In this document: piece after piece, positions 1-64,000 of the stretch | How the letters are laid out: the number at the start of each line of letters is the position of its first letter | How positions within the stretch are numbered: the first letter of the stretch is position 1 | Source of the DNA: Turneriella parva DSM 21527 | GTDB taxonomy: Bacteria > Spirochaetota > Leptospiria > Turneriellales > Turneriellaceae | Assembly (NCBI RefSeq): GCF_000266885.1 | Contig: NC_018020.1 | Span: forward strand, 4,030,001-4,094,000 | Direction of reading: 5' to 3' | Length of the DNA: 64,000 bases | Notes under the pieces: model-generated | What the model saw: only the letters and a program-made list of their open reading frames with translations | Told to the model about the DNA's origin: nothing | Database searches by the model: none | Translations under genes and position numbers: made by a program

Positions 1-836
1 GAATCGGCGAGTGTTTTGGCGCCGCTGTTCAGATCTTTGCCCGTTTCAGTCATCTGAAAGATGAGGCCCGAGATATTCGTGTTCATGATCTGAAGCGACT
101 CGAGAACGCGCCCGGTCTCGGTACTGTCGCGAACGTCTATAGAACGGGTGAAATCCCCCTCGCCCATGTCTTTCAATAGTTCGTTCGCGAGCTTCACGTG
201 TTTCAAGACGACGCTGCGCGTCCAAAGCAGCACCGGCAGCTTCAGAATGCCGATCGTGAGTCCCGCGCCGACAATGACGACTGCCGGGTAGTTGAGCAGG
301 TAAAGCGTCAGCGGCACTATGCCCGTCGAAATCGAACCGACGACGAGAAAGCCGAGCCTTGCCCCAATGGGAATTCGGTTCAGAAACCGGGCGAAAGCCG
401 ATCGGGTGTCGACTTTGGCGTCTTTGCCCTGTTTGTTCAGCTTGAGGTAAAACTGTTCTGCTTTTTCAACCTCTGAGCGCGCCGGGGGCCGGCGCACCGA
501 CATGAAGCCTGCAAGCCGGCCATTCTTGTACTGCGGTGAAACCTGCGCTTCGACCCAATAGTGGTCGCCCGAATTCGCGCGGTTTTTGACGAGGCCGCGC
601 CAGGGGTGACCAGTGCGGATTCTTTCCCACATGTCGCCGAACGCCGCCTGCGGCATTTCGGGATGCCTGACGATATTGTGCGGTTCGCCCACCATCGCGG
701 CATTGTCATATTCAGAGATGTCGCTGAAGTCTTTGCTCGCGTAGACAATGACACCTTTCGGGTCTGTCTTCGAGACGAGCGTTGCTCCCTGCGGTATCGC
801 TTTTTCTCTGTTGGTTATTGGCTGGTTGTTGCGCAT
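1..836 (-). CDS. Aer-like methyl-accepting chemotaxis receptor, 3' part beyond window
   Basis: Partial gene: it starts at ATG 836 behind an AAGGAG site and runs off the left edge, so about 278 residues are visible. The N-terminal ~115 residues form an Aer-type PAS domain (DPKGVIVYAS, HPEMPQAAFGDMW, GDHYWVEAQVSP). This fold binds FAD in Aer and senses redox or oxygen. Two hydrophobic helices follow at roughly residues 160-205, then a HAMP-like stretch and the beginning of a helical signalling region. The conserved signalling tip lies outside the window. It is the last visible gene of the STAS-cheA-cheW operon, 15 bases after cheW, so it is probably the receptor served by that kinase. Family confidence is high; the ligand is inferred. 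Confidence 0.85.
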   Translation of the reverse strand, partial: MRNNQPITNREKAIPQGATLVSKTDPKGVIVYASKDFSDISEYDNAAMVGEPHNIVRHPEMPQAAFGDMWERIRTGHPWRGLVKNRANSGDHYWVEAQVSPQYKNGRLAGFMSVRRPPARSEVEKAEQFYLKLNKQGKDAKVDTRSAFARFLNRIPIGARLGFLVVGSISTGIVPLTLYLLNYPAVVIVGAGLTIGILKLPVLLWTRSVVLKHVKLANELLKDMGEGDFTRSIDVRDSTETGRVLESLQIMNTNISGLIFQMTETGKDLNSGAKTLAD

Positions 837-851
837 TTGAACTCCTTGGGC

Positions 852-1289
852 TCAGTTGATTCTCGATGCAATGGAATGAAGATCTGGCACGAGAACCAAT
901 CCATCTTTGGTTTTCGCTACTTTGCGGATAAAATTGCTTTCTGATTCTGTCAGGTTGGCAGGCGGCCTTTCGAGTTCGTCTGCGCCCAGAAACGCCGTGT
1001 CGTTGATCGCATCGGCAACCACGGCGATCGGGTAACCCTGCACGCGCAGACGAATAATGTTGCAGAACTCGGTGAAGGCAGCTTCTTTGCGGTAACCGAG
1101 CAAGACTTCAAGATCGATGACCGTGATCACCGTGCCGCGCAGATTGGCAAGGCCGCGCACAAACGCGGGTGACCGAGGCAGGCGGGTCAGCTGCACGTCG
1201 TTGACAATTTCGCGGCAATGCGCAAGCTCGAGCCCAAACAGGTAAGCGCCCGAAGTCCACCGCAGGTATTCGGTCACAGTATTTGTCAT
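852..1289 (-). CDS. cheW: CheW chemotaxis coupling protein
   Basis: 145 residues, normal for CheW, with the SH3-like CheW fold along the whole chain. Visible markers are YLFGLELAHCREIV near the N-terminus, the RGLANLRGTVITVIDL core and YPIAVVADAIND. CheW couples receptors to the CheA kinase at the inner membrane. Its ATG overlaps the cheA stop (ATGA), which implies translational coupling, and the Aer-like receptor gene follows directly. The assignment is firm; which receptors it serves is inferred from the operon. Confidence 0.93.
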   Translation of the reverse strand: MTNTVTEYLRWTSGAYLFGLELAHCREIVNDVQLTRLPRSPAFVRGLANLRGTVITVIDLEVLLGYRKEAAFTEFCNIIRLRVQGYPIAVVADAINDTAFLGADELERPPANLTESESNFIRKVAKTKDGLVLVPDLHSIASRIN

Positions 1290-3742
1290 GGGTTTACCGC
1301 CGTGGCTGCGAGCGAATTCTGCATCAGCGCAGTGAGGCTCAGCACGATGACAGTCTCATCTTTAATTATGGCATAACCTTCAATCTCAGCCCGGTCATTG
1401 GCCTCACGCCTGAGAGTGACCTTGTCTTCGACGATGTCCAGAATCGTATCGGCGAGCAATCCGTAACGTCTGCCTTCTGACTGCAGCAGAATCATATTGC
1501 GCTGCGGCACGGCTTCAAAGTTTTCGGGTTTCAGAAAGCCCATCGGCAGAATCGGAATTATCTCATTGCGGTAGTGCACGACCTGGCGATCGACGATCGT
1601 TTCGATATCTTTCGGGTCGACCGATTCGATGCGCGGCAATGCCATAACGCGAAAGGCAATACTGCGGCCATAAAGCTTAAAGAGCAGGTACTGCACTGTG
1701 GCCTCGGCGATCTGTTTTGTGGCGCGCGAAATCTGTTCGTCGGCAGCTGTCGAGTGCAGGTTTGAATGCCTGCCGACCAAAGCTGCGTCGATAATCGGCG
1801 CGATGCGGCCGTCGCCCATGATTGCAGCGCCCGAAAAAACCTGCCGGTCTTGCCCGAACTGCGGCAGCGTCTTCACCACCACTTCTTCGGTCTCGAGAAT
1901 TTTCTGCACACGCAGGCCAAAATAGTATTTTTCGGTTCGCACGACGACGATGTAGGCCATGCGGCGTTCTTTGGCGGGCATCTCGAGTAATTCGTCGGTT
2001 TCAACCAAAGGCAACAGGCGCTGCCTCAGTTCGTAAGCCATTTTGTTCTGTATGTTGCGCAGCTTCGTTTCGTCGATTGTGACAACCTCGGCGATATTCT
2101 GCTGGGGTATAACAAAACGGAAATCATCGACTTCGACCGTGAGGCAGGTGAGAATGGAAAGCGTCTGCGGTATCACCATCGTCACGACGGTGCCTTTACC
2201 CGCTTCGCCGGTTATGTCGACAGTGCCACCCAGCTTGCTGATGTTGGTGCGCACGACATCCATACCGACGCCGCGGCCCGATATTGTCGTGACTTCGCCC
2301 TTGGTGCTGAAGCCGGGCAAAAACAGATATTCGGCGACGTCTGCCTCGCTGGCGGTGTCCGCACTCTCGCGCGTGATTAATCCTTTTGATACCGCAACGC
2401 TGCGAATGTGGTCGATATCGAGACCTTTACCATCATCGGCGACCCGAATCACTATGTTGCCCTCTCGCGTCTGCGCCTGAACGAGCACCGTACCGGCCTC
2501 ATTCTTCTGCAACCGTAACCTTTCTTCGGGAGTCTCGAGGCCGTGGTCTACGGCATTGCGCAGAATGTGCATCAGCGGGTCGGCGATCTCATCGATGATC
2601 GCCTTATCAATTTCGATATCGCCGCCTTCGAGCCGCAGTTCTGCCTTCTTGCCGGTCTGCTGCGCGGTCTCACGTATCAGCCGCGGAAAGCGGTGAAACA
2701 AGACGTCGAGCACCTGCAGGCGCGTCTTCATCACCTTGTCTTGCAGGTCGGTAACCAGATAACTTAGTTTTTTTGCAAATGCCTGCAGCCCCTGGTCGGC
2801 ATGGTGATCGACCTTGCGCACGAGCGCATTTCGGGTCAGCACGATCTCGCCCGTGATGTCGATCAAGGTATTCAGTAGATCGAGATGTACCTTCAGGTGG
2901 GTTTCGCGCACATGCGCATGACCTTCTTTGTGCGCGTCACGGCTGACCGGCGCCGAGGCTTTCGCTTCGGCCTTCGGTGGCTGCCAAAAGTAGTGGTGCA
3001 GCAGCACTTTGAGCCCTAGTTCAGTACCGATTTGCTCGGCGCTCGACGCGGTGCTCAGAATAATGAAGTATGGCAAAAAAGGGCCCTTGGGCTGATTGGT
3101 GATCGTCTCTTTGCGCAGCACTCCCAATGACAGCAGTGTGCCGGCCTTGTGCAGTGCCTGAAATTTCTGGTAGAGGTCAGAGAGCATTGTCTCGCCCTGG
3201 TCACCAAAATCGACCACAATAAACACCAGATTATGCCCGTCACGTTTGGCGATTTCCAGATATTTCTCTGGCAGGCGCAATTTTTGCGTCGCGGCGCGCA
3301 AGCGGTCAAAACCCGATGCAGGTTCTGCAGGGGCGGCTTTTTTCTCTGCGTTAAGGCTCTGGTGGCTCTTGCCCGCGAGTGCATCGAGCACGTCTTGAAT
3401 GCCGATGCCCGCGAGTTTCTCCGCGTGGTCCATCTCGGCGACGAGCGCGCGCATACGGTCGATGACGGTAAGGCCAATATCAATCGATTCGGTACTGAGC
3501 GATTTGCCCTTTTCTTTCAGTGCCTCGAGAAATGTCTCGAACGCGTGGCAGATTTTGATAACGGGATCGAGCTCAAAGATGCCCGAATTGCCCTTAATCG
3601 TGTGTATCGCGCGCAATAGTTCGACAAAATGTTCGGCGTCTGTTGAGCGCTCCATCTCAAGCAGCAGCGCTTCTGAACGCTGCAAGAGCTCGCGAGTGGT
3701 CACGAGAAAAGATTCTTTAACTTCTTTGAGGTCAATCTGCAC
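1286..3742 (-). CDS. cheA: CheA chemotaxis histidine kinase with two CheW-like domains
   Basis: 818 residues. Order: P1/HPt with phospho-acceptor His47 in AIHTIKGNSG; a variable middle region (~130-265); a P3-like dimerisation helix pair (~285-350); an HATPase domain (N-box HILRNAVDHG, DDGKGLD, GRGVGMDVV, ~370-530); a CheW-like domain (~535-670); and a second CheW-like domain (~690-810, beginning VQYLLFKLYGRSIAF). Most CheA proteins have one P5 domain, so the second is unusual and could change array packing. The start is GTG at 3742 behind GAGG, overlapping the preceding TAG by one base. It phosphorylates CheY-type regulators in response to receptors; no cheY or cheB lies in the visible operon. 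Confidence 0.93.
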   Translation of the reverse strand: MQIDLKEVKESFLVTTRELLQRSEALLLEMERSTDAEHFVELLRAIHTIKGNSGIFELDPVIKICHAFETFLEALKEKGKSLSTESIDIGLTVIDRMRALVAEMDHAEKLAGIGIQDVLDALAGKSHQSLNAEKKAAPAEPASGFDRLRAATQKLRLPEKYLEIAKRDGHNLVFIVVDFGDQGETMLSDLYQKFQALHKAGTLLSLGVLRKETITNQPKGPFLPYFIILSTASSAEQIGTELGLKVLLHHYFWQPPKAEAKASAPVSRDAHKEGHAHVRETHLKVHLDLLNTLIDITGEIVLTRNALVRKVDHHADQGLQAFAKKLSYLVTDLQDKVMKTRLQVLDVLFHRFPRLIRETAQQTGKKAELRLEGGDIEIDKAIIDEIADPLMHILRNAVDHGLETPEERLRLQKNEAGTVLVQAQTREGNIVIRVADDGKGLDIDHIRSVAVSKGLITRESADTASEADVAEYLFLPGFSTKGEVTTISGRGVGMDVVRTNISKLGGTVDITGEAGKGTVVTMVIPQTLSILTCLTVEVDDFRFVIPQQNIAEVVTIDETKLRNIQNKMAYELRQRLLPLVETDELLEMPAKERRMAYIVVVRTEKYYFGLRVQKILETEEVVVKTLPQFGQDRQVFSGAAIMGDGRIAPIIDAALVGRHSNLHSTAADEQISRATKQIAEATVQYLLFKLYGRSIAFRVMALPRIESVDPKDIETIVDRQVVHYRNEIIPILPMGFLKPENFEAVPQRNMILLQSEGRRYGLLADTILDIVEDKVTLRREANDRAEIEGYAIIKDETVIVLSLTALMQNSLAATAVNP

Positions 3743-4050
3743 TATTGTACCTCGTGAAGGCGTGAAAAGGCGGAGCTAAAATTCAAACGCCGCATCATCG
3801 CGATAATTTTCGGCGACGCTTCCAGGTCGAACTCGACAGATTCGCCCCGCAGCTTCAGGCCGAGCGAGACAATCACCGAAACAACGCGCAGCGTCAGGTC
3901 GCCGGTATCGTAAAGGCGCACCGTGACATGCCTGACTTCTTGCCCTTCAAGCGTGTACATGAGGTCGCTCCACAACTTGTGTGTGTCAGCGCCAAAATCG
4001 GGCGCTTCAAGGGTGATGAAGGCGTTGCTTTTCTTTCTGAAAAAGTTCAC
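3742..4050 (-). CDS. Small STAS-like protein at head of chemotaxis operon
   Basis: 102 residues if translated from GTG 4050, which has a GGAG site five bases upstream. The upstream ATG at about 4086 lies within the predicted promoter, so I reject it. The mixed alpha/beta sequence (TVRLYDTGDLTLRVVSVIVS, then VEFDLEASPKIIAMMRRLNF) resembles a STAS domain, the fold of anti-sigma antagonists and of MCP-linked small proteins, but the usual phosphorylatable serine motif is not obvious. It precedes cheA with a one-base overlap, so a role in the chemosensory complex is likely. The fold call is moderate and the function unknown. Confidence 0.6.
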   Translation of the reverse strand: MNFFRKKSNAFITLEAPDFGADTHKLWSDLMYTLEGQEVRHVTVRLYDTGDLTLRVVSVIVSLGLKLRGESVEFDLEASPKIIAMMRRLNFSSAFSRLHEVQ

Positions 4051-4068
4051 GTTTGCTCCGAGGGACAG

Positions 4069-4098
4069 GTTATACATCATACATGGGGGTAAAGTCAA
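4069..4098 (-). promoter_or_regulatory. Sigma-70-type promoter of the STAS-cheA-cheW-receptor operon
   Basis: On the minus strand TTGACT (4098-4093) is followed after 18 bases by TATAAC (4074-4069). Predicted transcription starts near 4062, about 12 bases before GTG 4050, leaving just enough room for its GGAG ribosome site. Confidence 0.6.
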
Positions 4099-4211
4099 TT
4101 GTGATGGCTACACGCTTGGCTCAGTAGACATACCTATGAGATGCACTCTGGTCGGCGCAAACACCTCATGATGCGGTGCATACGTAATACTACATACTCA
4201 CAACTGTACGC

Positions 4212-4239
4212 TTGCCAATTGCAATCTCTGCCGTATTAT
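4212..4239 (+). promoter_or_regulatory. Sigma-70-type promoter of the HD-GYP regulator gene
   Basis: TTGCCA (4212-4217), a 16-base spacer and TATTAT (4234-4239). Predicted start is near 4246, only about eight bases before ATG 4254, so the mRNA would be almost leaderless. The -35 box coincides with the longest-frame TTG, which argues against that start codon. Confidence 0.5.
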
Positions 4240-4253
4240 GTTACATCTTCACC

Positions 4254-5330
4254 ATGCAAATGAGCCCTGATACACCGATAACCGCCGGCCCCGCGTTGCA
4301 GTGGAACGGTTACCCCGCTACCGCGGCGACGGCCGATAAAACGGCGGCCCAAAACGTATCGGTGCTGATCGCAGACGACGATCTCGCAGTGCGGCGGTCT
4401 CTGCGCCAGACAATTGAAGCCTGGGGCTACACCGTCGTTGAGGCGGCGAGCGGCAGACAGGCGCTCGCACTGATGGCGGTCGACCCCAACCGCGTGGTGC
4501 TGAGTGATATCGACATGCCAGAAGGCGATGGCTTCGACCTGCTGCATGAAATCACCGGCCGCTATCCGCAGGCGGGCGTCATTATGGTGAGTGGCATGTC
4601 GCATGAGAAGATTATCGATGCGGCGATTGAAGGGGGCGCGCTAGGGTACGTGCAGAAGCCCTTTCGCCTGCCCGAACTAAAATCACAGCTCGCGGCCGCT
4701 GTGCGTAAACTGCAAAACCCTGGACGCACGCAAGATTTAGATACGGTCAAGGAATATGCCCGGCTATTCGTGATGACGAGCGATCTGCACCACATCGAAA
4801 CCGGCTCGCATATACGCAGAATACAGAAGCTCAGCCGTCACCTCGCGCGTCTCGCAGGTTGCAGCGACACACATGCAGATCTCATCGGTGAAGCAGCCGG
4901 CCTGCATGACATCGGCAAACTCGCGATACCCGATGCGATTCTGAAAAAACCGGGGCCACTCACCCCCGAAGAGTTTGAAATTATGAAGACGCATCCGGTG
5001 CTCGGCGGCAAAATTCTCGAAGCGGCGAAAGACCCGCTCTTGAAATTGGCGCATGTGATTGCATTGCACCACCACGAAAGGTGGGATGGCAACGGCTACC
5101 CGCATCGACTGCAGGGTGAAGCCTGCCCGCTCGAGGCGCGCATCGTGGGTATCGTCGACGTCTACGACGCGCTGACTGAACGCCGCGTCTATAAAGAGCC
5201 GTGGCCAGTTGAAAAGGTGATCGAATTCTTTCATGAAAAACGCGAAAGTTCTTTTGACCCGCGTCTGGTTGACCTGTTACTCAGCAACTTCGCTGAGTTT
5301 GAGACAATTCGTACGGCAGAGCATTCGTAA
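4254..5330 (+). CDS. Response regulator with HD-GYP output (probable c-di-GMP phosphodiesterase)
   Basis: 358 residues from ATG 4254. After a ~35-residue Ala/Thr-rich tail comes a receiver domain (VLIADDD acidic pocket, VLSDIDMPEGDG with the phospho-acceptor Asp, GYVQKPF with the conserved Lys). A complete HD-GYP domain follows: GLHDIGKLAIPD, HPVLGG, ALHHHERWDGNGYP and VDVYDALTERR. Known HD-GYP proteins hydrolyse cyclic di-GMP, so phosphorylation probably controls second-messenger levels. It is divergent from the chemotaxis operon and has its own promoter. No cognate kinase is adjacent. The PilZ-type protein at 48297-49568 is a possible downstream reader (inference). Confidence 0.92.
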   Translation: MQMSPDTPITAGPALQWNGYPATAATADKTAAQNVSVLIADDDLAVRRSLRQTIEAWGYTVVEAASGRQALALMAVDPNRVVLSDIDMPEGDGFDLLHEITGRYPQAGVIMVSGMSHEKIIDAAIEGGALGYVQKPFRLPELKSQLAAAVRKLQNPGRTQDLDTVKEYARLFVMTSDLHHIETGSHIRRIQKLSRHLARLAGCSDTHADLIGEAAGLHDIGKLAIPDAILKKPGPLTPEEFEIMKTHPVLGGKILEAAKDPLLKLAHVIALHHHERWDGNGYPHRLQGEACPLEARIVGIVDVYDALTERRVYKEPWPVEKVIEFFHEKRESSFDPRLVDLLLSNFAEFETIRTAEHS

Positions 5331-5379
5331 GAATACCCCGGGTATTCATGGCCACGGCAGTTTCCTCATTCAGGAAACT
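5331..5379 (+). terminator. Two adjacent stem-loops after the HD-GYP gene
   Basis: The first is an 8-bp inverted repeat with a one-base centre (GAATACCC/GGGTATTC, 5331-5347), starting one base after the stop codon. The second is an 8-bp stem AGTTTCCT/AGGAAACT with a 5-base loop (5359-5379). A weak T-rich stretch follows. They may end the regulator transcript before lspA; an operator role for the first palindrome cannot be excluded. Confidence 0.4.
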
Positions 5380-5431
5380 CTGAGATTTCATTTAGGCTTG
5401 TAGCGATGTTTCGGGGGCCAAAGCTGCCTCG

Positions 5432-5962
5432 ATGTCAAGTTGGCGCACCAAATTTACCCCCGCATTTTTTGCCGTGCTTGTTCCGGTCTACGTCTCTGAC
5501 CTGTTTTCAAAACTGTGGATTCTGAAACGTTTCACCACAGAAGGTGAAAGCGAGCAGATATTGGGTAACTTTCTGCACTTTACCCTCACCTATAACCGAG
5601 GCGGCGTTTTCGGCCTCGCGCAGGGTTATGCCTGGGTGTTCCAGATTCTGACGGGTTTCGCAATCCTCTTTTTGCTTTATTACTATTACCGCAGCCCTGA
5701 AAACTCGAAGGTATTTTCATTGGCGATCGCCGCGATTCTGGGAGGCGCGCTCGGCAATTTTACCGACCGTTTTTATGGCAGCATTCCCGGCGTTGTCGAC
5801 TTTATCGATCTGCGGTTCGGTTCGTTTCGCTGGTTCGTGTTTAATATCGCCGACGCGTTTATCTGCGTGGGCGCAAGTCTGCTCGCCATTTCGTTTTACC
5901 AGTTTGAAAAAGCCGAAAAAGCCTCAGCTGCTGCTGCGGCCGAGGGCGAGAACAAGGTCTAG
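5432..5962 (+). CDS. lspA: Lipoprotein signal peptidase (signal peptidase II)
   Basis: 176 residues with four membrane helices, typical of LspA. Family boxes are TYNRGGVFGL, GGALGNFTDRFYG, VVDFIDL and FNIADAFICVG; the aspartates in the last two are the catalytic pair. It cleaves prolipoproteins in the inner membrane ahead of the diacylglyceryl cysteine, fitting the several lipoproteins in this window. A short Ala/Glu-rich cytoplasmic tail ends the protein. The stop codon abuts the purA ATG directly, so the two are cotranscribed. The start has only a weak ribosome site. Confidence 0.95.
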   Translation: MSSWRTKFTPAFFAVLVPVYVSDLFSKLWILKRFTTEGESEQILGNFLHFTLTYNRGGVFGLAQGYAWVFQILTGFAILFLLYYYYRSPENSKVFSLAIAAILGGALGNFTDRFYGSIPGVVDFIDLRFGSFRWFVFNIADAFICVGASLLAISFYQFEKAEKASAAAAAEGENKV

Positions 5963-7234
5963 ATGCCAGCAACACTGATCGTCGGTACGCAATGGGGTGA
6001 CGAGGGCAAGGCCAAAGTCATCGACTATCTTTCGAAAGAAACCGACATCGTCGTGCGCTACCAGGGTGGCGCCAATGCGGGCCACACCGTCAAGGTGGGC
6101 GAAGACAAGTATATATTTCGCCTGATACCAAGCGGCATTCTATACCCGCGTACGATCTGCGTGCTCGGCGGCGGCATGGTCATCGACCCCGATGCGATGT
6201 TTCAAGAGATCGCCGAGCTCGAAGCCAAAGGGGTGAACCCGGCAGGCAGGCTGCGCATCGCAGACAACGCGCACCTCTTAATGCCCTACCACAAAGAAAT
6301 CGACGTGCGCAGCGAAGAGGCATCGGGCGAACACAAGATCGGCACCACCAAGCGAGGCATCGGTGCCTGTTATTCTGACAAGGTCAACCGTCAGGGCATT
6401 CGCATCGGCATGCTCTACAGCGACAGCTTCTTCGATTCGACACTACCCCGCCTCGTCGAACAAAAGAACAAACTGCTGACACGCATGTACGAGGCCCCCG
6501 CGATGGACCTCGGCGAGATGCGCGAGAAACTTCTGGCGCTGCGCGAGAAGCTGCGCGACATGGTAGTCAACTGTCCTTATTATCTCAATATGGAACTGGC
6601 ATCGGGCAAACGTGTGCTGCTCGAAGGCGCGCAGGGTACGATGCTCGACCTCGACTTCGGCACTTACCCCTATGTCACGAGTTCAAACCCCACGACCGGT
6701 GGCGCGCTGAGCGGCAGCGGCGTGTCGTTTCGTTATCTGAAGAGTGTTATCGGCATCGTGAAGGCATACTCAACCCGCGTCGGCGAAGGCCCTTACCCGA
6801 CTGAAATTCTCGGTGAAGAGGGCGATCTGCTGCGAAAGGCCGGCCACGAGTTCGGCAGCGTTACCGGCAGACCGCGGCGCTGCGGCTGGTTCGACGTTGA
6901 AGTCGTTCGCCACGCAGCGCGCATCAACGGCCTTTCGGCGCTCGCGCTGACGAAAATCGACGTGCTCGATGAATTCAAGACAATCAAGGTCGCGACAGGC
7001 TACGAGCTCGACGGCAAGCGCATTGATTATTTTCCCTCTTGCAGGGTCAGCGATATCAAGGTGATCTACGAAGAGTTTCCGGGTTGGCAAGAACCCACTT
7101 CGCATATCACGAAGCTCAAGAACCTGCCCAAGAATGCACGCCGTTACATTGACGCACTCGCAAAATATTGTGGAGTTCCGATTGCCTGGGTTTCAGTCGG
7201 CCCCGGTCGCGATAACACAATCGCGATAAAATGA
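5963..7234 (+). CDS. purA: Adenylosuccinate synthetase
   Basis: 423 residues, full family length. It catalyses the GTP-dependent joining of IMP and aspartate in AMP synthesis. Markers are the N-terminal GTQWGDEGKAK loop (Ala where many homologues have Gly), QGGANAGHTV, LIPSGIL, the GTTKRGIGACYSDK IMP loop, LEGAQGTMLDLDFGTYPYVTSSN and the C-terminal GPGRDNTI. The start immediately follows the lspA stop. The neighbours give no purine operon; it appears to be a housekeeping gene in a packed transcript. Confidence 0.97.
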   Translation: MPATLIVGTQWGDEGKAKVIDYLSKETDIVVRYQGGANAGHTVKVGEDKYIFRLIPSGILYPRTICVLGGGMVIDPDAMFQEIAELEAKGVNPAGRLRIADNAHLLMPYHKEIDVRSEEASGEHKIGTTKRGIGACYSDKVNRQGIRIGMLYSDSFFDSTLPRLVEQKNKLLTRMYEAPAMDLGEMREKLLALREKLRDMVVNCPYYLNMELASGKRVLLEGAQGTMLDLDFGTYPYVTSSNPTTGGALSGSGVSFRYLKSVIGIVKAYSTRVGEGPYPTEILGEEGDLLRKAGHEFGSVTGRPRRCGWFDVEVVRHAARINGLSALALTKIDVLDEFKTIKVATGYELDGKRIDYFPSCRVSDIKVIYEEFPGWQEPTSHITKLKNLPKNARRYIDALAKYCGVPIAWVSVGPGRDNTIAIK

Positions 7235-7240
7235 GCGAGG

Positions 7241-7295
7241 TGACCGAAGGCACACGAGGTGCCGCGGTCAGGCGCGGCCACGGAGGGCCCTGCGC
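7241..7295 (+). promoter_or_regulatory. Two hairpins in the purA-pgsA gap, the second presenting the pgsA ribosome site
   Basis: Hairpin one pairs TGACCG (7241-7246) with CGGTCA (7265-7270) around an inner GGCAC/GTGCC stem. Hairpin two pairs GCGCGGCC (7272-7279) with GGCC (7286-7289) and GCGC (7292-7295), placing ACGGAG of the pgsA Shine-Dalgarno site in the loop just before ATG 7296. This could tune translation of pgsA; it is only a predicted structure. Confidence 0.35.
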
Positions 7296-7865
7296 ATGAC
7301 GGTCAGGGAACTCTTCACCTACCGCATTCTGACCATCTCAAACCTACTGTCGCTTTCACGCGTGCTCGGTATTCCCGCGCTGTGGTATATTCTGGCACAT
7401 CCGCACGGCATTGAACGCATCAGGCTGTATACGGGGTTGACGCTATTTTTTATGACGCTCACCGATTTTCTCGACGGCTACCTTGCGCGTAAACTCGGGC
7501 AAGAAACCCCGCTCGGGCAGTACCTCGACCCAATCGCCGATAAGATCGTCATTCTGTCAGGCTTGTCATTGCTCGTGTACTACCGCGACTTTCCCCTTTG
7601 GGTGACGATTGTGGTTGCGGTGCGCGAAATCGTTGGCACCATCGGCGGCGGCTACCTGCTCATCAAGCGCAATGTCTTGGGTAAACCCAACTATTGGGGC
7701 AAGTTCGGCGTCGGCATGATATCGCTTTCGGGTTTATTTTATCTTTTTAGCTGGCCTTACCGCGAATGGACGATACCCCCGCTGATGTTCGTGTTTGCGG
7801 GCGGTATTTTCGCCTACACAAAGACCTACGGACGCACGATATTAAAAGGTAGTGCGGCGCATTAG
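7296..7865 (+). CDS. pgsA: CDP-alcohol phosphatidyltransferase, probable phosphatidylglycerophosphate synthase
   Basis: 189 residues, multi-helix membrane protein. It carries the complete CDP-alcohol phosphotransferase signature: DGYLARKLG with the second half GQYLDPIADK, giving the D-G-x2-A-R-x8-G-x3-D-x3-D pattern. It probably makes phosphatidylglycerophosphate from CDP-diacylglycerol and glycerol-3-phosphate in the inner membrane. Other members of the family (phosphatidylserine or choline synthases) cannot be excluded from motifs alone, but size and topology fit PgsA. The next gene overlaps its 3' end by 14 bases. Confidence 0.85.
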   Translation: MTVRELFTYRILTISNLLSLSRVLGIPALWYILAHPHGIERIRLYTGLTLFFMTLTDFLDGYLARKLGQETPLGQYLDPIADKIVILSGLSLLVYYRDFPLWVTIVVAVREIVGTIGGGYLLIKRNVLGKPNYWGKFGVGMISLSGLFYLFSWPYREWTIPPLMFVFAGGIFAYTKTYGRTILKGSAAH

Positions 7866-8658
7866 TTTCATCACGCTGTTGTTGGCAGCGGGCCCGTTGC
7901 AGCTCGCGTTTTTTGCCGTGCATGTTGTCATCACGCAGAAGTTCACAGCCGCCCAGGCACTCAGAGAATCGCTGCCGGTGCTCTATCTTGCTGTGACCTA
8001 TTTGCAGTGGCTCGGCGTCGCTTTCTTTATTTCACTCAGCACCGGGCGGCGCGTACCGCTGCTGATGCACCTGCCCCACCTCTTGAGCTTCTTACCGCTT
8101 ATCCGCCATATTATGCTGGCGGCAGACCGCATGCCGAGTGATGCGATGAGCCTCAGTCTTGCCTGGGTGCACGCTGTTGTAACGCATATTTTTTCGCTGA
8201 TTGCAACCTGGCTCTGGCAAATGAGGATCTCTGACGAATCGGTTTTGGCCGACCGTCGCCGCGAGCTTTTACCGATAGCCCTTTACACCATTTTGCTGAT
8301 CACAACGATTCTCACCTATGCAGGTCTGGATTTCAGCTTTGAGGCAGGCACTTCGCCCTTTGCTCTGGGTCTTGTCTTGCTTCTGCTGCAGATTATGGTC
8401 ACCGTGCTGCTGATCACGCGGCTGCGACACCGCACGGGGCCGATGGTCGTGATCGCTGCCGCAGCGTTTGCACTCGTCAATCTTGTGTTGCTCTTCGATC
8501 GCACACGCTCAAACCTGGGCGTCGAGATTGCGCTCGCTGCGACGAGCTTTACGCAGATTTTTTCGCTCTACGTTTTCTTCAACTATTTCCCAGGCGCAAC
8601 ACCCCGCGCGGGCACACCGACATACACAGACCACAACCGACGCACGAAGCACGTTTGA
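7852..8658 (+). CDS. Polytopic membrane protein of unknown function
   Basis: 268 residues from GTG 7852, overlapping pgsA by 14 bases with AAAAGG upstream. About seven hydrophobic helices alternate with short loops; the helix pattern is reminiscent of seven-helix sensor modules, but no cytoplasmic output domain follows. The C-terminal ~25 residues are polar. I recognise no family. Its last 80 bases overlap the 3' end of the convergent iron-sulfur protein gene, so the C-terminal end should be checked. Coupling to pgsA suggests a membrane-related role (inference only). Confidence 0.6.
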   Translation: MRRISFITLLLAAGPLQLAFFAVHVVITQKFTAAQALRESLPVLYLAVTYLQWLGVAFFISLSTGRRVPLLMHLPHLLSFLPLIRHIMLAADRMPSDAMSLSLAWVHAVVTHIFSLIATWLWQMRISDESVLADRRRELLPIALYTILLITTILTYAGLDFSFEAGTSPFALGLVLLLLQIMVTVLLITRLRHRTGPMVVIAAAAFALVNLVLLFDRTRSNLGVEIALAATSFTQIFSLYVFFNYFPGATPRAGTPTYTDHNRRTKHV

Positions 8659-9907
8659 TGTCTTCGCCGGCCATCGCATAACTTCGCACATCGATACCCA
8701 TTTCACAGTTCGCAGAGCAGCTGCCGCAGGCGATGCATTGCCCGCCGTTCGTGGTAATTCTGAATTTCGAAAAGAATACCTGCAAAATACCGAGTATCGC
8801 TGCCTGCGGGCACCCAAACCGGCACCAGACACGCGTGCCCATCAGCGGATAAAAACCCGTGCCGATAACGCCCGCGAAACCTGCGCTGATAAAGAAGCCG
8901 TACCAGCGTTTCATCGAAAACACCCATTGGCCGAACTCATCGTCGACACCCCGAAATTCGTTGATGAAGATGAGCGCAGTCAAAACAACCGTGAGCGCGA
9001 GCACCGAATAGACAGTCACGCGCTCTACCGCCCATGCCCGCTCTGATTTGTCGCTGAGCTGCCTGAAAGGGTCGCCCATCGTGTTCGCAAGCGCTCCGCA
9101 GCCGCACACCCATGAGCAGTACCAGCGTTTTCCGAATAAATAGGTCAGCACAGGCACTGCCACAAATGACATCATAACAGCCCACAGCGCCATCGCACGG
9201 GGATAATCGCTAAAGGTCGACGGCAGAAAATAGTCGAGCTTCAGCGGCCAGAAGTAGCTGAAATAGAACTCCTTCGAATTAAAGTAGATGAGAAGCGAGG
9301 GCAATAAAAATGAAAGTACTGTCTGCACCGCCATCACCGACAGCGTGCGCATTTTTTGGTACTTGTCATGGCGCCAGCGGCGGTAGAAGCGAATGCCCAT
9401 GAGCACGACGAGCGCGGTGTAGATAAATCCATACAAGAACCAGCGGTCGGCATCGCTGCGGCGTATCAGCTGCGAGAGCGGGTTCAGGTGTGCCGCCCAG
9501 CCTTCGATGACTGCAGAGACCGGTTGCGTTTTGAGGTTGCGCAGGCGGTCGACAAAAACGCGGTTCTCGGGCAAGAGGTATGCATGGTACGCGTTCTGCC
9601 CTTCGCCCTTCAGCGCGACACTTGCCATAACGTGCGCAATCTGGCTTTCGATTCCGTGCCGGGCCGCGAGGTTGCCCGAGCGTGCGGCATCGAGTTTTTT
9701 TGCGAGCGGGGCGAGAACGTTTTGCTGCTGCCGCGCGTAGACATACGCGTCCATGTCATACGACCAATAAAGAATCGCGTAGAAACTGATGAAGACCAGC
9801 GCGAGGCTCCAGCCGAGTATGCCTCGGCGGGTGAGACTTTGCCAGAAGTTCATGCCGAGCCGCTGGGCGAAATGGCTGATCGTAGGGTTGGTCGTGGCTG
9901 CCAGCAT
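8579..9907 (-). CDS. NosR/NapH-like membrane 4Fe-4S protein
   Basis: 442 residues. A membrane helix near residue 35, a ~115-residue exported domain, and about five more helices follow. The cysteine motifs are CSWVCGCG and CRFGCP in membrane-proximal loops, as in the NapH/NosR/CcoG type, then two ferredoxin motifs at the C-terminus (CIACGSCSANCEMG and CVGCGLCMSVCP) for two [4Fe-4S] clusters. Such proteins move electrons between the quinone pool or cytoplasm and a partner enzyme. It starts eight bases after the P450 gene, so it may be the P450's electron donor; that is inference. The last 80 bases overlap the convergent membrane-protein gene. Confidence 0.85.
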   Translation of the reverse strand: MLAATTNPTISHFAQRLGMNFWQSLTRRGILGWSLALVFISFYAILYWSYDMDAYVYARQQQNVLAPLAKKLDAARSGNLAARHGIESQIAHVMASVALKGEGQNAYHAYLLPENRVFVDRLRNLKTQPVSAVIEGWAAHLNPLSQLIRRSDADRWFLYGFIYTALVVLMGIRFYRRWRHDKYQKMRTLSVMAVQTVLSFLLPSLLIYFNSKEFYFSYFWPLKLDYFLPSTFSDYPRAMALWAVMMSFVAVPVLTYLFGKRWYCSWVCGCGALANTMGDPFRQLSDKSERAWAVERVTVYSVLALTVVLTALIFINEFRGVDDEFGQWVFSMKRWYGFFISAGFAGVIGTGFYPLMGTRVWCRFGCPQAAILGILQVFFSKFRITTNGGQCIACGSCSANCEMGIDVRSYAMAGEDIKRASCVGCGLCMSVCPRGVLRLGNS

Positions 9908-9915
9908 GTTATGAC

Positions 9916-11277
9916 TCAGGCTATCGGTTCGAAGACAACAGGTAGCGCCTCTTTCAGGCGCGCGGTGAAAAGGTATTCTATTTTTGGCTCGTAACCTGCG
10001 ACACGAGACAGGCGGTATTTTTGCAAGAGGGTATAGATCGCCGTCTGCATTTCGAGCATCGCAAACACGCTACCGATGCATTTGCGGGGGCCTGCTCCGA
10101 AAGGCATGAAGGCCTGTTTGACCGAAGGCTCGGCATTTTCACCCAAAAAGCGTTCGGGTTTAAACCTATCGGGCTCTGACCAATACCGGGGGTTGCGGTG
10201 CAGAGCAATGATGCCCGTCTGCAGCTGCGCACCTTTCTTGAGCAGGTAACCTTCAAACACCTCGTCTGCCTTTAGCCGGCGCCCGATAATCCAGGCGGCA
10301 GGGTAAAGGCGCAGCGTTTCGTTGACCACTGCCTCACTCAAAGGGCATTTTTCGAAGTCAACCTGGCCACCCGCCGTCGCCGCGTCTGCCTCATCGCGCA
10401 GCCGCTGCTGCAGACCGGCATCGGCGGCGAGCAGCCACAGCGCCATCGCGAGCGTAAACCCCGTCGTTTCGTGGCCGGCAATCAAGAGAGTGATGATCTC
10501 GTCGCGCACCTGTTCTTTGCGCACCTTGCCACCCTGGCTTTCTTTCTCGGCTGCGAGCAGCATACCGAGCAGATCGCGGTTTTCGCGCTGCGGCGATGCG
10601 AGGCGCTCATCGATGATACGGTACAATATCTGGTCGAGCTCAAAGCGGTGCCAGAAGAATCTCAAATTGCTCAGGCTTGGAAAATAAATCGGCAATTTGA
10701 ACGGCATTTGTATGCGGCGGCTAATGAAGTTGTTACCGAACTCGACGGCCGCACGAATCGTTTTTTCATTTGCGGCAAAATCTGAACCAAACAGAAAGCG
10801 GCAGATATTCTCCAGTGCAATATGCATCGCGAGCCCTGAGACATCCGCCTGACCCTGAAGATGCTGAGCTGCATGCCGCCCCGTTTCGAGCATCGTCGCC
10901 ATAAACGCATTCAGACGCGACTTCGTAAAAGCGGGTTGCACCATCGCGCGCTGCGCCTGCCAGAAGTCGCCTTCGCTGTTGAGAATGCCGTTGCCGAGAA
11001 AATGCGCCGCCTCAAGATAGGCATCTGCCTTTGCATAGTTACGCGGTTCGCTGACGAAGATCTTGCGAATCAGCGCAAGATTGTCGGTGATGTAAAAACT
11101 GCCGACACCAAAATCTGAGTAAACGAGATCGCCATATTTTTCATGCAGGCCCGAAAAGTATGCGTAGGGGTCGCGCACGATCTGCGGGTCGCCCTTGAGC
11201 AATTCGGCGGCGAGATCAAGCGGGGTGATTTTCGGGCCCGGTGGTATTTTGCCCGCCGCGATTGCTGTATCTGCCAT
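9916..11277 (-). CDS. Cytochrome P450
   Basis: 453 residues, full-length P450 without a fused reductase. Diagnostic motifs are the I-helix AGHETTGF, the K-helix ETLR, the PERF region and the heme-binding loop FMPFGAGPRKCIG with the cysteine ligand. There is no signal peptide, although PPGP near residue 12 resembles the hinge of class II enzymes. It would hydroxylate a hydrophobic substrate, perhaps a fatty acid; the substrate is unknown. It lies directly upstream of a membrane iron-sulfur protein, possibly its redox partner. Transcription from lpxC upstream is blocked by a terminator, so it must have its own promoter; I see no clear one. Confidence 0.93.
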   Translation of the reverse strand: MADTAIAAGKIPPGPKITPLDLAAELLKGDPQIVRDPYAYFSGLHEKYGDLVYSDFGVGSFYITDNLALIRKIFVSEPRNYAKADAYLEAAHFLGNGILNSEGDFWQAQRAMVQPAFTKSRLNAFMATMLETGRHAAQHLQGQADVSGLAMHIALENICRFLFGSDFAANEKTIRAAVEFGNNFISRRIQMPFKLPIYFPSLSNLRFFWHRFELDQILYRIIDERLASPQRENRDLLGMLLAAEKESQGGKVRKEQVRDEIITLLIAGHETTGFTLAMALWLLAADAGLQQRLRDEADAATAGGQVDFEKCPLSEAVVNETLRLYPAAWIIGRRLKADEVFEGYLLKKGAQLQTGIIALHRNPRYWSEPDRFKPERFLGENAEPSVKQAFMPFGAGPRKCIGSVFAMLEMQTAIYTLLQKYRLSRVAGYEPKIEYLFTARLKEALPVVFEPIA

Positions 11278-11321
11278 GCGGTGAGGTCGTGCCCTGCCCG
11301 GCCTCGTAAAGTAGATATTGG

Positions 11322-11371
11322 AAAAATCCTGAAAGAGTCCTACGCGGCTGGGCCGCGCATGACTCTTTCAG
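11322..11371 (-). terminator. Rho-independent terminator of the CDF-lpxC operon
   Basis: A long hairpin: an 11-bp outer stem CTGAAAGAGTC/GACTCTTTCAG (11329-11339 with 11361-11371) enclosing a 6-bp CGCGGC/GCCGCG stem with a three-base loop. On the minus strand it is followed by GATTTTTCC, giving the T-tract. It begins about 20 bases after the lpxC stop. Confidence 0.85.
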
Positions 11372-11390
11372 TGCGCCTTCAAAAGGTTAC

Positions 11391-12245
11391 TCAGCCGAAG
11401 GCCTGTACGAGCTTCTTGCCGAAGGCGACATCCAGCGCGTGGCCGCCGCGCGCGCCGAGCACATGCCCTTGAATGGGTCTGCCGATGAGAGCGAGGTCGC
11501 CGATGAGGTCGAGAATCTTATGGTACACCGATTCGCGCGCGAAGCGAAATTCGTTCATCGTCGTGCCGTCGGGCATATAGATTACCGCGTTGTCTGCGCT
11601 GCCGCCCTGCGCGAGGCCGCGCGACCGCAGATACTCGACGTCTTTCATAAAGCCAAAGGTACGGGCAAAACCAATCGTCTCGACGAAGGTTACGTCGTCG
11701 TATGCCAGTTGCACTGCCTGATTTTTTAACAGCGGGTGCGGATAGTCAATGTAATACGAAACCTGAAATGCCGGGGCAGGCATCGCCACCAAATACCTTT
11801 CACCATCGGTCACCGAAACCGGCCGCGTCACCACGAGAGGCTGCACTTTTTCTGCATAGTGGTGAAGTTCGAGTGCCTGCAGACAGCGAATAAACGGCCC
11901 GGCACTGCCATCGGCGATCGGTATCTCAGTGCCACCTTCGACTTCGATCGCGACATCGGTAATGCCGAGCACGAACAAAGCATAGAGCAGATGCTCTACA
12001 GTCTGCAGCTGCATTTGCCCCGGCGTGTCACCGCCGAGCGTGACGGCGAGCGAGGTATCGATCACATTTTCAAGCGATGCGCGCACTGCCGAACGGTCGT
12101 CGCGGCTACCGCCATGCCTGAAAAAGACAATGCCTTCGCCGCAGTCGGCAGGCAGAAAAGTCAGGCGGGTGATTTCACCCGAATGCAGGCCGACACCTTC
12201 GTAGACGCCGGGCTGTTTCACTGTGGTGCGAAATGGTTTGGGCAT
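11391..12245 (-). CDS. lpxC: UDP-3-O-acyl-N-acetylglucosamine deacetylase
   Basis: 284 residues from ATG 12245; the longer frame reading adds 51 low-quality residues and is rejected because ATG 12245 shares its A with the upstream TAA (TAATG). LpxC removes the acetyl group in the committed step of lipid A synthesis. The zinc ligands are visible in TVEHLLYAL (His) and YHKILDLIGDLAL (His and Asp), with the catalytic His in GGHALDV. The N-terminus, GVYEGVGLHSG, is typical. Its presence shows the cell makes LPS. It is translationally coupled to a cation efflux gene and followed by a strong terminator. Confidence 0.96.
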   Translation of the reverse strand: MPKPFRTTVKQPGVYEGVGLHSGEITRLTFLPADCGEGIVFFRHGGSRDDRSAVRASLENVIDTSLAVTLGGDTPGQMQLQTVEHLLYALFVLGITDVAIEVEGGTEIPIADGSAGPFIRCLQALELHHYAEKVQPLVVTRPVSVTDGERYLVAMPAPAFQVSYYIDYPHPLLKNQAVQLAYDDVTFVETIGFARTFGFMKDVEYLRSRGLAQGGSADNAVIYMPDGTTMNEFRFARESVYHKILDLIGDLALIGRPIQGHVLGARGGHALDVAFGKKLVQAFG

Positions 12246-13186
12246 TATCTGCGCCGCCGCGGCCTCACCGCACCCTGTTTCTCTTTTGTCGAAATATCGG
12301 GTTCGAAAAAGATGAAACGCACCGCGGCAAATTCGAGGCGAATCGCCTTCTCTACCGCATTTATTTCTGCGACCAGTTTTTCTGCCGAAGCCGGCCATTT
12401 ACGAAAGCGCACCTTGAGCGCGAGCACAATGTCGTGCCCGTGGTGCTGCGTGATCAGGTTCAGAATTTCAAGCTGAGGGTACCTCGTAGCAATAAACAGG
12501 CGAAAGGCGGATTTAAAATCGTCATCGGCGCTCTCGCCGATGATGAGGCTCTTGATCTCGAGCGTAATCAGCACGGCGATAAAGATGAGCAAGAAACCAA
12601 TCACAATGCTGCCGATCGCGTCGAAAATGGGTTTCTGCGTCAGGTACGCGAGTAACACGAAGACCAAAGCAATGACAAGACCCAAAAGTGCTGCAATATC
12701 TTCGCCGATGACGACCATAAGCTCACTCTGGCGGGTTTCGCGAAACCAGCGGTAGAGCGAGCGGTTTGCCCGCGAAGGCCTGATCTCTTTGAGCGCCCCG
12801 AAAAGCGACATCGTTTCGAGCACGACGCCGACCGACAAAACTGCAATCGCGACCCAGGGGTATTGCAGCGGCTGCGGCGCCGCAAGTTTGTGAATGCCCT
12901 CGTACGCCGAGAAGACGCCGCCGACTGAAAAAAGCAGCAGCGCAACCATAAACGACCAAAAATACGAAACTTTACCATAGCCGAGGGGGTGCAGCTCACT
13001 CGCCGGGGCCTGCGCCTTTTTCATGCCGATGAGCAGCAGAATCTGGTTGCCGCAGTCGGCAAACGAGTGAATCGCCTCGGCGGTCATCGAGGTCGAGGCA
13101 GTCACTATCGCCGCGGCTGTTTTTGTGACCGCAATGCCGGTGTTGGCTGCGAGCGCGTAATAGATTGCTTTGGTGCCTGATGCCAT
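12245..13186 (-). CDS. Cation diffusion facilitator, SLC30A9-like
   Basis: 313 residues from ATG 13186. Six membrane helices: the metal site in helix 2 is HSFADCGN. The helix-5 motif is GEDIAALLG rather than the HxxxD of zinc-exporting YiiP/ZitB types. FDAIGSIVIG and SLIIGESAD follow. This pattern matches the SLC30A9 (ZnT9)-like branch of the CDF family as I know it. Substrate is most likely zinc or another divalent metal, unproven. Its stop shares a base with the lpxC start, so metal transport and the zinc enzyme LpxC are produced together. Confidence 0.87.
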   Translation of the reverse strand: MASGTKAIYYALAANTGIAVTKTAAAIVTASTSMTAEAIHSFADCGNQILLLIGMKKAQAPASELHPLGYGKVSYFWSFMVALLLFSVGGVFSAYEGIHKLAAPQPLQYPWVAIAVLSVGVVLETMSLFGALKEIRPSRANRSLYRWFRETRQSELMVVIGEDIAALLGLVIALVFVLLAYLTQKPIFDAIGSIVIGFLLIFIAVLITLEIKSLIIGESADDDFKSAFRLFIATRYPQLEILNLITQHHGHDIVLALKVRFRKWPASAEKLVAEINAVEKAIRLEFAAVRFIFFEPDISTKEKQGAVRPRRRR

Positions 13187-13257
13187 AGAGAGCTTACCCG
13201 CGAAAATAAAAATCTGAATGACATCGCGGCAACGATTTATGTGGAGTCGGTGAAAAC

Positions 13258-13935
13258 ATGCGCGCATACCTGCCCACCCTCGGTCTGCTTACAATGCTCT
13301 TGTGCGTCAATTGCCAGAAACCGGCTGAGACCACGCCGACGCCCGACAAAGCCGCACTCGAAGCCGAACGTATCGCTGCGATTCTCGAATCGCCCGACCG
13401 GCAAAGCTGGCAAATGCCAGAAAAGGTCATCGAAGAGCTCAAGCTCAAAAATGGCGACGTCGTGGCAGATATCGGTGCGGGTACGGGCTATTTTGCCCGC
13501 CGCATTGCTGAGAAAGTCGCACCCAAAGGGCAGTCGATCGGCTTTGATATCAACCCGGCGATGGTCGACTACATGCAGCGCGATGCAGCGACGCGCGAAA
13601 TGAAACAGAACTATCGCGCCGAGCTGATACAGTCACGCAACCCGGTTTTACAGAAAGATTACTATGACCTCATCTTCTTTTGCAACACGTACCAGCACAT
13701 CGAGAACCGGGTTGCCTACTTCAAGACGCTCTCGCAGAGCCTCAAGCGTAAGGGACGCATTGTCATTATCGATTTTTCAAAACTCGAAAAGGCCGACGAA
13801 GAATCGGGCGAGGTTCCGGCGAATCTGGTCGATAAGAATACTGTGAAACGGGAATTCAAAAAAGCGGGTTTTCGCCTGAAACGCGACCTGACCTTCTTGC
13901 CATCGCAGTTCTTTCTCGAATTCACCCGAGGCTGA
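13258..13935 (+). CDS. Putative lipoprotein with SAM-methyltransferase fold
   Basis: 225 residues. A hydrophobic leader ends in LLCVNC followed by QKPAETT, a possible loose spirochaetal lipobox with Cys19 as the lipidated residue. The rest is a class I SAM-dependent methyltransferase domain: VVADIGAGTGYFARRI (motif I), SIGFDINPAMVDYM (motif II) and YDLIFFCNTYQHI. The combination is odd because SAM is not known in the periplasm. The start ATG 13258 has a distant GGAG; if the true start were downstream the protein would be cytoplasmic, but no good alternative ATG precedes motif I. It is divergent from the CDF gene and followed after one base by a small zinc-binding protein. Confidence 0.75.
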   Translation: MRAYLPTLGLLTMLLCVNCQKPAETTPTPDKAALEAERIAAILESPDRQSWQMPEKVIEELKLKNGDVVADIGAGTGYFARRIAEKVAPKGQSIGFDINPAMVDYMQRDAATREMKQNYRAELIQSRNPVLQKDYYDLIFFCNTYQHIENRVAYFKTLSQSLKRKGRIVIIDFSKLEKADEESGEVPANLVDKNTVKREFKKAGFRLKRDLTFLPSQFFLEFTRG

Positions 13936-13936
13936 A

Positions 13937-14203
13937 ATGCTGAATATGGTGACCCGGCTCTTAAGGGCCAAACCCAATACAACCTGCGGCGACTGCGCGG
14001 CGCGTGAAAAGTATACTTTGCTCAACGCTGCAGTCGACACCTTGCGCGGCGAGTATGCCACCGACGCGGTGCGCGAAGAACGTATGGCGGTCTGCAAAAG
14101 CTGCGAATACCTGGCGCTTGGTTCAAACTGTAAACTCTGTGGCTGCTTTGTGCACCTGAAAACCCGCTATGCGGCTGCCTCGTGCGATATCAACCGCTGG
14201 TAG
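13937..14203 (+). CDS. Small CxxC zinc-binding protein (DUF6171-like)
   Basis: 88 residues, no signal peptide. Cysteine pairs CGDC (17-20), CKSC and CKLCGC plus a final Cys near the end (AASCDIN) suggest one or two structural metal sites. The CKSCEYL...NCKLCGC arrangement is familiar from short uncharacterised bacterial proteins that I associate with DUF6171. It starts one base after the methyltransferase stop and is probably cotranslated with it. Function unknown. The giant palindrome begins immediately after its stop codon. Confidence 0.7.
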   Translation: MLNMVTRLLRAKPNTTCGDCAAREKYTLLNAAVDTLRGEYATDAVREERMAVCKSCEYLALGSNCKLCGCFVHLKTRYAAASCDINRW

Positions 14204-14206
14204 CCC

Positions 14207-14418
14207 GGTGACCAGGCGGGAACTCGCCAAGCCGGAAATAGAGCGATTTTTCTCTGAAATTTTTGGCGCACTTTCGCTCAAGAGCGAAAAATCGGCGCAA
14301 ATTCTGGCGGCTTCGCCACTTGCAGAGCGAATCGGCCCCGATTCGCGGGGGAATTTGCGTCGATTCGCGCCAAAAATTTCAGAGAAAAATTGCGCCCGCG
14401 AGTTCACGCCTGGTCACC
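14207..14418. repeat. 212-base branched palindromic element
   Basis: The segment folds on itself almost completely. Outer arms: a 12-bp perfect pair (14207-14218 with 14407-14418, GGTGACCAGGCG/CGCCTGGTCACC) and a 7-bp pair (14221-14227 with 14398-14404). Next is a 24-bp perfect pair (14246-14269 with 14367-14390), then a 9-bp pair (14296-14304 with 14351-14359). Inside these sit a small TCGCTC/GAGCGA hairpin (about 14273-14286), TGGCG/CGCCA (14305-14318) and GCGAATCGG/CCGATTCGC (14327-14346). It fills the gap between two convergent genes. It may act as a bidirectional terminator, a structured RNA or a MITE/REP-like element; no target duplication is evident. Confidence 0.85.
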
Positions 14419-14422
14419 CAGG

Positions 14423-15106
14423 CTAAGGCGCCATGTCGAGCGCCACCGGCCCTTCGGGCGACAGACACAGCGCCCGACCGTCGGGCAGCAAAGTCTGAAA
14501 CTGCAACAGCTCTTCTGATATTTCGCTGCGTTTAATAAAGGGCCACGCGACGCTGTTGTAGCGCGCGATAAAATCGGCATCGAGATTCGGCACGCCACCA
14601 GAAAATGCCGTGCGCACCGCTTTCCAGAGCTGCAACCAGAGTTTTTGCACCCTCAACGGGTGGCCCGCCGCGAGCGCGAGCGAGTTAGCCGTGCCGGCGA
14701 TCTCGCGGGGAAAATCCTCACTATTGACATTGACGCCAATACCGACAACGACGCGATGAGGATCTTCAGAGTTCTGCGAGATGAGCACGCCCGCGAGTTT
14801 TTTACCCTGCGCCACGATATCGTTCGGCCAGCGCAGGTTAACCTGCGCGTAGAATGACAGAGCGTTCTGCAGCGCCAGGCCAACACCCGCCGAGATCGCC
14901 CCCGGATCAACTTTTGCCACGGGCACAATCATCGAAAACGCGAGATTTGTATCTGCACTACCTGAAAACCAGCTACGCGTGAGTCTGCCACGGCCTGCGG
15001 TCTGCACCTTCGCCCTGACGGTGTGCCACGGGTCAAGGTGGGTAATACGCTCGATCAGCCAGCGATTGGTCGAATCAACCTCGGCAAGCGTGGTAAAGAG
15101 CCGCAC
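14423..15106 (-). CDS. birA: Biotin--protein ligase, catalytic form without HTH domain
   Basis: 227 residues. The BirA/LplA-type catalytic core is present: DSTNRWL, the AGRGRLTRSW adenylate-binding loop, LRWPNDIVAQGKKLAGVLIS and VGIGVNVN. A short C-terminal SH3-like tail follows. The N-terminal DNA-binding domain of bifunctional BirA is absent, so it biotinylates carboxylase subunits but should not repress biotin genes. It follows the small membrane-protein gene by three bases and ends next to the large palindrome, which probably terminates it. Confidence 0.92.
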   Translation of the reverse strand: MRLFTTLAEVDSTNRWLIERITHLDPWHTVRAKVQTAGRGRLTRSWFSGSADTNLAFSMIVPVAKVDPGAISAGVGLALQNALSFYAQVNLRWPNDIVAQGKKLAGVLISQNSEDPHRVVVGIGVNVNSEDFPREIAGTANSLALAAGHPLRVQKLWLQLWKAVRTAFSGGVPNLDADFIARYNSVAWPFIKRSEISEELLQFQTLLPDGRALCLSPEGPVALDMAP

Positions 15107-15109
15107 GCG

Positions 15110-15454
15110 TCAGTCGGCGAGGTCTTGCTTTTCCCACAGCAGGTAGCGTGCGAAGAAATAATAGAACAGCAGCGGAAACAGCACCACAAGAAACGAATGA
15201 TCGGTGGCCCAGACGTAAACCGATACGGTAACGCAGGTCACGAGATAGAATACGACAAATGCGGCGAACCATGCGCTGTAAGTCTTGTTAAAATTTGCGG
15301 CGATGCCACCGAGTGACACCAGTTTCACCAAACCCCGCCATGCCAGATCTTTGGGTTTTTTGCGGTGCAATTGCCATGAGAGGTAGACAAAGGCCGCGAG
15401 CGCCAGCGCATTAACGGCAAGACAGAATATTTTGAGGTAAGAAACGGGTTCCAT
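15110..15454 (-). CDS. Small membrane protein of unknown function
   Basis: 114 residues with three or four hydrophobic helices and a polar, basic segment HRKKPKDLAW between helices one and two. The C-terminus is acidic. I recognise no family. It starts at ATG 15454, divergent from the ExbB gene, and lies three bases upstream of birA, so it is cotranscribed with it; a biotin-related function does not follow from that alone. Confidence 0.6.
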   Translation of the reverse strand: MEPVSYLKIFCLAVNALALAAFVYLSWQLHRKKPKDLAWRGLVKLVSLGGIAANFNKTYSAWFAAFVVFYLVTCVTVSVYVWATDHSFLVVLFPLLFYYFFARYLLWEKQDLAD

Positions 15455-15563
15455 CGCTCGGCAGATTTGCGCCGCGAAATGTCACGCAAAGCCTATTTAA
15501 TAAGGGTGAACTTCAGCCCACAAATTACTTTGACAGGCCATTTTCGAAATCGAGTCTGCAAGC

Positions 15564-16184
15564 ATGACCAATTTCAACACGTATCTGGCGCAGGGTATCG
15601 GCTCTCTGCCCAGCTCGCTCGTGTCAGTGATACTCATTCTGATATCGATTCTGACCGTGACTGTCGCGCTCGAACGCGGCTACATTCTTTTTCGGGCGAA
15701 TATCACACTCGACCCCGAACAAGGCCGAGAACTCATTCGCCTCATCACCGCGAAAAAGTACGATGCAGCACTGGAATTCTGCAGCGGTAAGCTGCATCCC
15801 GGCTACCGGGCGGTTGCGCGCGTCATCGAAGGTCGCCAGATTCACCCCGACCTGTTAAGCTTCGCGCGCGAAGTTATTTTTGAAGAACAGGCAGGCCTCG
15901 AGCGATTCACCTCTTTTCTGGGCACGACGACCACCCTCGCCCCCATGCTCGGCCTGTTGGGCACGGTCACAGGTATGATCAAGGCATTCAGCGCCTTTGC
16001 GCGTGCGGCACAAAGGGCAGACCAACTGACCATCGGTATTCACGAAGCGCTGATTACCACGACGCTGGGTCTTATGATCGCAATACCTGCGCTGGTGATG
16101 TTCAACTACTATGTCAAACGCACCAACCAGCTGATGGACGAATGCGAAATGCTCGTCGAGCGCGCGGTCAAAGAACTCAACTAG
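15564..16184 (+). CDS. exbB: MotA/TolQ/ExbB-type proton channel
   Basis: 206 residues with three membrane helices in ExbB/TolQ topology: one near residues 12-35, a long cytoplasmic loop, then TLAPMLGLLGTVTGMIKAF and ALITTTLGLMIAIPALVMF, the characteristic channel helices. With ExbD it would convert proton-motive force into mechanical work on a periplasmic partner. The ExbD gene starts one base after its stop. No TonB or outer-membrane receptor is adjacent; instead a large membrane-TPR protein follows, so this may not be a classical TonB system. Confidence 0.88.
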   Translation: MTNFNTYLAQGIGSLPSSLVSVILILISILTVTVALERGYILFRANITLDPEQGRELIRLITAKKYDAALEFCSGKLHPGYRAVARVIEGRQIHPDLLSFAREVIFEEQAGLERFTSFLGTTTTLAPMLGLLGTVTGMIKAFSAFARAAQRADQLTIGIHEALITTTLGLMIAIPALVMFNYYVKRTNQLMDECEMLVERAVKELN

Positions 16185-16185
16185 C

Positions 16186-16584
16186 ATGGTACGCTCGCGC
16201 ACGCGGCTGAGTCTCAGAACGGGTATTGAGCTCGCCCCCTTTGTCGATATTCTGTTTTTGCTCGTCACCTACTTTCTCATGAACGCGACGCTCGCCAACA
16301 ACCCGGCGATCAAGATCGAGCTGCCCAAATCTGACTCATCGCAAGCGGCAGAAACGCAGCCCCTGATCGTGCTCATCAATCAGGATAACCAGATTTTCGT
16401 GAACGACAAGAATGTGCCGCTCAAAGAACTCGGCAAAACAGTGAACGACCTGATCAAAGACAAAGAAAAAGATCAGGTCATTATCCGCGGCGATAAACGT
16501 TCGTCGTACCAGATGATCATTTCAGTGATGGACGAGCTCAACAAATCGGGCGTCACCCGCTTCAACCTCGCGACTGACCGCTGA
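16186..16584 (+). CDS. exbD: ExbD/TolR-type protein
   Basis: 132 residues: a short cytoplasmic N-terminus, one membrane helix APFVDILFLLVTYFLMN with the conserved proton-carrying Asp, then a periplasmic ExbD/TolR domain (LIVLINQDNQIFVNDKNVPL, DQVIIRGDKRSSY, VMDELNKSGVTRFNLAT). It pairs with the preceding ExbB (one-base gap), and the next gene follows after seven bases. The assignment to ExbD/TolR is firm; the energised partner is not known. Confidence 0.9.
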   Translation: MVRSRTRLSLRTGIELAPFVDILFLLVTYFLMNATLANNPAIKIELPKSDSSQAAETQPLIVLINQDNQIFVNDKNVPLKELGKTVNDLIKDKEKDQVIIRGDKRSSYQMIISVMDELNKSGVTRFNLATDR

Positions 16585-16591
16585 CCGGCGC

Positions 16592-18661
16592 ATGGCAGGT
16601 CGCGCGTTCAAGATCGATCGCCGTGAAACCACATTCAGGCTTGCGGCCTTGTTTTGGGGCTTTGCCTTCATACACACGCTGCGCTGGTTGCTCGATACGT
16701 TTTTCCCGTTCTACCGCACCTATTTCGCCTTGTCGCAGTTTGCTTTGGTACTGTTCATCATCGCATTCACCGCTACCGCGCTTTACGCCCAGACAAAGAA
16801 CCGGGTTCGCTCTTATCTGATTACGCTACTGATCGTCGTTGCGACAGGCACAGGTTTTGTATTTGCATTCAGAGAAATCGGCAATGAAGCTGCGTACCTG
16901 CTCTTGCCGGTGCCGCTCAGCATTCTCGCGATCGTATTGTGGTATGAACTCTCGCGCCACCTGCTCGTTTTTCAGCCCGCCAAAATTTTCGTGCTGGCGG
17001 GCGCCGCTGCAGCTCTGCTCGCGCCCAAAGTCGCTGAAGCACCGTGGCTCGCCCCGGCAGTTGCAGGCTGTGCGATACTGATTTCGCGCCTGCAGGTCGC
17101 ACGCGGATGGGAGATTCAGCACGAACGGCTTCTGAACCTCAGGCAGCTCATCGACTTCTTGCGCTATTTGTTTCTGGCGCAGGCGTTTCATGCGACGCTC
17201 GGCCAGAACCGCCCCAACCTGCCGCTCGTTCTCGCGATCACTCTGGCGGGCATATCGGTGCCGCAACTGATTCGACTGCTCGGCACCGTGAGACCCCACA
17301 TACAGAGTGGGCTGCTCTTTCTACCCCTGATATTCACGGGCCTCGCGGCGATCTTTAACCTCATTCACTATAATTTTTGGGGAGCTATCGCGTACACGTC
17401 TCTCGCGATCTGGGAAAGCCTCTACTTCGCAAAAGCGCATGAAGTTTATCTGCGCCGTGAAAAGCTGCTCGCGGGCGCCGCGCTGGGTGCGGCGTTCATC
17501 GCCTACTACATCGCGACAGAATGGCTGCAAATTCTATCGGGTCTGCTCGTCATTCTCGTACTCACCGGTATCACAATCTATGTGGCAAAGGCATGGCGCA
17601 AGACGATTACTGCGCTTTTCGCGGTTGCGGCAGCAGCGTGGATGCTCTCGGTGCAGTGGAAATATTCCAATTCGGTCACCCGCGATTTTTTTAAACCCCA
17701 GTCGCTGCGCCTGAAACAGCCGCAGCTGCCCGACACTGGCCTTCTGATGACGATACTCGGTGTGCAGAAAAGCACCGGGCAGGCAATCTATACGAATATG
17801 CTGCCCGATGAGCTGCTCGGCGATTCGGTCTGGCAGGGGCAGAATATTTACACTCTCGATCTGAACCCGGCCACGATAGTTCTGCGGCTCGGATATGCCT
17901 GCTATGTGAAACAAAGGCCGAATTCGTACATTTTTGACGAGCAGAGCCTCGGCATTTATGGTGAATCGCAGGCGCTCATCGCGCTGCAAAAGCTGATGCA
18001 ATTTCTGCCGACCTGTGAGCTCTACCTTGCCGACAAGTCACAATTGAGGGCGGTGCGTAACCTTTCGCAGTTCATGCAGACAGACCCGCGCCTGCTGCAG
18101 AATATCACAGCCGACGATGCAGCAAAACTTCTGAGCCTTGCCCGGGCGGTTAAACGCAAAGACATGATGGCAGAGGCGCAGCAGCTCTACGAAGAAGTTT
18201 ACCGGTTCTATAAAGACGACGCGACATTTCTGCGCGAGCTCTCTTCCCTTGCAGCCGCACGGGGTCTTGTCGACCGGCAGATCGAAACTCTCAACAGTAT
18301 TATCGCGCTCAAGCAAGGCAACACGGCGTACGATAAGAAACTGCTGATGGAACTCTATGCGCTTAAGCGTGATGCCAAACGCAGCGCTGCACTGGCGTAT
18401 GAAATTCTGGCTGACGGGGCCGAATCGCCGCTGGCGATTTTTTCATTCTTGCAAAAGCTGTTTTCTGAACCTTTCAACCGTACTGAAATGCAGTCGCTGT
18501 TTCAAAAGCTCGCGCAATACCAGCCGAAAACCGACTTCGAAGTGATCAAGTTCTCTGGTTTGAAGCGTGCCATCGAAGACCAGCTGAAACAAAACCCGAC
18601 CTACGATCGCAAATTTCACGATGAAAATCATCGCCAGGAATTCATATCATTTCCCGAATAG
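16592..18661 (+). CDS. Large membrane protein with C-terminal TPR-like region, ExbBD partner candidate
   Basis: 689 residues. The N-terminal ~355 residues hold roughly 11-12 hydrophobic helices. After a Trp-rich boundary (MLSVQWKYSN) comes a ~140-residue soluble domain, then a helical TPR/SEL-like region (~500-660: DMMAEAQQLYEEVYRFYKDD, RSAALAYEILADGAES). I recognise no named family. It is the third gene of the exbB-exbD operon (seven-base gap), so a motor-coupled envelope function is plausible but inferred. If the N-terminus is cytoplasmic, the soluble half could face either side; helix count decides. Confidence 0.7.
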   Translation: MAGRAFKIDRRETTFRLAALFWGFAFIHTLRWLLDTFFPFYRTYFALSQFALVLFIIAFTATALYAQTKNRVRSYLITLLIVVATGTGFVFAFREIGNEAAYLLLPVPLSILAIVLWYELSRHLLVFQPAKIFVLAGAAAALLAPKVAEAPWLAPAVAGCAILISRLQVARGWEIQHERLLNLRQLIDFLRYLFLAQAFHATLGQNRPNLPLVLAITLAGISVPQLIRLLGTVRPHIQSGLLFLPLIFTGLAAIFNLIHYNFWGAIAYTSLAIWESLYFAKAHEVYLRREKLLAGAALGAAFIAYYIATEWLQILSGLLVILVLTGITIYVAKAWRKTITALFAVAAAAWMLSVQWKYSNSVTRDFFKPQSLRLKQPQLPDTGLLMTILGVQKSTGQAIYTNMLPDELLGDSVWQGQNIYTLDLNPATIVLRLGYACYVKQRPNSYIFDEQSLGIYGESQALIALQKLMQFLPTCELYLADKSQLRAVRNLSQFMQTDPRLLQNITADDAAKLLSLARAVKRKDMMAEAQQLYEEVYRFYKDDATFLRELSSLAAARGLVDRQIETLNSIIALKQGNTAYDKKLLMELYALKRDAKRSAALAYEILADGAESPLAIFSFLQKLFSEPFNRTEMQSLFQKLAQYQPKTDFEVIKFSGLKRAIEDQLKQNPTYDRKFHDENHRQEFISFPE

Positions 18662-18693
18662 TCGTTGGTATCTGGAGTGGCCTGAACACGCGC

Positions 18694-19533
18694 TCAGTGC
18701 CGCGTGCGGTTCATGCGGTCTGAAGCATCGCGTAGAAATTTCTTTTCGGCATTGGTGAGGCTTTTCATGCCATCGCGCGAAATCTTGTCGAGAATTGCGT
18801 CGATGCGCGCTTCGTGAATGGCAGGCTCACCAGTCTTGCCGGCGGCGGCATCGCCCGAGCCCTGAATGTGCACTGTCTTGGGCCTAAACCGTGCCGCGAG
18901 GCTGTCGAAGACCTTGCCGAGTCGCGAAGGCTCGCCCCCCGTTAAGAGCAGCAAGGTACCTGCCGCGAGCAGCCCCCCTAAATGCCCCGCAGCCGAGAGC
19001 ACGAAGGGCGCCGAAGAAACGGCATACGAAAGCGCGATGACACCGGTGATCAGCGCCACAAATTTCATGCGCACGGGAAACAAAAAGAAGAACCACACCT
19101 GGCGTTCAGGCCAGTAAATTGCGTAAGCGATGAGTAACCCAAGATTCACGCCTGCAGCCGAGAAAAATACATCGCCGCGCATCGCGGGAAATGCAGCGCT
19201 GAGCGCGAGAAACGAAAGGGTCGCGCCGAGTGCACAGATAAGGTAGAAGCGCAAGAAGCCGCTTCGGCCCCAGCGCTGCTCGAGCTCTGAACCGAACATC
19301 CAGAGGGTGAGGCAGTTAAAAAGCAGCTGCAGCGGGTTTGTGTGCACTAGGGTCGCAGTCAATATCTGCCAGACAAAACCCTGTTCAAATACGCCGTTAA
19401 AGCTCAGCGCGAAAGTGGCTGCGATGCCGCTTTTCTGCAAGAGCGCCGATTCCAGAATGATCGCCACGCACAGCGCTATCTGCATGTAAAGCAGGCGAAG
19501 TACCGCCCAGGTCGCTTTGGGTGCTGAATACAT
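18694..19533 (-). CDS. Rhomboid-like membrane protein lacking the catalytic serine
   Basis: 279 residues, six helices plus a cytoplasmic tail. Rhomboid landmarks are present: LVHTNPLQLLFNCLTLWMFG (loop and helix 2), the EQRWG turn, and SAAGHLGG with the catalytic-type His. The GxSG motif of helix 4, however, reads Ser-Ala-Ala-Gly at residues 125-128, so the nucleophilic Ser is Ala127. It is probably a pseudoprotease that binds membrane proteins. The C-terminal ~40 residues (ARIDAILDKISRDGMKSLT, EKKFLRDAS) match the tail domain seen in some bacterial rhomboids (DUF6576-like). Its ATG shares a base with the upstream glycosidase-like gene stop (TAATG). Confidence 0.85.
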   Translation of the reverse strand: MYSAPKATWAVLRLLYMQIALCVAIILESALLQKSGIAATFALSFNGVFEQGFVWQILTATLVHTNPLQLLFNCLTLWMFGSELEQRWGRSGFLRFYLICALGATLSFLALSAAFPAMRGDVFFSAAGVNLGLLIAYAIYWPERQVWFFFLFPVRMKFVALITGVIALSYAVSSAPFVLSAAGHLGGLLAAGTLLLLTGGEPSRLGKVFDSLAARFRPKTVHIQGSGDAAAGKTGEPAIHEARIDAILDKISRDGMKSLTNAEKKFLRDASDRMNRTRH

Positions 19534-21527
19534 TATTCTTTCTGTGTCTGCCGCACGAGCTGCATATGTTCAAACTTGCCCCAGAACATGAAGCCGTCGC
19601 CCCCGCCATCGGCGCTGCCTTTGATCTGGTCGGCGAAATACTTCTTGCCATAGCCCCAGAGCGAGTTCTTCATGGGAAACGCCTGAATCCAGGGGCGCAT
19701 GACAAATTCACCCTGGGCATAATAGACGCCGCGCGATAAGGCAAGCAACAATAACCGGTAAGCCCGTTCGCCCTGCGGATATTCGCGCATGTATTCATCA
19801 CCGAAATGCGAACTGTAGTGCATCGGCGAAATCACGTCGAGCACCCGTCCATAAACTTCGAGGTCTTGCCCGATCGCGCCCGGTACGCGGTACATGCCAT
19901 TGTAACCATAGATATCCGCACCGATTGGCAGATGCGTCGCGCCGCGCACCCCGACCAGAAAGTTTTCGAGCGCTTCAGATGCATAGTAGTCGGTGGTTTT
20001 GTGCGAATAACGGCAGCGTCCCACGGCACCGTCAGAAGGAAAGCGAATATAGTCGAGCTGAATCTCATCGACCCCGCGTTCTGTGAGTTCTTTGACGAGC
20101 GGCACGTAATATTCGCTAAGCAGATTTGGGTTATAGGGGTCTATCCACCTTTCGCCGGGTACGCCAATCCACTTGCCGCCGCCGGCATCGCGTATCGCAT
20201 AACCTTCACGCTCAAAGAGTTTCGGGTCTTTAAAGATGACGAGGCGCACGACGACGCGCTTGCCGACCGCGTGTACTTTCTGCACGACGTCGGTAAGTTT
20301 ATACAGGGGCCGCACTGCCCCGATCGCTTTGGCGACGGGCACTTCAGAATCGTAGCGCAAGATGCCGTTGTCGTCTTTGACGTCGATGACGAGACCTGTC
20401 CAGAAATCGGTCTGCAATTCTTTGATGACAGCAGCCTGCCGCTTGTTCCAGTTAAAACCCGAGGTGTAGAGCAGGCGCTGGTTCGCTGCATTCTGCATAC
20501 GCGCTTTTTTTTCAGACGTGAGAAACGAGCGGTGCGCGCGGTAGGTCACGAGGTTGCCGTCGCCCGCAACGAAGGCATAAGCGCCATAAGAAGCCACATC
20601 AGAGACGATCGCTGTGTGCGGCGAAAAGCTCCATTGCGGATTCAGGAGCGAGCCCGACCAGATACCCCTGCGGCATGAGAGAACGGCATTGTCTTCTGAA
20701 ACTGCACTGAGCGAAGTACATTCGTCGAAGTTTTCATCAAGCTTTTCGACGTTGATCTTCTGAAAACGCTTTTCACCCGGCCTGCGCCGGTAGAGCGCCG
20801 GTCTTGGCCCGGTTGCGACAAGCAGGTCACCTGCCGGCGTTTCATAGATCGCCTGAATCTCTTCGTAAAGAAAATGCGACTTGTCGTGTGGGCGACCGGG
20901 TAACCCGGCATTCGAACTTGCAAATTTGAGCGCCAGCGGCTTCTTGCCCTGCAGCGCCACAGTGACGGCCGCTTCGGTCAGAGGCGCAATTTCGAGCCCA
21001 TTCACAGAAGTGCCGAGATAGAGGTTCGCTTTGCCGCGGTGAATCGCCGTGAAAATAACCGCCCGTCTGAGATTGATCTTCACGAGTTGCCAGGCGGGTG
21101 TGGCCGCGTCAGTTCGCAGCAGCACTTCGTGCTTGTGCGTTAAGAATTGTGCACGGTTATCAAAGGCATACACGCGTCGCTGGTTCGCCGCATCAAGCGC
21201 CATGGGTACTTTCTGCACACTTTGCTGTACCCAGTTCTTGCCGCCATCGGCAGATTCGAGCACCCCACGGTTAGACGTGCCGATGAGTAGCCGGCTGCCA
21301 TAGGCGGCGGTCGCCGTGACGTAAGTATCTGCCGCAAAGCCGGATGTGTCAGCGCGACCACTGCGCGAAAGACCTGCATCGCGCACGCGAAAGTCATGCT
21401 CGACGGCAAATCCCGAAGCGGGTTTAGCAAGCGGCGCGGCCGTCGCAGCTGAACACGAAAGAACCAGAGAAATGAGTGGAGCCAAAGACCGAAACATTTT
21501 CATGGAGAAACTGAAACCAGGTCTCAT
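19533..21527 (-). CDS. Exported putative glycosidase (DUF4015-type) with N-terminal propeller-like region
   Basis: 664 residues from ATG 21527, which overlaps the upstream stop as ATGA; ATG 21503 would give a neater leader. A signal peptide ends in LVLSCSA, so it may be a lipoprotein. Residues ~50-330 show BNR/sortilin-like propeller strands (LIGTSNRGVLESADGGKNW). The C-terminal half is the putative glycosyl-hydrolase TIM barrel of the DUF4015 family: TGLVIDVKDDNG, RVVVRLVIFKDP, WIDPYNPNLLSEYYVPLVKE, GVDEIQLDYIRFPSDG and SPMHYSSHFG. It would act on a polysaccharide outside the cytoplasm; the substrate is unknown. Confidence 0.85.
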   Translation of the reverse strand: MRPGFSFSMKMFRSLAPLISLVLSCSAATAAPLAKPASGFAVEHDFRVRDAGLSRSGRADTSGFAADTYVTATAAYGSRLLIGTSNRGVLESADGGKNWVQQSVQKVPMALDAANQRRVYAFDNRAQFLTHKHEVLLRTDAATPAWQLVKINLRRAVIFTAIHRGKANLYLGTSVNGLEIAPLTEAAVTVALQGKKPLALKFASSNAGLPGRPHDKSHFLYEEIQAIYETPAGDLLVATGPRPALYRRRPGEKRFQKINVEKLDENFDECTSLSAVSEDNAVLSCRRGIWSGSLLNPQWSFSPHTAIVSDVASYGAYAFVAGDGNLVTYRAHRSFLTSEKKARMQNAANQRLLYTSGFNWNKRQAAVIKELQTDFWTGLVIDVKDDNGILRYDSEVPVAKAIGAVRPLYKLTDVVQKVHAVGKRVVVRLVIFKDPKLFEREGYAIRDAGGGKWIGVPGERWIDPYNPNLLSEYYVPLVKELTERGVDEIQLDYIRFPSDGAVGRCRYSHKTTDYYASEALENFLVGVRGATHLPIGADIYGYNGMYRVPGAIGQDLEVYGRVLDVISPMHYSSHFGDEYMREYPQGERAYRLLLLALSRGVYYAQGEFVMRPWIQAFPMKNSLWGYGKKYFADQIKGSADGGGDGFMFWGKFEHMQLVRQTQKE

Positions 21528-21979
21528 GTTTTCTTGCCGAGGGCAATCCACACGAGCTTAAGGCCGATGATGAGAAAAAGCGGCAGGTAAATGAATGCCA
21601 CGAGTGGGTTATAGTCGACCGTGAGGTGCCTGCCGATGAGCGCGAGAAAGCCCAGATAAAAAACGAGACCGATGGCCGCGACGTAACGGGTAATTTTTTC
21701 GCGTGTCGCGGGCGCGAACAGGCCGTTCAGCACTTCAATTTTAAGCGCCTCACCGCGCGAGAGGGCAATCGAGCCGCCAAGCAGCGCAGCGACGAGCATC
21801 AGATGCGAGGGATACTGTGACAGCGAGTCGACGAGCGATACCGACCACGAAGTTGCGCTGAAAAGCCGCAGCAAGATCACGGTCAGCGAGCAGGCGATGA
21901 GCAGAACGACCGCGACACCCGCAACGGCGAGCTCGGCGCGGCGAAATATGGGCATGGTGGAAAGCGGCTGATCAGCCAT
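21524..21979 (-). CDS. Orphan TRAP-type small permease (DctQ family)
   Basis: 151 residues, four membrane helices. The segment MLVAALLGGSIALSRGEA followed by LKIEVL is the DctQ hallmark. TRAP transporters need a large permease (DctM) and a solute-binding protein (DctP); neither is in the window. Here it heads an operon with a glycosidase-like protein and a pseudo-rhomboid (ATGA overlap). It may serve a distant DctM or have been reused. The family call is good; the transport role is uncertain. Confidence 0.75.
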   Translation of the reverse strand: MADQPLSTMPIFRRAELAVAGVAVVLLIACSLTVILLRLFSATSWSVSLVDSLSQYPSHLMLVAALLGGSIALSRGEALKIEVLNGLFAPATREKITRYVAAIGLVFYLGFLALIGRHLTVDYNPLVAFIYLPLFLIIGLKLVWIALGKKT

Positions 21980-22054
21980 GCGGCTAAACGACCCTCAGAC
22001 TTAACGCGTCAAATAAACAATTTGCGGGGTGAGTCGAACACGCAAAGAGGCGGC

Positions 22055-23377
22055 ATGGGTGAAGAGTTCAAAACAGCAGAATCAGCGCGCGAGTTTGTCG
22101 GTTTGCCCGACATGAATGCGCTTGCTCCGGCGCATGAACCACGCCAGCGCAATGCCTTTGACCCCGCAGAACGCCTGACCCTCAAAGAAATTCGCGAGCT
22201 CGATGAAAAATACGTGCTGCAAACCTATGCCCGTATGCCGGTCGCTTTTCAATACGGTGCCGGCGACCACCTCTACGATACAGAGGGCAAAGAATACATC
22301 GATTTTTTGAGCGGCATCGCCGTGACAGCTCTCGGCCACGCGCATTCAGATCTGATCGCCGCGCTCAATCAGCAGGCAGAAATGCTGTGGCATACTTCGA
22401 ACCTCTTTTTTAACCAACAGCAGGCGCAGCTGGCGCGTGCACTTGTCGAGATCAATTTTCCCGGCAAGGTGTTTTTCTGCAATTCGGGTACCGAAGCAAA
22501 CGAGGCGGCGCTGAAATTTATGCGCGCTTACGGCCAGACCAAATCACCCGCGCGCCAGAAAGTTGTGGCAGTCAAAGATGGCTTTCATGGCCGCACGTTC
22601 GGTGCTTTGTCGATCACGGGACAAGACAAGATTCAGAAAGGTTTTGGTGAAATTCTCGGCCACATCGAGTTTGTCGCCGCCGACGACATCGCAGGCCTTT
22701 CGGCGGCCATTGATTCAAACACCTGCGGAGTGATCTTCGAGCCTGTTCAGGGCGAATCAGGGGTGATTCCGCTGTCGTCTGACTTTCTGAAAATTGCGCG
22801 CGCCCGCTGCAATGAAGAAGGCGCCCTGCTCTGCTTCGACGAAATTCAGATCGGCATGGGCCGCAGCGGCCACTATTTCGCGTACCAGCATTACGGCGTT
22901 CTGCCTGACATCGTGACTATGGCAAAAGGCCTCGGGGGCGGATTTCCCATTGGCGCGATGCTTGTCGCAGAAAAGCATGCTGCAGTCTTTGAAAAGGGCA
23001 TGCACGGCACAACTTTTGGCGGCAACCACCTCGCGACGGCCGTCGCTTACGAAGTGATTCGCACGATCGAAGCCGAAAAGATTCTTGACCACGTTAAGGC
23101 ATCTGCGCGATACCTGACGAGCGCTTTGAACAAGCTCAAAGAAAAATACCCTGATAAAATCACCGAGGTTCGCGGGCTCGGCCTCTTGATTGGCATTGTG
23201 TTTGTCGACTCGATCGAAGCACGCCCACTGATCGAGAAAGCGCTGCAGCTCGGCCTCATCGTCGGCCGTGGCGGCAACTCGGTGCTGCGCCTCGCGCCGC
23301 CACTCAACGTACGCAAAACAACGATGGATGCGGCAGTTGAAAAACTCGACCAGCTCGTCGCGGGTATTCAACTTTAA
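22055..23377 (+). CDS. argD: Class III aminotransferase, probable acetylornithine aminotransferase
   Basis: 440 residues from ATG 22055 with AGAGG five bases upstream; the TTG at 22022 is rejected. The PLP-dependent class III fold is clear: FLSGIAVTALGHAH, FCNSGTEANEAALKFMR, KDGFHGRTFGALS, FEPVQGESG, LLCFDEIQIGMGRSG and TMAKGLGGGFPIGA with the PLP lysine. Closest in character to ArgD, converting N-acetylglutamate semialdehyde and glutamate in arginine synthesis. Related enzymes (ornithine or GABA aminotransferases) remain possible. A ~35-residue N-terminal extension is unusual. aroB follows after two bases, so the operon mixes arginine and shikimate steps. Confidence 0.88.
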   Translation: MGEEFKTAESAREFVGLPDMNALAPAHEPRQRNAFDPAERLTLKEIRELDEKYVLQTYARMPVAFQYGAGDHLYDTEGKEYIDFLSGIAVTALGHAHSDLIAALNQQAEMLWHTSNLFFNQQQAQLARALVEINFPGKVFFCNSGTEANEAALKFMRAYGQTKSPARQKVVAVKDGFHGRTFGALSITGQDKIQKGFGEILGHIEFVAADDIAGLSAAIDSNTCGVIFEPVQGESGVIPLSSDFLKIARARCNEEGALLCFDEIQIGMGRSGHYFAYQHYGVLPDIVTMAKGLGGGFPIGAMLVAEKHAAVFEKGMHGTTFGGNHLATAVAYEVIRTIEAEKILDHVKASARYLTSALNKLKEKYPDKITEVRGLGLLIGIVFVDSIEARPLIEKALQLGLIVGRGGNSVLRLAPPLNVRKTTMDAAVEKLDQLVAGIQL

Positions 23378-23379
23378 GC

Positions 23380-24504
23380 GTGAAGCTGCCTGGCAAGATT
23401 GAAGTTCCGGTTGCGGGGCACAGGTATTGGGTCACATATCTCGACACCATTGCGGCTCTGCGGCCGGCAGCGCATTCTGAACGCCGGCAATTTGCCTTAA
23501 TCGACAGCACGGTAGACCGCCTGCACGGCAAGGCTTTTCGCAGCGCCCTGAAGGGAGTGCCGTTCATCGTCATTGCATCGGGTGAAAAGAGCAAAAGTTT
23601 TTCTGCGCTCGAGGCGATTGCCGATAAGCTCATTAAGCTGGGCGCCAACCGGTCGTCAGAACTTATCGCAATCGGTGGGGGTATGGTCGGCGATCTCACC
23701 GGTTTCCTGGCGGGTGTGTTCATGAGGGGCGTGCCTTTCGTGCAGATACCCACGACCCTCTTGGCGATGGTCGATTCATCAGTCGGCGGCAAAACGGCGG
23801 TAAACCTGAAATCAGGCAAGAACCTCGTGGGAGTCTTTCACCAGCCTCGCGCCGTATATATTGTTCCCTCTGTTCTGCATTCACTACCCCCGCGCGAACT
23901 CAAATGTGGGCTTGCCGAGGCGATCAAAACCGCGCTCATCAGCGAAGAAGATTTTGTCACCGAGCTTGAGCGCCATGATTTTGCGCTCGCTGCGAATTCG
24001 ACAGAACTCAAAGCGATGGTTTCGGCGGCGTGCATCACCGTTAAAGCGGCAATCGTCGTGCAAGACGAGCGCGAACAGTCGATTCGCGCTTTTCTGAATT
24101 TCGGCCACACCCTCGCGCACGCCCTCGAAGCGCACGCTGGCTACAAAGGTATTCTGCACGGTGAGGCGGTCGCGATTGGTATGCGGTTTGCGGCCATGGT
24201 ATCGCGACGCCTGGGCTATCTGTCTTCTGCCGATGAGCAGCGTATCGCAAGCCTGCTCGCGCGCTATGAATTGCCGGCAACTTTGGGCGAATTTCAGCGA
24301 TTGACAAAGCTCAAAGGTCTGCCGCAGCCCAAGAAGCTCATTGAACTCATGCGGGCCGACAAGAAAAATAAGGGTAACGCAATCCGTTTTGTGCTGTTGA
24401 ATGCCCCCGGCGAGGCGCGCCTGCCCGAACCCGTGAGCGAAAAAGAACTGCTTGCGAGCCTGAAAGAATTTCAGGCGTTAGTTAATGATGGTCGGGGGCG
24501 ATAA
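23380..24504 (+). CDS. aroB: 3-dehydroquinate synthase
   Basis: 374 residues from GTG 23380, two bases after the argD stop. It performs the second shikimate step, cyclising DAHP to 3-dehydroquinate with NAD and a divalent metal. Motifs are GGGMVGDLTGFLAG, MRGVPFVQIPTTLLAMVDSSVGGKTAVN, KNLVGVFHQP, the metal ligands in GLAEAIKTALI, and NFGHTLAHALE and HGEAVAIGM. Full length and intact. It is followed by aroQ, the next pathway step, after six bases. Confidence 0.96.
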   Translation: MKLPGKIEVPVAGHRYWVTYLDTIAALRPAAHSERRQFALIDSTVDRLHGKAFRSALKGVPFIVIASGEKSKSFSALEAIADKLIKLGANRSSELIAIGGGMVGDLTGFLAGVFMRGVPFVQIPTTLLAMVDSSVGGKTAVNLKSGKNLVGVFHQPRAVYIVPSVLHSLPPRELKCGLAEAIKTALISEEDFVTELERHDFALAANSTELKAMVSAACITVKAAIVVQDEREQSIRAFLNFGHTLAHALEAHAGYKGILHGEAVAIGMRFAAMVSRRLGYLSSADEQRIASLLARYELPATLGEFQRLTKLKGLPQPKKLIELMRADKKNKGNAIRFVLLNAPGEARLPEPVSEKELLASLKEFQALVNDGRGR

Positions 24505-24510
24505 TAGAAC

Positions 24511-24936
24511 ATGCGCATAACCGTCGTCAACGGCCCCAACCTGAATATGCTCGGCAAACGCGAATCGGGCTTTTATGGCACGTTTACACTGGCTGATCTA
24601 GAGAAGGCCATTCTCGACCATGTGAAAGGTCGCGCAGAAGTGGCTTTCTATCAATCGAACCACGAAGGTGAAATCATCACTTACCTGCAGAATCTAGGTG
24701 AAAATGACAGATTGATTCTAAACGCGGCATCGCTTACACACACGAGCATCGGCATTCGTGACGCCCTGAACGCGACAAAAGTACCGTTCGTCGAGGTACA
24801 CATCAGCAACGTCTACGCGCGCGAAGAGTTTCGGCAAAAGTCATACCTCAGCGATATCGCGCGCGGCGTGATTGCCGGCCTCGGGGCCGACGGTTATCTC
24901 GCCGCAGCAGACTATTTTATCAGAAACCAGAAATAA
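24511..24936 (+). CDS. aroQ: Type II 3-dehydroquinate dehydratase
   Basis: 141 residues, standard for the dodecameric type II enzyme. It converts 3-dehydroquinate to 3-dehydroshikimate, directly after AroB. Diagnostic: VNGPNLNMLGKRE, YGTFTLADLE with the catalytic Tyr, FYQSNHEGEII, LNAASLTHTSIGIRDAL and PFVEVHISNVYAREEFR. Its TAA stop shares one base with the next ATG (TAATG), implying coupling to the unknown protein downstream. Confidence 0.97.
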   Translation: MRITVVNGPNLNMLGKRESGFYGTFTLADLEKAILDHVKGRAEVAFYQSNHEGEIITYLQNLGENDRLILNAASLTHTSIGIRDALNATKVPFVEVHISNVYAREEFRQKSYLSDIARGVIAGLGADGYLAAADYFIRNQK

Positions 24937-26105
24937 TGAACCAGCCGCTGATCAGCAAAAAAGCCGACGGCAGCTATGAGCTGTCAGAAACCGGCCTCAA
25001 CCGGGCATACATGATGACGATGCAGAGGTTGCTCGTGCACTACGCACAGCAGGCTCTGAAAACACCACCGGCCGACGCACAGGCATTAGGCCAGAAATTG
25101 CCGGCATTCATCGCCCAGGTGATTAAGAAACTCGACGACTATTTTGATCAACTACCGCAGTTCGCCGCTTTCATTAAAGAAGCCAATGCATCGCGGCTGG
25201 GCGCCTATATCGGGCAGAATTTTATGCCGCAGCTCGAAAAGGTGAAAGAGAAGCTGCTTGAAACAGAAATACCGAAGTTCAAGGCAGAATACGAAAACCC
25301 GTATCGGGTGCCTTCAAACGATCTGATGATGCAGTTCGCAGCCGACTTTCAAAAAGCCCCGCCGCTGACATACAAACCATTCGATCCCGAAGCGGAGGCT
25401 GAAGAAAAGCTCAAGGCTTCTGAACTCGTGTTGCCCGGTGAAGCCCCTGCATCGGCAGGGCCCAAGCCTCAGCCAGGCGAAGTGCTGCTGAATAAATATG
25501 CATCCTACTTTATCACCGCGCGCCCGCTCACCTACGTGCCCGATTCAGGTTCGGGTGACGATGACGGCAGCGAAGCCGCGCAGCCTTCAGTACCGCAACA
25601 GCTCGCATTCAGAACTTTTGTGCAGATCGTAAACACCGTCGGGCGTTTCATGAAAGTGGGCGATCAAGCGGGTTATGCAAAGTATTATGGCACATTGCAG
25701 CCAGTGCAACAGGCCGCGTATACCTATTACACGCTTTTTCAGAAGGCCGCGCAGCAGCAAGACGTGGCGTGGTTCGATGAAATTCACAAGGTAATGCAGC
25801 GCAGCAAGCTCGATGCAGGCCAGGCGAACAAACTCAAAGACGAGGTCGAAGCCTACCGCAAGGTCGCGCAAACCATTCAACGTGCTCTCGCCGCTGCGCA
25901 ACAAAAGGGCATGCCGGCTCCGCTTGCGCAGTCGCTTTACCCGCAGCTTGTTACCATATTTGAAAATTCGGGCGCGCTCGCTGAAAAACGCACCGCGCTC
26001 AAGATGTCGCTGCTGCAGGTCACGGTGCCTGCAGCCAAAGAGGCGATCACCGGCATTCTTTCAGCGCAGCTCGAAGAGCTCGCCGACCTCTATTCTCTTC
26101 AGTGA
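24936..26105 (+). CDS. Hypothetical helical cytoplasmic protein
   Basis: 389 residues, no signal peptide or membrane helix, Ala/Gln/Lys-rich and largely helical, with a Pro/Gly/Asp-rich linker around residues 165-215. I do not recognise a family. It is coupled to aroQ (TAATG) and overlapped by the YprB-like nuclease gene (GTGA), so it is made with them. The helix-rich halves separated by a flexible linker suggest a scaffold or adaptor, but nothing in the sequence fixes a function. Confidence 0.6.
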   Translation: MNQPLISKKADGSYELSETGLNRAYMMTMQRLLVHYAQQALKTPPADAQALGQKLPAFIAQVIKKLDDYFDQLPQFAAFIKEANASRLGAYIGQNFMPQLEKVKEKLLETEIPKFKAEYENPYRVPSNDLMMQFAADFQKAPPLTYKPFDPEAEAEEKLKASELVLPGEAPASAGPKPQPGEVLLNKYASYFITARPLTYVPDSGSGDDDGSEAAQPSVPQQLAFRTFVQIVNTVGRFMKVGDQAGYAKYYGTLQPVQQAAYTYYTLFQKAAQQQDVAWFDEIHKVMQRSKLDAGQANKLKDEVEAYRKVAQTIQRALAAAQQKGMPAPLAQSLYPQLVTIFENSGALAEKRTALKMSLLQVTVPAAKEAITGILSAQLEELADLYSLQ

Positions 26106-27175
26106 CTCACGATTCACTTAAGGCGCGACTAAACGCCTATCGCTCACCGGCCAAACCCGCGCCGGCATCTGCACGTGAGCAGAGCGTCTCCCCCACGGCG
26201 TTCGAACTGCATGAATCTCTACACACTCTGCATCCGCTGTCGCGCACGAGCCTCAGCCTGCCCCAGCAGGTCGCGGTAGATTTTGCGACCGACATCGACT
26301 CGTCTGAGCTGCTCTTCTTCGACCTCGAGTCAACCGGGCTCGGTTCGGGTGAAGAAACGTATCCCTTCTTGATTGGCGCAGCGGGGGTGAATGAATCAGA
26401 AACGAGGCTCAGGCTGCTGTTTGCTCCTTCGCCGTTCGAGGAGGCGGATATCCTTAAAACATTTATCACTCTCGCACGGCAAAAGACGCTCGTGACATTC
26501 AACGGCAAATCTTTCGACTGGCCGCTTGTGGCGCGGCGCGCGCAGCGTTATGGCATTCTGACTCAAGGCGCAGGCGAACGCCATATAGATCTCTACCACC
26601 TGATTCGCCGCATCTATCCCGAAAAGCCCGCTCGCCTCATGGACGCCGAGGCCCGCCTGCTGGGCTTTACCCGGGAAGGCGATGTACGCGGCGCCGAAGT
26701 CGCGCAGGCGTATTTTGAATACCTGCATCTTGGCCAGAGCGATCTGAAAGAGAAGATCATTCACCACAACAGCATCGACGTACTTTCTCTCGTGAGCCTC
26801 ATGAAAATGGTATCAGACGTTTTTGTCGCCGCGCGCGAGGGTGTCACCGGCTGGGCCTACAAGGTGCATCGCCACAAAAGTGCCACGCCAGACGATGCAC
26901 GCGTGCTGCTGCTCGCACGCGGTCTCGAAAACCTCGATGCACGCGATCTCGACCTGCTGAGCGAAACCTACAGAAAAGAAAAGCATTACCATGCCGCAGC
27001 GCGGCTGGCGCTCAAAAGTTACCGCAAGGGCCACGCGGCGGCGGTCGTCAAAGCTGTAAAGAACCTGAGGCGTCTAAACGGCAAACACGCGAGCGTGCGG
27101 CGAATTGTGCGCCATGCTCTGGCGCGCGAAGACGAGCGTGTGCAGCGCCAGCTGTTGCCCTATACAGAAGATTGA
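26102..27175 (+). CDS. YprB-like DEDD-type exonuclease
   Basis: 357 residues from GTG 26102, overlapping the preceding stop as GTGA. The RNase H-like exonuclease core contains LFFDLESTGL (DxE, ExoI), TFNGKSFDWPL (ExoII), HIDLYHLIRR and HHNSIDVLSLVSLM (HNxxD, ExoIII). These match the YprB family of 3'-5' exonuclease-like proteins as known from Bacillus. The C-terminal ~110 residues are basic, helical and TPR-like. It likely trims or degrades nucleic acid in the cytoplasm; the substrate is unknown. Confidence 0.85.
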   Translation: MTHDSLKARLNAYRSPAKPAPASAREQSVSPTAFELHESLHTLHPLSRTSLSLPQQVAVDFATDIDSSELLFFDLESTGLGSGEETYPFLIGAAGVNESETRLRLLFAPSPFEEADILKTFITLARQKTLVTFNGKSFDWPLVARRAQRYGILTQGAGERHIDLYHLIRRIYPEKPARLMDAEARLLGFTREGDVRGAEVAQAYFEYLHLGQSDLKEKIIHHNSIDVLSLVSLMKMVSDVFVAAREGVTGWAYKVHRHKSATPDDARVLLLARGLENLDARDLDLLSETYRKEKHYHAAARLALKSYRKGHAAAVVKAVKNLRRLNGKHASVRRIVRHALAREDERVQRQLLPYTED

Positions 27176-27193
27176 CGTATCTGAAAACTTTAG

Positions 27194-28537
27194 CTATTTC
27201 GGCAATAGTCGCGCCTTACCCCGCGTGCCCTGCACTTCAGGCCCCATGGAATACACCGACATGCCCGGCGCGAGAATCTGCGCATAGCGGTCGAAATAGA
27301 GAAATTGTTTTATCAGCAGCGCAAACTCGCGCGGAATCTTGAGTCCGTTATCGCGGGCCACCCCGACGATCTGCAGAATCATCTGGTTCAGATCGCCCTC
27401 GTCGACTTCAATGCGTTCACCCCGGCGGGCGGCGGTTTCGACAACCTTACCGAAGTTATTCACCTGCTCGAAGACTGAACGCAGTTCAGCGGCGAATTTT
27501 TCTTCTTCAACTTTCTGCCCGCCACCGCCCGTGGCGTCGAGGCCGATGAGCGAGCGGGCGATCATGCGGTAGTCTTTTTCGCCGACACCCTGCACGAGCA
27601 TCCACAATGACTCAAAGACCTTCGGGCTGAACCGCCCGACGATGCCGAAATCGAGAAAACCGATGCGGCCATCTTCGAGAATCATGAGGTTACCTGCATG
27701 CACGTCGGCATGAAAAAAGCCGACGAGCGCAAGCGACTGAAACCAGGTAGCGAGCGCCTTTTCGAGCACTGCGCGCGGGTCGCGGGCATATTTGCGCACG
27801 ACCTGCAGGTCGGTCAAGGGCGCGCCATAGAGGCGAGACATCGTCAGCACACGTTTGGTGCTCAGCGCCTTCACGACGCGCGGCGTGATCACATCGGTTT
27901 CTTCGGTGTCGTCGAGAAACTTTTGAAAGTCAGCGATATTTTTTGCTTCTTGAATAAAATCGGTTTCGTCGGCCATAGAACGGCCCAGTTCATGAATCAC
28001 GTCGGTCACGCCGACGCGCTTCGTCTCTGGCAGCAAAATCTCGAGCAAACGCGCTGCGAACGACATGAGACCGAGGTCGGCGTCCATTTTGGCCTCGATG
28101 TTCGGGCGCTGAATTTTCAATACCACACTTTCGCCTGTCGACAAGGTCGCCGCGTGTACCTGTGCGATCGATGCCGATGCCAGCGGTATTTCTTCGATTG
28201 AGCGAAAATGTTGGCGATAGTCTTTGCCCAAATCTGCCGCCAGTACTTTCTCGATATCGGCAAAGTCGACCGGTGTCGTGCGGTCGAGCAGCGCCTGCAT
28301 TTCGGTCACGTATGAATCGGGAAAGATGCCCGGCGCAGAGGCGATAAACTGTCCGAGCTTGATATACGTCGCGCCGAGAGATTCGAAGATGCGCCGCAGT
28401 TCGCGGGCAGTTTCTGGGGCGCCGGGGTTTGAAACCACGCGGGTAAAAAACTGCGCGTGCCGGGCAAAGACGATCGAAGTCTGGGCCACGCGCGCGGCGG
28501 CGCTCACCGAAGTTTTGAGGTTATCGACCAGACCCAT
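27194..28537 (-). CDS. ABC1/UbiB-family atypical kinase
   Basis: 447 residues. Family features are GATYIKLGQFIASAPGIFP (KxGQ motif), LASASIAQVHAA (Ala-rich nucleotide loop), SVVLKIQRP (Lys), the catalytic loop FFHADVHAGNLMI and FLDFGIVG. UbiB/ADCK proteins support quinone biosynthesis by ATPase activity at the membrane; this one lacks the usual paired C-terminal membrane helices, ending with FALLIKQFLYFDRYAQILAP. It follows the SNF2 helicase gene by nine bases. Quinone work is inferred from the family, not the context. Confidence 0.9.
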   Translation of the reverse strand: MGLVDNLKTSVSAAARVAQTSIVFARHAQFFTRVVSNPGAPETARELRRIFESLGATYIKLGQFIASAPGIFPDSYVTEMQALLDRTTPVDFADIEKVLAADLGKDYRQHFRSIEEIPLASASIAQVHAATLSTGESVVLKIQRPNIEAKMDADLGLMSFAARLLEILLPETKRVGVTDVIHELGRSMADETDFIQEAKNIADFQKFLDDTEETDVITPRVVKALSTKRVLTMSRLYGAPLTDLQVVRKYARDPRAVLEKALATWFQSLALVGFFHADVHAGNLMILEDGRIGFLDFGIVGRFSPKVFESLWMLVQGVGEKDYRMIARSLIGLDATGGGGQKVEEEKFAAELRSVFEQVNNFGKVVETAARRGERIEVDEGDLNQMILQIVGVARDNGLKIPREFALLIKQFLYFDRYAQILAPGMSVYSMGPEVQGTRGKARLLPK

Positions 28538-28546
28538 GGCCGACGC

Positions 28547-31276
28547 TTAGTGCGCCGACGACAATATGCAAACCTTTTTTACATCAATGATGATGCGGGG
28601 TTTGAGGCGTGAATCGCTTCTCTGCAGGCGCTCATAGGCATCGAGTTCGCTGCGGCGCTTTTCGCCCGCAATCTTGGTCACTGAACCCGCAAATTTATCG
28701 CCGTACCAGCGCAATTTGCCGCGTTGTATCTCCAGGCGCTCTTCGATCTGGGACTTGCGCGCTTCGGCCGAATCGACGATGCGTTTATGCCAATAACTTT
28801 CAGACGGCCTGACTTTTGCAATGATCGTCTTCACGTCTTCGCGTATCTCGGCTTCGAGCTTCTCGATCGCCCTGAGAGTCACGGCTTTTAAATACCCGGC
28901 GTCGATTTCTGCGGGTATGGCGGTTGCCACTGCCACGAGGCTGCATATCTCTTCGAGCAGCGCATCGTCGCGCTCGTGCCGCGGCACGTAGACCCGGTAC
29001 ATACGCTTATAGCGTTTGTCGAGTTCAAGGGTGAGCGACATGAAGAACAGCATGCCATCGTGTTTCGCAGTGAGCTTCACGACCGGCGATTTTTCTGATG
29101 CCGCGAGAATTTCTGCGGCACAGCGATCGATGTATTCATGCCCAAAGGCGAAAAATTCGAGATCGACCCGCTTCGTGGCCAGGTCATGATCAAACGTGCC
29201 CCGGCGCACGATGCGATTCTTGCCGTTCTCGTGAGCCGGCTCGCGCAGCTCTACCACCGTTGAGTCGGCCTTGACCGTCATGCCTGCTGCGGCCGAATAG
29301 TCGGTGATCAGCGATTTCAGCGCGCTGCCGCTTTGCCGCCCCTCTTCGCTGTCGTGTGCATGCCTGAACGCTGCGAGATTAAAGCTCATGTGCTCGGTAG
29401 AGATGAGCCGGTCGACGTTGCGCAGATTTTCTTTTGCCAGAAAGAGGCTGCGTTCGAGTTCTTCGTTGTGTTCGCGCCTGGTTTTTTTGGCTCCCAAAAA
29501 GGCCATAAGGCTGCGGCCAAACTTATATTCGCTCTCAAATGCCCCCAGCAACGTATCAGACGGCCCGAGAGCATTTTCAAAGAGCCGTATCTTTTCTTCG
29601 AGCACTTCGACGACGCGCTCGGCGACGGTGTCGCGGCAGGCAAAGTTGACGATGTGCACGTCGCGCACCTGACCGAAACGGTGTATGCGCCCGATGCGCT
29701 GCTCGAGCTTGAGGGGGCTCCAGGGCAGGTCGTAGTTGATGAGGCACGCGGCAATCTGCAGGTTGCGGCCCTCGCCACCAGCCTCGGTACAGATGAGAAT
29801 ATCGGTGTCTTCAAAGAAGCTCCGTATCGCCGCTTCTTTCTGTTCGAAGTTTAAGCCACCGTGAAAGCCGGCAACCCGATATCCCTTGAGGTTGTCAGCC
29901 AGGTATTCAAGCGTCGACTTGAACTGCGTGAAAATGACAAACTTCTGGTGCCCCATACCTCGCATGGTCTTGAGCGTTTTCTGCAGGTGCTTCAGTTTGC
30001 TGTCTGATTCGATTTTGCGCCCGAGCACCGCGAGATGCGTCAGGTGCTGAATTTCCTGGCGCACCTCTTGCGGATTGATAACACCGGCCTCTTCAAAGCC
30101 CTCTTCTTCTTGAAACTCGCGTACCGCTTCCATGACATCGTCGCTCTCGGCGATTTCATGCATGACACGAAAATAAAGCCCTTCGAGCCGGGCGCGGCGG
30201 CCATCGAGCGCGCGCAGCAGAGCGTAAGGCGACGAATCGAGCAGCTTCTGAAAAACGATCATGATAAACGATTTCAGATTTTCACCGCGTGAAAGCGCTC
30301 GGTTAAACTCCGTCTTGACATATTCGGTCGTGCGGTCATAGAACTCTCGCTCTTCACGGCCGAGATCGATCTTTACCGTTTTGGCAAATCTTTTGGTGAA
30401 GCCGCCGACATCGATTTTTCTGCGGCGAATAACCACAGGGGCAAGCCTGTCGCGTAAGAGCGATGCATCCTCAGCGAACTGCGTCTGAAACGTCGCGAGC
30501 GGCCCCAGAATATCGGGGTCGATCAGCTGAATCAAAAAGAATATTTCTTCGAGTTTGCCGCGAAATGGCGTCGCCGAGAGCAAAAGAAAGCCTTCGACTG
30601 CCGAGCTCATCGCATTCGCAAAGTGCCATGCCTGAGTCACTGTGTTTGCATCGCGCCGCAGCCGGTGCGCCTCGTCGAAAACTACCAGATCGAAATTTGC
30701 GCCCAGAAACTGGTCGAGGTAGCGCTCGTCTTTCGCGAGGTCGATCGACACCAGAAACTGGTTGCCGTTCTGCAATGCCGCCGGCTTGCGCATCGCATCG
30801 CCATTGAGAATCGTGAATTCTTCGGCAAACTTCGTGCGCAGCTCTTGCTGCCACTGCGCCATGAGCGGCGAAGGTACGACGATCAGAATTTTGCGGTAGC
30901 CGTGCTTGAGTTTCAGCTCTTTTAATATGAGGCCGGCCTCGATCGTTTTGCCAAGCCCCACCTCATCGGCGATCAGAAAGCGCGGCCGCGAAGCCGAAAC
31001 AACCTTGAGCGCAGCTTCGACCTGGTGCGGCAGCAGCATCGTGCGCGACGAAGAAAAAACCGCAAGCGGATCGCGGTAATAACGCTGCATCAGGGCCCAG
31101 AGGCGGGAAAAATATCCGGTCTGAGCAGCCTCGGCTGCGGCGGGCTCGCCGGGCGTCGCCGGCATGCGGATTGCAATCTGCAACTCTTCGCTGCCGCCCG
31201 TGAGCGTGTGCAGCACCGTGCCCTTCTGGTCAAAGGCCTCAGGACTCATGTCAAAGTTGAGTTTTCCCTGCATCAC
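28547..31276 (-). CDS. SNF2/RapA-type DEAD/DEAH helicase
   Basis: 909 residues from GTG 31276 (ATG 31273 is equally possible). The N-terminal lobe contains LPHQVEAA, DEVGLGKTIEAG (Walker A), VFDEAHRLRRD and LLLSATPFRGK; the second lobe KFVIFTQFKSTLEYL, GGEGRNLQIAACLINYD and QRIGRIHRFGQ. A ~300-residue helical C-terminal region follows. This is the SNF2 class seen in RapA and in DISARM DrmD-like proteins, translocating on duplex DNA. No methyltransferase or phospholipase partner is next to it, so a defence role is unsupported; transcription recycling or repair is possible. Cotranscribed with the UbiB-type gene. Confidence 0.88.
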   Translation of the reverse strand: MMQGKLNFDMSPEAFDQKGTVLHTLTGGSEELQIAIRMPATPGEPAAAEAAQTGYFSRLWALMQRYYRDPLAVFSSSRTMLLPHQVEAALKVVSASRPRFLIADEVGLGKTIEAGLILKELKLKHGYRKILIVVPSPLMAQWQQELRTKFAEEFTILNGDAMRKPAALQNGNQFLVSIDLAKDERYLDQFLGANFDLVVFDEAHRLRRDANTVTQAWHFANAMSSAVEGFLLLSATPFRGKLEEIFFLIQLIDPDILGPLATFQTQFAEDASLLRDRLAPVVIRRRKIDVGGFTKRFAKTVKIDLGREEREFYDRTTEYVKTEFNRALSRGENLKSFIMIVFQKLLDSSPYALLRALDGRRARLEGLYFRVMHEIAESDDVMEAVREFQEEEGFEEAGVINPQEVRQEIQHLTHLAVLGRKIESDSKLKHLQKTLKTMRGMGHQKFVIFTQFKSTLEYLADNLKGYRVAGFHGGLNFEQKEAAIRSFFEDTDILICTEAGGEGRNLQIAACLINYDLPWSPLKLEQRIGRIHRFGQVRDVHIVNFACRDTVAERVVEVLEEKIRLFENALGPSDTLLGAFESEYKFGRSLMAFLGAKKTRREHNEELERSLFLAKENLRNVDRLISTEHMSFNLAAFRHAHDSEEGRQSGSALKSLITDYSAAAGMTVKADSTVVELREPAHENGKNRIVRRGTFDHDLATKRVDLEFFAFGHEYIDRCAAEILAASEKSPVVKLTAKHDGMLFFMSLTLELDKRYKRMYRVYVPRHERDDALLEEICSLVAVATAIPAEIDAGYLKAVTLRAIEKLEAEIREDVKTIIAKVRPSESYWHKRIVDSAEARKSQIEERLEIQRGKLRWYGDKFAGSVTKIAGEKRRSELDAYERLQRSDSRLKPRIIIDVKKVCILSSAH

Positions 31277-31284
31277 GAAGAGAC

Positions 31285-31312
31285 ATAATACGGCCGGTCA
31301 TTATATCGTAAA
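31285..31312 (-). promoter_or_regulatory. Candidate promoter of the SNF2 helicase gene with a dyad
   Basis: Minus strand: TTTACG (31312-31307), a 16-base spacer and TATTAT (31290-31285). The predicted start is near 31278, next to the start codon. The spacer and -10 overlap an inverted repeat ATAAT-N10-ATTAT (31285-31304) with CGGCCG inside it, which could be an operator. Confidence 0.4.
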
Positions 31313-31369
31313 GGGTTACTAGTCCAGAACGGGAAAAATCCCCCTTTTTTGAAGAATGGCAGCCCGAAG

Positions 31370-31424
31370 AAAACTATAACGACAAATATAGTTTTTTGCT
31401 CGACACCCTGCTTCTAGTTATTTA
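31370..31424 (+). promoter_or_regulatory. AT-rich inverted repeat and promoter before the diiron protein gene
   Basis: A perfect 9-bp inverted repeat AAAACTATA/TATAGTTTT with an 8-base loop (31370-31395) ends right at a -35 box TTGCTC (31396-31401), followed by a 17-base spacer and TATTTA (31419-31424). The position of the repeat against the -35 suggests a regulator site; the T-run after it could also end a transcript. Confidence 0.5.
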
Positions 31425-31473
31425 ACGATCTTTTTATCCTGTTTTGAGGCGCCCGGCGCCAGTGGAGGAAACT

Positions 31474-32622
31474 ATGGAGATAAAAAAAATCGCGGTCAAT
31501 GAGACCGCCCAGCAAGTGAACGAGAAGGCCGAAGCCTACCTCAACACTTTGGTGCGCACGTTCGACAGCGTTCTCGGTGCGCTGCATCTCGGGGGACGCA
31601 AAGCCGACTACGACGATGCCCACTATGAATTTGTCGGCGGGGCGAACGACGAACTGCGCAAGAAGCACTACGACAAGAGCCTGCGACTCTTGTGGAAAGC
31701 CGAACAGCATGCATCGTGGTCGAGTTTTCACGACCTCAGTCGCGATGAAGAAATGCTGATGCAAATGGCGGGCGATGCGTTGAACGAAAATGAAAAGCGC
31801 GAAGTCGAACGCATTAAAACCGCCGAATTCAAGGCGCTGCTCGACCGCGAATACACACCGGCGCAGAAACAAGCGATCGTCAATATTCTTTCTCTGATAG
31901 GGCACGGCGAAGCGTATGCATGGCTCGTATCGAACGAAGTTCTGCGCGACGTGAAAAGCACCGGAGCCAAGGCCGCGCTCACGATGCAGGTTCTCGAAGA
32001 AGCAAAACACTTCGTGGTGCTGCGCGAACTCATCATGGCCTTCGGTGTAGATATACCGCGATTACCGGTCTATGAGTACATGATGCTTGAAGGCACGCTC
32101 AAATCTGAGGGACTGGAGAAATTCTTTGGCATGAACGTGCTCGTCGAAGGCATTGCGCTCAGCATCTTCGGCGCTTTGAGCAAGTTTCCAGGACTCGAGG
32201 TCTTGCAGATGTTTCACCTCGACGAGTCACGCCACTGCGCGCTGCCGACCAACTACCTGAAAACGCAACCCCTCACCTGGTGGGAGAAAAACAACCCCGC
32301 CTCGATGGTGAAGCGCTTTCTCATGGTGCTGCCGGCGATTCCGCTGGCGATGAAAATGGAAAAAGACTTTGCCGAACTCGGCATCGATGTCTTTGAATTC
32401 GGCGGCTCACTCGTGCGCAAGGTCATTAACCTCGCCTACCGTGTCGGGTTTCACCTGCCGATGCCGCAAGAAAACATGAAGGCGTTTGTGAACTATATGT
32501 TCAACGCCTACTGTTCAGCGACACGCGAAGGCCACAACTTCACCGAGTTTCTCGAATCTGAGTCAACGCTCGGTGAAGCCGAACTTGCGGTCGAACGCGA
32601 AGTTTTCGGTATCGCGAGCTGA
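31474..32622 (+). CDS. Ferritin-like diiron protein, possible oxygenase
   Basis: 382 residues from ATG 31474 with GGAGG six bases upstream; the frame continues ten codons further up but that start is rejected. A four-helix ferritin-like bundle is indicated by two E...ExxH sets: HGEAYAWLVSNEV and LEEAKHFVVL, then VLVEGIALSIFG and FHLDESRHCALP. The spacing suits a carboxylate-bridged diiron centre as in AurF-type oxygenases or R2-like proteins. The C-terminal ~110 residues are helical. Substrate is unknown. It stands alone behind its own promoter and a probable operator. Confidence 0.8.
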   Translation: MEIKKIAVNETAQQVNEKAEAYLNTLVRTFDSVLGALHLGGRKADYDDAHYEFVGGANDELRKKHYDKSLRLLWKAEQHASWSSFHDLSRDEEMLMQMAGDALNENEKREVERIKTAEFKALLDREYTPAQKQAIVNILSLIGHGEAYAWLVSNEVLRDVKSTGAKAALTMQVLEEAKHFVVLRELIMAFGVDIPRLPVYEYMMLEGTLKSEGLEKFFGMNVLVEGIALSIFGALSKFPGLEVLQMFHLDESRHCALPTNYLKTQPLTWWEKNNPASMVKRFLMVLPAIPLAMKMEKDFAELGIDVFEFGGSLVRKVINLAYRVGFHLPMPQENMKAFVNYMFNAYCSATREGHNFTEFLESESTLGEAELAVEREVFGIAS

Positions 32623-32640
32623 GGTATCTGGCGGCGGCGA

Positions 32641-33432
32641 TCAGCGAAGCGATTTCAGATGCCGCCGCAGCATGAGGCGGCGTGTGAGTGCGGGAAAATG
32701 CCGCGCCACGAACGCCACGATGCGGTTCATAAACCCCGGCGCCAGCTCGCGCCGGGTTGAATCAATCAATTTCATGAGTTCTGCCGCCACTTTTTCGGGC
32801 GGCATGCGTGACACCTCAGAGCGCGGTGAATCACCGTCTGTCTTTGTATTTGCGTGAAATCCGGTTTCAATGCCTGCGGGCCGAAAAATCTGCACCCGAA
32901 TCGGGCTTTTCTCAGCTTTGAGTTCGAGCTCCCACGCGCCGACGAAGAGCTCGGCCGATGCCTTGCTCGCAGCATAGACGCTGCGCGCCGGCATTGCAAA
33001 ATATTGCATGAGGCTCGAGACCAGCACGAAGCGCGGGTCAGCCGATTTTTCAAGCAGCGCCCGGGCGGCCTGCGCCAGATGAATCACCGACAGAGCATTC
33101 ACCCGCAGCGTCTCGGCAGCGTTGGCGGGCTTTGTCTCTTTGATGTTACCCATATGGTTAATGCCCGCATTGTGCACCACAAGATCGATGTGGTCAATTT
33201 TTAAGGCTTTGAGAGTCTTGGTCAGATTCGCCGCGAACGCGTGTGCTGCAACGTCACCGGCGGTTGTCGCAACCTCACCGGACTTGAAAGCGGCGGCTGC
33301 AGTCTTCAACCGACTGGTGTCGCGCCCATTCAGAATAACAATGAAGCCGCGCGCGACCAGCTGCTGCGCAATCGCCAGGCCCAGCCCCCGGCTTGAACCC
33401 GTGACGAGGGCGACGCGCTTTTGGTGCGCCAT
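32641..33432 (-). CDS. Short-chain dehydrogenase/reductase
   Basis: 263 residues, classical SDR: cofactor loop TGSSRGLGLA, GDVAAHAF, the HNAGINHMG motif and a catalytic Ser...YAASK (VLVSSLMQYF, SVYAASKAS). ILNGRD after strand two favours NADP. The C-terminal ~35 residues are very basic (RRLMLRRHLKSLR), suggesting membrane or nucleic-acid contact. It follows the FolK-PanB fusion gene by five bases, so it may belong to folate or pantothenate metabolism (for example a pteridine or ketopantoate reductase), but motifs do not decide. Confidence 0.87.
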   Translation of the reverse strand: MAHQKRVALVTGSSRGLGLAIAQQLVARGFIVILNGRDTSRLKTAAAAFKSGEVATTAGDVAAHAFAANLTKTLKALKIDHIDLVVHNAGINHMGNIKETKPANAAETLRVNALSVIHLAQAARALLEKSADPRFVLVSSLMQYFAMPARSVYAASKASAELFVGAWELELKAEKSPIRVQIFRPAGIETGFHANTKTDGDSPRSEVSRMPPEKVAAELMKLIDSTRRELAPGFMNRIVAFVARHFPALTRRLMLRRHLKSLR

Positions 33433-33437
33433 TTTTT

Positions 33438-34697
33438 TCAGTGGAATGTTTCCTTCTCTGACGGAAACCTGACATCGCGCACCTCGGCGGCGTAATTTTC
33501 GAGCGCGCTGAGAATATCTGAGCTGAGGTTGGCATATTTACGCACAAACCGCGGCGCGAAATCAGGGTCCATACCCAAAAGGTCGGTGATGACGAGAACC
33601 TGCCCGTCGGTTGCGGTGCCCGCACCTATACCGATCGTTGCCAGCGTGCAGGCCTTGCTCACTTTTTCTGCAACAGCGGCCGGCACCATTTCAAGCACCA
33701 CAGCGAATGCTCCGGCTTTTTCAAGTGCCACGGCATCGCTCAGAAGTGTCTCAGCAGCGGCGTCACCCTTGCCCTGCACTTTATATCCGCCGAAAGCCAG
33801 CAGCGATTGCGGCGTGAAACCAAGATGACCCATGACGGGTATGCCTGCTTCGACGAGCGCGCGCACCTGCGGCAGAATGGCCTTGCCGCCTTCAAGTTTC
33901 ACGGCGTCGGCGCCGGTTTCTTTGATGATGCGCCCGGCATTCTCGAGCGCTTTTTCAACGCTGGTCTGGTAAGACATGAACGGCATGTCGACGACGATAA
34001 AAGCCTGCGGCGCGCCGCGCCGAACCGCGCGCGCGTGGTAGATCATGTCGTCGACGTTCACCGCGAGCGTATTCGGCAGCCCTTGCACAACATTGCCAAG
34101 CGAATCACCGACCAGAATCGCGTCGATTGAGGTGCGCGCCACGAGCCGCGCGAACGCGTGGTCGTAACAGGTGACGACGGAAATTTTTTCACCCGCCAGT
34201 TTCTTTTTCGTAAAGTCGTGTATGTTCATGATGGCATTTCCCCTGATGCGCGACCAGGCGACCCCGGTTTCGCTGTCGACTGCGTCTGACTTGAGTTCGT
34301 TCATGATCTGTCGAATCCATTCGCGTGACCGGTTATGTATATGCGGCACGCGCAGATTCGGCAGATGCACGGGCTCGGCCGACGACCAGACGATGTCGAT
34401 GTCGATTTCGCGCGGCCCGTTCTTGATGCGCTTCTGTCTGCCGATACGCTGCTCAAGCTGCAGCAGCGCCTTTAGCAGATCAGGCGGATTCAGGTCAGAA
34501 ACGAGCCGAACGCCCTGGTTCAGAAATCTGCCCTGCGCCCGAATCAGAATCGGCAGCGTTTCAAGCACCCTGCTCTGCTGCAGTACCTCGCCCACTTCGG
34601 CAAGCCCTTGCATCGCCTGCGCGAGATTTGCCTGTCGGTCGCCGACGTTGGTGCCCAGCACGATAATATATTCGGTTCTTTGTCCCACGCGAGGCAT
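33438..34697 (-). CDS. folK-panB: FolK-PanB fusion: HPPK joined to ketopantoate hydroxymethyltransferase
   Basis: 419 residues in one uninterrupted frame. Residues 1-150 are 6-hydroxymethyl-dihydropterin pyrophosphokinase: VLGTNVGDRQANL, FLNQGVRL, RQKRIKNGPREIDIDIV and LRVPHIHNRSRE. Residues 157-419 are 3-methyl-2-oxobutanoate hydroxymethyltransferase: EKISVVTCYDHAFARL, LVGDSLGNVVQG, VVDMPFMSYQ, AVKLEGG, GHLGFTPQS and IGIGAGTATDGQVLV. FolK makes a folate precursor; PanB uses methylene-tetrahydrofolate to make ketopantoate, so the pair is metabolically linked. ATG 34229 with AGGGG ten bases upstream starts a complete PanB and may allow separate translation. Domain identities are very secure. 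Confidence 0.93.
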   Translation of the reverse strand: MPRVGQRTEYIIVLGTNVGDRQANLAQAMQGLAEVGEVLQQSRVLETLPILIRAQGRFLNQGVRLVSDLNPPDLLKALLQLEQRIGRQKRIKNGPREIDIDIVWSSAEPVHLPNLRVPHIHNRSREWIRQIMNELKSDAVDSETGVAWSRIRGNAIMNIHDFTKKKLAGEKISVVTCYDHAFARLVARTSIDAILVGDSLGNVVQGLPNTLAVNVDDMIYHARAVRRGAPQAFIVVDMPFMSYQTSVEKALENAGRIIKETGADAVKLEGGKAILPQVRALVEAGIPVMGHLGFTPQSLLAFGGYKVQGKGDAAAETLLSDAVALEKAGAFAVVLEMVPAAVAEKVSKACTLATIGIGAGTATDGQVLVITDLLGMDPDFAPRFVRKYANLSSDILSALENYAAEVRDVRFPSEKETFH

Positions 34698-34754
34698 CGC
34701 ATGCTACGATCGCCACAGGGCGACCAGCCTTATGGCACTCCCATGCCCGTGTGA

Positions 34755-35450
34755 TCAGGGATTACCAGGCTGCGCCGCTGGCTTTTGCGCAAGCCAGGCA
34801 TCGACCTCTTGCTGCTTTTGCTTCAGCCGCAGCAGGTGGTTGCCGGTGAAGACCGTGTAGTCGATGTCGCCCGCGAGAATATCGGCGCGAATCGATTCGA
34901 GGCCTGGCATGTCGATTTCGAAATTATAGCTCGAAGCTTCGAGCGCGAGATCACGCGCCTTTTTCCAGTATGGCATCGACTCGCGGTAATAGCCCTCTGC
35001 CACCTGAAACGAGTTTTTCAGCTCGGGAGCAAAGTCGAGGTTATAAAAATACAGATGCCGCTTGTCAAAGAGCGACGCCAGCCTCAGGTATGACCGCATA
35101 ATCTGCAGGTTGATGTGCATATGAACCAGCAGCCGGTATTTATGGTATTCCTGCGGGTTGTGAATGAGACACAGCGCCTCGCGCGGGTGCCTGAATTTCT
35201 TCTCGAGCGCGATTTTCAGAAAGAATATGTTGCGCCTGATCTCTTCTTGCTGCGAAAGCTGCTTCAGGCTGTAGAGTAAGAAAAAGTCTTCAACAAACTG
35301 CGGCTGCCACTGGTGCAGGCGTTTCGGTATCCAGTCAGAGAACTTCGTGAACATGCCCGACTGGTCATAATAATAGTCGAGCCTCAGCGTCGCGGCGAGG
35401 CTCGCTGGCAGAAGCAAAACGAAAAAAATGGCCGCCCGGCAGAGCTTCAC
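34755..35450 (-). CDS. Exported hypothetical protein
   Basis: 231 residues with a Sec signal peptide (AAIFFVLLLPASLAA). The mature part is helical and rich in Tyr, Phe and Leu (LDYYYDQSGMF, EEIRRNIFFLKIALEKK, YRLLVHMHINLQIMRSYLRL), reminiscent of a helical hairpin or TPR-like periplasmic protein. I recognise no family. It lies between the YihY chimera and folK-panB on the same strand, with about 35 bases to the former and 57 to the latter. Confidence 0.65.
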   Translation of the reverse strand: MKLCRAAIFFVLLLPASLAATLRLDYYYDQSGMFTKFSDWIPKRLHQWQPQFVEDFFLLYSLKQLSQQEEIRRNIFFLKIALEKKFRHPREALCLIHNPQEYHKYRLLVHMHINLQIMRSYLRLASLFDKRHLYFYNLDFAPELKNSFQVAEGYYRESMPYWKKARDLALEASSYNFEIDMPGLESIRADILAGDIDYTVFTGNHLLRLKQKQQEVDAWLAQKPAAQPGNP

Positions 35451-35484
35451 CCTCTGATTATCGGCGCCGCAGGCAAAACCCCTA

Positions 35485-37854
35485 TTACTTTTCAGCCATC
35501 AGCTGCGAAAGTGTCACCTTGCGAAAAACCTTGCCCCGGTTAGCTTCAAGCTGATCGAAATAACCTTTCGTTGTGCGCATAAAGGCATTCTTGGCATTGT
35601 ATTCGGGTATCGAATAATCAGAAGGATCGAGATCTTCAACCAGCGTTGAGACCGATATCAGGTCTGGGTTCATTGCGAGAAGCCAGTGGTGGTCGTCGGT
35701 TTCGGTCACATAACCCCGTTCTTGCAGCCGCCCGATGATAAAGCCAAATTCTTCTTGATCGCCGCCGCAGTGTTTCAGCAGAATCTCTGAGGTACAATCG
35801 TTTCTGCCGTGGTTAAAGCTGTCGGCAAGCTTGTGCAGAATGCTGAGGCCATACCACAGCTGCCGCTTATGCCTTTCGTCGAGTGTCTTCTTTTTGCTCA
35901 TGCGAAATAGCTGCGGATATTGTGTGAAAAAGGCTATTTCGGCCCCAAAAAGAATAATCAAAGCAGACACGTAAAGCATCAAGAGCGTTAAGGGCACGAG
36001 GGCGAGCGTACCGTAAAGCGCCGCCGTGCCTTTCGAAAAATTCGTGACGTAGAACTTATACGCGAGAATGAAGATCACTAAGGCGATCGAAGTGAAAGTC
36101 GCGCCATACGCCGCCGATTTCGCCGCGACTGCAGTGTAGGGTATGATTTTGTATACCAGATAGAAGAGAATAAAAATTACCGCAAATGGAATCAGCAGAT
36201 TGCCCGCTGCCGAGATGAGTCTTCGCCAGATCGGGGCCTTTTGGATAATTTTGAAATCTTTCATAGCGGCGTTGTTGGTGCCATCGTGCTGCTGCATGAT
36301 CATTTGGTAGTGGTCGCCGACGATCAAGAACCGGCTCTCTTTCGCATAATAACGCACCGCCTGCAGGTCGACATCGCTGCGCCCTTTTTCAATGCGCCAT
36401 TGCACCGAGCCGTCTGGCAAGAACTGAGAATAGCGTATCAGGCCGTCGAGGCCCACGGCAATCGCCATACCGTCGGGGGCAACAGCGACATCTTGAAAGA
36501 ACAGGCTTTCAGCCATCGCGAGCGAACGCCAGGTGTTGCCGCTGTCACGTGTCATGAGCATGAGCCCGGCCTCACCCACGGCGAAACCGATGCCGTTATC
36601 GGCGATCGCCATGCCGGTCAGCGAAGCATTCTTGTTCTTCATCGCCTGCGTCAGCGGCGTATAAGGCGCAAAGGTTTCGCCACCATCAGACGTTGTGAGA
36701 GCCACACCCTCTTCGCCGAGCACCGCCCACAAACCTGCCCTGACACGCGCAACCTGACGCAGATTACTGCGCACATTGGCCTGATAGGCCGGTTTCCAGG
36801 TATCGCCGCCGTCGACGGTTTTGAGCAGCAGACCATCGTTACCAATGATCAGGCCCTGCCGATCGGTGATAAATTGAATTCGCCTGAGCACCACGTCTTT
36901 GACCCGGTCGTCTTCAAGTGTGTAGAATTTTTTCGCATGGTAGATGGCGCCGCCGTCTTTGCTCACCAAAATCACGCCACCGTCGGTGATCAGAATTTCA
37001 CGGTTATTCGTTCTGGCGAAATCGACGAATATGGCCTTCTGCAGCTGGCCTTTGTCTGCACGCGCGGCGCTCTGGTAGATATCAGTCTGTGATTGATCGA
37101 CAACCACATTCTTTTCATGATCGAGAACCACGACGGCGTTTTCTGCATCGTAGTCGATATTCGGCAGAATATTCTTTTCTTTGTAGGGTTTGCCCTTGTC
37201 GCTCTGCACCAAAAAGACGTGCTTGTCGCCCAATATCTGCACCGTATCTTGCAGCACTCGCACCTGCTTGAAGTTCGGCGACGAGAATTGCGCGAGCATC
37301 CACTGCGCATAGCTGATACCGACGGCGAGCACGGCGGGGCCGAAAACCATCACCATAATAAACCCAGAAATTTTCTGGAACATCGGCCGTTTGCGTGTTA
37401 CACGCCAGATCTTGTTGATCGAATCTTCAATATTGCGCAGCACGCTCGTTGCAGAAAACAGTAAAACGAGAAATCCAATGCCACCGATTGCGCCGGCATT
37501 TTTCAAAAACTCTCTGATGACGTTAAAGTAAGGGTCGAGATTGATTTGCATGCCGCTCATGCGCACAAAATCGTTTGCCCGCGCAAAATAGGCTTCCATG
37601 TCAATGAAACGTGAACCGAGCATCATCACGACCACGAGAGTCGGCACGAAGCTGACGACGATCGCATAGCTGATCGAGGCGCTGCGCAGCAAGACTTCGT
37701 CTTGCAGAAACTTTTTGAACGCGGCGATGCCAAACATAATCGAAGCCTGCAGGCGCTTCTGAAACTTGCGGGTGTCGTCAAAATCACCAGATAGCGTTTT
37801 GAGAAAGAACTCTTTCGTTCGAACGATAAGACCGGGCTTGGGTGTGCGTGACAT
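35485..37854 (-). CDS. YihY/BrkB-type membrane protein with an inserted beta-propeller
   Basis: 789 residues. Residues ~35-195 carry the first YihY/UPF0761 helices (EVLLRSASISYAIVVSFVPT, FLVLLFSATSVLRNIEDSIN, FGPAVLAVGISYAQWML). Residues ~200-540 form Ycf48/BNR-like propeller repeats (IGNDGLLLKTVDGGDTWKP, LTTSDGGETFAPYTPL, FAVGEAGLMLMTRDSGNTW). The YihY part resumes at ~550-670 (KIIPYTAVAAKSAAYGATF, YKFYVTNFSKGTAALYG, LYVSALIILFGAEI), with a winged-helix-like C-terminus. The propeller thus sits inside one inter-helix loop, presumably outside the cytoplasm. Ordinary YihY proteins are ~280-450 residues. Function unknown. Confidence 0.88.
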   Translation of the reverse strand: MSRTPKPGLIVRTKEFFLKTLSGDFDDTRKFQKRLQASIMFGIAAFKKFLQDEVLLRSASISYAIVVSFVPTLVVVMMLGSRFIDMEAYFARANDFVRMSGMQINLDPYFNVIREFLKNAGAIGGIGFLVLLFSATSVLRNIEDSINKIWRVTRKRPMFQKISGFIMVMVFGPAVLAVGISYAQWMLAQFSSPNFKQVRVLQDTVQILGDKHVFLVQSDKGKPYKEKNILPNIDYDAENAVVVLDHEKNVVVDQSQTDIYQSAARADKGQLQKAIFVDFARTNNREILITDGGVILVSKDGGAIYHAKKFYTLEDDRVKDVVLRRIQFITDRQGLIIGNDGLLLKTVDGGDTWKPAYQANVRSNLRQVARVRAGLWAVLGEEGVALTTSDGGETFAPYTPLTQAMKNKNASLTGMAIADNGIGFAVGEAGLMLMTRDSGNTWRSLAMAESLFFQDVAVAPDGMAIAVGLDGLIRYSQFLPDGSVQWRIEKGRSDVDLQAVRYYAKESRFLIVGDHYQMIMQQHDGTNNAAMKDFKIIQKAPIWRRLISAAGNLLIPFAVIFILFYLVYKIIPYTAVAAKSAAYGATFTSIALVIFILAYKFYVTNFSKGTAALYGTLALVPLTLLMLYVSALIILFGAEIAFFTQYPQLFRMSKKKTLDERHKRQLWYGLSILHKLADSFNHGRNDCTSEILLKHCGGDQEEFGFIIGRLQERGYVTETDDHHWLLAMNPDLISVSTLVEDLDPSDYSIPEYNAKNAFMRTTKGYFDQLEANRGKVFRKVTLSQLMAEK

Positions 37855-37912
37855 GGTTTAGCATGAGAGCGCAGCGCAGCCTGTCATCTTTTATTTTGCC
37901 TGCCGAATTGGA

Positions 37913-38914
37913 CTAATCGGACTCTGCAGCGCCTGAAACTCTCTCAGCAAGGTCTTTCAGCGACGTCGCCGAATAGCGGTAAGACGCTCTCTTTTGAAAT
38001 TTTCTCAATTTTTTAGGGGGCGCCTGCCCCGCACCGACGGCGAGCGTCAGCCGCAATAAGCGGTTGTCAATATTGGCTTTGGGTATCTCAGCGTGTTGAA
38101 TCAGCCGGTAGCCTTCGGCAAAACGCTCATTCAGTGCCAGGTGGTATGCGAGCAAGAAGTTGCATGCCGCTCGCAAAGACTTGCTGGTTTTTCCCGGCAG
38201 CGCCTTGCAGCGCGCCTCAGCTGTCTCTAAATCGCCCTGCTCCATTGCCAGGCGGGCCTGCAGCAAATAAAACTGGCCCTCAAGAGTTGAGTTGGCCGCG
38301 AGCAAATCGGCATCGAGGGTTGCAAGCTCTGCGAGCTGCTGCCCTGCGAGGGCGGTCTCTTCAATGCCATAGCGAATCTTGAGTAATTTGAGTGTCAGCT
38401 GTCGTTCATTGGCGGCTTTTGCGCCTTGGGCAAGTTCGGGCAGCACGGACTCCGCGTTTTCGACCTTGCAACTTTGCATGACGCGCACTGCGAATTCAAA
38501 GGCCGCCGCGCCAAATTTTACCTGGGCAAAATACCCGTGCGATGCTTCTGAAATTTCTTTCTGCGCGCATATTGCCGCGAGACGATTCAAGAGGCCCGAG
38601 GTTACCCTGGGTTGCAGGTTAAAACGCATGGCGACTGCCTCGCGGTACTTGCGCTGAAAAGCCTTCGACTGCCCCTGCTGAAATGCCTCGACGAGCCTGT
38701 TCTGCGCGAGGCGCAGGTAGAAGAGATCGTAACCGGCCGCACGGCGAAGCTTGTCGCTGCCGGTTGCTTGAATAAACCGCACAAGCAGCGCCTCAGCCTC
38801 TACCGGATCGCTTTCTTTGAGCGCCAGCGCCCGGCTGTGCAGCGAAGCCGCAGCGAGCGGCGTCGCGAGCACGCATACTGTCAGAAAGACAATTTTTGAG
38901 AACAATTCACTCAA
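37913..38914 (-). CDS. Exported TPR-like hypothetical protein
   Basis: 333 residues with a signal peptide (IVFLTVCVLATPLAAAS). The mature chain is helical with TPR/SEL1-like alternation (DPVEAEALLVRFIQATG, GDLETAEARCKALPGK, LRAACNFLLAYHLALNERFAEG) and a basic tail (PPKKLRKFQKRASYR). Three cysteines are present. It overlaps the PBP stop as ATGA, so it is coupled to peptidoglycan synthesis and may be a periplasmic accessory factor for that PBP (inference). Confidence 0.7.
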   Translation of the reverse strand: MSELFSKIVFLTVCVLATPLAAASLHSRALALKESDPVEAEALLVRFIQATGSDKLRRAAGYDLFYLRLAQNRLVEAFQQGQSKAFQRKYREAVAMRFNLQPRVTSGLLNRLAAICAQKEISEASHGYFAQVKFGAAAFEFAVRVMQSCKVENAESVLPELAQGAKAANERQLTLKLLKIRYGIEETALAGQQLAELATLDADLLAANSTLEGQFYLLQARLAMEQGDLETAEARCKALPGKTSKSLRAACNFLLAYHLALNERFAEGYRLIQHAEIPKANIDNRLLRLTLAVGAGQAPPKKLRKFQKRASYRYSATSLKDLAERVSGAAESD

Positions 38915-41457
38915 CGGAACTGCGACTCGCCCATGACTGCCATAAAGTCAGATTGTTCATCGCTGATGCCGTGCAGGCATTCGCCTTCTGGCACCACGCC
39001 GCTCAGAAAAATTTCGCTGCGGGCATGCGGGCAGGTTTCAGAGGCTGTGCGCCCGGTCAGAGGGCAGACACGAAGTCGAACCATGCCCGGTTGTAATTTG
39101 AAATCCGCAGGTTTAAAGTCGGGACGCAAAAAATCACCGGCGAGTTTTGCCGCAAGCGCCGAGCCGGTTGCACCCGGTATAGCATAGCGCATGTCGTCAT
39201 AGCCGAACCAGACTGCGACGACAATTTCTTTTCCGCCACCGACGAACCACAGGTCTCGCGACTCTGACGAAGTACCCGTTTTGCCGACGATTGCGTTAAC
39301 GCCCGCGCCGGATTTTTTTCCCGAGCTCTTCAAGAGCGACAACATCAGCTGCGACTCGGCCTGGCTGAGCAACCGGTCTTTCGACGCCGGGTAGAGACCG
39401 AGCTGGTCAATATGCGTTTTGCGCATGTCGGCAGATTTTTCAGCGCTCTCAACCCGCGTGATAAGCAACGGATCGTTGAGAAATCCGTTATTCAGAAAGA
39501 CACTGAAGGCGCGCGCCATCTCGAGGGGCGAAAGGGAAATGGTACCAATCGCGACGGTCTCGTCATAGCTGAACCTTTCACTCAGGGCGTTCTCATTCTG
39601 AAAAAAGAAATCTGAAAAAAGCTCGGTGATGCCGTCGCGGCCGACGAGGCGCCCGACGCGAATCGCGGGAATGTTACGCGACTTTGCCAGCGCATCGCGT
39701 ACCGGCATCGGGCCTTCAAAACCACCGTTGATATTTTCAGGCGCCCATGCCTTCGAGCCCGAACCGACAACGTACGGCGTGTCGTCTACGAGCGTCGCCG
39801 CGTGAATCAGGTGCTGGCTGAGTGCCTTAGCATAAATAAAAGGTTTGATTGCCGAGCCTGTTTGCCGGCGCATCTGCACCGTGCGGTTCAACTGGTTCTT
39901 GCTTTGAAAACTTTCACCGCCGACCATCGCGAGAATCTCACCGGTTCTCGGTGACATGGCAATGAGCGCCGCCTGCAAACCGCCATCGGCTTCGCGCGCG
40001 ACAGGCAGGCCGCCAAGATCGAGCAACAACCCGCTATCGAGCACTGCATTCTGCAGTTTTTTCTTCAGGCGGATTTCTTTTTGATCTGAAGAGCGAATCA
40101 CGCTTTGAAAGTTTTGCCGTGCCTTTTGAATGTGTTTGGCGAGCAGCTCTTCGGCTCGCGCCTGAAGAGTGGCATCAATCGTCGTGTAGACACGCGCCGA
40201 ATTCTGGTGCTCGCCGCCCAGTATCTTGCGCTGGGTCAGAAAATCGCGCGCGTACTGCGCGGGCCAGAGTGCCAGGCGCGACTTCGAGCCGAACGCCGTT
40301 TCGGTCGAGAAACGTTCTGCCTGAGCTGTGACTGACGCCATGCCACCCTCATAAGCCTGCATGTCGGGCACTTTCATACCGGCGCCGCGCATGCGCTCAT
40401 AGAGTGCCTGCATGCGACCGGCCAAACGCCGACCGTTTCTGAGCGGCGAATACCGCTCGGGCGAGGGTATCAGAGCGACGATCGACAAGAACTCGTTAAA
40501 ATTCAGTTCTTGCGGCGTCTTGTCATAGTAGAAGCGAGCAGCCGAAGCGAATGAATAATTGCCATGGCCCAGGTAGACATGGTTCATATAGAGTTCAAGA
40601 ATCTTCGGCTTGCTGAGCGTAGATTCAAGCGCGCGCGCGAGCCTGATCTCGCTGAGTTTGCGCAGAATGCGTTTCTGCCGGTTTTGCAGCATAATGCGCG
40701 CGAGCTGCTGCGTTATCGTTGAAGCACCCTGTGCGTAGCGCAGTCTCAGCGCATTGTTGACAACGGCGCGCAAAATAGCACTGTATTCAACCCCATGGTG
40801 GCGAAAGAAGTTCTTGTCTTCGGCAAAGAGCAGAATATCGATCTGCCAGCGCGGGTAGTCTGCCAGCACGGCTTTCGTTGAATCAGAGACGCCGAGACGG
40901 TTCAGTTCTTGTCCATTGCGGTCGAGCACGACATCGGCTTCGCGGTTCTTCAACTGTGCGAGCTGCGCCTTGGCCTCTTCGTCAGCGACGGGTATTGCCT
41001 GCATCACCACAAGGCCCGTAATGAAGAGCGTCATGAGTGTCGACGCTACTAAAACAACCTGCCTGATGCCAGGCAATTTCAGACGCCACTCTGATACCGG
41101 GTGTGACGAACGCTCTTCAACCTGCAACGGATATTCGGTGCGGTCAATCGCAGTCGTTTCTATCGTAGAATTATAGGGTGCATCATCTGCAGCGAAATTT
41201 TCGCCGGGTGTTTGTTCTTGCTGAACCGAAACCGCGGGCAATGCCGGGGCTTCAGGTGCTGCGGGGGTTAAAGGTTCGTCTGATCGCCCCTGCTTTTCGC
41301 GCAGCAGGTTGAGAATTTTGCCGTCACGGTTATCGTAACCGTGCGAATAACCGCAATGCGGGCAAGCCGCAGTGAGTACCGAAAATTGACTGAGCTCAAG
41401 CGCAGGCGAAAAAACCCCGGCGCAGCGGCGACACGCATGTTCGAATGCGTGGCGCAT
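38911..41457 (-). CDS. Class A penicillin-binding protein with N-terminal zinc ribbon
   Basis: 848 residues. The first 45 residues contain two CxxC pairs (Cys9/Cys12 and Cys32/Cys35) predicted to bind zinc in the cytoplasm, followed by a Pro/Ala linker. One membrane helix (~130-152) leads to a GT51 glycosyltransferase (AEDKNFFRHHGVEYSAIL, GASTITQQLAR, ELYMNHVYLGHGNYSFASAA) and a transpeptidase with SxxK in GSAIKPFIYA, SRN, and KTGTSSESRD. It polymerises and cross-links peptidoglycan. Class A PBPs rarely carry a zinc ribbon. The upstream exported protein gene ends one base before it, and a TPR protein gene overlaps its stop. Confidence 0.93.
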   Translation of the reverse strand: MRHAFEHACRRCAGVFSPALELSQFSVLTAACPHCGYSHGYDNRDGKILNLLREKQGRSDEPLTPAAPEAPALPAVSVQQEQTPGENFAADDAPYNSTIETTAIDRTEYPLQVEERSSHPVSEWRLKLPGIRQVVLVASTLMTLFITGLVVMQAIPVADEEAKAQLAQLKNREADVVLDRNGQELNRLGVSDSTKAVLADYPRWQIDILLFAEDKNFFRHHGVEYSAILRAVVNNALRLRYAQGASTITQQLARIMLQNRQKRILRKLSEIRLARALESTLSKPKILELYMNHVYLGHGNYSFASAARFYYDKTPQELNFNEFLSIVALIPSPERYSPLRNGRRLAGRMQALYERMRGAGMKVPDMQAYEGGMASVTAQAERFSTETAFGSKSRLALWPAQYARDFLTQRKILGGEHQNSARVYTTIDATLQARAEELLAKHIQKARQNFQSVIRSSDQKEIRLKKKLQNAVLDSGLLLDLGGLPVAREADGGLQAALIAMSPRTGEILAMVGGESFQSKNQLNRTVQMRRQTGSAIKPFIYAKALSQHLIHAATLVDDTPYVVGSGSKAWAPENINGGFEGPMPVRDALAKSRNIPAIRVGRLVGRDGITELFSDFFFQNENALSERFSYDETVAIGTISLSPLEMARAFSVFLNNGFLNDPLLITRVESAEKSADMRKTHIDQLGLYPASKDRLLSQAESQLMLSLLKSSGKKSGAGVNAIVGKTGTSSESRDLWFVGGGKEIVVAVWFGYDDMRYAIPGATGSALAAKLAGDFLRPDFKPADFKLQPGMVRLRVCPLTGRTASETCPHARSEIFLSGVVPEGECLHGISDEQSDFMAVMGESQFR

Positions 41458-41458
41458 A

Positions 41459-42184
41459 TTATTTCAGCTCAAACAGGTCTCGGAGCTTCTTTTTTTGCGT
41501 AATTTCAATCGACTCGACAGTAAACCGCAATGATTTTACCGTGCGGCGCAGATATTTCTTGTACGTCTCGACAAAGTCGACTTTTTTATCATAGAACGGT
41601 ATGGTTTTGAGCTCCACCTTTTCTTTTTCTTTGAATGTCTCGTTCTGCCGCTCGTCAAATTCTGATTCAAAATAGGTGACGAGAATATCGTCGTTACGGT
41701 CAACCTTCGGATCGGCTTTTTGCTGCCCTTCTTTCGCCTCTGGGTTGTCGAAGAAGTTCGGTGTCGGGTTCACGACTTCGCGCTTTTCGCGCTTGTACGC
41801 CTTGCCAAAGGGGTTGTTGCGTTCAAAGACCAGCCGTACCTTCGATAGTTTTGCATTTTGGCCTTCACCTGTAGGGTAGAGAATAATGACGCCATTGTAG
41901 AGGTAGCGCTCAGAGATCGTCTTGATCGATTCGCCCGAAGCGATTTCAAGACTCAGGCCGCCATCTTGCTCTTTTTTCATGCGCGGCGCGGCGCGGGGGG
42001 CCAGCATCGCGATTTCCCGGTGCAGGTTGTCGATTTCGATATCGCCATAACCCGTTTCGTCAGCGCGTTTCTTCTGTTCTTCTTGCTGCGCCAAAATCTG
42101 CGGATCGATAATTTTCTGCGCCCAAATGACGCTGCAGATGGCTGCAACGAGCAGCGCCGAAATGACTGTTATTCTTTTGAGCAT
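41459..42184 (-). CDS. Exported hypothetical protein of the PBP operon
   Basis: 241 residues with a signal peptide (ITVISALLVAAICSVIWA). The mature part is highly charged, Lys/Glu/Asp-rich, with a small beta-rich middle (YLYNGVIILYPTGEG, LSKVRLVFERNNPFG) and a Lys-rich helical C-terminus. I recognise no family. The PBP ATG comes one base after its stop, so the two are coupled, suggesting an envelope or cell-wall role. Confidence 0.65.
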   Translation of the reverse strand: MLKRITVISALLVAAICSVIWAQKIIDPQILAQQEEQKKRADETGYGDIEIDNLHREIAMLAPRAAPRMKKEQDGGLSLEIASGESIKTISERYLYNGVIILYPTGEGQNAKLSKVRLVFERNNPFGKAYKREKREVVNPTPNFFDNPEAKEGQQKADPKVDRNDDILVTYFESEFDERQNETFKEKEKVELKTIPFYDKKVDFVETYKKYLRRTVKSLRFTVESIEITQKKKLRDLFELK

Positions 42185-42275
42185 GGTTTTTCCCGTAACG
42201 GCTGCCTGTAGATCGACAGACCGCTATAGACATTAACGGCGAATGCTGCTGCTTCCTTTAATAAGCGGGGGGCTC

Positions 42276-44192
42276 TCAGGCCTTGCGCGAGGCGAGATAT
42301 TCTGCGACGTCTTGAGCGCTGCGCGATTCAGCAAGGTCTTTGGCCGTCTGGCCCTTCTTGTTCTTGAGGGCCACCGACGCCCGGGCAGAAGTGAGGAGTT
42401 TTACCTTTTCGATGCTGCCTTCGTGCGCCGCGAACATGAGCGCGCTCCAGCCGTCGAGATCCTGGTCGTTGACCCGGGCGCCCGCAGTTATGAGGCGCTG
42501 CACCATGCCAGGTGTCCCCTTCCACGTTGCCATAATGAGAGCCGTGCGACCGCTGCGGTGGCGCAGGTTCACGTCAGGTTTAAACGTTAGCAAGAAGTCT
42601 ACCATTTCAGCGTTGCCGCGGTAAGCGGCGATCATGAGCGCCGAATAGCCGTCACGGTCTTGCAGATTAATGCGCGCCTTGCGTGACAGAATCACCCGGG
42701 CGACGTCAGGCGCGCCTGAGTTCACCGCGTACATGAGTGCGGTATATCCGTCTTCATTTTTCAGGTCGATGTTGATGTTTGCCTGCAAGGCTTTTTCGGC
42801 GCGCTCAACATCGTTCGTGCGTGCAGCCATCACGAGTTCTTTGTTGTTTTTGGGGTCGACAGCCCCTGCCCCGACAAGAATTTTCACAACCTCGTCGTGG
42901 TCTTTAATAGCAGCCCAGTATGCCGCCGTGCCGCCGTTATCGGCCGTCGCATTGACGTCGACCCCTGCGTCGACCAGGCGCCGCACCGCTTCGACATGCC
43001 CTTTTGCGGCAGCCAGAATCAGCGGTGTGTAGCCGAAGTTGTTCTTGCGCGTCACATCGGCCTTGCGCTTTATCAGTTCGTCGAGAATGCGCACGCGATT
43101 TTCTTGCGCGGCGTAGAAAACTGCGGTATAACCGTCTTTGTCGCGCGCCCCGACCTGTGCGCCGCGATCGAGCAGCGCGCGAACCATTTCATAGTTGCCG
43201 AAAGCCGAAGCGATCAAAAGCGGAGTCTGCAGGTCTTTATCGGTATAATTCGGGTCGGCGTATTCATTGAGCGAATTGTTAAAAATTTCGAAACTGTCGG
43301 CGCGAATCGCGAGAATGAGTTTTCGGCTTGCGAGCGCATTCATCGCACCGTTCGATCGCAGATATTCAATCAGCCGCGCATCGCTCAGTTCAACAGAATA
43401 AGAGAGCGGAGAGTAACCCTTCTCGTCGACCACGTTCACATTCGCGCCACGGTTCACTGCTGCCTGCGCGGCACCGAGGTCTTTGGCCTTCACGGCAACG
43501 AGCAGCGCCTTGCTCGCTTCGGGATTCTCTGCGCCAAAGCCCTGCAGCAGGCGAACGATGTCGAAGAAAGTATAGTACTGCGCCTGTGTAACGGCCGTCT
43601 GCCCCGAATAATTGGCGACAGGTATGAGCGGTTTGTATTTCAAAATCAGCTCCACGGCCTTGATGTTGCCTGAACGCGCCGACTCGATGAGCGCTGTGTC
43701 GCCGTTGCGGTTGCGCTCGCTGGCAGTTTGAAAATAGGGCTGAATCGCTTTCAGCGTCTGCGCCATACCATAGCGTGCCGCCGACATGAGTGGTGTATCG
43801 CCTTGGGCGCTCAGCTGTACCTTACCGCCGTTCATCTTCAAAATGCGTTCGGCGGCTTCGGCGAGTCCGTTTGCGGTTGCCACGTGAATCGCGAGGCTGC
43901 CTGTCGAGTCTGCTTCGTTCAGATCGATATTGTTTTCTGTGAGAACTTCCCAAACGCTGCGGTTATAGTGTTCAAGCGCGACACGCCAAAGCAGCTCGCC
44001 GTTTTCGTCGCGCGCGCTCAGCGACGCCCCTTCTGCGATCAGGTCGCGCACTTCGCGCGCCGAACCGTCGCGCACGGCGTTGACAAGCCCCATGCCCAAC
44101 TCGGCTGTGGTGCGTTTACGGCAACCTGCACAGAGAGAAAGTATCAGAAAAATGGCGAGCCATTTTGCAGAATGCCGGGGTTCAAATCGCAT
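42276..44192 (-). CDS. Ankyrin-repeat lipoprotein
   Basis: 638 residues from ATG 44192; an upstream TTG at 44225 is rejected. The leader ends in LSLCAGC, a good lipobox with Cys as residue +1. Nearly the whole mature protein is ankyrin repeats, about 15-17 by eye (for example GYTPLILAAAKGHVEAVRRL, GYSALMIAAYRGNAEMVDFL, GWSALMFAAHEGSIEKVKLL). Such a rod binds protein partners. Anchored to an envelope membrane it could be a scaffold or interact with host or neighbour cells; nothing here tells which. It is divergent from the amtB operon. Confidence 0.87.
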   Translation of the reverse strand: MRFEPRHSAKWLAIFLILSLCAGCRKRTTAELGMGLVNAVRDGSAREVRDLIAEGASLSARDENGELLWRVALEHYNRSVWEVLTENNIDLNEADSTGSLAIHVATANGLAEAAERILKMNGGKVQLSAQGDTPLMSAARYGMAQTLKAIQPYFQTASERNRNGDTALIESARSGNIKAVELILKYKPLIPVANYSGQTAVTQAQYYTFFDIVRLLQGFGAENPEASKALLVAVKAKDLGAAQAAVNRGANVNVVDEKGYSPLSYSVELSDARLIEYLRSNGAMNALASRKLILAIRADSFEIFNNSLNEYADPNYTDKDLQTPLLIASAFGNYEMVRALLDRGAQVGARDKDGYTAVFYAAQENRVRILDELIKRKADVTRKNNFGYTPLILAAAKGHVEAVRRLVDAGVDVNATADNGGTAAYWAAIKDHDEVVKILVGAGAVDPKNNKELVMAARTNDVERAEKALQANINIDLKNEDGYTALMYAVNSGAPDVARVILSRKARINLQDRDGYSALMIAAYRGNAEMVDFLLTFKPDVNLRHRSGRTALIMATWKGTPGMVQRLITAGARVNDQDLDGWSALMFAAHEGSIEKVKLLTSARASVALKNKKGQTAKDLAESRSAQDVAEYLASRKA

Positions 44193-44292
44193 AATCAACA
44201 GTTCTGAGCCTTTAATGTGCGTCAATACTTTATGAAAGAAGAAAATCCTACTGTCGTCAGACGGGCGACCTCAGGCCCCCGCCCTTCAAAAC

Positions 44293-44308
44293 TGGCACCA
44301 AGTTTGCT
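44293..44308 (+). promoter_or_regulatory. Sigma-54 (RpoN) promoter of amtB1
   Basis: TGGCAC-N5-TTGCT at 44293-44308 matches the sigma-54 -24/-12 consensus, with the invariant GG and GC ten bases apart. Transcription should start near 44319, about 70 bases before ATG 44390. An NtrC-type activator under nitrogen limitation is expected for an amt gene; I found no convincing NtrC palindrome upstream. Confidence 0.85.
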
Positions 44309-44389
44309 AAAGTAGCCCGAGTGCTCAGACGTCTACGGCCACAGCGGCCCGATGGCGGCGGCAATCTAACATACGTTTATGGAGGATTT

Positions 44390-45835
44390 ATGGTAATAAA
44401 AAAAATCGCTGCCACGCTATTTATCGCGGCGATCACGATTTCTGGTGCGGTGTACGCAGCTGATGCAAAGCCTGCGGCTCCCGATTTTGCAAAACAAATC
44501 GGTGACCTCGCGACAAGCGCGGGCACACTGAAAATCGCGATCGATACGCTGTGGACAGTTGTAGCAGGTATGCTCGTTTTCTGGATGAACGCGGGCTTCG
44601 CGCTGGTAGAAAGTGGTTTCTGCCGCAGCAAAAACACCGTGAACATTCTGGCCAAGAACTTCGTGGTCTTCGCCCTTTCGACCCTGTCATTCTGGGTGAT
44701 CGGTTGGGGCCTGATGTTTGGCAAAGGTAACGACTATGTGGGCCTCGAAGGTCTCTTCTTGCTCGGCGGCGCCGACAACTCGCCGGCTACTGGCGAAGCA
44801 TATAAAGGCGTTTACGACAGCATGAACTGGACAGGAGTACCTCTCAACGCGAAGTTCTTCTTTCAACTCGTGTTCGCCGGTACTGCTGCAACGATCGTTT
44901 CAGGTGCCGTCGCTGAGCGCATTAAATTTCACTCGTTCGTCGTTTTCAGCCTCGTGCTGGTGGCGATTCTCTACCCGATCACAGGCCACTGGGTTTGGGG
45001 TGGCGGCTGGCTCGCAGCTGCGAACTTTCGTGACTTTGCCGGTTCAACAGTTGTGCACAGCGTCGGTGGCTGGGCTGCTCTCGCGGGCGTGATCGTTCTC
45101 GGCCCACGCATTGGCAAGTATTCACCTGACGGCAAAGTAAAGCCGATTCTCGGCCACAACATGACTTCTGCTGCTCTCGGTACGCTGATTCTGTGGCTCG
45201 GCTGGTTTGGTTTTAACCCAGGCAGCTTCATGGGTGTGGGCGAGGGTTCGGGCCTGGCGCACGTTCTGCTCGCGACCAACATCGCCGCAGCGATGGGCGC
45301 TCTCGCGGCAACGGCAACTTCATGGATTCTGCTCAAAAAACCTGACCTCGGCATGATTCTGAACGGAACGCTCGCAGGCCTCGTGGCAATCACGGCTCCC
45401 TGTGCATTCGTTACGCTCGGTGCATCGGCGCTGATCGGCGCAATCGGCGGAGCTCTCGTCGTTATGAGCGTGCTCTTCTTTGACAAGATCAAGATCGACG
45501 ACCCGGTAGGTGCAACCTCAGTTCACCTTGTTTGCGGTATCTTCGGTACCCTGGCGACTGGCTTCTTCTACGATTATGAAATCGCGAAGAATGTTGCTGG
45601 CCTTTCGGGTGACGTCGTTGATCCTGCAAAATGGTCAATCGGTTCACAGATCGTCGTACAGATCAAAGGCATTCTCGCCGTGGGTGGTTTCACCTTCGTC
45701 GCATCGCTTGTGCTCTGGTACGTACTCAAACTTGCGGGCGGCATTCGTGTATCCCGTGACGAAGAGATCATGGGCCTCGACGTGGGCGAGCATGGCAACG
45801 AAGCTTATGCAGACTTCCAGGAGGTGAACCGCTGA
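44390..45835 (+). CDS. amtB: Ammonium transporter 1
   Basis: 481 residues from ATG 44390, with GGAGG five bases upstream; the longer GTG-initiated frame is rejected. A signal peptide (IAATLFIAAITISGAVYA) precedes 11 membrane helices. The paired pore histidines are in STVVHSVGGW and ATSVHLVCGIFG. Helix 1-2 reads MNAGFALVESGFCRSKNTVN, the Mep/Amt branch also found in cyanobacteria. It imports ammonium. It is the first gene after the sigma-54 promoter; its glnK partner follows 40 bases downstream. Confidence 0.95.
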   Translation: MVIKKIAATLFIAAITISGAVYAADAKPAAPDFAKQIGDLATSAGTLKIAIDTLWTVVAGMLVFWMNAGFALVESGFCRSKNTVNILAKNFVVFALSTLSFWVIGWGLMFGKGNDYVGLEGLFLLGGADNSPATGEAYKGVYDSMNWTGVPLNAKFFFQLVFAGTAATIVSGAVAERIKFHSFVVFSLVLVAILYPITGHWVWGGGWLAAANFRDFAGSTVVHSVGGWAALAGVIVLGPRIGKYSPDGKVKPILGHNMTSAALGTLILWLGWFGFNPGSFMGVGEGSGLAHVLLATNIAAAMGALAATATSWILLKKPDLGMILNGTLAGLVAITAPCAFVTLGASALIGAIGGALVVMSVLFFDKIKIDDPVGATSVHLVCGIFGTLATGFFYDYEIAKNVAGLSGDVVDPAKWSIGSQIVVQIKGILAVGGFTFVASLVLWYVLKLAGGIRVSRDEEIMGLDVGEHGNEAYADFQEVNR

Positions 45836-45875
45836 TTCTCACGAATCATTGGTTCAACCTAAAAGGAGATAGAAT

Positions 45876-46217
45876 ATGAAACTTATAACAGCCATGATTC
45901 AACCTCACAAGCTGCAAGACGTGAAAGATGCCCTTTTCAAGGCGAACGTCACGAAAATGACTGTGAGCAACGCACTCGGTTGCGGCCAGCAACGCGGCTA
46001 CGACGAGTCGTACCGCGGTGTGGTTCACGAGGTCAACCTGCTGAAAAAGGTGCGCATTGAAATTGCGGTCAACGAAGAATTCGTCGAACCGACAATCAAT
46101 GCGATCATCAGCGGTGCCCGCACCGGCAATATCGGCGATGGAAAAATCTTCATCACCGAACTCGCCGAAGTGATCCGCATTCGCACAGGCGAAAAAGGCA
46201 AACCAGCCGTAGGCTAG
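45876..46217 (+). CDS. glnK: P-II nitrogen regulatory protein, copy 1
   Basis: 113 residues. Standard P-II trimer subunit: [14 protein letters not shown]-loop [19 protein letters not shown] with the uridylylatable Tyr, [13 protein letters not shown] and [10 protein letters not shown] at the C-loop. It senses 2-oxoglutarate and ATP/ADP and blocks AmtB. It differs from copy 2 at three residues only (Lys/Arg at 12, Asn/Gln near 73, Pro/Thr near 110) while many silent bases differ. AGGAGA precedes the start. Confidence 0.96.
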
Positions 46218-46226
46218 GAGCAGAAG

Positions 46227-46348
46227 GGTTCGCGGCACACACGATGTGTTCCAGGCCGCGAACCGTAGGCTAGTTTGCCCACGCCGCAGCGAAGCTGCGG
46301 CGTGGCATTCTAAAAAAACCATCGGGCATCGCCCGATGGTTTTTTTTT
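46227..46348. terminator. Three hairpins after glnK1, ending in a bidirectional terminator
   Basis: Hairpin one pairs GGTTCGCGG (46227-46235) with CCGCGAACC (46256-46264) around an inner ACACA/TGTGT stem. Hairpin two is a perfect 12-bp stem (46279-46290 with 46294-46305, loop GAA). Hairpin three has A7, ACCATCGGGC/GCCCGATGGT and T9 (46312-46348), a textbook rho-independent terminator working on both strands. It should separate amtB1-glnK1 from amtB2-glnK2 transcripts. Confidence 0.85.
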
Positions 46349-46419
46349 CCATTTTACGGCGCGTTGGTCTTTTGTAAGGCCTACATCCGCCAACACAAAA
46401 AAACTTTTCAGGAGCAGAC

Positions 46420-47898
46420 ATGAATCTCAGAACTCTAAGACTGGCATCGACGGCTTTTTGCCTCTCGCTGCTGGCACCCGCTGCAATCGCAGCGCAGGCG
46501 AAACCCGCTGAAGCGGCAAAACCGCGCGAGCTGACAATAGAACAGCGCGTCGCAGATATCGAAGCTTACATGAACAACTCAAAGCGCGTGGCCGACGACC
46601 CCGCGGTGAAAGCTGAAGACAAGGCAGCAAAGAGTAACGTGGCCGGCGCCGGGCCGGGACACAATGCATGGCTCATGACATCTGCCCTGCTGGTGCTCTT
46701 TATGACTTTACCCGGCCTTGCTCTTTTCTACGGCGGCCTCGTTCGCAGCAAAAACATCCTGAGCGTTGTGGCGCAGTGCTTTGGCATTGCAGGCCTCGTC
46801 ACCATCTTGTGGTGGCTGATCGGCTATTCGCTGGTATTTTCTGAGGGCAACGCGTTCATCGGTGGCGGCGCGTACGCCTTTTTCAAGGGCGTCGACAGCA
46901 CCGTCGGCCAGGGCGGCCCCTGGATCTCGAACAACGTCTTTTCGATGTTTCAAATGATGTTCGCGATTATCACTCCTGCGCTGATCGTGGGCGCGGTGGC
47001 CGAACGCATGAAATTTTCTGCAATCATGGCTTTCGTCGCCTTGTGGATGTTCGCCGTTTACTTTCCTCTCGCACACATGGTGTGGGGCCCCGCAGGTTAC
47101 ATGAACGGTCTCGGCAACGAGGCGGCGGCGATCAAAGCGATCGACTTCGCAGGCGGCACGGTCGTACACATGTCATCGGGTTGGTCGGCGCTCGTGCTCT
47201 GCCTTATTCTCGGCAAGCGCACCGGCTTCGGAGCCAAGGCATTTACTCCGCACAGCCTCGTGATGACCGCGATCGGTACGGGCATGCTCTGGGTTGGCTG
47301 GTATGGCTTTAACGCAGGTTCTGCGCTCGCGGCAGACGGCATCGCGGCGAATGCATTTACCACGACGACCCTTGCGGCTGCAGTTGCTGCATTCGTGTGG
47401 CCGATGCTCGAATGGCTTGTGAAAGGTCACCCTACTGTGCTCGGCTTCTGCTCGGGCGCGGTCTCGGGCCTTGTTGTTATCACTCCGGGTGCAGGTTTTG
47501 TCGACGCCAATGCTGCGGTTATTATGGGGCTTTTGGGCGGCATAATACCCTTCTTTGCGGTAATGTATCTGAAGAACTGGCTCAAATATGACGATGCACT
47601 CGATACGTTCGGGGTGCATGGCGTTGGCGGCACACTCGGCGCCATTCTGACAGCATTTTTCGCGAGCAAAGACGTGAACGGCGCCCTGGCACCGCTGATT
47701 GAAAAGGGTCTGGTGTCTGCGCACATTCAGGCCATGCTGTTCACAATAGTACTTTCTGTTGTCGCCACCGTTGTCATCGCATACCTCGTGAAATTGACGA
47801 TTGGTCTTAAAGCGAGCGCAGAGAAAGAATCGCTCGGCCTTGATATCAGCGAACACGGCGAAGAAGGCTACAGCGGCCTGCAGACCTTCATCGACTAA
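46420..47898 (+). CDS. amtB: Ammonium transporter 2
   Basis: 492 residues from ATG 46420 with AGGAG upstream. A signal peptide ([18 protein letters not shown]) and a ~60-residue charged exported segment precede the 11 helices. Pore histidines lie in [13 protein letters not shown] and [14 protein letters not shown]; helix 1-2 reads [16 protein letters not shown] as in enterobacterial AmtB. It therefore belongs to a different Amt branch from copy 1 rather than being a recent duplicate. A terminator lies upstream and no clear sigma-54 site is seen, so its promoter is unknown. glnK2 follows after 20 bases. Confidence 0.95.
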
Positions 47899-47918
47899 AA
47901 AACCGGGAGAATAAAATT

Positions 47919-48260
47919 ATGAAACTCATCACAGCAATGATTCAGCCGCACAGGCTGCAAGACGTGAAAGACGCGCTTTTTAAGGCCAACGTCACCAAGA
48001 TGACGGTGTCGAATGCGCTGGGTTGCGGGCAGCAGCGCGGGTACGACGAATCTTACCGCGGAGTCGTGCACGAAGTTAATCTGCTGAAGAAGGTGCGCAT
48101 CGAGATCGCCGTAAACGAAGAGTTCGTCGAACCGACGATACAGGCAATCATCAGCGGCGCCCGCACAGGCAACATCGGTGACGGAAAAATATTCATCACC
48201 GAGCTTGCCGAAGTAATTCGCATTCGTACAGGCGAAAAAGGCAAAACGGCCGTCGGGTGA
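47919..48260 (+). CDS. glnK: P-II nitrogen regulatory protein, copy 2
   Basis: 113 residues, three substitutions from copy 1 and otherwise identical, including the T-loop Tyr. The coding DNA of the two copies is clearly diverged at silent positions (by eye about 21 differences in the first 120 bases), so protein conservation reflects selection rather than a fresh duplication. It presumably controls AmtB2, but the two P-II proteins could form mixed trimers and act on both transporters. GGGAG precedes the start. Confidence 0.96.
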
Positions 48261-48263
48261 CTT

Positions 48264-48296
48264 TTCTCCGGGTATGGCAGCGCCATACCCGGAGAA
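48264..48296. terminator. Perfect 15-bp hairpin between convergent glnK2 and PilZ-type genes
   Basis: Arms 48264-48278 and 48282-48296 (TTCTCCGGGTATGGC and its complement) with a three-base loop AGC. There is no T-run on either strand after the stem, but the position, three bases after the glnK2 stop and abutting the opposite stop, suggests a shared transcription end or 3' protecting structure. Confidence 0.6.
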
Positions 48297-49568
48297 TCAC
48301 AAAAATTGAAACAGCATATTCTCGTGAATAAACTTCTCGAGCCGAATCATGTCACCCGGTTTACTTTTGAAAAACAGTACTCCCAGATAATAGAAACCAG
48401 CGCGGTGCGAGAACCGCACGATTTCACCGAATAGCTCAAGGTCGTCACCCAATACAGGAATCAGCATCTTGACGCGGCGGTGCTGCATCAGGTATTTAAA
48501 AATTGCTTCATCGGAAAATTCGAGCAAAAGGCCCGAAAGTGAGATATTCACGACCCGGGTTTCGACAGAACTCGGGTCGAAGTGCGACGAACGGATACGC
48601 GACTTGCTCATCGCATACGAGAAAAGCTCCATGAGGCGGTGCATGTCGATCGCCTGCATCGAATTGATATAACGTTTGTCGAACTGGTTGGTTTCGATGC
48701 GCACATAACCCTGCATTTCACCGAACAGGGTCAGGGGACTCATCAGGTACGAGACGACAAAGTCGCGCGCATCTTGCCGGCGAATACCCTCGATATATTT
48801 GAGAGCCGCTGTTTCGCCCTCTTCTGCCGACCGCGCCTCAAAAAGTCCGCTGAGGTTCGTGAGGCTCGGGTGCGCGTGAGGCGAGGTGTATGAAAGCACC
48901 CGCATAGTGTCTTCGACGAAAAACGTCTTGCCCTGCGTTTGTACAACGCGCTCCGCCTCGGTGAGCGTCGCGGGGTCGCGGTTCTTGAAAAAGACAATCT
49001 CAAAGTCTGAGCTGATACTCTGTATCTCACTGACGAGCATGCGGTACATCGTCTGCAACGAGACATCTTCACGGGCAATCTCTTGCATCACATAAGGGAA
49101 ACGGCTCTCGAGGTTTTTTTCGTCGAGACGGGTGTGCCCGATCGGTGAATACATGATGGTAAAGCGCATAAAAAGGTCATCGAACCGCAGCCGAATATGG
49201 CGTCGCCGCTGGAGAAAAGACAGCTGCTGCGGAAACTGAATATAGATGCCGTTTTCATTAGTCCGCAACACCATGACCTGCGACATGTAGTAGCGGTTAT
49301 ACGCCTCGAACTGCAATATCGCACGTCGTTCCTGCGTTTCCTGAAAGCCGTGCGCTGTCAGCAGAACCTCGTGCTGGTCTATCTGTTCGCAGTGTGCAAT
49401 GTAGACATAACCCGAATAACGAAAATGAATACGGGTATATTTGGCCTTAAGGTAATAGAGAATGTTCAAAATGCCGAAATACGAGTTCTCGGTATTGGCA
49501 TTTTCGAACGCGTCGAGATCGCGCGCGAATCCGGGTAGGCTTTGGTGTGCGACAGCCACTAAGGTCAT
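48297..49568 (-). CDS. PilZ-type protein with a long insertion (DUF1577-like)
   Basis: 423 residues from ATG 49568; a TTG seven codons upstream is possible. The N-terminal ~120 residues are beta-rich, like a YcgR-N domain. RRRHIRLRF (about 120-128) resembles the RxxxR arm of PilZ domains, and TRVVNISLSGLLLEF far downstream (~340-355) matches its (D/N)xSxxG half, with ~215 residues between them. If both belong to one PilZ fold, it has a large inserted domain. PilZ binds cyclic di-GMP. I associate this arrangement with leptospiral DUF1577 proteins, from memory. Function unproven. Confidence 0.65.
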   Translation of the reverse strand: MTLVAVAHQSLPGFARDLDAFENANTENSYFGILNILYYLKAKYTRIHFRYSGYVYIAHCEQIDQHEVLLTAHGFQETQERRAILQFEAYNRYYMSQVMVLRTNENGIYIQFPQQLSFLQRRRHIRLRFDDLFMRFTIMYSPIGHTRLDEKNLESRFPYVMQEIAREDVSLQTMYRMLVSEIQSISSDFEIVFFKNRDPATLTEAERVVQTQGKTFFVEDTMRVLSYTSPHAHPSLTNLSGLFEARSAEEGETAALKYIEGIRRQDARDFVVSYLMSPLTLFGEMQGYVRIETNQFDKRYINSMQAIDMHRLMELFSYAMSKSRIRSSHFDPSSVETRVVNISLSGLLLEFSDEAIFKYLMQHRRVKMLIPVLGDDLELFGEIVRFSHRAGFYYLGVLFFKSKPGDMIRLEKFIHENMLFQFL

Positions 49569-49669
49569 TTTCGGTTTTTGGCAGGCCAAAGTATAAAAAC
49601 CGGGTCAAAAAGAGTTGCCCGGCTGTGCAGGGCGGTCAGGCTTTTCCCTACAAACAAAAGGAGCTCAAC

Positions 49670-50014
49670 ATGGAAGAACTACTCAAGAAAATCGTCAATC
49701 TCGGTATTGGCGCCGCCAAGGGACTCGAAGACAATTTGCAGACCGCATTCAAAGCCGCTGAACAGGGCATCAACGAACTGATCTCGAAGGGCGATTCGTC
49801 GGGCGAAGCCGGTTCTACGCAGGTGAAAAAATTTGTGAACGACCTGCTGGTATCGGTAAAAGACTACGAGGCCAAGGCACGCGAAATGTCAGACAACCTG
49901 ACGCTGGCGCTGAGAGAGTTTCAGTCATCGGGAAAAGGCAGGGTTGAAGATTTACAGAAAAGAATCGACGAGATTACCCAAAGTATCAAGGCACGAATGC
50001 CTGGCCAGGGTTAA
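49670..50014 (+). CDS. Phasin-like small helical protein
   Basis: 114 residues from ATG 49670 with AAAAGGAG upstream. No signal or membrane segment. It is an extended amphipathic helical protein (LLKKIVNLGIGAAKGLEDNL, VKDYEAKAREMSDNLTLALR, KGRVEDLQKRIDEITQSIK), in the style of phasin or polyhydroxyalkanoate-granule-associated proteins. That family is loosely defined, so the call rests on size, composition and helix pattern. It is monocistronic, ending at a hairpin shared with the convergent ribosomal-type small gene. Confidence 0.5.
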   Translation: MEELLKKIVNLGIGAAKGLEDNLQTAFKAAEQGINELISKGDSSGEAGSTQVKKFVNDLLVSVKDYEAKAREMSDNLTLALREFQSSGKGRVEDLQKRIDEITQSIKARMPGQG

Positions 50015-50015
50015 C

Positions 50016-50060
50016 AGCATGGCCCGGTGCGGCGAATACCGCACCTGAGGGCCCAGGCTG
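50016..50060. terminator. Hairpin between convergent phasin-like and mS38-like genes
   Basis: GGTGCGG (50026-50032) pairs with CCGCACC (50039-50045) around CGAATA; GGCCC (50021-50025) pairs with GGGCC (50049-50053); and CAGC/GCTG close the base. It begins right after the phasin-like stop and ends at the opposite stop. No strong T-run, so it is a weaker terminator candidate. Confidence 0.5.
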
Positions 50061-50150
50061 TTATTTCTTCTTGTGGCGGTTCGCCCTGCGCTTCTTCTTG
50101 CGCTTGTGGTTGACGATTTTTTTTCTCTTACGTTTACGGCCGCTTGGCAT
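50061..50150 (-). CDS. 29-residue basic ribosomal-type protein (AURKAIP1/COX24, mS38/bS22-like)
   Basis: Tiny gene missed by length cut-offs: ATG 50150 to TAA 50061, AAGG upstream. The product starts MPSGRKRKRKK and ends in RANRHKKK; over half of its residues are Lys or Arg. The pattern matches the AURKAIP1/COX24 domain of mitochondrial ribosomal protein mS38 and small bacterial counterparts such as mycobacterial bS22, as I know them. It would bind rRNA at the small subunit. It is divergent from ribF, whose start lies 78 bases away. Confidence 0.82.
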   Translation of the reverse strand: MPSGRKRKRKKIVNHKRKKKRRANRHKKK

Positions 50151-50227
50151 CGCGAACCTTCGTAATTGTAACGACACGCTGTAAACCTCTTTTGCTTTGC
50201 CAGTCACTAAGCGTTTCTGAGACTATT

Positions 50228-51172
50228 TTGGGCATCATTACTGACTTGAAAGACCTGCCCCCATTGGGCAATGGCTCCGTTGTCACCATGGGTGATTTTG
50301 ACGGCTTACACACCGGGCACCAGGTGCTGATCAGCTCGACAATCGCCGCCGCCCAAAAGAAGCAGCTGCCGGCAATACTCGTCACCTACGAACCCAGCCC
50401 GAAAAAAATTCTGAAAAAACTTGCGATCGACAGCCGCATCACGACGTTTGCTGAAAAGCGCGACCTGCTCGCACAGGCAGGCCTCGACCACGCCGTTTTT
50501 TTTCCCGTGACGCAAAAGACTCTGCGCATTTCTGCCCGCACCTTCTTGCGCGAATTCTTGCTCGGCAGCCTCAAGATGAAGTGCCTCATCATGGGCAACG
50601 ACCACCACTTCGGGCATAACCGCCGCGGCAACGCACGTTACCTCACGGCCGCCGCGCGAAAATATGGCTTCGAACTGCACATCGTCGACGAACAGGTGAC
50701 GCATGAGAAACGCACCTCTTCATCGCGCATTCGGGCGGCGCTGCTCGCGGGCGATGTCGCCGAAGCTGCGGCAGTTTTGGGCCGACCCTATTCCGTTACG
50801 GGACTCGTCGTGCATGGCCAAAAACGCGGTGCCGCAATCGGATTTCCCACTGCGAACGTGGCTCTTGACCCTGAAAAACTGCTGCCGCTGTCGGGTGTTT
50901 ACGCAGGCACCGCCCGTCTCGACGACGGACGCAGTTTAAACGCCGTTGCCAACCTGGGCGTTAAGCCGACCGTCGGCGAACATGCGCTCGGCCTTGAAGT
51001 GCACATTCCCGATTTTGACGAAGACCTCTACGGCAAAGAGCTCACCTTTGCGTTTTCTGACCGCATTCGAGGCGAGCTCAGGTTTTCGGGCATCGATGAA
51101 CTGAAGGCACAGATCGCAAAAGACGTCGCCGCAGCGCGTTTGCTGCGCACAAAAATTGTGTCGCTGATCTGA
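50228..51172 (+). CDS. ribF: Riboflavin kinase / FMN adenylyltransferase
   Basis: 314 residues from TTG 50228, chosen because the following GIITDLKDLPP aligns with the usual RibF N-terminus; no ATG precedes the first motif. The adenylyltransferase half has VVTMGDFDGLHTGHQ, KMKCLIMGNDHHFGHNRRGN and TSSSRIRAAL. The kinase half has GLVVHGQKRGAAIGFPTANV, PLSGVYAGTARLDDG and ANLGVKPTVG. It makes FMN and FAD from riboflavin. Flavin supply suits the FAD-binding Aer-type receptor in this window (general link only). The ribosome site is weak. Confidence 0.92.
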   Translation: MGIITDLKDLPPLGNGSVVTMGDFDGLHTGHQVLISSTIAAAQKKQLPAILVTYEPSPKKILKKLAIDSRITTFAEKRDLLAQAGLDHAVFFPVTQKTLRISARTFLREFLLGSLKMKCLIMGNDHHFGHNRRGNARYLTAAARKYGFELHIVDEQVTHEKRTSSSRIRAALLAGDVAEAAAVLGRPYSVTGLVVHGQKRGAAIGFPTANVALDPEKLLPLSGVYAGTARLDDGRSLNAVANLGVKPTVGEHALGLEVHIPDFDEDLYGKELTFAFSDRIRGELRFSGIDELKAQIAKDVAAARLLRTKIVSLI

Positions 51173-51221
51173 GTTTTTTTCCGTATATTGTAACAGGCGG
51201 CGTTGACCGCAGCGGCAGAAA

Positions 51222-51716
51222 ATGGTTACTTACCTGAAATACATCCGCATTGCGCTTCTTTCGGCGGGCCTCATTGCCGTGCGCCCGGCGCCTGCAAACG
51301 ACGTCGTCGGCACGCTACTCAAAGATACAGTGGCTACTTTTTCTGATTCGTATGACCTGATTTATTATTCGGTGAAATCTGCGCTCGTGCGCGATCTGAA
51401 GGCGCAGAAGGCCACGATCAATGAGACGACCGCGGTCACGAACGAGCGCATCGAGACTTATCTCGAATCGCGCGGCATTACGGTTCGCCGCGACCGCCAG
51501 CCGATTCAGCGCAAAGAATTTGCGCGTTTGGTGATGCAGCGATTCGAGCTGCCGCTCGGTGTCTTCACAAAGGTTTTCGGCACTGCAGGCTGGTATTACC
51601 GCGACGCAGTGCGCGCGGGCCTTTTTTCTGAAAATGAAGCGGGCGACGAGACTATGTCAACCCGCGAGATGTTGTCGGTATTTTCGCGCGCCGAATCTTT
51701 AAGCCGGCAAAAGTAA
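51222..51716 (+). CDS. Exported hypothetical protein
   Basis: 164 residues with a signal peptide (YIRIALLSAGLIAVRPAPA, cleavage about residue 25). The mature part is helical (DVVGTLLKDTVATFSDSYDL, TAVTNERIETYLESRGITVR, QRFELPLGVFTKVFGTAGWY). I recognise no family. It follows ribF by about 50 bases in the same direction and converges on trxA. Likely periplasmic. Confidence 0.65.
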   Translation: MVTYLKYIRIALLSAGLIAVRPAPANDVVGTLLKDTVATFSDSYDLIYYSVKSALVRDLKAQKATINETTAVTNERIETYLESRGITVRRDRQPIQRKEFARLVMQRFELPLGVFTKVFGTAGWYYRDAVRAGLFSENEAGDETMSTREMLSVFSRAESLSRQK

Positions 51717-51748
51717 TGCCCGCTGGCGGTCCGCGAGGCTGATCTGCT

Positions 51749-52066
51749 TTAGGTGTGTTTTCCCAGAATTGTTTTGTAGTGCTCTTTTGGTGCTGCGCCC
51801 ACGGTACGGTCGACCATTTCGCCATTCTTGAACACCATCAAAGTCGGAATGCTGGTAATGCCAAACTTCATCGCCGTGTCGGGGTTTTCGTCGACGTTCA
51901 TTTTGACAATCGACACTTTTTCGCCCATTTCTTTCTGCAGGTCTTCTAACACCGGAGCGACCATTCGGCAAGGCCCGCACCACGGAGCCCAGAAGTCTAC
52001 CATGACAACACCGCTGCCGGTTTTGCTGGTGAAATTCTGATCTGTGATTTCTTGTACGAGGCCCAT
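51749..52066 (-). CDS. trxA: Thioredoxin
   Basis: 105 residues. Thioredoxin fold with active-site [11 protein letters not shown], the buried Asp in [22 protein letters not shown] and the cis-Pro loop [13 protein letters not shown] cytoplasmic dithiol reductant for reductases and repair. AGGAGA lies five bases before the ATG. It is a single gene, convergent with the exported protein and divergent from the M23 peptidase gene. Confidence 0.97.
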
Positions 52067-52138
52067 GCTTTCTCCTGTAGGTTATTGACGCCACGCTCCC
52101 TGAATCTGAACCCAAAGCGGCCGTTAGCAGTTAATAAC

Positions 52139-52170
52139 TTGACGTTTCGTTTTCTTAACCGCAGTATACT
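52139..52170 (+). promoter_or_regulatory. Weak promoter candidate before the M23 peptidase gene
   Basis: TTGACG (52139-52144) and TATACT (52165-52170) are both good hexamers but are 20 bases apart, longer than optimal. The predicted start would be near 52177, about 40 bases before ATG 52216. Confidence 0.3.
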
Positions 52171-52215
52171 AAATCGAACTTGTGACAGCAAATTATTTTC
52201 CGGTGCCCGAATTTC

Positions 52216-53109
52216 ATGGCTTTGCGTAAGAATTCTGAAGACCAGCGCGCACGCAGAGTGCGCCTTGATACGCGTGCTTTTACCCTGGCAGTCATACCGG
52301 CGCATGGCGGCTTCAAGCGCGAATGGCGCATCGCCTACTCTGCCGTCTTTTTTCTGCTCGCTGCGCTTCTGACCGTCGCCGCACTGATCGCTTTTTCTCT
52401 GTGGCAACGAGCACCGTTAGAAGAAGATAAACGCGTTTCGGCAGAGCTTGCCTCGGCGTGGCTCGCACGGTGGGAGATTCTCGAAAACGGCAAATACCGC
52501 ATTACCGAGAACCTCGACGAACTGCAAAAAATCGGCGACGACTATTACCGCACGATCTTCGGGGCAAAACCCGACCTCGGCGAAATTGAGCAGACCGATT
52601 CGACCATGCAGCAGAGCGCGAAAATTCTGCCGCTGATGAGCGTCATGCGCATCATCACCGCGCGTGAAGAAGCCTACGCGAGCATGCCGCTCGGCATCGC
52701 CGTGCGCTCGAACCAGATCACTTCTCTCTATGGCCGGCGGGTCGACCCCTTTGGCCTCGAGACAAACTTTCACACCGGTATCGACTTCGCCGGCGGTGTG
52801 GGAGCTCCCATTTACGCGACGGCCGACGGTGTGATTGCTTCTGCCGCCGACGAAGGTACGAGCGGGCTCGGCAAAAATGTGCGTATTCTGCACAAGTTTG
52901 GCCTCATCACGGTCTATGCGCACATGAACGACATCTCGGTGCGCAAAGACCAGAAAGTCAAGCGGGGTGACCTGATCGGCTTTGTCGGCACTACCGGTCG
53001 TTCTACGGGGCCTCACCTGCATTATGAGGTGCGCGTGCGCAGCCTTGAACCCGACAATTATTACGAGCTGACGTACAATCCGATGCCGTTTATCCGAGAA
53101 AAGTTATGA
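52216..53109 (+). CDS. M23 (LytM-type) zinc metallopeptidase, membrane-anchored
   Basis: 297 residues. One N-terminal membrane helix (~42-63, VFFLLAALLTVAALIAF) places the rest in the periplasm. A helical linker with EEDKRVSAEL and an Arg/Glu-rich stretch precedes the M23 domain: FHTGIDFAGGVGAPIYATAD (HxxxD zinc ligands), RILHKFGLITVYAHMN (His) and STGPHLHYEVRV (HxH). All ligands are intact, so it should be an active peptidoglycan endopeptidase. It overlaps tyrA as ATGA. Confidence 0.93.
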   Translation: MALRKNSEDQRARRVRLDTRAFTLAVIPAHGGFKREWRIAYSAVFFLLAALLTVAALIAFSLWQRAPLEEDKRVSAELASAWLARWEILENGKYRITENLDELQKIGDDYYRTIFGAKPDLGEIEQTDSTMQQSAKILPLMSVMRIITAREEAYASMPLGIAVRSNQITSLYGRRVDPFGLETNFHTGIDFAGGVGAPIYATADGVIASAADEGTSGLGKNVRILHKFGLITVYAHMNDISVRKDQKVKRGDLIGFVGTTGRSTGPHLHYEVRVRSLEPDNYYELTYNPMPFIREKL

Positions 53110-53966
53110 GAATCTTTATTCAGGGTATGGGGCTGATCGGCGCGTCGATGGCGCTGCGCCTCAAAGAACTTGGCCACGAAGTGGCGGGTTCGGTGCGCAG
53201 TGAAAAAAGCCGCGACGTACTTAAGTCCCTCGGGCTTCAGAACATTGCGCTGGCTGATGAATTCAGTGCGAAGCTGCTCGAAGGCCGCGACCTGTTGGTG
53301 CTGGGGCTGAATATTTCTGACTGCCTGCCGGCAATCGACGCCGCAATGGCGACTGCGTCTTTGCGAAAATCGCTGCTCGTGACTGACCTCTGCTCAACCA
53401 AAGAACAGATCTGCGACTATGTCGCTGCCCATCACCCCTACATGCGCTTTGTCGGCTCGCACCCGATGGCAGGCAAAGAAATACAGGGCCCCGCGGCGGC
53501 CGAAGCGAGCCTGTTCACCGACTGCACGGTATTTATCACTCCGGCCAGGGCAGACGCGCCCACGCAGGCAAACGATGTCAAGACAGTGACAGATTTATGG
53601 CGAGAGATTGGGGCGAAGACCTGTACAATCGCACCCGACGAACACGACCGCCGCATGGCATACGTCAGCCACGGGCTGCATCTCGCGGCCTGCCTGATCG
53701 CACGCCTCAGCGGTGCGGCTGCCGGCAGCGCAGACTTGCCCACACCTGCCGCGGGCAGCTACCGCGACATGACGCGCATCGCGCTGAGTTCGGGCGCGAT
53801 GTGGCAAGACATAGTCACCAGCAACCAGAAAAATGTAGCCGAATGGCTGCGCGCCCTCGCTGCAGAGAGTACTGCGCTTGCCGCTACCCTCGACGCAGGC
53901 AATGCCGACATCGTGACGCTTTTCAGCGAAGCCGCTTCAGCCCGTGCCAAAGTTATGCGTACGTAG
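53106..53966 (+). CDS. tyrA: Prephenate dehydrogenase
   Basis: 286 residues. An N-terminal NAD-binding Rossmann domain (FIQGMGLIGASMALRLKELG) and the TyrA signature RFVGSHPMAGKEIQGPAAA, then the helical C-terminal domain (PDEHDRRMAYVSHGLHLAAC, GSYRDMTRIALSSGAMWQDI). It oxidatively decarboxylates prephenate for tyrosine synthesis, complementing aroB and aroQ elsewhere in the window. There is no ACT or chorismate-mutase domain. The last 14 bases overlap the convergent unknown gene. Confidence 0.94.
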   Translation: MRIFIQGMGLIGASMALRLKELGHEVAGSVRSEKSRDVLKSLGLQNIALADEFSAKLLEGRDLLVLGLNISDCLPAIDAAMATASLRKSLLVTDLCSTKEQICDYVAAHHPYMRFVGSHPMAGKEIQGPAAAEASLFTDCTVFITPARADAPTQANDVKTVTDLWREIGAKTCTIAPDEHDRRMAYVSHGLHLAACLIARLSGAAAGSADLPTPAAGSYRDMTRIALSSGAMWQDIVTSNQKNVAEWLRALAAESTALAATLDAGNADIVTLFSEAASARAKVMRT

Positions 53967-54312
53967 AAAATCCGCCTTGTTCGGCTTCGCCAGCAGCTGC
54001 CGCCGCGGGTTCGTCAGAAGCCTCTGAAGCATTGCCCGGTCGAACGCTTTGCTGCTGCTGCTTTCTTTTCTGGCGCTTCTGCGAATCAGACAGATCGTAA
54101 TCAGGTGGTTCGTATGCATCTTCGGCAAACAGATCTTGGTGCAGCATTGTGCCCTCGGGGGCAGACACACGCTGGTCCCGGGCGAGTTGCTCTTTCGCAG
54201 AATCCTGATTTTGCAGCTGGTTCAATACCTGAGGTTTATCGAGACGCACCGCTTCGCTGCGGGCCGCTTCGTAACTGTTCTGAATGCCGACGTTAAGATC
54301 GAGTGGTTTCAC
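53953..54312 (-). CDS. Small hydrophilic protein downstream of fapA
   Basis: 119 residues from GTG 54312, chosen because AAAGGA lies seven bases upstream; the upstream ATG at 54360 would overlap fapA further. Hydrophilic and partly disordered: LDLNVGIQNSYEAARSEAVR, NQLQNQDSAKEQLARDQ, a Lys/Gln-rich run QKRKQQQQ, then an Ala/Glu-rich tail. No family recognised. Coupled to fapA (20-base overlap). Confidence 0.6.
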   Translation of the reverse strand: MKPLDLNVGIQNSYEAARSEAVRLDKPQVLNQLQNQDSAKEQLARDQRVSAPEGTMLHQDLFAEDAYEPPDYDLSDSQKRQKRKQQQQSVRPGNASEASDEPAAAAAGEAEQGGFSTYA

Positions 54313-56329
54313 CGTAGCGTCCTTTACGCCTGTTTTTCTGAAAGTGTTTATCGTCGTCACCGGGCTGCACGTAGGCCACGATGTTGATGCGGCCCTGCTC
54401 TTCGACGAATGTCACATTATTATACTCGTCTTGCACCGAGAACGTCGCACCGTTGATCTCAATGGTCACACCCGGGAACACCGTCTTTTCGACGTGAACG
54501 GCGCCCGATGACGTTTCTTCTTTCATGAAAGTCTCAATGTTTTCTTTTTCGGCGAGGGCTTCGCGCAATCGCTCTTCGAGTTTGTCTTTGAACGCGTTGG
54601 TTTTGACGAGCTGCTCTTCTTTGGCATCGCTGAAAGCATCGGGCGCTGCGGCCTTCTGCTGCTGCAGGGTCTTCAGGTTAATTTCTGCCTGTGCAATTTT
54701 TTCACGCAGCTGCTTTTCAATTTGCGCGATCTGCTTCATCTGCTGCATCGCGCGCGGGTTAACGCCGGCGAGCACGTGCGTCGGTGTTGCAGCCATCGCG
54801 CCGAGCGATTTGACGCGCACAACGCCGCCGCAGATGATTTCGCCACCGACGAGCTGCGCGCGTTTGCCGTTGCAGACCACATTGCCGCCCGCATAAACCT
54901 TCGAGTGCATAATATTCTCACCCATCACGACATCGCCTTCGGCCATGCACGTCGCATTCTGCAAGAATTTGCCGAAGACTGAACCGGCTGTCGATTCGAC
55001 CTGCGCATCGTCACGGCCGATAATACCCTGGCGCACGATGATATCGCCTTCTGCTTCGACGAACGCCTTCTGTATCGTGCCGGCGACTTCGATTCCCCCG
55101 GCGGCTTTCACATGCATATTGTCTTCAATACTGCCGGTGACGAGAATCGAACCCAGAAACGTAATATTACCGGTGCCGATGCCGACATCGCCGTTGATGG
55201 TGAACATGTCATGAACGCTGAGAATGCCACCGCGGTAGAGCACCTGCCCGTTCTTCTCAGCGAGCAACTTCTTGCCGTCGTCTGAAAGCATCGTGCCTGG
55301 GCCCGGTCTCATCGTCACCGGGTTACCGTTCTTCGCCGGCATCAGCTTGTTGAAAAGATCGCGCCCCTCGGTGCCACGCTGCGCCGGCACGAGTTCTGCG
55401 AGCACCTGCCCTTGCACCACGTTCTCAACCAGATCGCGCTGCAAGAAGTCCACGCGGCCCGATTCGTCTTCTTTGAATTCAACTTTTTTGTCGATGCGGA
55501 TTTTATAATCGATGTAACCGTCGCGGCCGTGTTGTGGGGCTTTGCCCTCTGCCACGACAACCGGCGTCGAATAGACCTCTTCTTCGAGCGCCTTTTCGAT
55601 CATCTGTTCTCGAAAGCCAAATTGCACGCCATTTGCCTTGAGAGCCTGCATGACATCGGCAACCTGCAAATGCCGGCCACCCGGCCTCGGCCGCGTCATC
55701 GTCATCGTCGCGCGCATGTGATCGGCTGATATTTCAACCTGTAGCTGCGAATCGGCGTCGGGTTTCGGCGTCCATTCTGCGATCTTGATCTGTTTGCCCG
55801 ACTTGGCCTTGATTTCGTTTTCGACCCTGCCTTTGTCAAAGGCGTTGACCCCCGCGACGCGCAGCCTCTCGAGCGCCTGCGCCATGGTGACTGCCTGCCC
55901 TTCGCCCACCGGGGGCCGCACGATGATATAAACCCCGGTACGGTAGATGCGCACCAGAATTTTACCTTCGGCGTTAATTGCGATCGGTGTATCGTCGGCG
56001 AGCGCCGTCTGCGCGATCGCTCCCGAAAGCGAGACATTCATGTCTTCGAGATCGCTGAAACGTGTATCTTCTTTGGCGGGAAAAACATGCACGCGGTATG
56101 GCAGACGGCGCAGCCCCCAAAGCTGCGAGCCGCCCTTGTTGAGTATCTTGTAGTCGAGCTGAATCGGGTCGCGCTGCATCTCAATCGCGGCGAGTTTCAT
56201 CGCCTGCTGCACTGAGTCGGCGACGACGATTACCTCGCGGGGGGGCTTGTTCGCTTCTGCTGTGCGCAGGTCTTCTTCGTTCTCGAGAGCGAGAATAATT
56301 TTGCGCAGGTGGTCTGATGCAGTTGCCAT
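54293..56329 (-). CDS. fapA: FapA-type protein (DUF342), polar flagellar/cell-morphology factor
   Basis: 678 residues. An N-terminal Jag-N-like segment (VVADSVQQAMKLAAIEMQRD) is followed by the FapA/DUF342 body: repeated beta-helix-like turns (IEDNMHVKAAGGIEVAGTIQ, EGDIIVRQGIIGRDDAQVES, AGGNVVCNGKRAQLVGGEII), then a coiled coil (QIEKQLREKIAQAEINLKTL). In other bacteria FapA/FimV-linked proteins act in flagellar placement and cell-pole work; in spirochaetes the role is not established. Cotranscribed with a TPR protein upstream and a small unknown protein downstream. Confidence 0.85.
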   Translation of the reverse strand: MATASDHLRKIILALENEEDLRTAEANKPPREVIVVADSVQQAMKLAAIEMQRDPIQLDYKILNKGGSQLWGLRRLPYRVHVFPAKEDTRFSDLEDMNVSLSGAIAQTALADDTPIAINAEGKILVRIYRTGVYIIVRPPVGEGQAVTMAQALERLRVAGVNAFDKGRVENEIKAKSGKQIKIAEWTPKPDADSQLQVEISADHMRATMTMTRPRPGGRHLQVADVMQALKANGVQFGFREQMIEKALEEEVYSTPVVVAEGKAPQHGRDGYIDYKIRIDKKVEFKEDESGRVDFLQRDLVENVVQGQVLAELVPAQRGTEGRDLFNKLMPAKNGNPVTMRPGPGTMLSDDGKKLLAEKNGQVLYRGGILSVHDMFTINGDVGIGTGNITFLGSILVTGSIEDNMHVKAAGGIEVAGTIQKAFVEAEGDIIVRQGIIGRDDAQVESTAGSVFGKFLQNATCMAEGDVVMGENIMHSKVYAGGNVVCNGKRAQLVGGEIICGGVVRVKSLGAMAATPTHVLAGVNPRAMQQMKQIAQIEKQLREKIAQAEINLKTLQQQKAAAPDAFSDAKEEQLVKTNAFKDKLEERLREALAEKENIETFMKEETSSGAVHVEKTVFPGVTIEINGATFSVQDEYNNVTFVEEQGRINIVAYVQPGDDDKHFQKNRRKGRYGETTRS

Positions 56330-56336
56330 GAATTCT

Positions 56337-58841
56337 CTATTCTGCTTTCTGCTTTTCGATCAGCTTCACGATACCCTTATATTCGGCAGCCTTCTCTGAA
56401 TCGGGATAATACTTCAGCAGTTTGTTAAACTGCTCCAGCGCTTTGTCTTTGTCACGCATTTTACGGTAATAGAGATACCCCAGCCTCTCGAGCGCTACAC
56501 GGTCTTTGGGGTTTTCGTTCAGAAACTGCTGGTAGACCTTTGCTGCCTTCTCGTTCTGCTGCGTTTCTTCGTAGCTGCCGGCAAGCGGCAGCGCAACCTC
56601 TTTGCTGTTGCTTTTGAGCCTCGCGGCCTCGAAATATTCGATCGCGTTCTGGTGCTTCTTCTGTTTGTAGAGTACATTCGCAAGATTCAGGTTGGCTTCA
56701 AGCGAATCGGCTTCGAGCGCCTGCGCCTTGCGGTAAGCCATTTCAGCCTGATCATACTTTTGCGCCTTCGCCGCTACCCGGCCGAGGTTCAGCCAGCCCT
56801 TAAAATAACCAGGATTCTTCTGCACAGAAGCCCGGTATTGTTTTTCGGCGCCGGCGAGCTCGCCACTGTCTTCGAGCAGCTTACCGTACGTATAGTGCAG
56901 GTCGGCGGGCGAATCGTCGCGTATCACCTTCGACAAGACCTGGTCGGCTCCGGCGGGGTCGCCGAGTTTGTGGTAAGACAGCGCCAGGTTAAAGGCAGCC
57001 TCATAGTGCTGCGGCTTTTCTTTCAAGACGCGCTGAAAGGCTTCTTTCGATTCGGCGTATTTCTTCTGTTTTAGCAATATCTCGCCGCGTTGGTAATCCA
57101 CATCGCTGCCATTGCCGCTTTTTGCCAGTGCAGCGAGCGCTTCATCGTACTGACCCTTCTTCTTGAAGATAATCGCACGGTTAAACTCGGCCTGCGTCAG
57201 CTTGGGGTCAGCAGCGCTTGCCCCCTGATACGAAGCGAGAGCTTCGCTGGTCTTGCCCTGTTTTTCTTGCGCGAGGCCCTGCGAATAACGCGCGGGTGCA
57301 AACGCGCCGTCAGATTTCACCGAAGCTGCAAAATGGCGCTCGGCCTCGGCGTATTTCTGCGCCTGGTAGAGAAGCCTGCCCAGATAATAATTGCCCTTTG
57401 CATGCGTCGGGTCTTGCGCGAGTAACCGGCGGTATTCGGCTATGGCCGCTTCATTCTTGCCCTGAGCCTCGAGTGCACGGCCGAGAAAATACCGCGCGTC
57501 TGCATTCTCAGGGTCTTTCTCAAGGGCCTTGCGAAACTGCGCCTCGGCGGCTCCATAATCTTTTTCAGCAAAAGCCTTTTTGCCGGCTTCGATCGCTGCA
57601 GCGGCATTGCCATCGGAGGATTTCTTGCCGTTCTTGTTGCCCGCACCACTCTCGAGACTTTCGCCCTGAGTGCTCTCACCTTTGCCGCCGCCCGCTGCAT
57701 TCTTGTCGCTGCCTGCTGAGCCGCCGGCTTCACCCGCTGCACCTGTTGAATTGCCTGAGCCGCCACCCGGCTGGCCGTTTGTACCATCAGCTCCGGTACC
57801 GCCGTTACCACCAGTTGTGCCCGATTTACCGTCAGCACCCGCTGATTTATTCTCTGCCGCCTTCAGCTCGTTGTAGAGAGCAGTGTAGCGCGAGCGCAGC
57901 GCGGCGTTCGAGCCATCGCGCTTCAGTGCTTCACGGTAGAGTTCGAGCGCCCGGCGCTTGTTACCTGCAGCAAGTTCGGCGTCACCCATTGCAGCCAGTA
58001 TGCGTGCATCGTTAGGGGCATCTGCGTGCGCACGTTGCAGCTCTGCGAGATAACCTTTTTCATCGCCGAGCTTTCGCAAAAGTTTCGCATATTCGTAACG
58101 CAGAGCACCGTTTTTCGGGTCGAGAGCCAACGCGCGCTCATAGGCCTCTTTGGCTTTTGTCAGGTCACCGATGCGGTTATAACCGCGCGCCAGGTTACGA
58201 AAGGCAATCGCACTCGTGGGGTTGCGGCGCACGCCCATTTTCAACCATTCCATCGCCGCTTTTTTCTTGCCTTTTTTGAATTCCTGATTCGCGAGCAGCG
58301 CGTAAGTCTCGGGATCTTTTTCATCGAGTTTCAACGCCTTGAGGTATTCGAGGCGGGCCTTGTCCCCTTTCTTCTGCGCCTCGAATACCTGCCCCTTGCG
58401 CTTCAAGGGCGCAGTCTTGGTAGGGTCGGCTGCGGCGGCGAGCTCAGCGTAACGCAACGACTTTTCCAGAGCTTCAGGTGTACCCATCGCCTGGTAGATT
58501 TTGGAAAGCAGCAGGTACTGTTCGGCGAGAAACGCTGCGGATGCATTTTGCCCTTTGCCGAGTTCGACGGCCGATAACGCGTGCTTTTCTGCATCGTTAT
58601 ATTTCTTGAGCTCAAAGTAGACTTTTGCGAGCTCGCCGTGTGTCTTGTAGTCTTTCGGGTCGAGGCGCAGCAGCTCAAGCAGCGACTCTACCTTGATATC
58701 GCGCTCATCGCGAATCGCTGCCGGGTCAAAGCCGTCGAGCGCGGTACGCGAATTCAGAGTAAAATACGCCGCGACTACAAGCCCCGCGAGAATACCCAAG
58801 GCGACTATAGTCTTCAGCCGTCTGTGCGGAGCTTCGATCAT
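56337..58841 (-). CDS. TPR protein with a collagen-like glycine-rich linker
   Basis: 834 residues. A single N-terminal membrane helix (~12-29) anchors it. About 8-9 TPRs follow (residues ~50-330: DYKTHGELAKVYFELKKYND, SAIAFRNLARGYNRIGDLTK), then a ~90-residue Gly/Ala/Ser/Asn linker (TTGGNGGTGADGTNGQ, GGGSGNSTGAAGEAGG) resembling collagen-like tandem glycine spacing. About 10-11 more TPRs run to the end. The linker probably separates two scaffold rods in the periplasm. It precedes fapA by seven bases, suggesting partnership in envelope or flagellar assembly (inferred). Confidence 0.85.
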   Translation of the reverse strand: MIEAPHRRLKTIVALGILAGLVVAAYFTLNSRTALDGFDPAAIRDERDIKVESLLELLRLDPKDYKTHGELAKVYFELKKYNDAEKHALSAVELGKGQNASAAFLAEQYLLLSKIYQAMGTPEALEKSLRYAELAAAADPTKTAPLKRKGQVFEAQKKGDKARLEYLKALKLDEKDPETYALLANQEFKKGKKKAAMEWLKMGVRRNPTSAIAFRNLARGYNRIGDLTKAKEAYERALALDPKNGALRYEYAKLLRKLGDEKGYLAELQRAHADAPNDARILAAMGDAELAAGNKRRALELYREALKRDGSNAALRSRYTALYNELKAAENKSAGADGKSGTTGGNGGTGADGTNGQPGGGSGNSTGAAGEAGGSAGSDKNAAGGGKGESTQGESLESGAGNKNGKKSSDGNAAAAIEAGKKAFAEKDYGAAEAQFRKALEKDPENADARYFLGRALEAQGKNEAAIAEYRRLLAQDPTHAKGNYYLGRLLYQAQKYAEAERHFAASVKSDGAFAPARYSQGLAQEKQGKTSEALASYQGASAADPKLTQAEFNRAIIFKKKGQYDEALAALAKSGNGSDVDYQRGEILLKQKKYAESKEAFQRVLKEKPQHYEAAFNLALSYHKLGDPAGADQVLSKVIRDDSPADLHYTYGKLLEDSGELAGAEKQYRASVQKNPGYFKGWLNLGRVAAKAQKYDQAEMAYRKAQALEADSLEANLNLANVLYKQKKHQNAIEYFEAARLKSNSKEVALPLAGSYEETQQNEKAAKVYQQFLNENPKDRVALERLGYLYYRKMRDKDKALEQFNKLLKYYPDSEKAAEYKGIVKLIEKQKAE

Positions 58842-58905
58842 ACCCGATTATCGGGATATTTTCCATAAGGTAAAACGGGTTTTTCGCAGGGCGCCGTGGG
58901 GCCAA

Positions 58906-59328
58906 TCAGTAGGTCTTGGCCTTTTCGCCGCCAGCGGCTTCATAGCGTGAAGCGCACTTGGCCATAACCTTGTGCGAGGTAAAAGTCTTGTGCTGTGCAT
59001 CATAGACCCCCTCAACACCTGCATCCGCACCATCTTGAAACGTGTCGGGAAGAAGGGTTTTGCCCGAGTGCTCGACTTTGAGCTCGCGGCCCGAATCGAC
59101 CAGCACAAAGCGGGCCTTAACGCCCTCACGCTCGATGCTGCCCTCTTTGACTTTGCCATACAGAGTCAAGTTGCGGCGCAGAATCTTGTCGCCGCCGGGT
59201 TTGCCCATCTCGGCCTCAAATTCGTGCAGTTTCAGGTGCACCTGCGCGGCATTCGAGCTCGACGTGAAAACGAGAATCACCAGCGCGGCGGCAGCTAGGC
59301 TGAAAAAGAGTGCCAATTTTACACGCAT
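58906..59328 (-). CDS. ccmE: CcmE-like heme chaperone with a CxxxY motif
   Basis: 140 residues from ATG 59328, no clear ribosome site. A membrane anchor (VKLALFFSLAAAALVILVFT) is followed by an OB-fold: LTLYGKVKEGSIEREGVKAR, KVEHSGKTLLPDTFQDGADA, VEGVYDAQHKTFTSHKVMAK. The heme-attachment motif is Cys-Ala-Ser-Arg-Tyr, where standard CcmE has a His (HxxxY). A CxxxY variant is known from some sulfate reducers and archaea. It should ferry heme for c-type cytochromes. No other ccm gene is in the window. Confidence 0.85.
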   Translation of the reverse strand: MRVKLALFFSLAAAALVILVFTSSSNAAQVHLKLHEFEAEMGKPGGDKILRRNLTLYGKVKEGSIEREGVKARFVLVDSGRELKVEHSGKTLLPDTFQDGADAGVEGVYDAQHKTFTSHKVMAKCASRYEAAGGEKAKTY

Positions 59329-59333
59329 ATTAC

Positions 59334-59362
59334 ATAGTAATAAAATCCCATTGCGACGGCAA
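59334..59362 (-). promoter_or_regulatory. Candidate ccmE promoter
   Basis: Minus strand: TTGCCG (59362-59357), a 17-base spacer and TACTAT (59339-59334). The expected start, near 59327, falls on the ccmE ATG, so the transcript would be leaderless. Confidence 0.4.
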
Positions 59363-59416
59363 CTTCTCTTATCGATGAATTGACGGTGTGTCTCGATTTT
59401 GCGCAATGCACTATCC

Positions 59417-60976
59417 ATGGACGCTCTGTTTGTCATCAGCCTCATCATCTATATTCTTGATATCATCGTGCTCTTCTATTACGGCATACACTGCTTTGTC
59501 ATGGTGCGCCTCTTCTTCAAGTACCGCAAGAACTGCGAGACCGATGCCGGTCGTCTCGAAGAGCTGAAAGCCAAAATGAAAGTCTGGCCCCGGGTCACGA
59601 TTCAGCTACCGATGTTCAACGAATATTACGTGGCCGAGCGCCTTATCGATACCACGATGAAGGTGCGTTACCCCAAGAACAAACTGGAAGTTCAGGTACT
59701 CGACGATTCAACCGATGAAACGACCGACCTGGTGCGCAAGAAAGTTGCGGCTTACAGAAAGAAAGGTTACGACATTAAACTCATTCACCGCGTGAACCGC
59801 CAGGGCCACAAGGCCGGTGCGCTCAAAGAAGCGCAAGAGGTGGCGAAGGGCGAATTTGTGGCAATCTTCGATGCGGATTTTATGCCTGCTGAAGACTTTC
59901 TCGAAAAGACGGTACCCTACTTCTACGAAGCTGATGACATCGGCATGGTGCAGACCCGTTGGGGCCACATCAATGCCGACTACAGCATTCTGACCAAAGG
60001 CCAGAGCCTCGGCATCGACGGCCACTTCACCATTGAACAGATCGCGCGCGGCGGCTCAGGCTTATGGATGAACTTCAACGGAACAGCCGGCATCTGGCGC
60101 AAGACCTGCATCTACGACGCAGGCAACTGGTCGGCCGACACCCTGACCGAAGACTTCGACCTCTCGTACCGCGCCGAACTCAAGGGCTGGCGCTTCAAAT
60201 ACATCGTCGACGTCGTGAACCCCGCAGAGCTGCCCGCCACCGTCACGGCTTATAAGTCGCAGCAGTTTCGCTGGTGCAAGGGGTCAATTCAGACAACTGT
60301 CAAACTCGCACCGACAATCTTTCGCACCGACCTCAGCTGGCCGGTAAAGCTCGAAGCGCTGACACACCTCACGAACTATATGGTGCACCCGCTGATGGTG
60401 ATCAACATTCTCGCGACGCTGCCGGTGCTCTATTTCAGCGAACGCCTTGGTAACTTATCTGATGCCGTGATCGGTATCTCTGCCGTTTTCTTTTCACTCG
60501 GTACCTTTGGCCCGATTGCAATGTACCTCGTTTCACAAAAAGTTCTCTACAATCGCTGGGCCAACCGCCTCGCGTGGATGCCGATTCTCACCATGATCGG
60601 TACCGGTATCGCGGTCTCAAACACACGCGCTGTGTGGCAGGCTTTGACTGGTAAGAAATCCGCATTTATTCGCACCCCGAAACTGCGCATCGAAGGCCAG
60701 AAAGATAAGGTGGCCGAGCGCATGAAATATGCGGCGCACGTGAAACTCGACAAAACACCGTTTCTCGAATTCTTTATGGGTGTATACGCGCTCGTGATTA
60801 TCTACACTGCTTTCAACTTCAACCGCACCATGTTCGTGCCTTTCATGGTCATGTATGCCTGCGGTTTCTTCTACATCAGCTTTGCCTCATTCTTTGAAAA
60901 CTTCAAAGAGATGCGCGCCAAAAAGCAGTTCGCTATGGCTTCGGCTCTATCGGTAGTCGCGCAGAAGGCTGAGTAA
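59417..60976 (+). CDS. Membrane glycosyltransferase family 2, cellulose-synthase-like
   Basis: 519 residues from ATG 59417, with weak initiation signals. One N-terminal helix, a large cytoplasmic GT2 domain, and four or five C-terminal helices. The catalytic motifs are QVLDDSTDETTD, VAIFDADFMPAEDF (DxD), the TEDFDLSYRAELKGW acid and QQFRWCKGSI (QxxRW). It is a processive polysaccharide synthase of the cellulose/glucomannan type, probably for an exopolysaccharide or glycan. The last 30 bases overlap the convergent prepilin peptidase gene. Confidence 0.88.
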   Translation: MDALFVISLIIYILDIIVLFYYGIHCFVMVRLFFKYRKNCETDAGRLEELKAKMKVWPRVTIQLPMFNEYYVAERLIDTTMKVRYPKNKLEVQVLDDSTDETTDLVRKKVAAYRKKGYDIKLIHRVNRQGHKAGALKEAQEVAKGEFVAIFDADFMPAEDFLEKTVPYFYEADDIGMVQTRWGHINADYSILTKGQSLGIDGHFTIEQIARGGSGLWMNFNGTAGIWRKTCIYDAGNWSADTLTEDFDLSYRAELKGWRFKYIVDVVNPAELPATVTAYKSQQFRWCKGSIQTTVKLAPTIFRTDLSWPVKLEALTHLTNYMVHPLMVINILATLPVLYFSERLGNLSDAVIGISAVFFSLGTFGPIAMYLVSQKVLYNRWANRLAWMPILTMIGTGIAVSNTRAVWQALTGKKSAFIRTPKLRIEGQKDKVAERMKYAAHVKLDKTPFLEFFMGVYALVIIYTAFNFNRTMFVPFMVMYACGFFYISFASFFENFKEMRAKKQFAMASALSVVAQKAE

Positions 60977-61744
60977 CAAGTAACCAGCGCCCAGAAAGAC
61001 GCCGAATGGAATCTGCGTCTCAGAGGGTGCATAGATCAGCACCGAATAGCGCCTGAGCAAATAGAAGCCGATAGCGAGCATCGCAGCAAAACCTGGAAGG
61101 TAGAGCGCCAGCGGGTGGCCGAGTAAAAACCCGAGCGCCAGCACCAGCCGCACATCGGCAAGCCCCATTTTGTAGCCCGAAGCAATTCGGAGCAGATGAA
61201 ACAGTGCATACCAGACAAACGCGACTGAAAGATCGAGGCCGAGGTCGATACTCTCAAAGCGATACCACTGCGGATATCGAATGAGCAGCAGGCCGACGAG
61301 CCCGGTGATGAGTAACCCCAGAATTGCCTCGGTCGGTATCAGCAACACCCGGTAATCGGTGGCGATGACGACCCAAATCAGCGCGTAGACGATGGTCGCG
61401 AGCACAAACTCGGCAGGTGCCAGCTCTTTGAGGCCGAGCGTAAGCCCGTAAACTGCCGCCAGCGCTTCAAAGACCGGAAACCGCCACGAAATCGGCCGCG
61501 TGCAGCGTTCGCACCGCCCTTTGACCAGAAAGAAGCCGACGACCGGTACGAGGCCCCTGATACTCACCGGCGCTGAGCAGGCCTCGCAGCGCGAGCTGCC
61601 CCCCAGCACGAACCTGTACTTGTCAGCCACCTGCTTGCGGCGCGGCGAATAGAACGCTTCGTAGATACGCCACGCAAGGGCATCGCAGAATGAATGCCAC
61701 ACTGCAAAGAACACCGCCGCGGCCACAGGCATCAGAACAGCCAT
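60947..61744 (-). CDS. pilD: Prepilin peptidase (A24 family)
   Basis: 265 residues. Two CxxC pairs in the cytoplasmic domain (CEACSAPVS, CERCTRPISW) followed by membrane helices with the catalytic aspartates in IVIATDYRVLLIPTEA and YKMGLADVRLVLAL, where most family members read GxGDxK. It cleaves and N-methylates type IV pilin-like precursors at the inner membrane. No pilin or pilus-assembly gene is nearby, so its substrates lie elsewhere. Starts at ATG 61744, two bases after the long acidic protein stop. Confidence 0.85.
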   Translation of the reverse strand: MAVLMPVAAAVFFAVWHSFCDALAWRIYEAFYSPRRKQVADKYRFVLGGSSRCEACSAPVSIRGLVPVVGFFLVKGRCERCTRPISWRFPVFEALAAVYGLTLGLKELAPAEFVLATIVYALIWVVIATDYRVLLIPTEAILGLLITGLVGLLLIRYPQWYRFESIDLGLDLSVAFVWYALFHLLRIASGYKMGLADVRLVLALGFLLGHPLALYLPGFAAMLAIGFYLLRRYSVLIYAPSETQIPFGVFLGAGYLLLSLLRDYR

Positions 61745-61746
61745 AA

Positions 61747-63933
61747 CTAATTCTGCCGCGTCACCAGATATTTTTGCAGGTATTCAGTGATATCTTTGAT
61801 ATTGCGGTCTACCATGTGCCTGAATTCAGTCGGTATCTGCTGCTCGCGAATGACCCTGTAATAGTTCAGCGCGCGCGTGATCTGCTTGCGGCGAATAAAC
61901 TGGTGCGCCTTGACGAGCATCGGCTTGTACTTGTAATATGCGTATTCAAAGATGCCATTATCTTTCGCTAGGCGATAAGCGTGCGGTATTTTGGTGAAAT
62001 CATAGGTCAGCGTTAAGAAGGGTGTGTCTTCCTGGTCGGGAGTTTTGAGTTCGAGTACGCCACGAATTTCCTGAACTTTGTTCTCTTCTTCTTTATCTTC
62101 GCCGCCGCCCTCATCACCCTCGCCTGCATCGGGAGCCATCGCCTGCCCGTCGGGCGACATCTCGGGTATTTTCGGCGGTTCCATCACGCCATCGGGTAAA
62201 GGTTCATCTTCTGCGCCTGCTGCGTCGGGTGCCCCCGCAGCTTCGGCTTCAGGTGCACCCTCTGGTTCTGGAGCCGCTGCTGCCTCGCCGTCTTCGGCCA
62301 AGGGCGGCGGCGGAGCATTTTCTTCGAGCGCATCCGCGCGCCGGTCTTTACCGCTGCGCCGGTCGGGAGCGCCTTCGCCCCGCGGGTCAGGTGCACCCTT
62401 GCGGCGATCTTCATCGGCGCGCCGCTCTTCAGCTTCAGCGTCCCCGCCTTCGTCGCCGTCGCCTGCGCCGGCACCGCCCTCATCATCTTCGATTGCACCC
62501 GCAGCGGCAGCGTCGTCTTTCTTTTCTTTGACAACGCTCTGTATCAGTTCTTTTTGTTGTTCAAAAATTGCCTTAGCGATCTCAAAGAAACCCTTGTCGA
62601 GATTGATGGTGATATTCTTTGCCTCAACGGGCATCTCAGACACGCTCAGCTGCGGAGGCTTCATGTCTTGCCATGGGTTTCGCATCCACGGTGCAATCGG
62701 CATGAAGCTGCCCCAGTCATGTGACTTGCGGTAATTGTCGAGCGCGTCGAGGTTCGCCCTGATCTTGCGCTTCGCCTCGGCATCGGTAATTTTCTGCAGC
62801 AGGCGCTCGTAGATGATGCGCGTCAGCTGCAGTTCACCTTCGCCGATAAAAAGTTCAGCGTTCTTGAGGTTGCGGGTAAAGTGCGAAAGCTCGCCGGCAG
62901 GCGGAGCTATATCTTCGGCAAGGTAGGGCAGCTGAAAGGGGCCTGGCACGACCGAAACGCTGCCGTCGGCATTGATGCGCACATCGCGCGCGGGTAAATC
63001 GAGCGGCAGTTCACGCGGCCAGAACACATCGCGCGCAGCCTCTTTGGGTTGCGGCGCCGCGGCTTGCGGTACCGGCGGCGACTCTACAGCGACGCCGCCT
63101 GCCGTTGACTGCGGCGCTGCCGCCGGGCCGTCGACGGGCACGTGGTGGCTAATGAGCGGCGGCGTGAATGCTTGGGCAGCAGGCGTCGGCTCAACCTGAA
63201 TATTGCGGATAAAATTTCCCGCATCGAGCTGCACGTGCAGATTCTTCAGGTTGTCGGTGATGCGCCCAATCGTGTCGGCAAAGTCTTCGAGCGGCGAGCG
63301 CGCAGCGTCGGCAGTCTCTTCAACGACTGCCTGCGGTTGTGGCTCTGCCACGGTTTCGGCGACCTGCTGCAGCGGCTCTGCATGCTCATGACCAAAAGCC
63401 GAATGCAGGCCTTCAGCGTGTTCGCCTTCGGCCAGCGCCCACCACGGAAACAATGTGCGGTTGTGTAATTCTTGTTCGTGGTCGCTGAGACCCTGCGTAT
63501 CGTCGCCAGGCGTATTGGATTGGGATACCCCCCCCTGCTCGTGGCTGCCACCTGCCGCGCCTGATTCGCCCGACCCGCCGCCGCTGATTTTGCGAATGAA
63601 CTGCTGCGCGCGTTCGCGCAGGCTTCGCTTTGGCGCCGGTGCGGACAAAACTGGTGAAACGGGGGCTTTGCCAAGGCCTGCACCCGAGAGCAGCTTCAGC
63701 GCGCGGTCGCGCAGCGAAATTTTGGGCGGCGGGGCAGCATGGCTAGACGACATCGCCTCAAGCCGGGCGTACTGAGCTTCGAGGTCAATTTTGTCGGCAA
63801 GCGCGCTCGTGCGCTCGCCGAATGAACCGCTCAGCCAGCCAACCGAACGCTTTTCTTCAGGTATCTTTTCAGGCTTCGCCGGGGTATTGCGCGTTTTGCC
63901 GGTCTTTTTGAGTGATTTTTCGAGCAACCCCAC
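61747..63933 (-). CDS. Long acidic, largely disordered protein
   Basis: 728 residues from GTG 63933, no obvious ribosome site. The N-terminus is basic with repeated SLRDRALKLLSGAGLG- and SLRERAQQFIRKISGG-type segments. The middle is Ala/Pro/Glu-rich and disordered, with an Asp/Arg block (EERRADEDRRKGAPDP, RRSGKDRR) and a Glu/Ala/Pro block. A folded ~100-residue C-terminal domain (FLTLTYDFTKIPHAYRLAKD, RRKQITRALNYYRVIREQQI) looks helical. I recognise no family. It precedes the prepilin peptidase by two bases, but a link to pili is not shown. Confidence 0.65.
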   Translation of the reverse strand: MGLLEKSLKKTGKTRNTPAKPEKIPEEKRSVGWLSGSFGERTSALADKIDLEAQYARLEAMSSSHAAPPPKISLRDRALKLLSGAGLGKAPVSPVLSAPAPKRSLRERAQQFIRKISGGGSGESGAAGGSHEQGGVSQSNTPGDDTQGLSDHEQELHNRTLFPWWALAEGEHAEGLHSAFGHEHAEPLQQVAETVAEPQPQAVVEETADAARSPLEDFADTIGRITDNLKNLHVQLDAGNFIRNIQVEPTPAAQAFTPPLISHHVPVDGPAAAPQSTAGGVAVESPPVPQAAAPQPKEAARDVFWPRELPLDLPARDVRINADGSVSVVPGPFQLPYLAEDIAPPAGELSHFTRNLKNAELFIGEGELQLTRIIYERLLQKITDAEAKRKIRANLDALDNYRKSHDWGSFMPIAPWMRNPWQDMKPPQLSVSEMPVEAKNITINLDKGFFEIAKAIFEQQKELIQSVVKEKKDDAAAAGAIEDDEGGAGAGDGDEGGDAEAEERRADEDRRKGAPDPRGEGAPDRRSGKDRRADALEENAPPPPLAEDGEAAAAPEPEGAPEAEAAGAPDAAGAEDEPLPDGVMEPPKIPEMSPDGQAMAPDAGEGDEGGGEDKEEENKVQEIRGVLELKTPDQEDTPFLTLTYDFTKIPHAYRLAKDNGIFEYAYYKYKPMLVKAHQFIRRKQITRALNYYRVIREQQIPTEFRHMVDRNIKDITEYLQKYLVTRQN

Positions 63934-63968
63934 GAGGTTATTATCGGCTGCTTACCGGGCTGAACTTG

Positions 63969-64000
63969 TCAGCCCTTCAGCTGGTTTTCGAGCCTTTTGA
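63969..64000 (-). CDS. Possible 3' end of another gene, mostly beyond window
   Basis: In one minus-strand frame the last bases read KRLENQLKG followed by TGA (63971-63969), like the end of a helical protein. A second frame also stays open for 14 codons, so this is only a candidate. A 7-bp hairpin GGGCTGA/TCAGCCC (63957-63975) covers the stop. Confidence 0.25.
   Translation of the reverse strand, partial: KRLENQLKG

Follow-up and report, generated by a model that had tools for sequence, protein, structure and literature searches.

A palindromic MITE family with a conserved branched fold in the spirochaete genus Turneriella

Why is the space between two convergent genes of Turneriella parva DSM 21527 filled by a palindrome of more than 200 nucleotides, and what keeps its fold so elaborate? 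The locus lies in the window, the stretch of 64,000 nucleotides analysed here (NC_018020.1, positions 4,030,001 to 4,094,000), between a gene matching Pfam DUF6171 (13937–14203, + strand) and birA, which encodes a biotin ligase domain (14423–15106, − strand); both genes are intact. The first-pass annotation of this DNA had described 12-bp ends, a perfect arm of about 24 bp and three inner hairpins, and had considered a mobile palindromic unit (MITE or REP-like), a structured RNA transcribed from its own promoter and a strong bidirectional terminator. The palindrome is real: it lies where it was placed, fills the convergent gap and contains all of the parts described. As RNA, nucleotides 14187–14438 fold at −141 kcal/mol compared with −85.2 ± 4.9 kcal/mol for 200 dinucleotide shuffles (z −11.4), and the complement strand reaches a z of −10.4. 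Reading frames overlapping the palindrome gave no Pfam match and are taken as non-coding.

Family search and alignment (A1) place the exact element at 14208–14417 (210 bp) in + orientation. It is bounded by a left terminal inverted repeat, GTGACCAGGCGGGAACTCGC (14208–14227, + strand), and a right one (14398–14417, − strand) that differs from the left at a single position. Between them lie, all on the + strand, (i) a stretch of the left arm without pairing (14228–14242), which is asymmetric in nearly all copies, (ii) the long arm P2 (14243–14269 paired with 14367–14393), (iii) the region of inner hairpin H1 (14270–14289), (iv) the inner arm P3 (14290–14304 paired with 14351–14365), and (v) the inner hairpins H2, GGCGGCTTCGCC (14306–14317), and H3, GCGAATCG..CGATTCGC (14327–14346), the latter being the best-conserved part of the family.

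The first-pass annotation had proposed searching this genome and its relatives for the 24-base arm and the 12-base ends, and the palindrome proved not to be a single copy. In the complete T. parva genome (4,409,302 bases, two contigs), 18 dispersed full-length copies were found on both strands with 70–83% identity to the window copy, counts that rest on the search tools. Full copies measure about 202–214 bp across the family and 202–212 bp in T. parva, each with 20-bp terminal inverted repeats at both ends, which in T. parva are of the type GTGACYNGGCGGGAACTCGC. The family splits into subfamilies, and separate versions have been amplified in other Turneriella genomes, with end type GTGACTAGGCGGGAACTCGC in G009 (105 end matches), GAGCCTGTGCGCCAACTCGC in G010 (66) and GAGCCTGTGCGGGAACTC in G012 (61), while two strongly diverged copies in G007 have a much altered end, GGGGCTGCGCGGCAGGTCGC. 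A covariance model detected copies in six of the seven Turneriella genomes (T. parva and five others) and none in the rest of the 296 Spirochaetota genomes searched, with filters so strict that weak matches may be missed. Across 84,980 species, the exact 20-bp end occurred in two Turneriella metagenome genomes and at five lone sites elsewhere, a number about as expected by chance, to which we attribute them. Phage and plasmid collections gave no match to the element, and the family has so far been found only in the genus Turneriella.

The flanks of the copies record movement. In 47 copies that reach 100 bp or more, 4-base flanks match at 77% of positions, compared with 20–32% at other lengths or offsets, and 25 of the 47 show a perfect 4/4 duplication, where 0.9 were expected and 2000 shuffles gave at most 5. 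Perfect duplications were also present in 10 of 20 further copies, a set that takes in deletion derivatives and copies at contig ends, and the strongly diverged G007 copies are flanked by perfect duplications of CTGT and CATT. At the window site the duplication reads CCCG (14204–14207) and CCAG (14418–14421), decayed to three identical positions of four; its left copy adjoins the DUF6171 stop codon (14201–14203), and the birA stop codon follows at 14423–14425. The earlier statement that no target duplication is seen was thus wrong. Gene order is conserved in three related species, in which the stop codons lie only 7–9 bp apart at the same site. Since the distance from DUF6171 to birA, stops included, is 225 bp in T. 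parva and 14 (G011), 15 (G007) and 13 bp (G010) in these relatives, the window copy was inserted there, adding its 210 bp and a further 4 bp.

The copies are dispersed and end in terminal inverted repeats, 4-bp duplications flank them, relatives have the site empty, and the element is non-coding and shorter than 500 bp. From this we conclude with high confidence that the palindrome is a copy of a new MITE family, presumably moved by cut-and-paste and bearing a conserved branched fold, as the mobile-unit reading had anticipated. From the ends and the duplication, a DDE-type transposase supplied in trans and acting on the 20-bp ends is the most likely agent of movement; a 4-bp staggered cut just after the stop codon would yield a duplication that keeps both neighbouring genes intact. 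Copies would later lose their interior by deletion, as suggested by short remnants of 28–60 bp with intact duplications; interior deletion is expected of long palindromes. Against the MITE reading stand the window copy's own imperfect duplication, the simple gene model behind the 3′-end count given below, the fact that an ordinary IS-derived MITE would need no branched fold conserved throughout a genus, and the helper search: in the complete T. parva genome no transposase with matching ends was found, every good end pairing with another about 210 bp away, and no autonomous element was found around single ends in the draft genomes G009, G010 and G012 (families searched: DDE_Tnp_1, DDE_Tnp_1_2 and rve). 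Within these genomes and families the element is an orphan MITE, whose helper may have been lost from T. parva, may fall within gaps in the draft assemblies or may have less similar ends.

As helper candidates, we examined the three multi-copy rve insertion sequences (ISs) of T. parva and two DDE_Tnp_1 genes, all with unrelated ends, and an alternative end, GAGCCTGTTTATGATC, which led to another small copy and not to an IS. The rve-type elements measure about 1.3, 1.06 and 1.14 kb (L323, L342–L349); their copies are 98–100% identical where compared, so IS activity in T. parva is recent.

All 18 T. parva copies are intergenic, and a gene 3′ end lies within 15 bp of 12 of them, whereas 12.8% of the window's intergenic bases lie that close to one, gene positions being taken from a crude, simple codon-usage model made for this analysis. 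Orientation relative to the nearby gene is mixed without bias among the T. parva copies, and copies adjoin genes in all arrangements. A gene remains intact when 4 bp at its stop codon are duplicated, and this may account for the copies kept there. Read-through transcripts would carry a very stable hairpin at the gene 3′ end, as with ERIC and QMITE2.

The position between convergent stop codons and the very stable stem would suit a strong bidirectional terminator serving both genes, but a search for intrinsic terminators, defined as a GC stem with a U run behind it, found none in the window copy on either strand, the structureless gap of 7–9 bp in the three relatives speaks against an ancestral one, and the varied arrangement of neighbouring genes does not fit such a role; we consider this reading, put forward in the first-pass annotation, very unlikely. 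Still further from the data is a REP/BIME element mobilised by a RAYT, a Y1 transposase, which we regard as barely conceivable. REP/RAYT palindromes are 20–40 bp long with a tagged end, depend on a Y1 transposase and make no target duplication. The Turneriella element shares with them its palindromic, extragenic nature; some of its remnants, palindromes of only 28–34 bp, carry the family ends, and RAYT-type Y1 genes are present in T. parva and the genus. Against this, Y1 transposition does not produce 4-bp duplications, the element is about 210 bp long and the palindromes adjoining Y1 genes are unrelated to it in sequence, which makes the label REP-like, taken strictly, wrong. The separate REP/RAYT systems of Turneriella have palindromes such as CGTTGCCACGGGTTTAAACCCGTGGCAACG next to their Y1 genes (flanks of L229, L230, L235 and L233).

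We analysed the fold on an alignment of 42 full copies and 218 columns. RNAalifold predicts 74 pairs, of which 50 show compensatory double changes. When the terminal repeats are left out, the 55 interior pairs hold in 95.6% of cells (shuffles 75.8%), and double-change cells number 444, compared with 123 in shuffles and 65–85 when partners are slid; the covariation score is 0.548 (0.177 in shuffles, at most 0.153 with slid partners). Both sides have changed in 40 of the 55 interior pairs, so that the check for compensatory changes suggested in the first-pass annotation yields strong covariation. Length and branching hold at 56–82% identity to the window copy, the asymmetric bulge of the left arm and the small hairpins are kept in nearly all lineages, and the branched fold is near-constant in length across the genus, even where the terminal repeats have been rewritten. 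Over long evolution the sequence has changed and the elaborate fold has persisted.

Two processes could maintain such a fold. In one, the + strand RNA is selected and the copies are transcribed, making the element an RNA-bearing MITE whose RNA might, for example, help its own spread, be processed by RNase III or stabilise mRNA ends. The interior covariation and the persistence of bulge and hairpins argue for it, and selection on RNA predicts an excess of G-U over A-C on the transcribed strand. With pairs chosen without strand bias, we count 90 G-U and 33 A-C cells. Among private changes the numbers are 43 and 23 (p 0.019), and the RNA folds better on the + strand in 38 of 42 copies. The copies are related, these counts are not independent and the strand bias is modest; it hints at RNA-level selection. 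Neither a conserved promoter nor an orientation bias relative to host genes accompanies it: the window copy contains no sigma-70 promoter consensus, and the best promoter matches in the family differ in position from one subfamily to the next. No Rfam 15 family scores above its gathering threshold; the only match, sX15, reaches 20.5 bits compared with a cut-off of 55, and assignment to a known RNA family is rejected. Of the earlier suggestion that a structured RNA is expressed from its own promoter, the structured part thus gains from the covariation and the one-strand G-U bias, and the promoter part does not. We regard selection of the RNA as possible, though doubtful.

In the other process, the sequence of one arm is copied onto the other by template switching within the imperfect palindrome, and young families start out from the corrected version. 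Template switching has been described to homogenise the arms of inverted repeats (PMC7202029, PMC8604942). Consistent with it, both ends change in concert between species (types GTGACTAGG, GAGCCTGTG and GGGGCTGCG), and within single subfamilies double changes that keep a pair outnumber those that break one (43 versus 11). Such DNA mechanics, however, predict no bias of G-U over A-C and should tend to remove the bulge of the left arm and the small hairpins, which persist across the genus. We give template switching close to an even chance of explaining the fold, and both processes may be in play. A transposon with a structured RNA cargo, in which the + strand fold is selected genus-wide while the terminal repeats are repeatedly rewritten and the RNA itself is propagated, not only the ends, seems unlikely to us.

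The element is a MITE family of the ERIC/NEMIS/QMITE2 kind. With ERIC/IRU of enterobacteria (127 bp) it shares a palindromic, dispersed, intergenic nature, a stable hairpin RNA and a place at gene 3′ ends, where ERIC can alter mRNA stability (PMC2229807, PMC10969869). It differs from ERIC in sequence and length, and its 20-bp terminal inverted repeats (TIRs) with a 4-bp duplication of variable sequence contrast with the 7-bp TIRs and TA ends of ERIC; these features set it apart from that family. The Correia/NEMIS units of Neisseria are akin to it: they measure 107–155 bp, have TIRs of about 24 bp and give an RNA that RNase III processes (PMC2229807). They differ in being TA-ended; one form carries an IHF site. 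QMITE2 of Coxiella burnetii (about 160–200 bp, TIRs of 23–29 bp) resembles it, by description, in size and long TIRs and lies mostly in 3′ untranslated regions with a transcript fold of about −113 (PMC10969869; described in PMC5896051). Its duplication is 7–9 bp compared with 4 bp here, and the covarying fold throughout the genus is, in this comparison, specific to the Turneriella element. We found no MITE family reported previously for Turneriella, and none for Leptospira in the literature searched. The family is new, ordinary in kind and unusual in the strictness of its genus-wide branched fold.

With dozens of diverged copies, clean duplications and empty sites, the family is a natural system in which to ask how folds persist within mobile DNA and to separate RNA selection from palindrome-correcting mutation. 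An apparent single-copy structured spacer is here explained as an insertion, a warning for searches for RNA genes in spirochaetes.

Several copies depart from the standard form. A longer form of 249–271 bp occurs in G010 (L127 1501–1760, L214 101–360, L215 101–360) and G012 (L111 1501–1771, L221 101–349), with an additional GC-rich hairpin, CGGCCAAAGCG..CGCTTTGGCGG, located at H3 or immediately after it, at the same place in both species. A 116-bp unit in G010:C9 (L225 101–216) combines the family ends with an unrelated interior, which suggests that the ends alone may be what is mobilised. Three 44-bp palindromes in G009 (L077, L092 and L118, each 1501–1544) consist of two ends only, and their flanks prolong the palindrome outward as inverted sequence with no direct duplication. 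Remnants of 28–34 bp with perfect 4-bp duplications lie at L079 1501–1528, L147 4454–4483, L119 1488–1518 and L142 4669–4702. At L013 1490–1725 (G000:C1:1743154) the target, GGTGACCAGG/CAGGCGG, resembles the family's own end, and this copy was possibly inserted into a remnant copy. A left-truncated copy in G009:C31 (L071, about 1480–1670) has flanks that are inverted repeats of each other, TCGATTAGCTACGCAA and TTGCGTAGCTAATCGA, and is likely a fold-back rearrangement.
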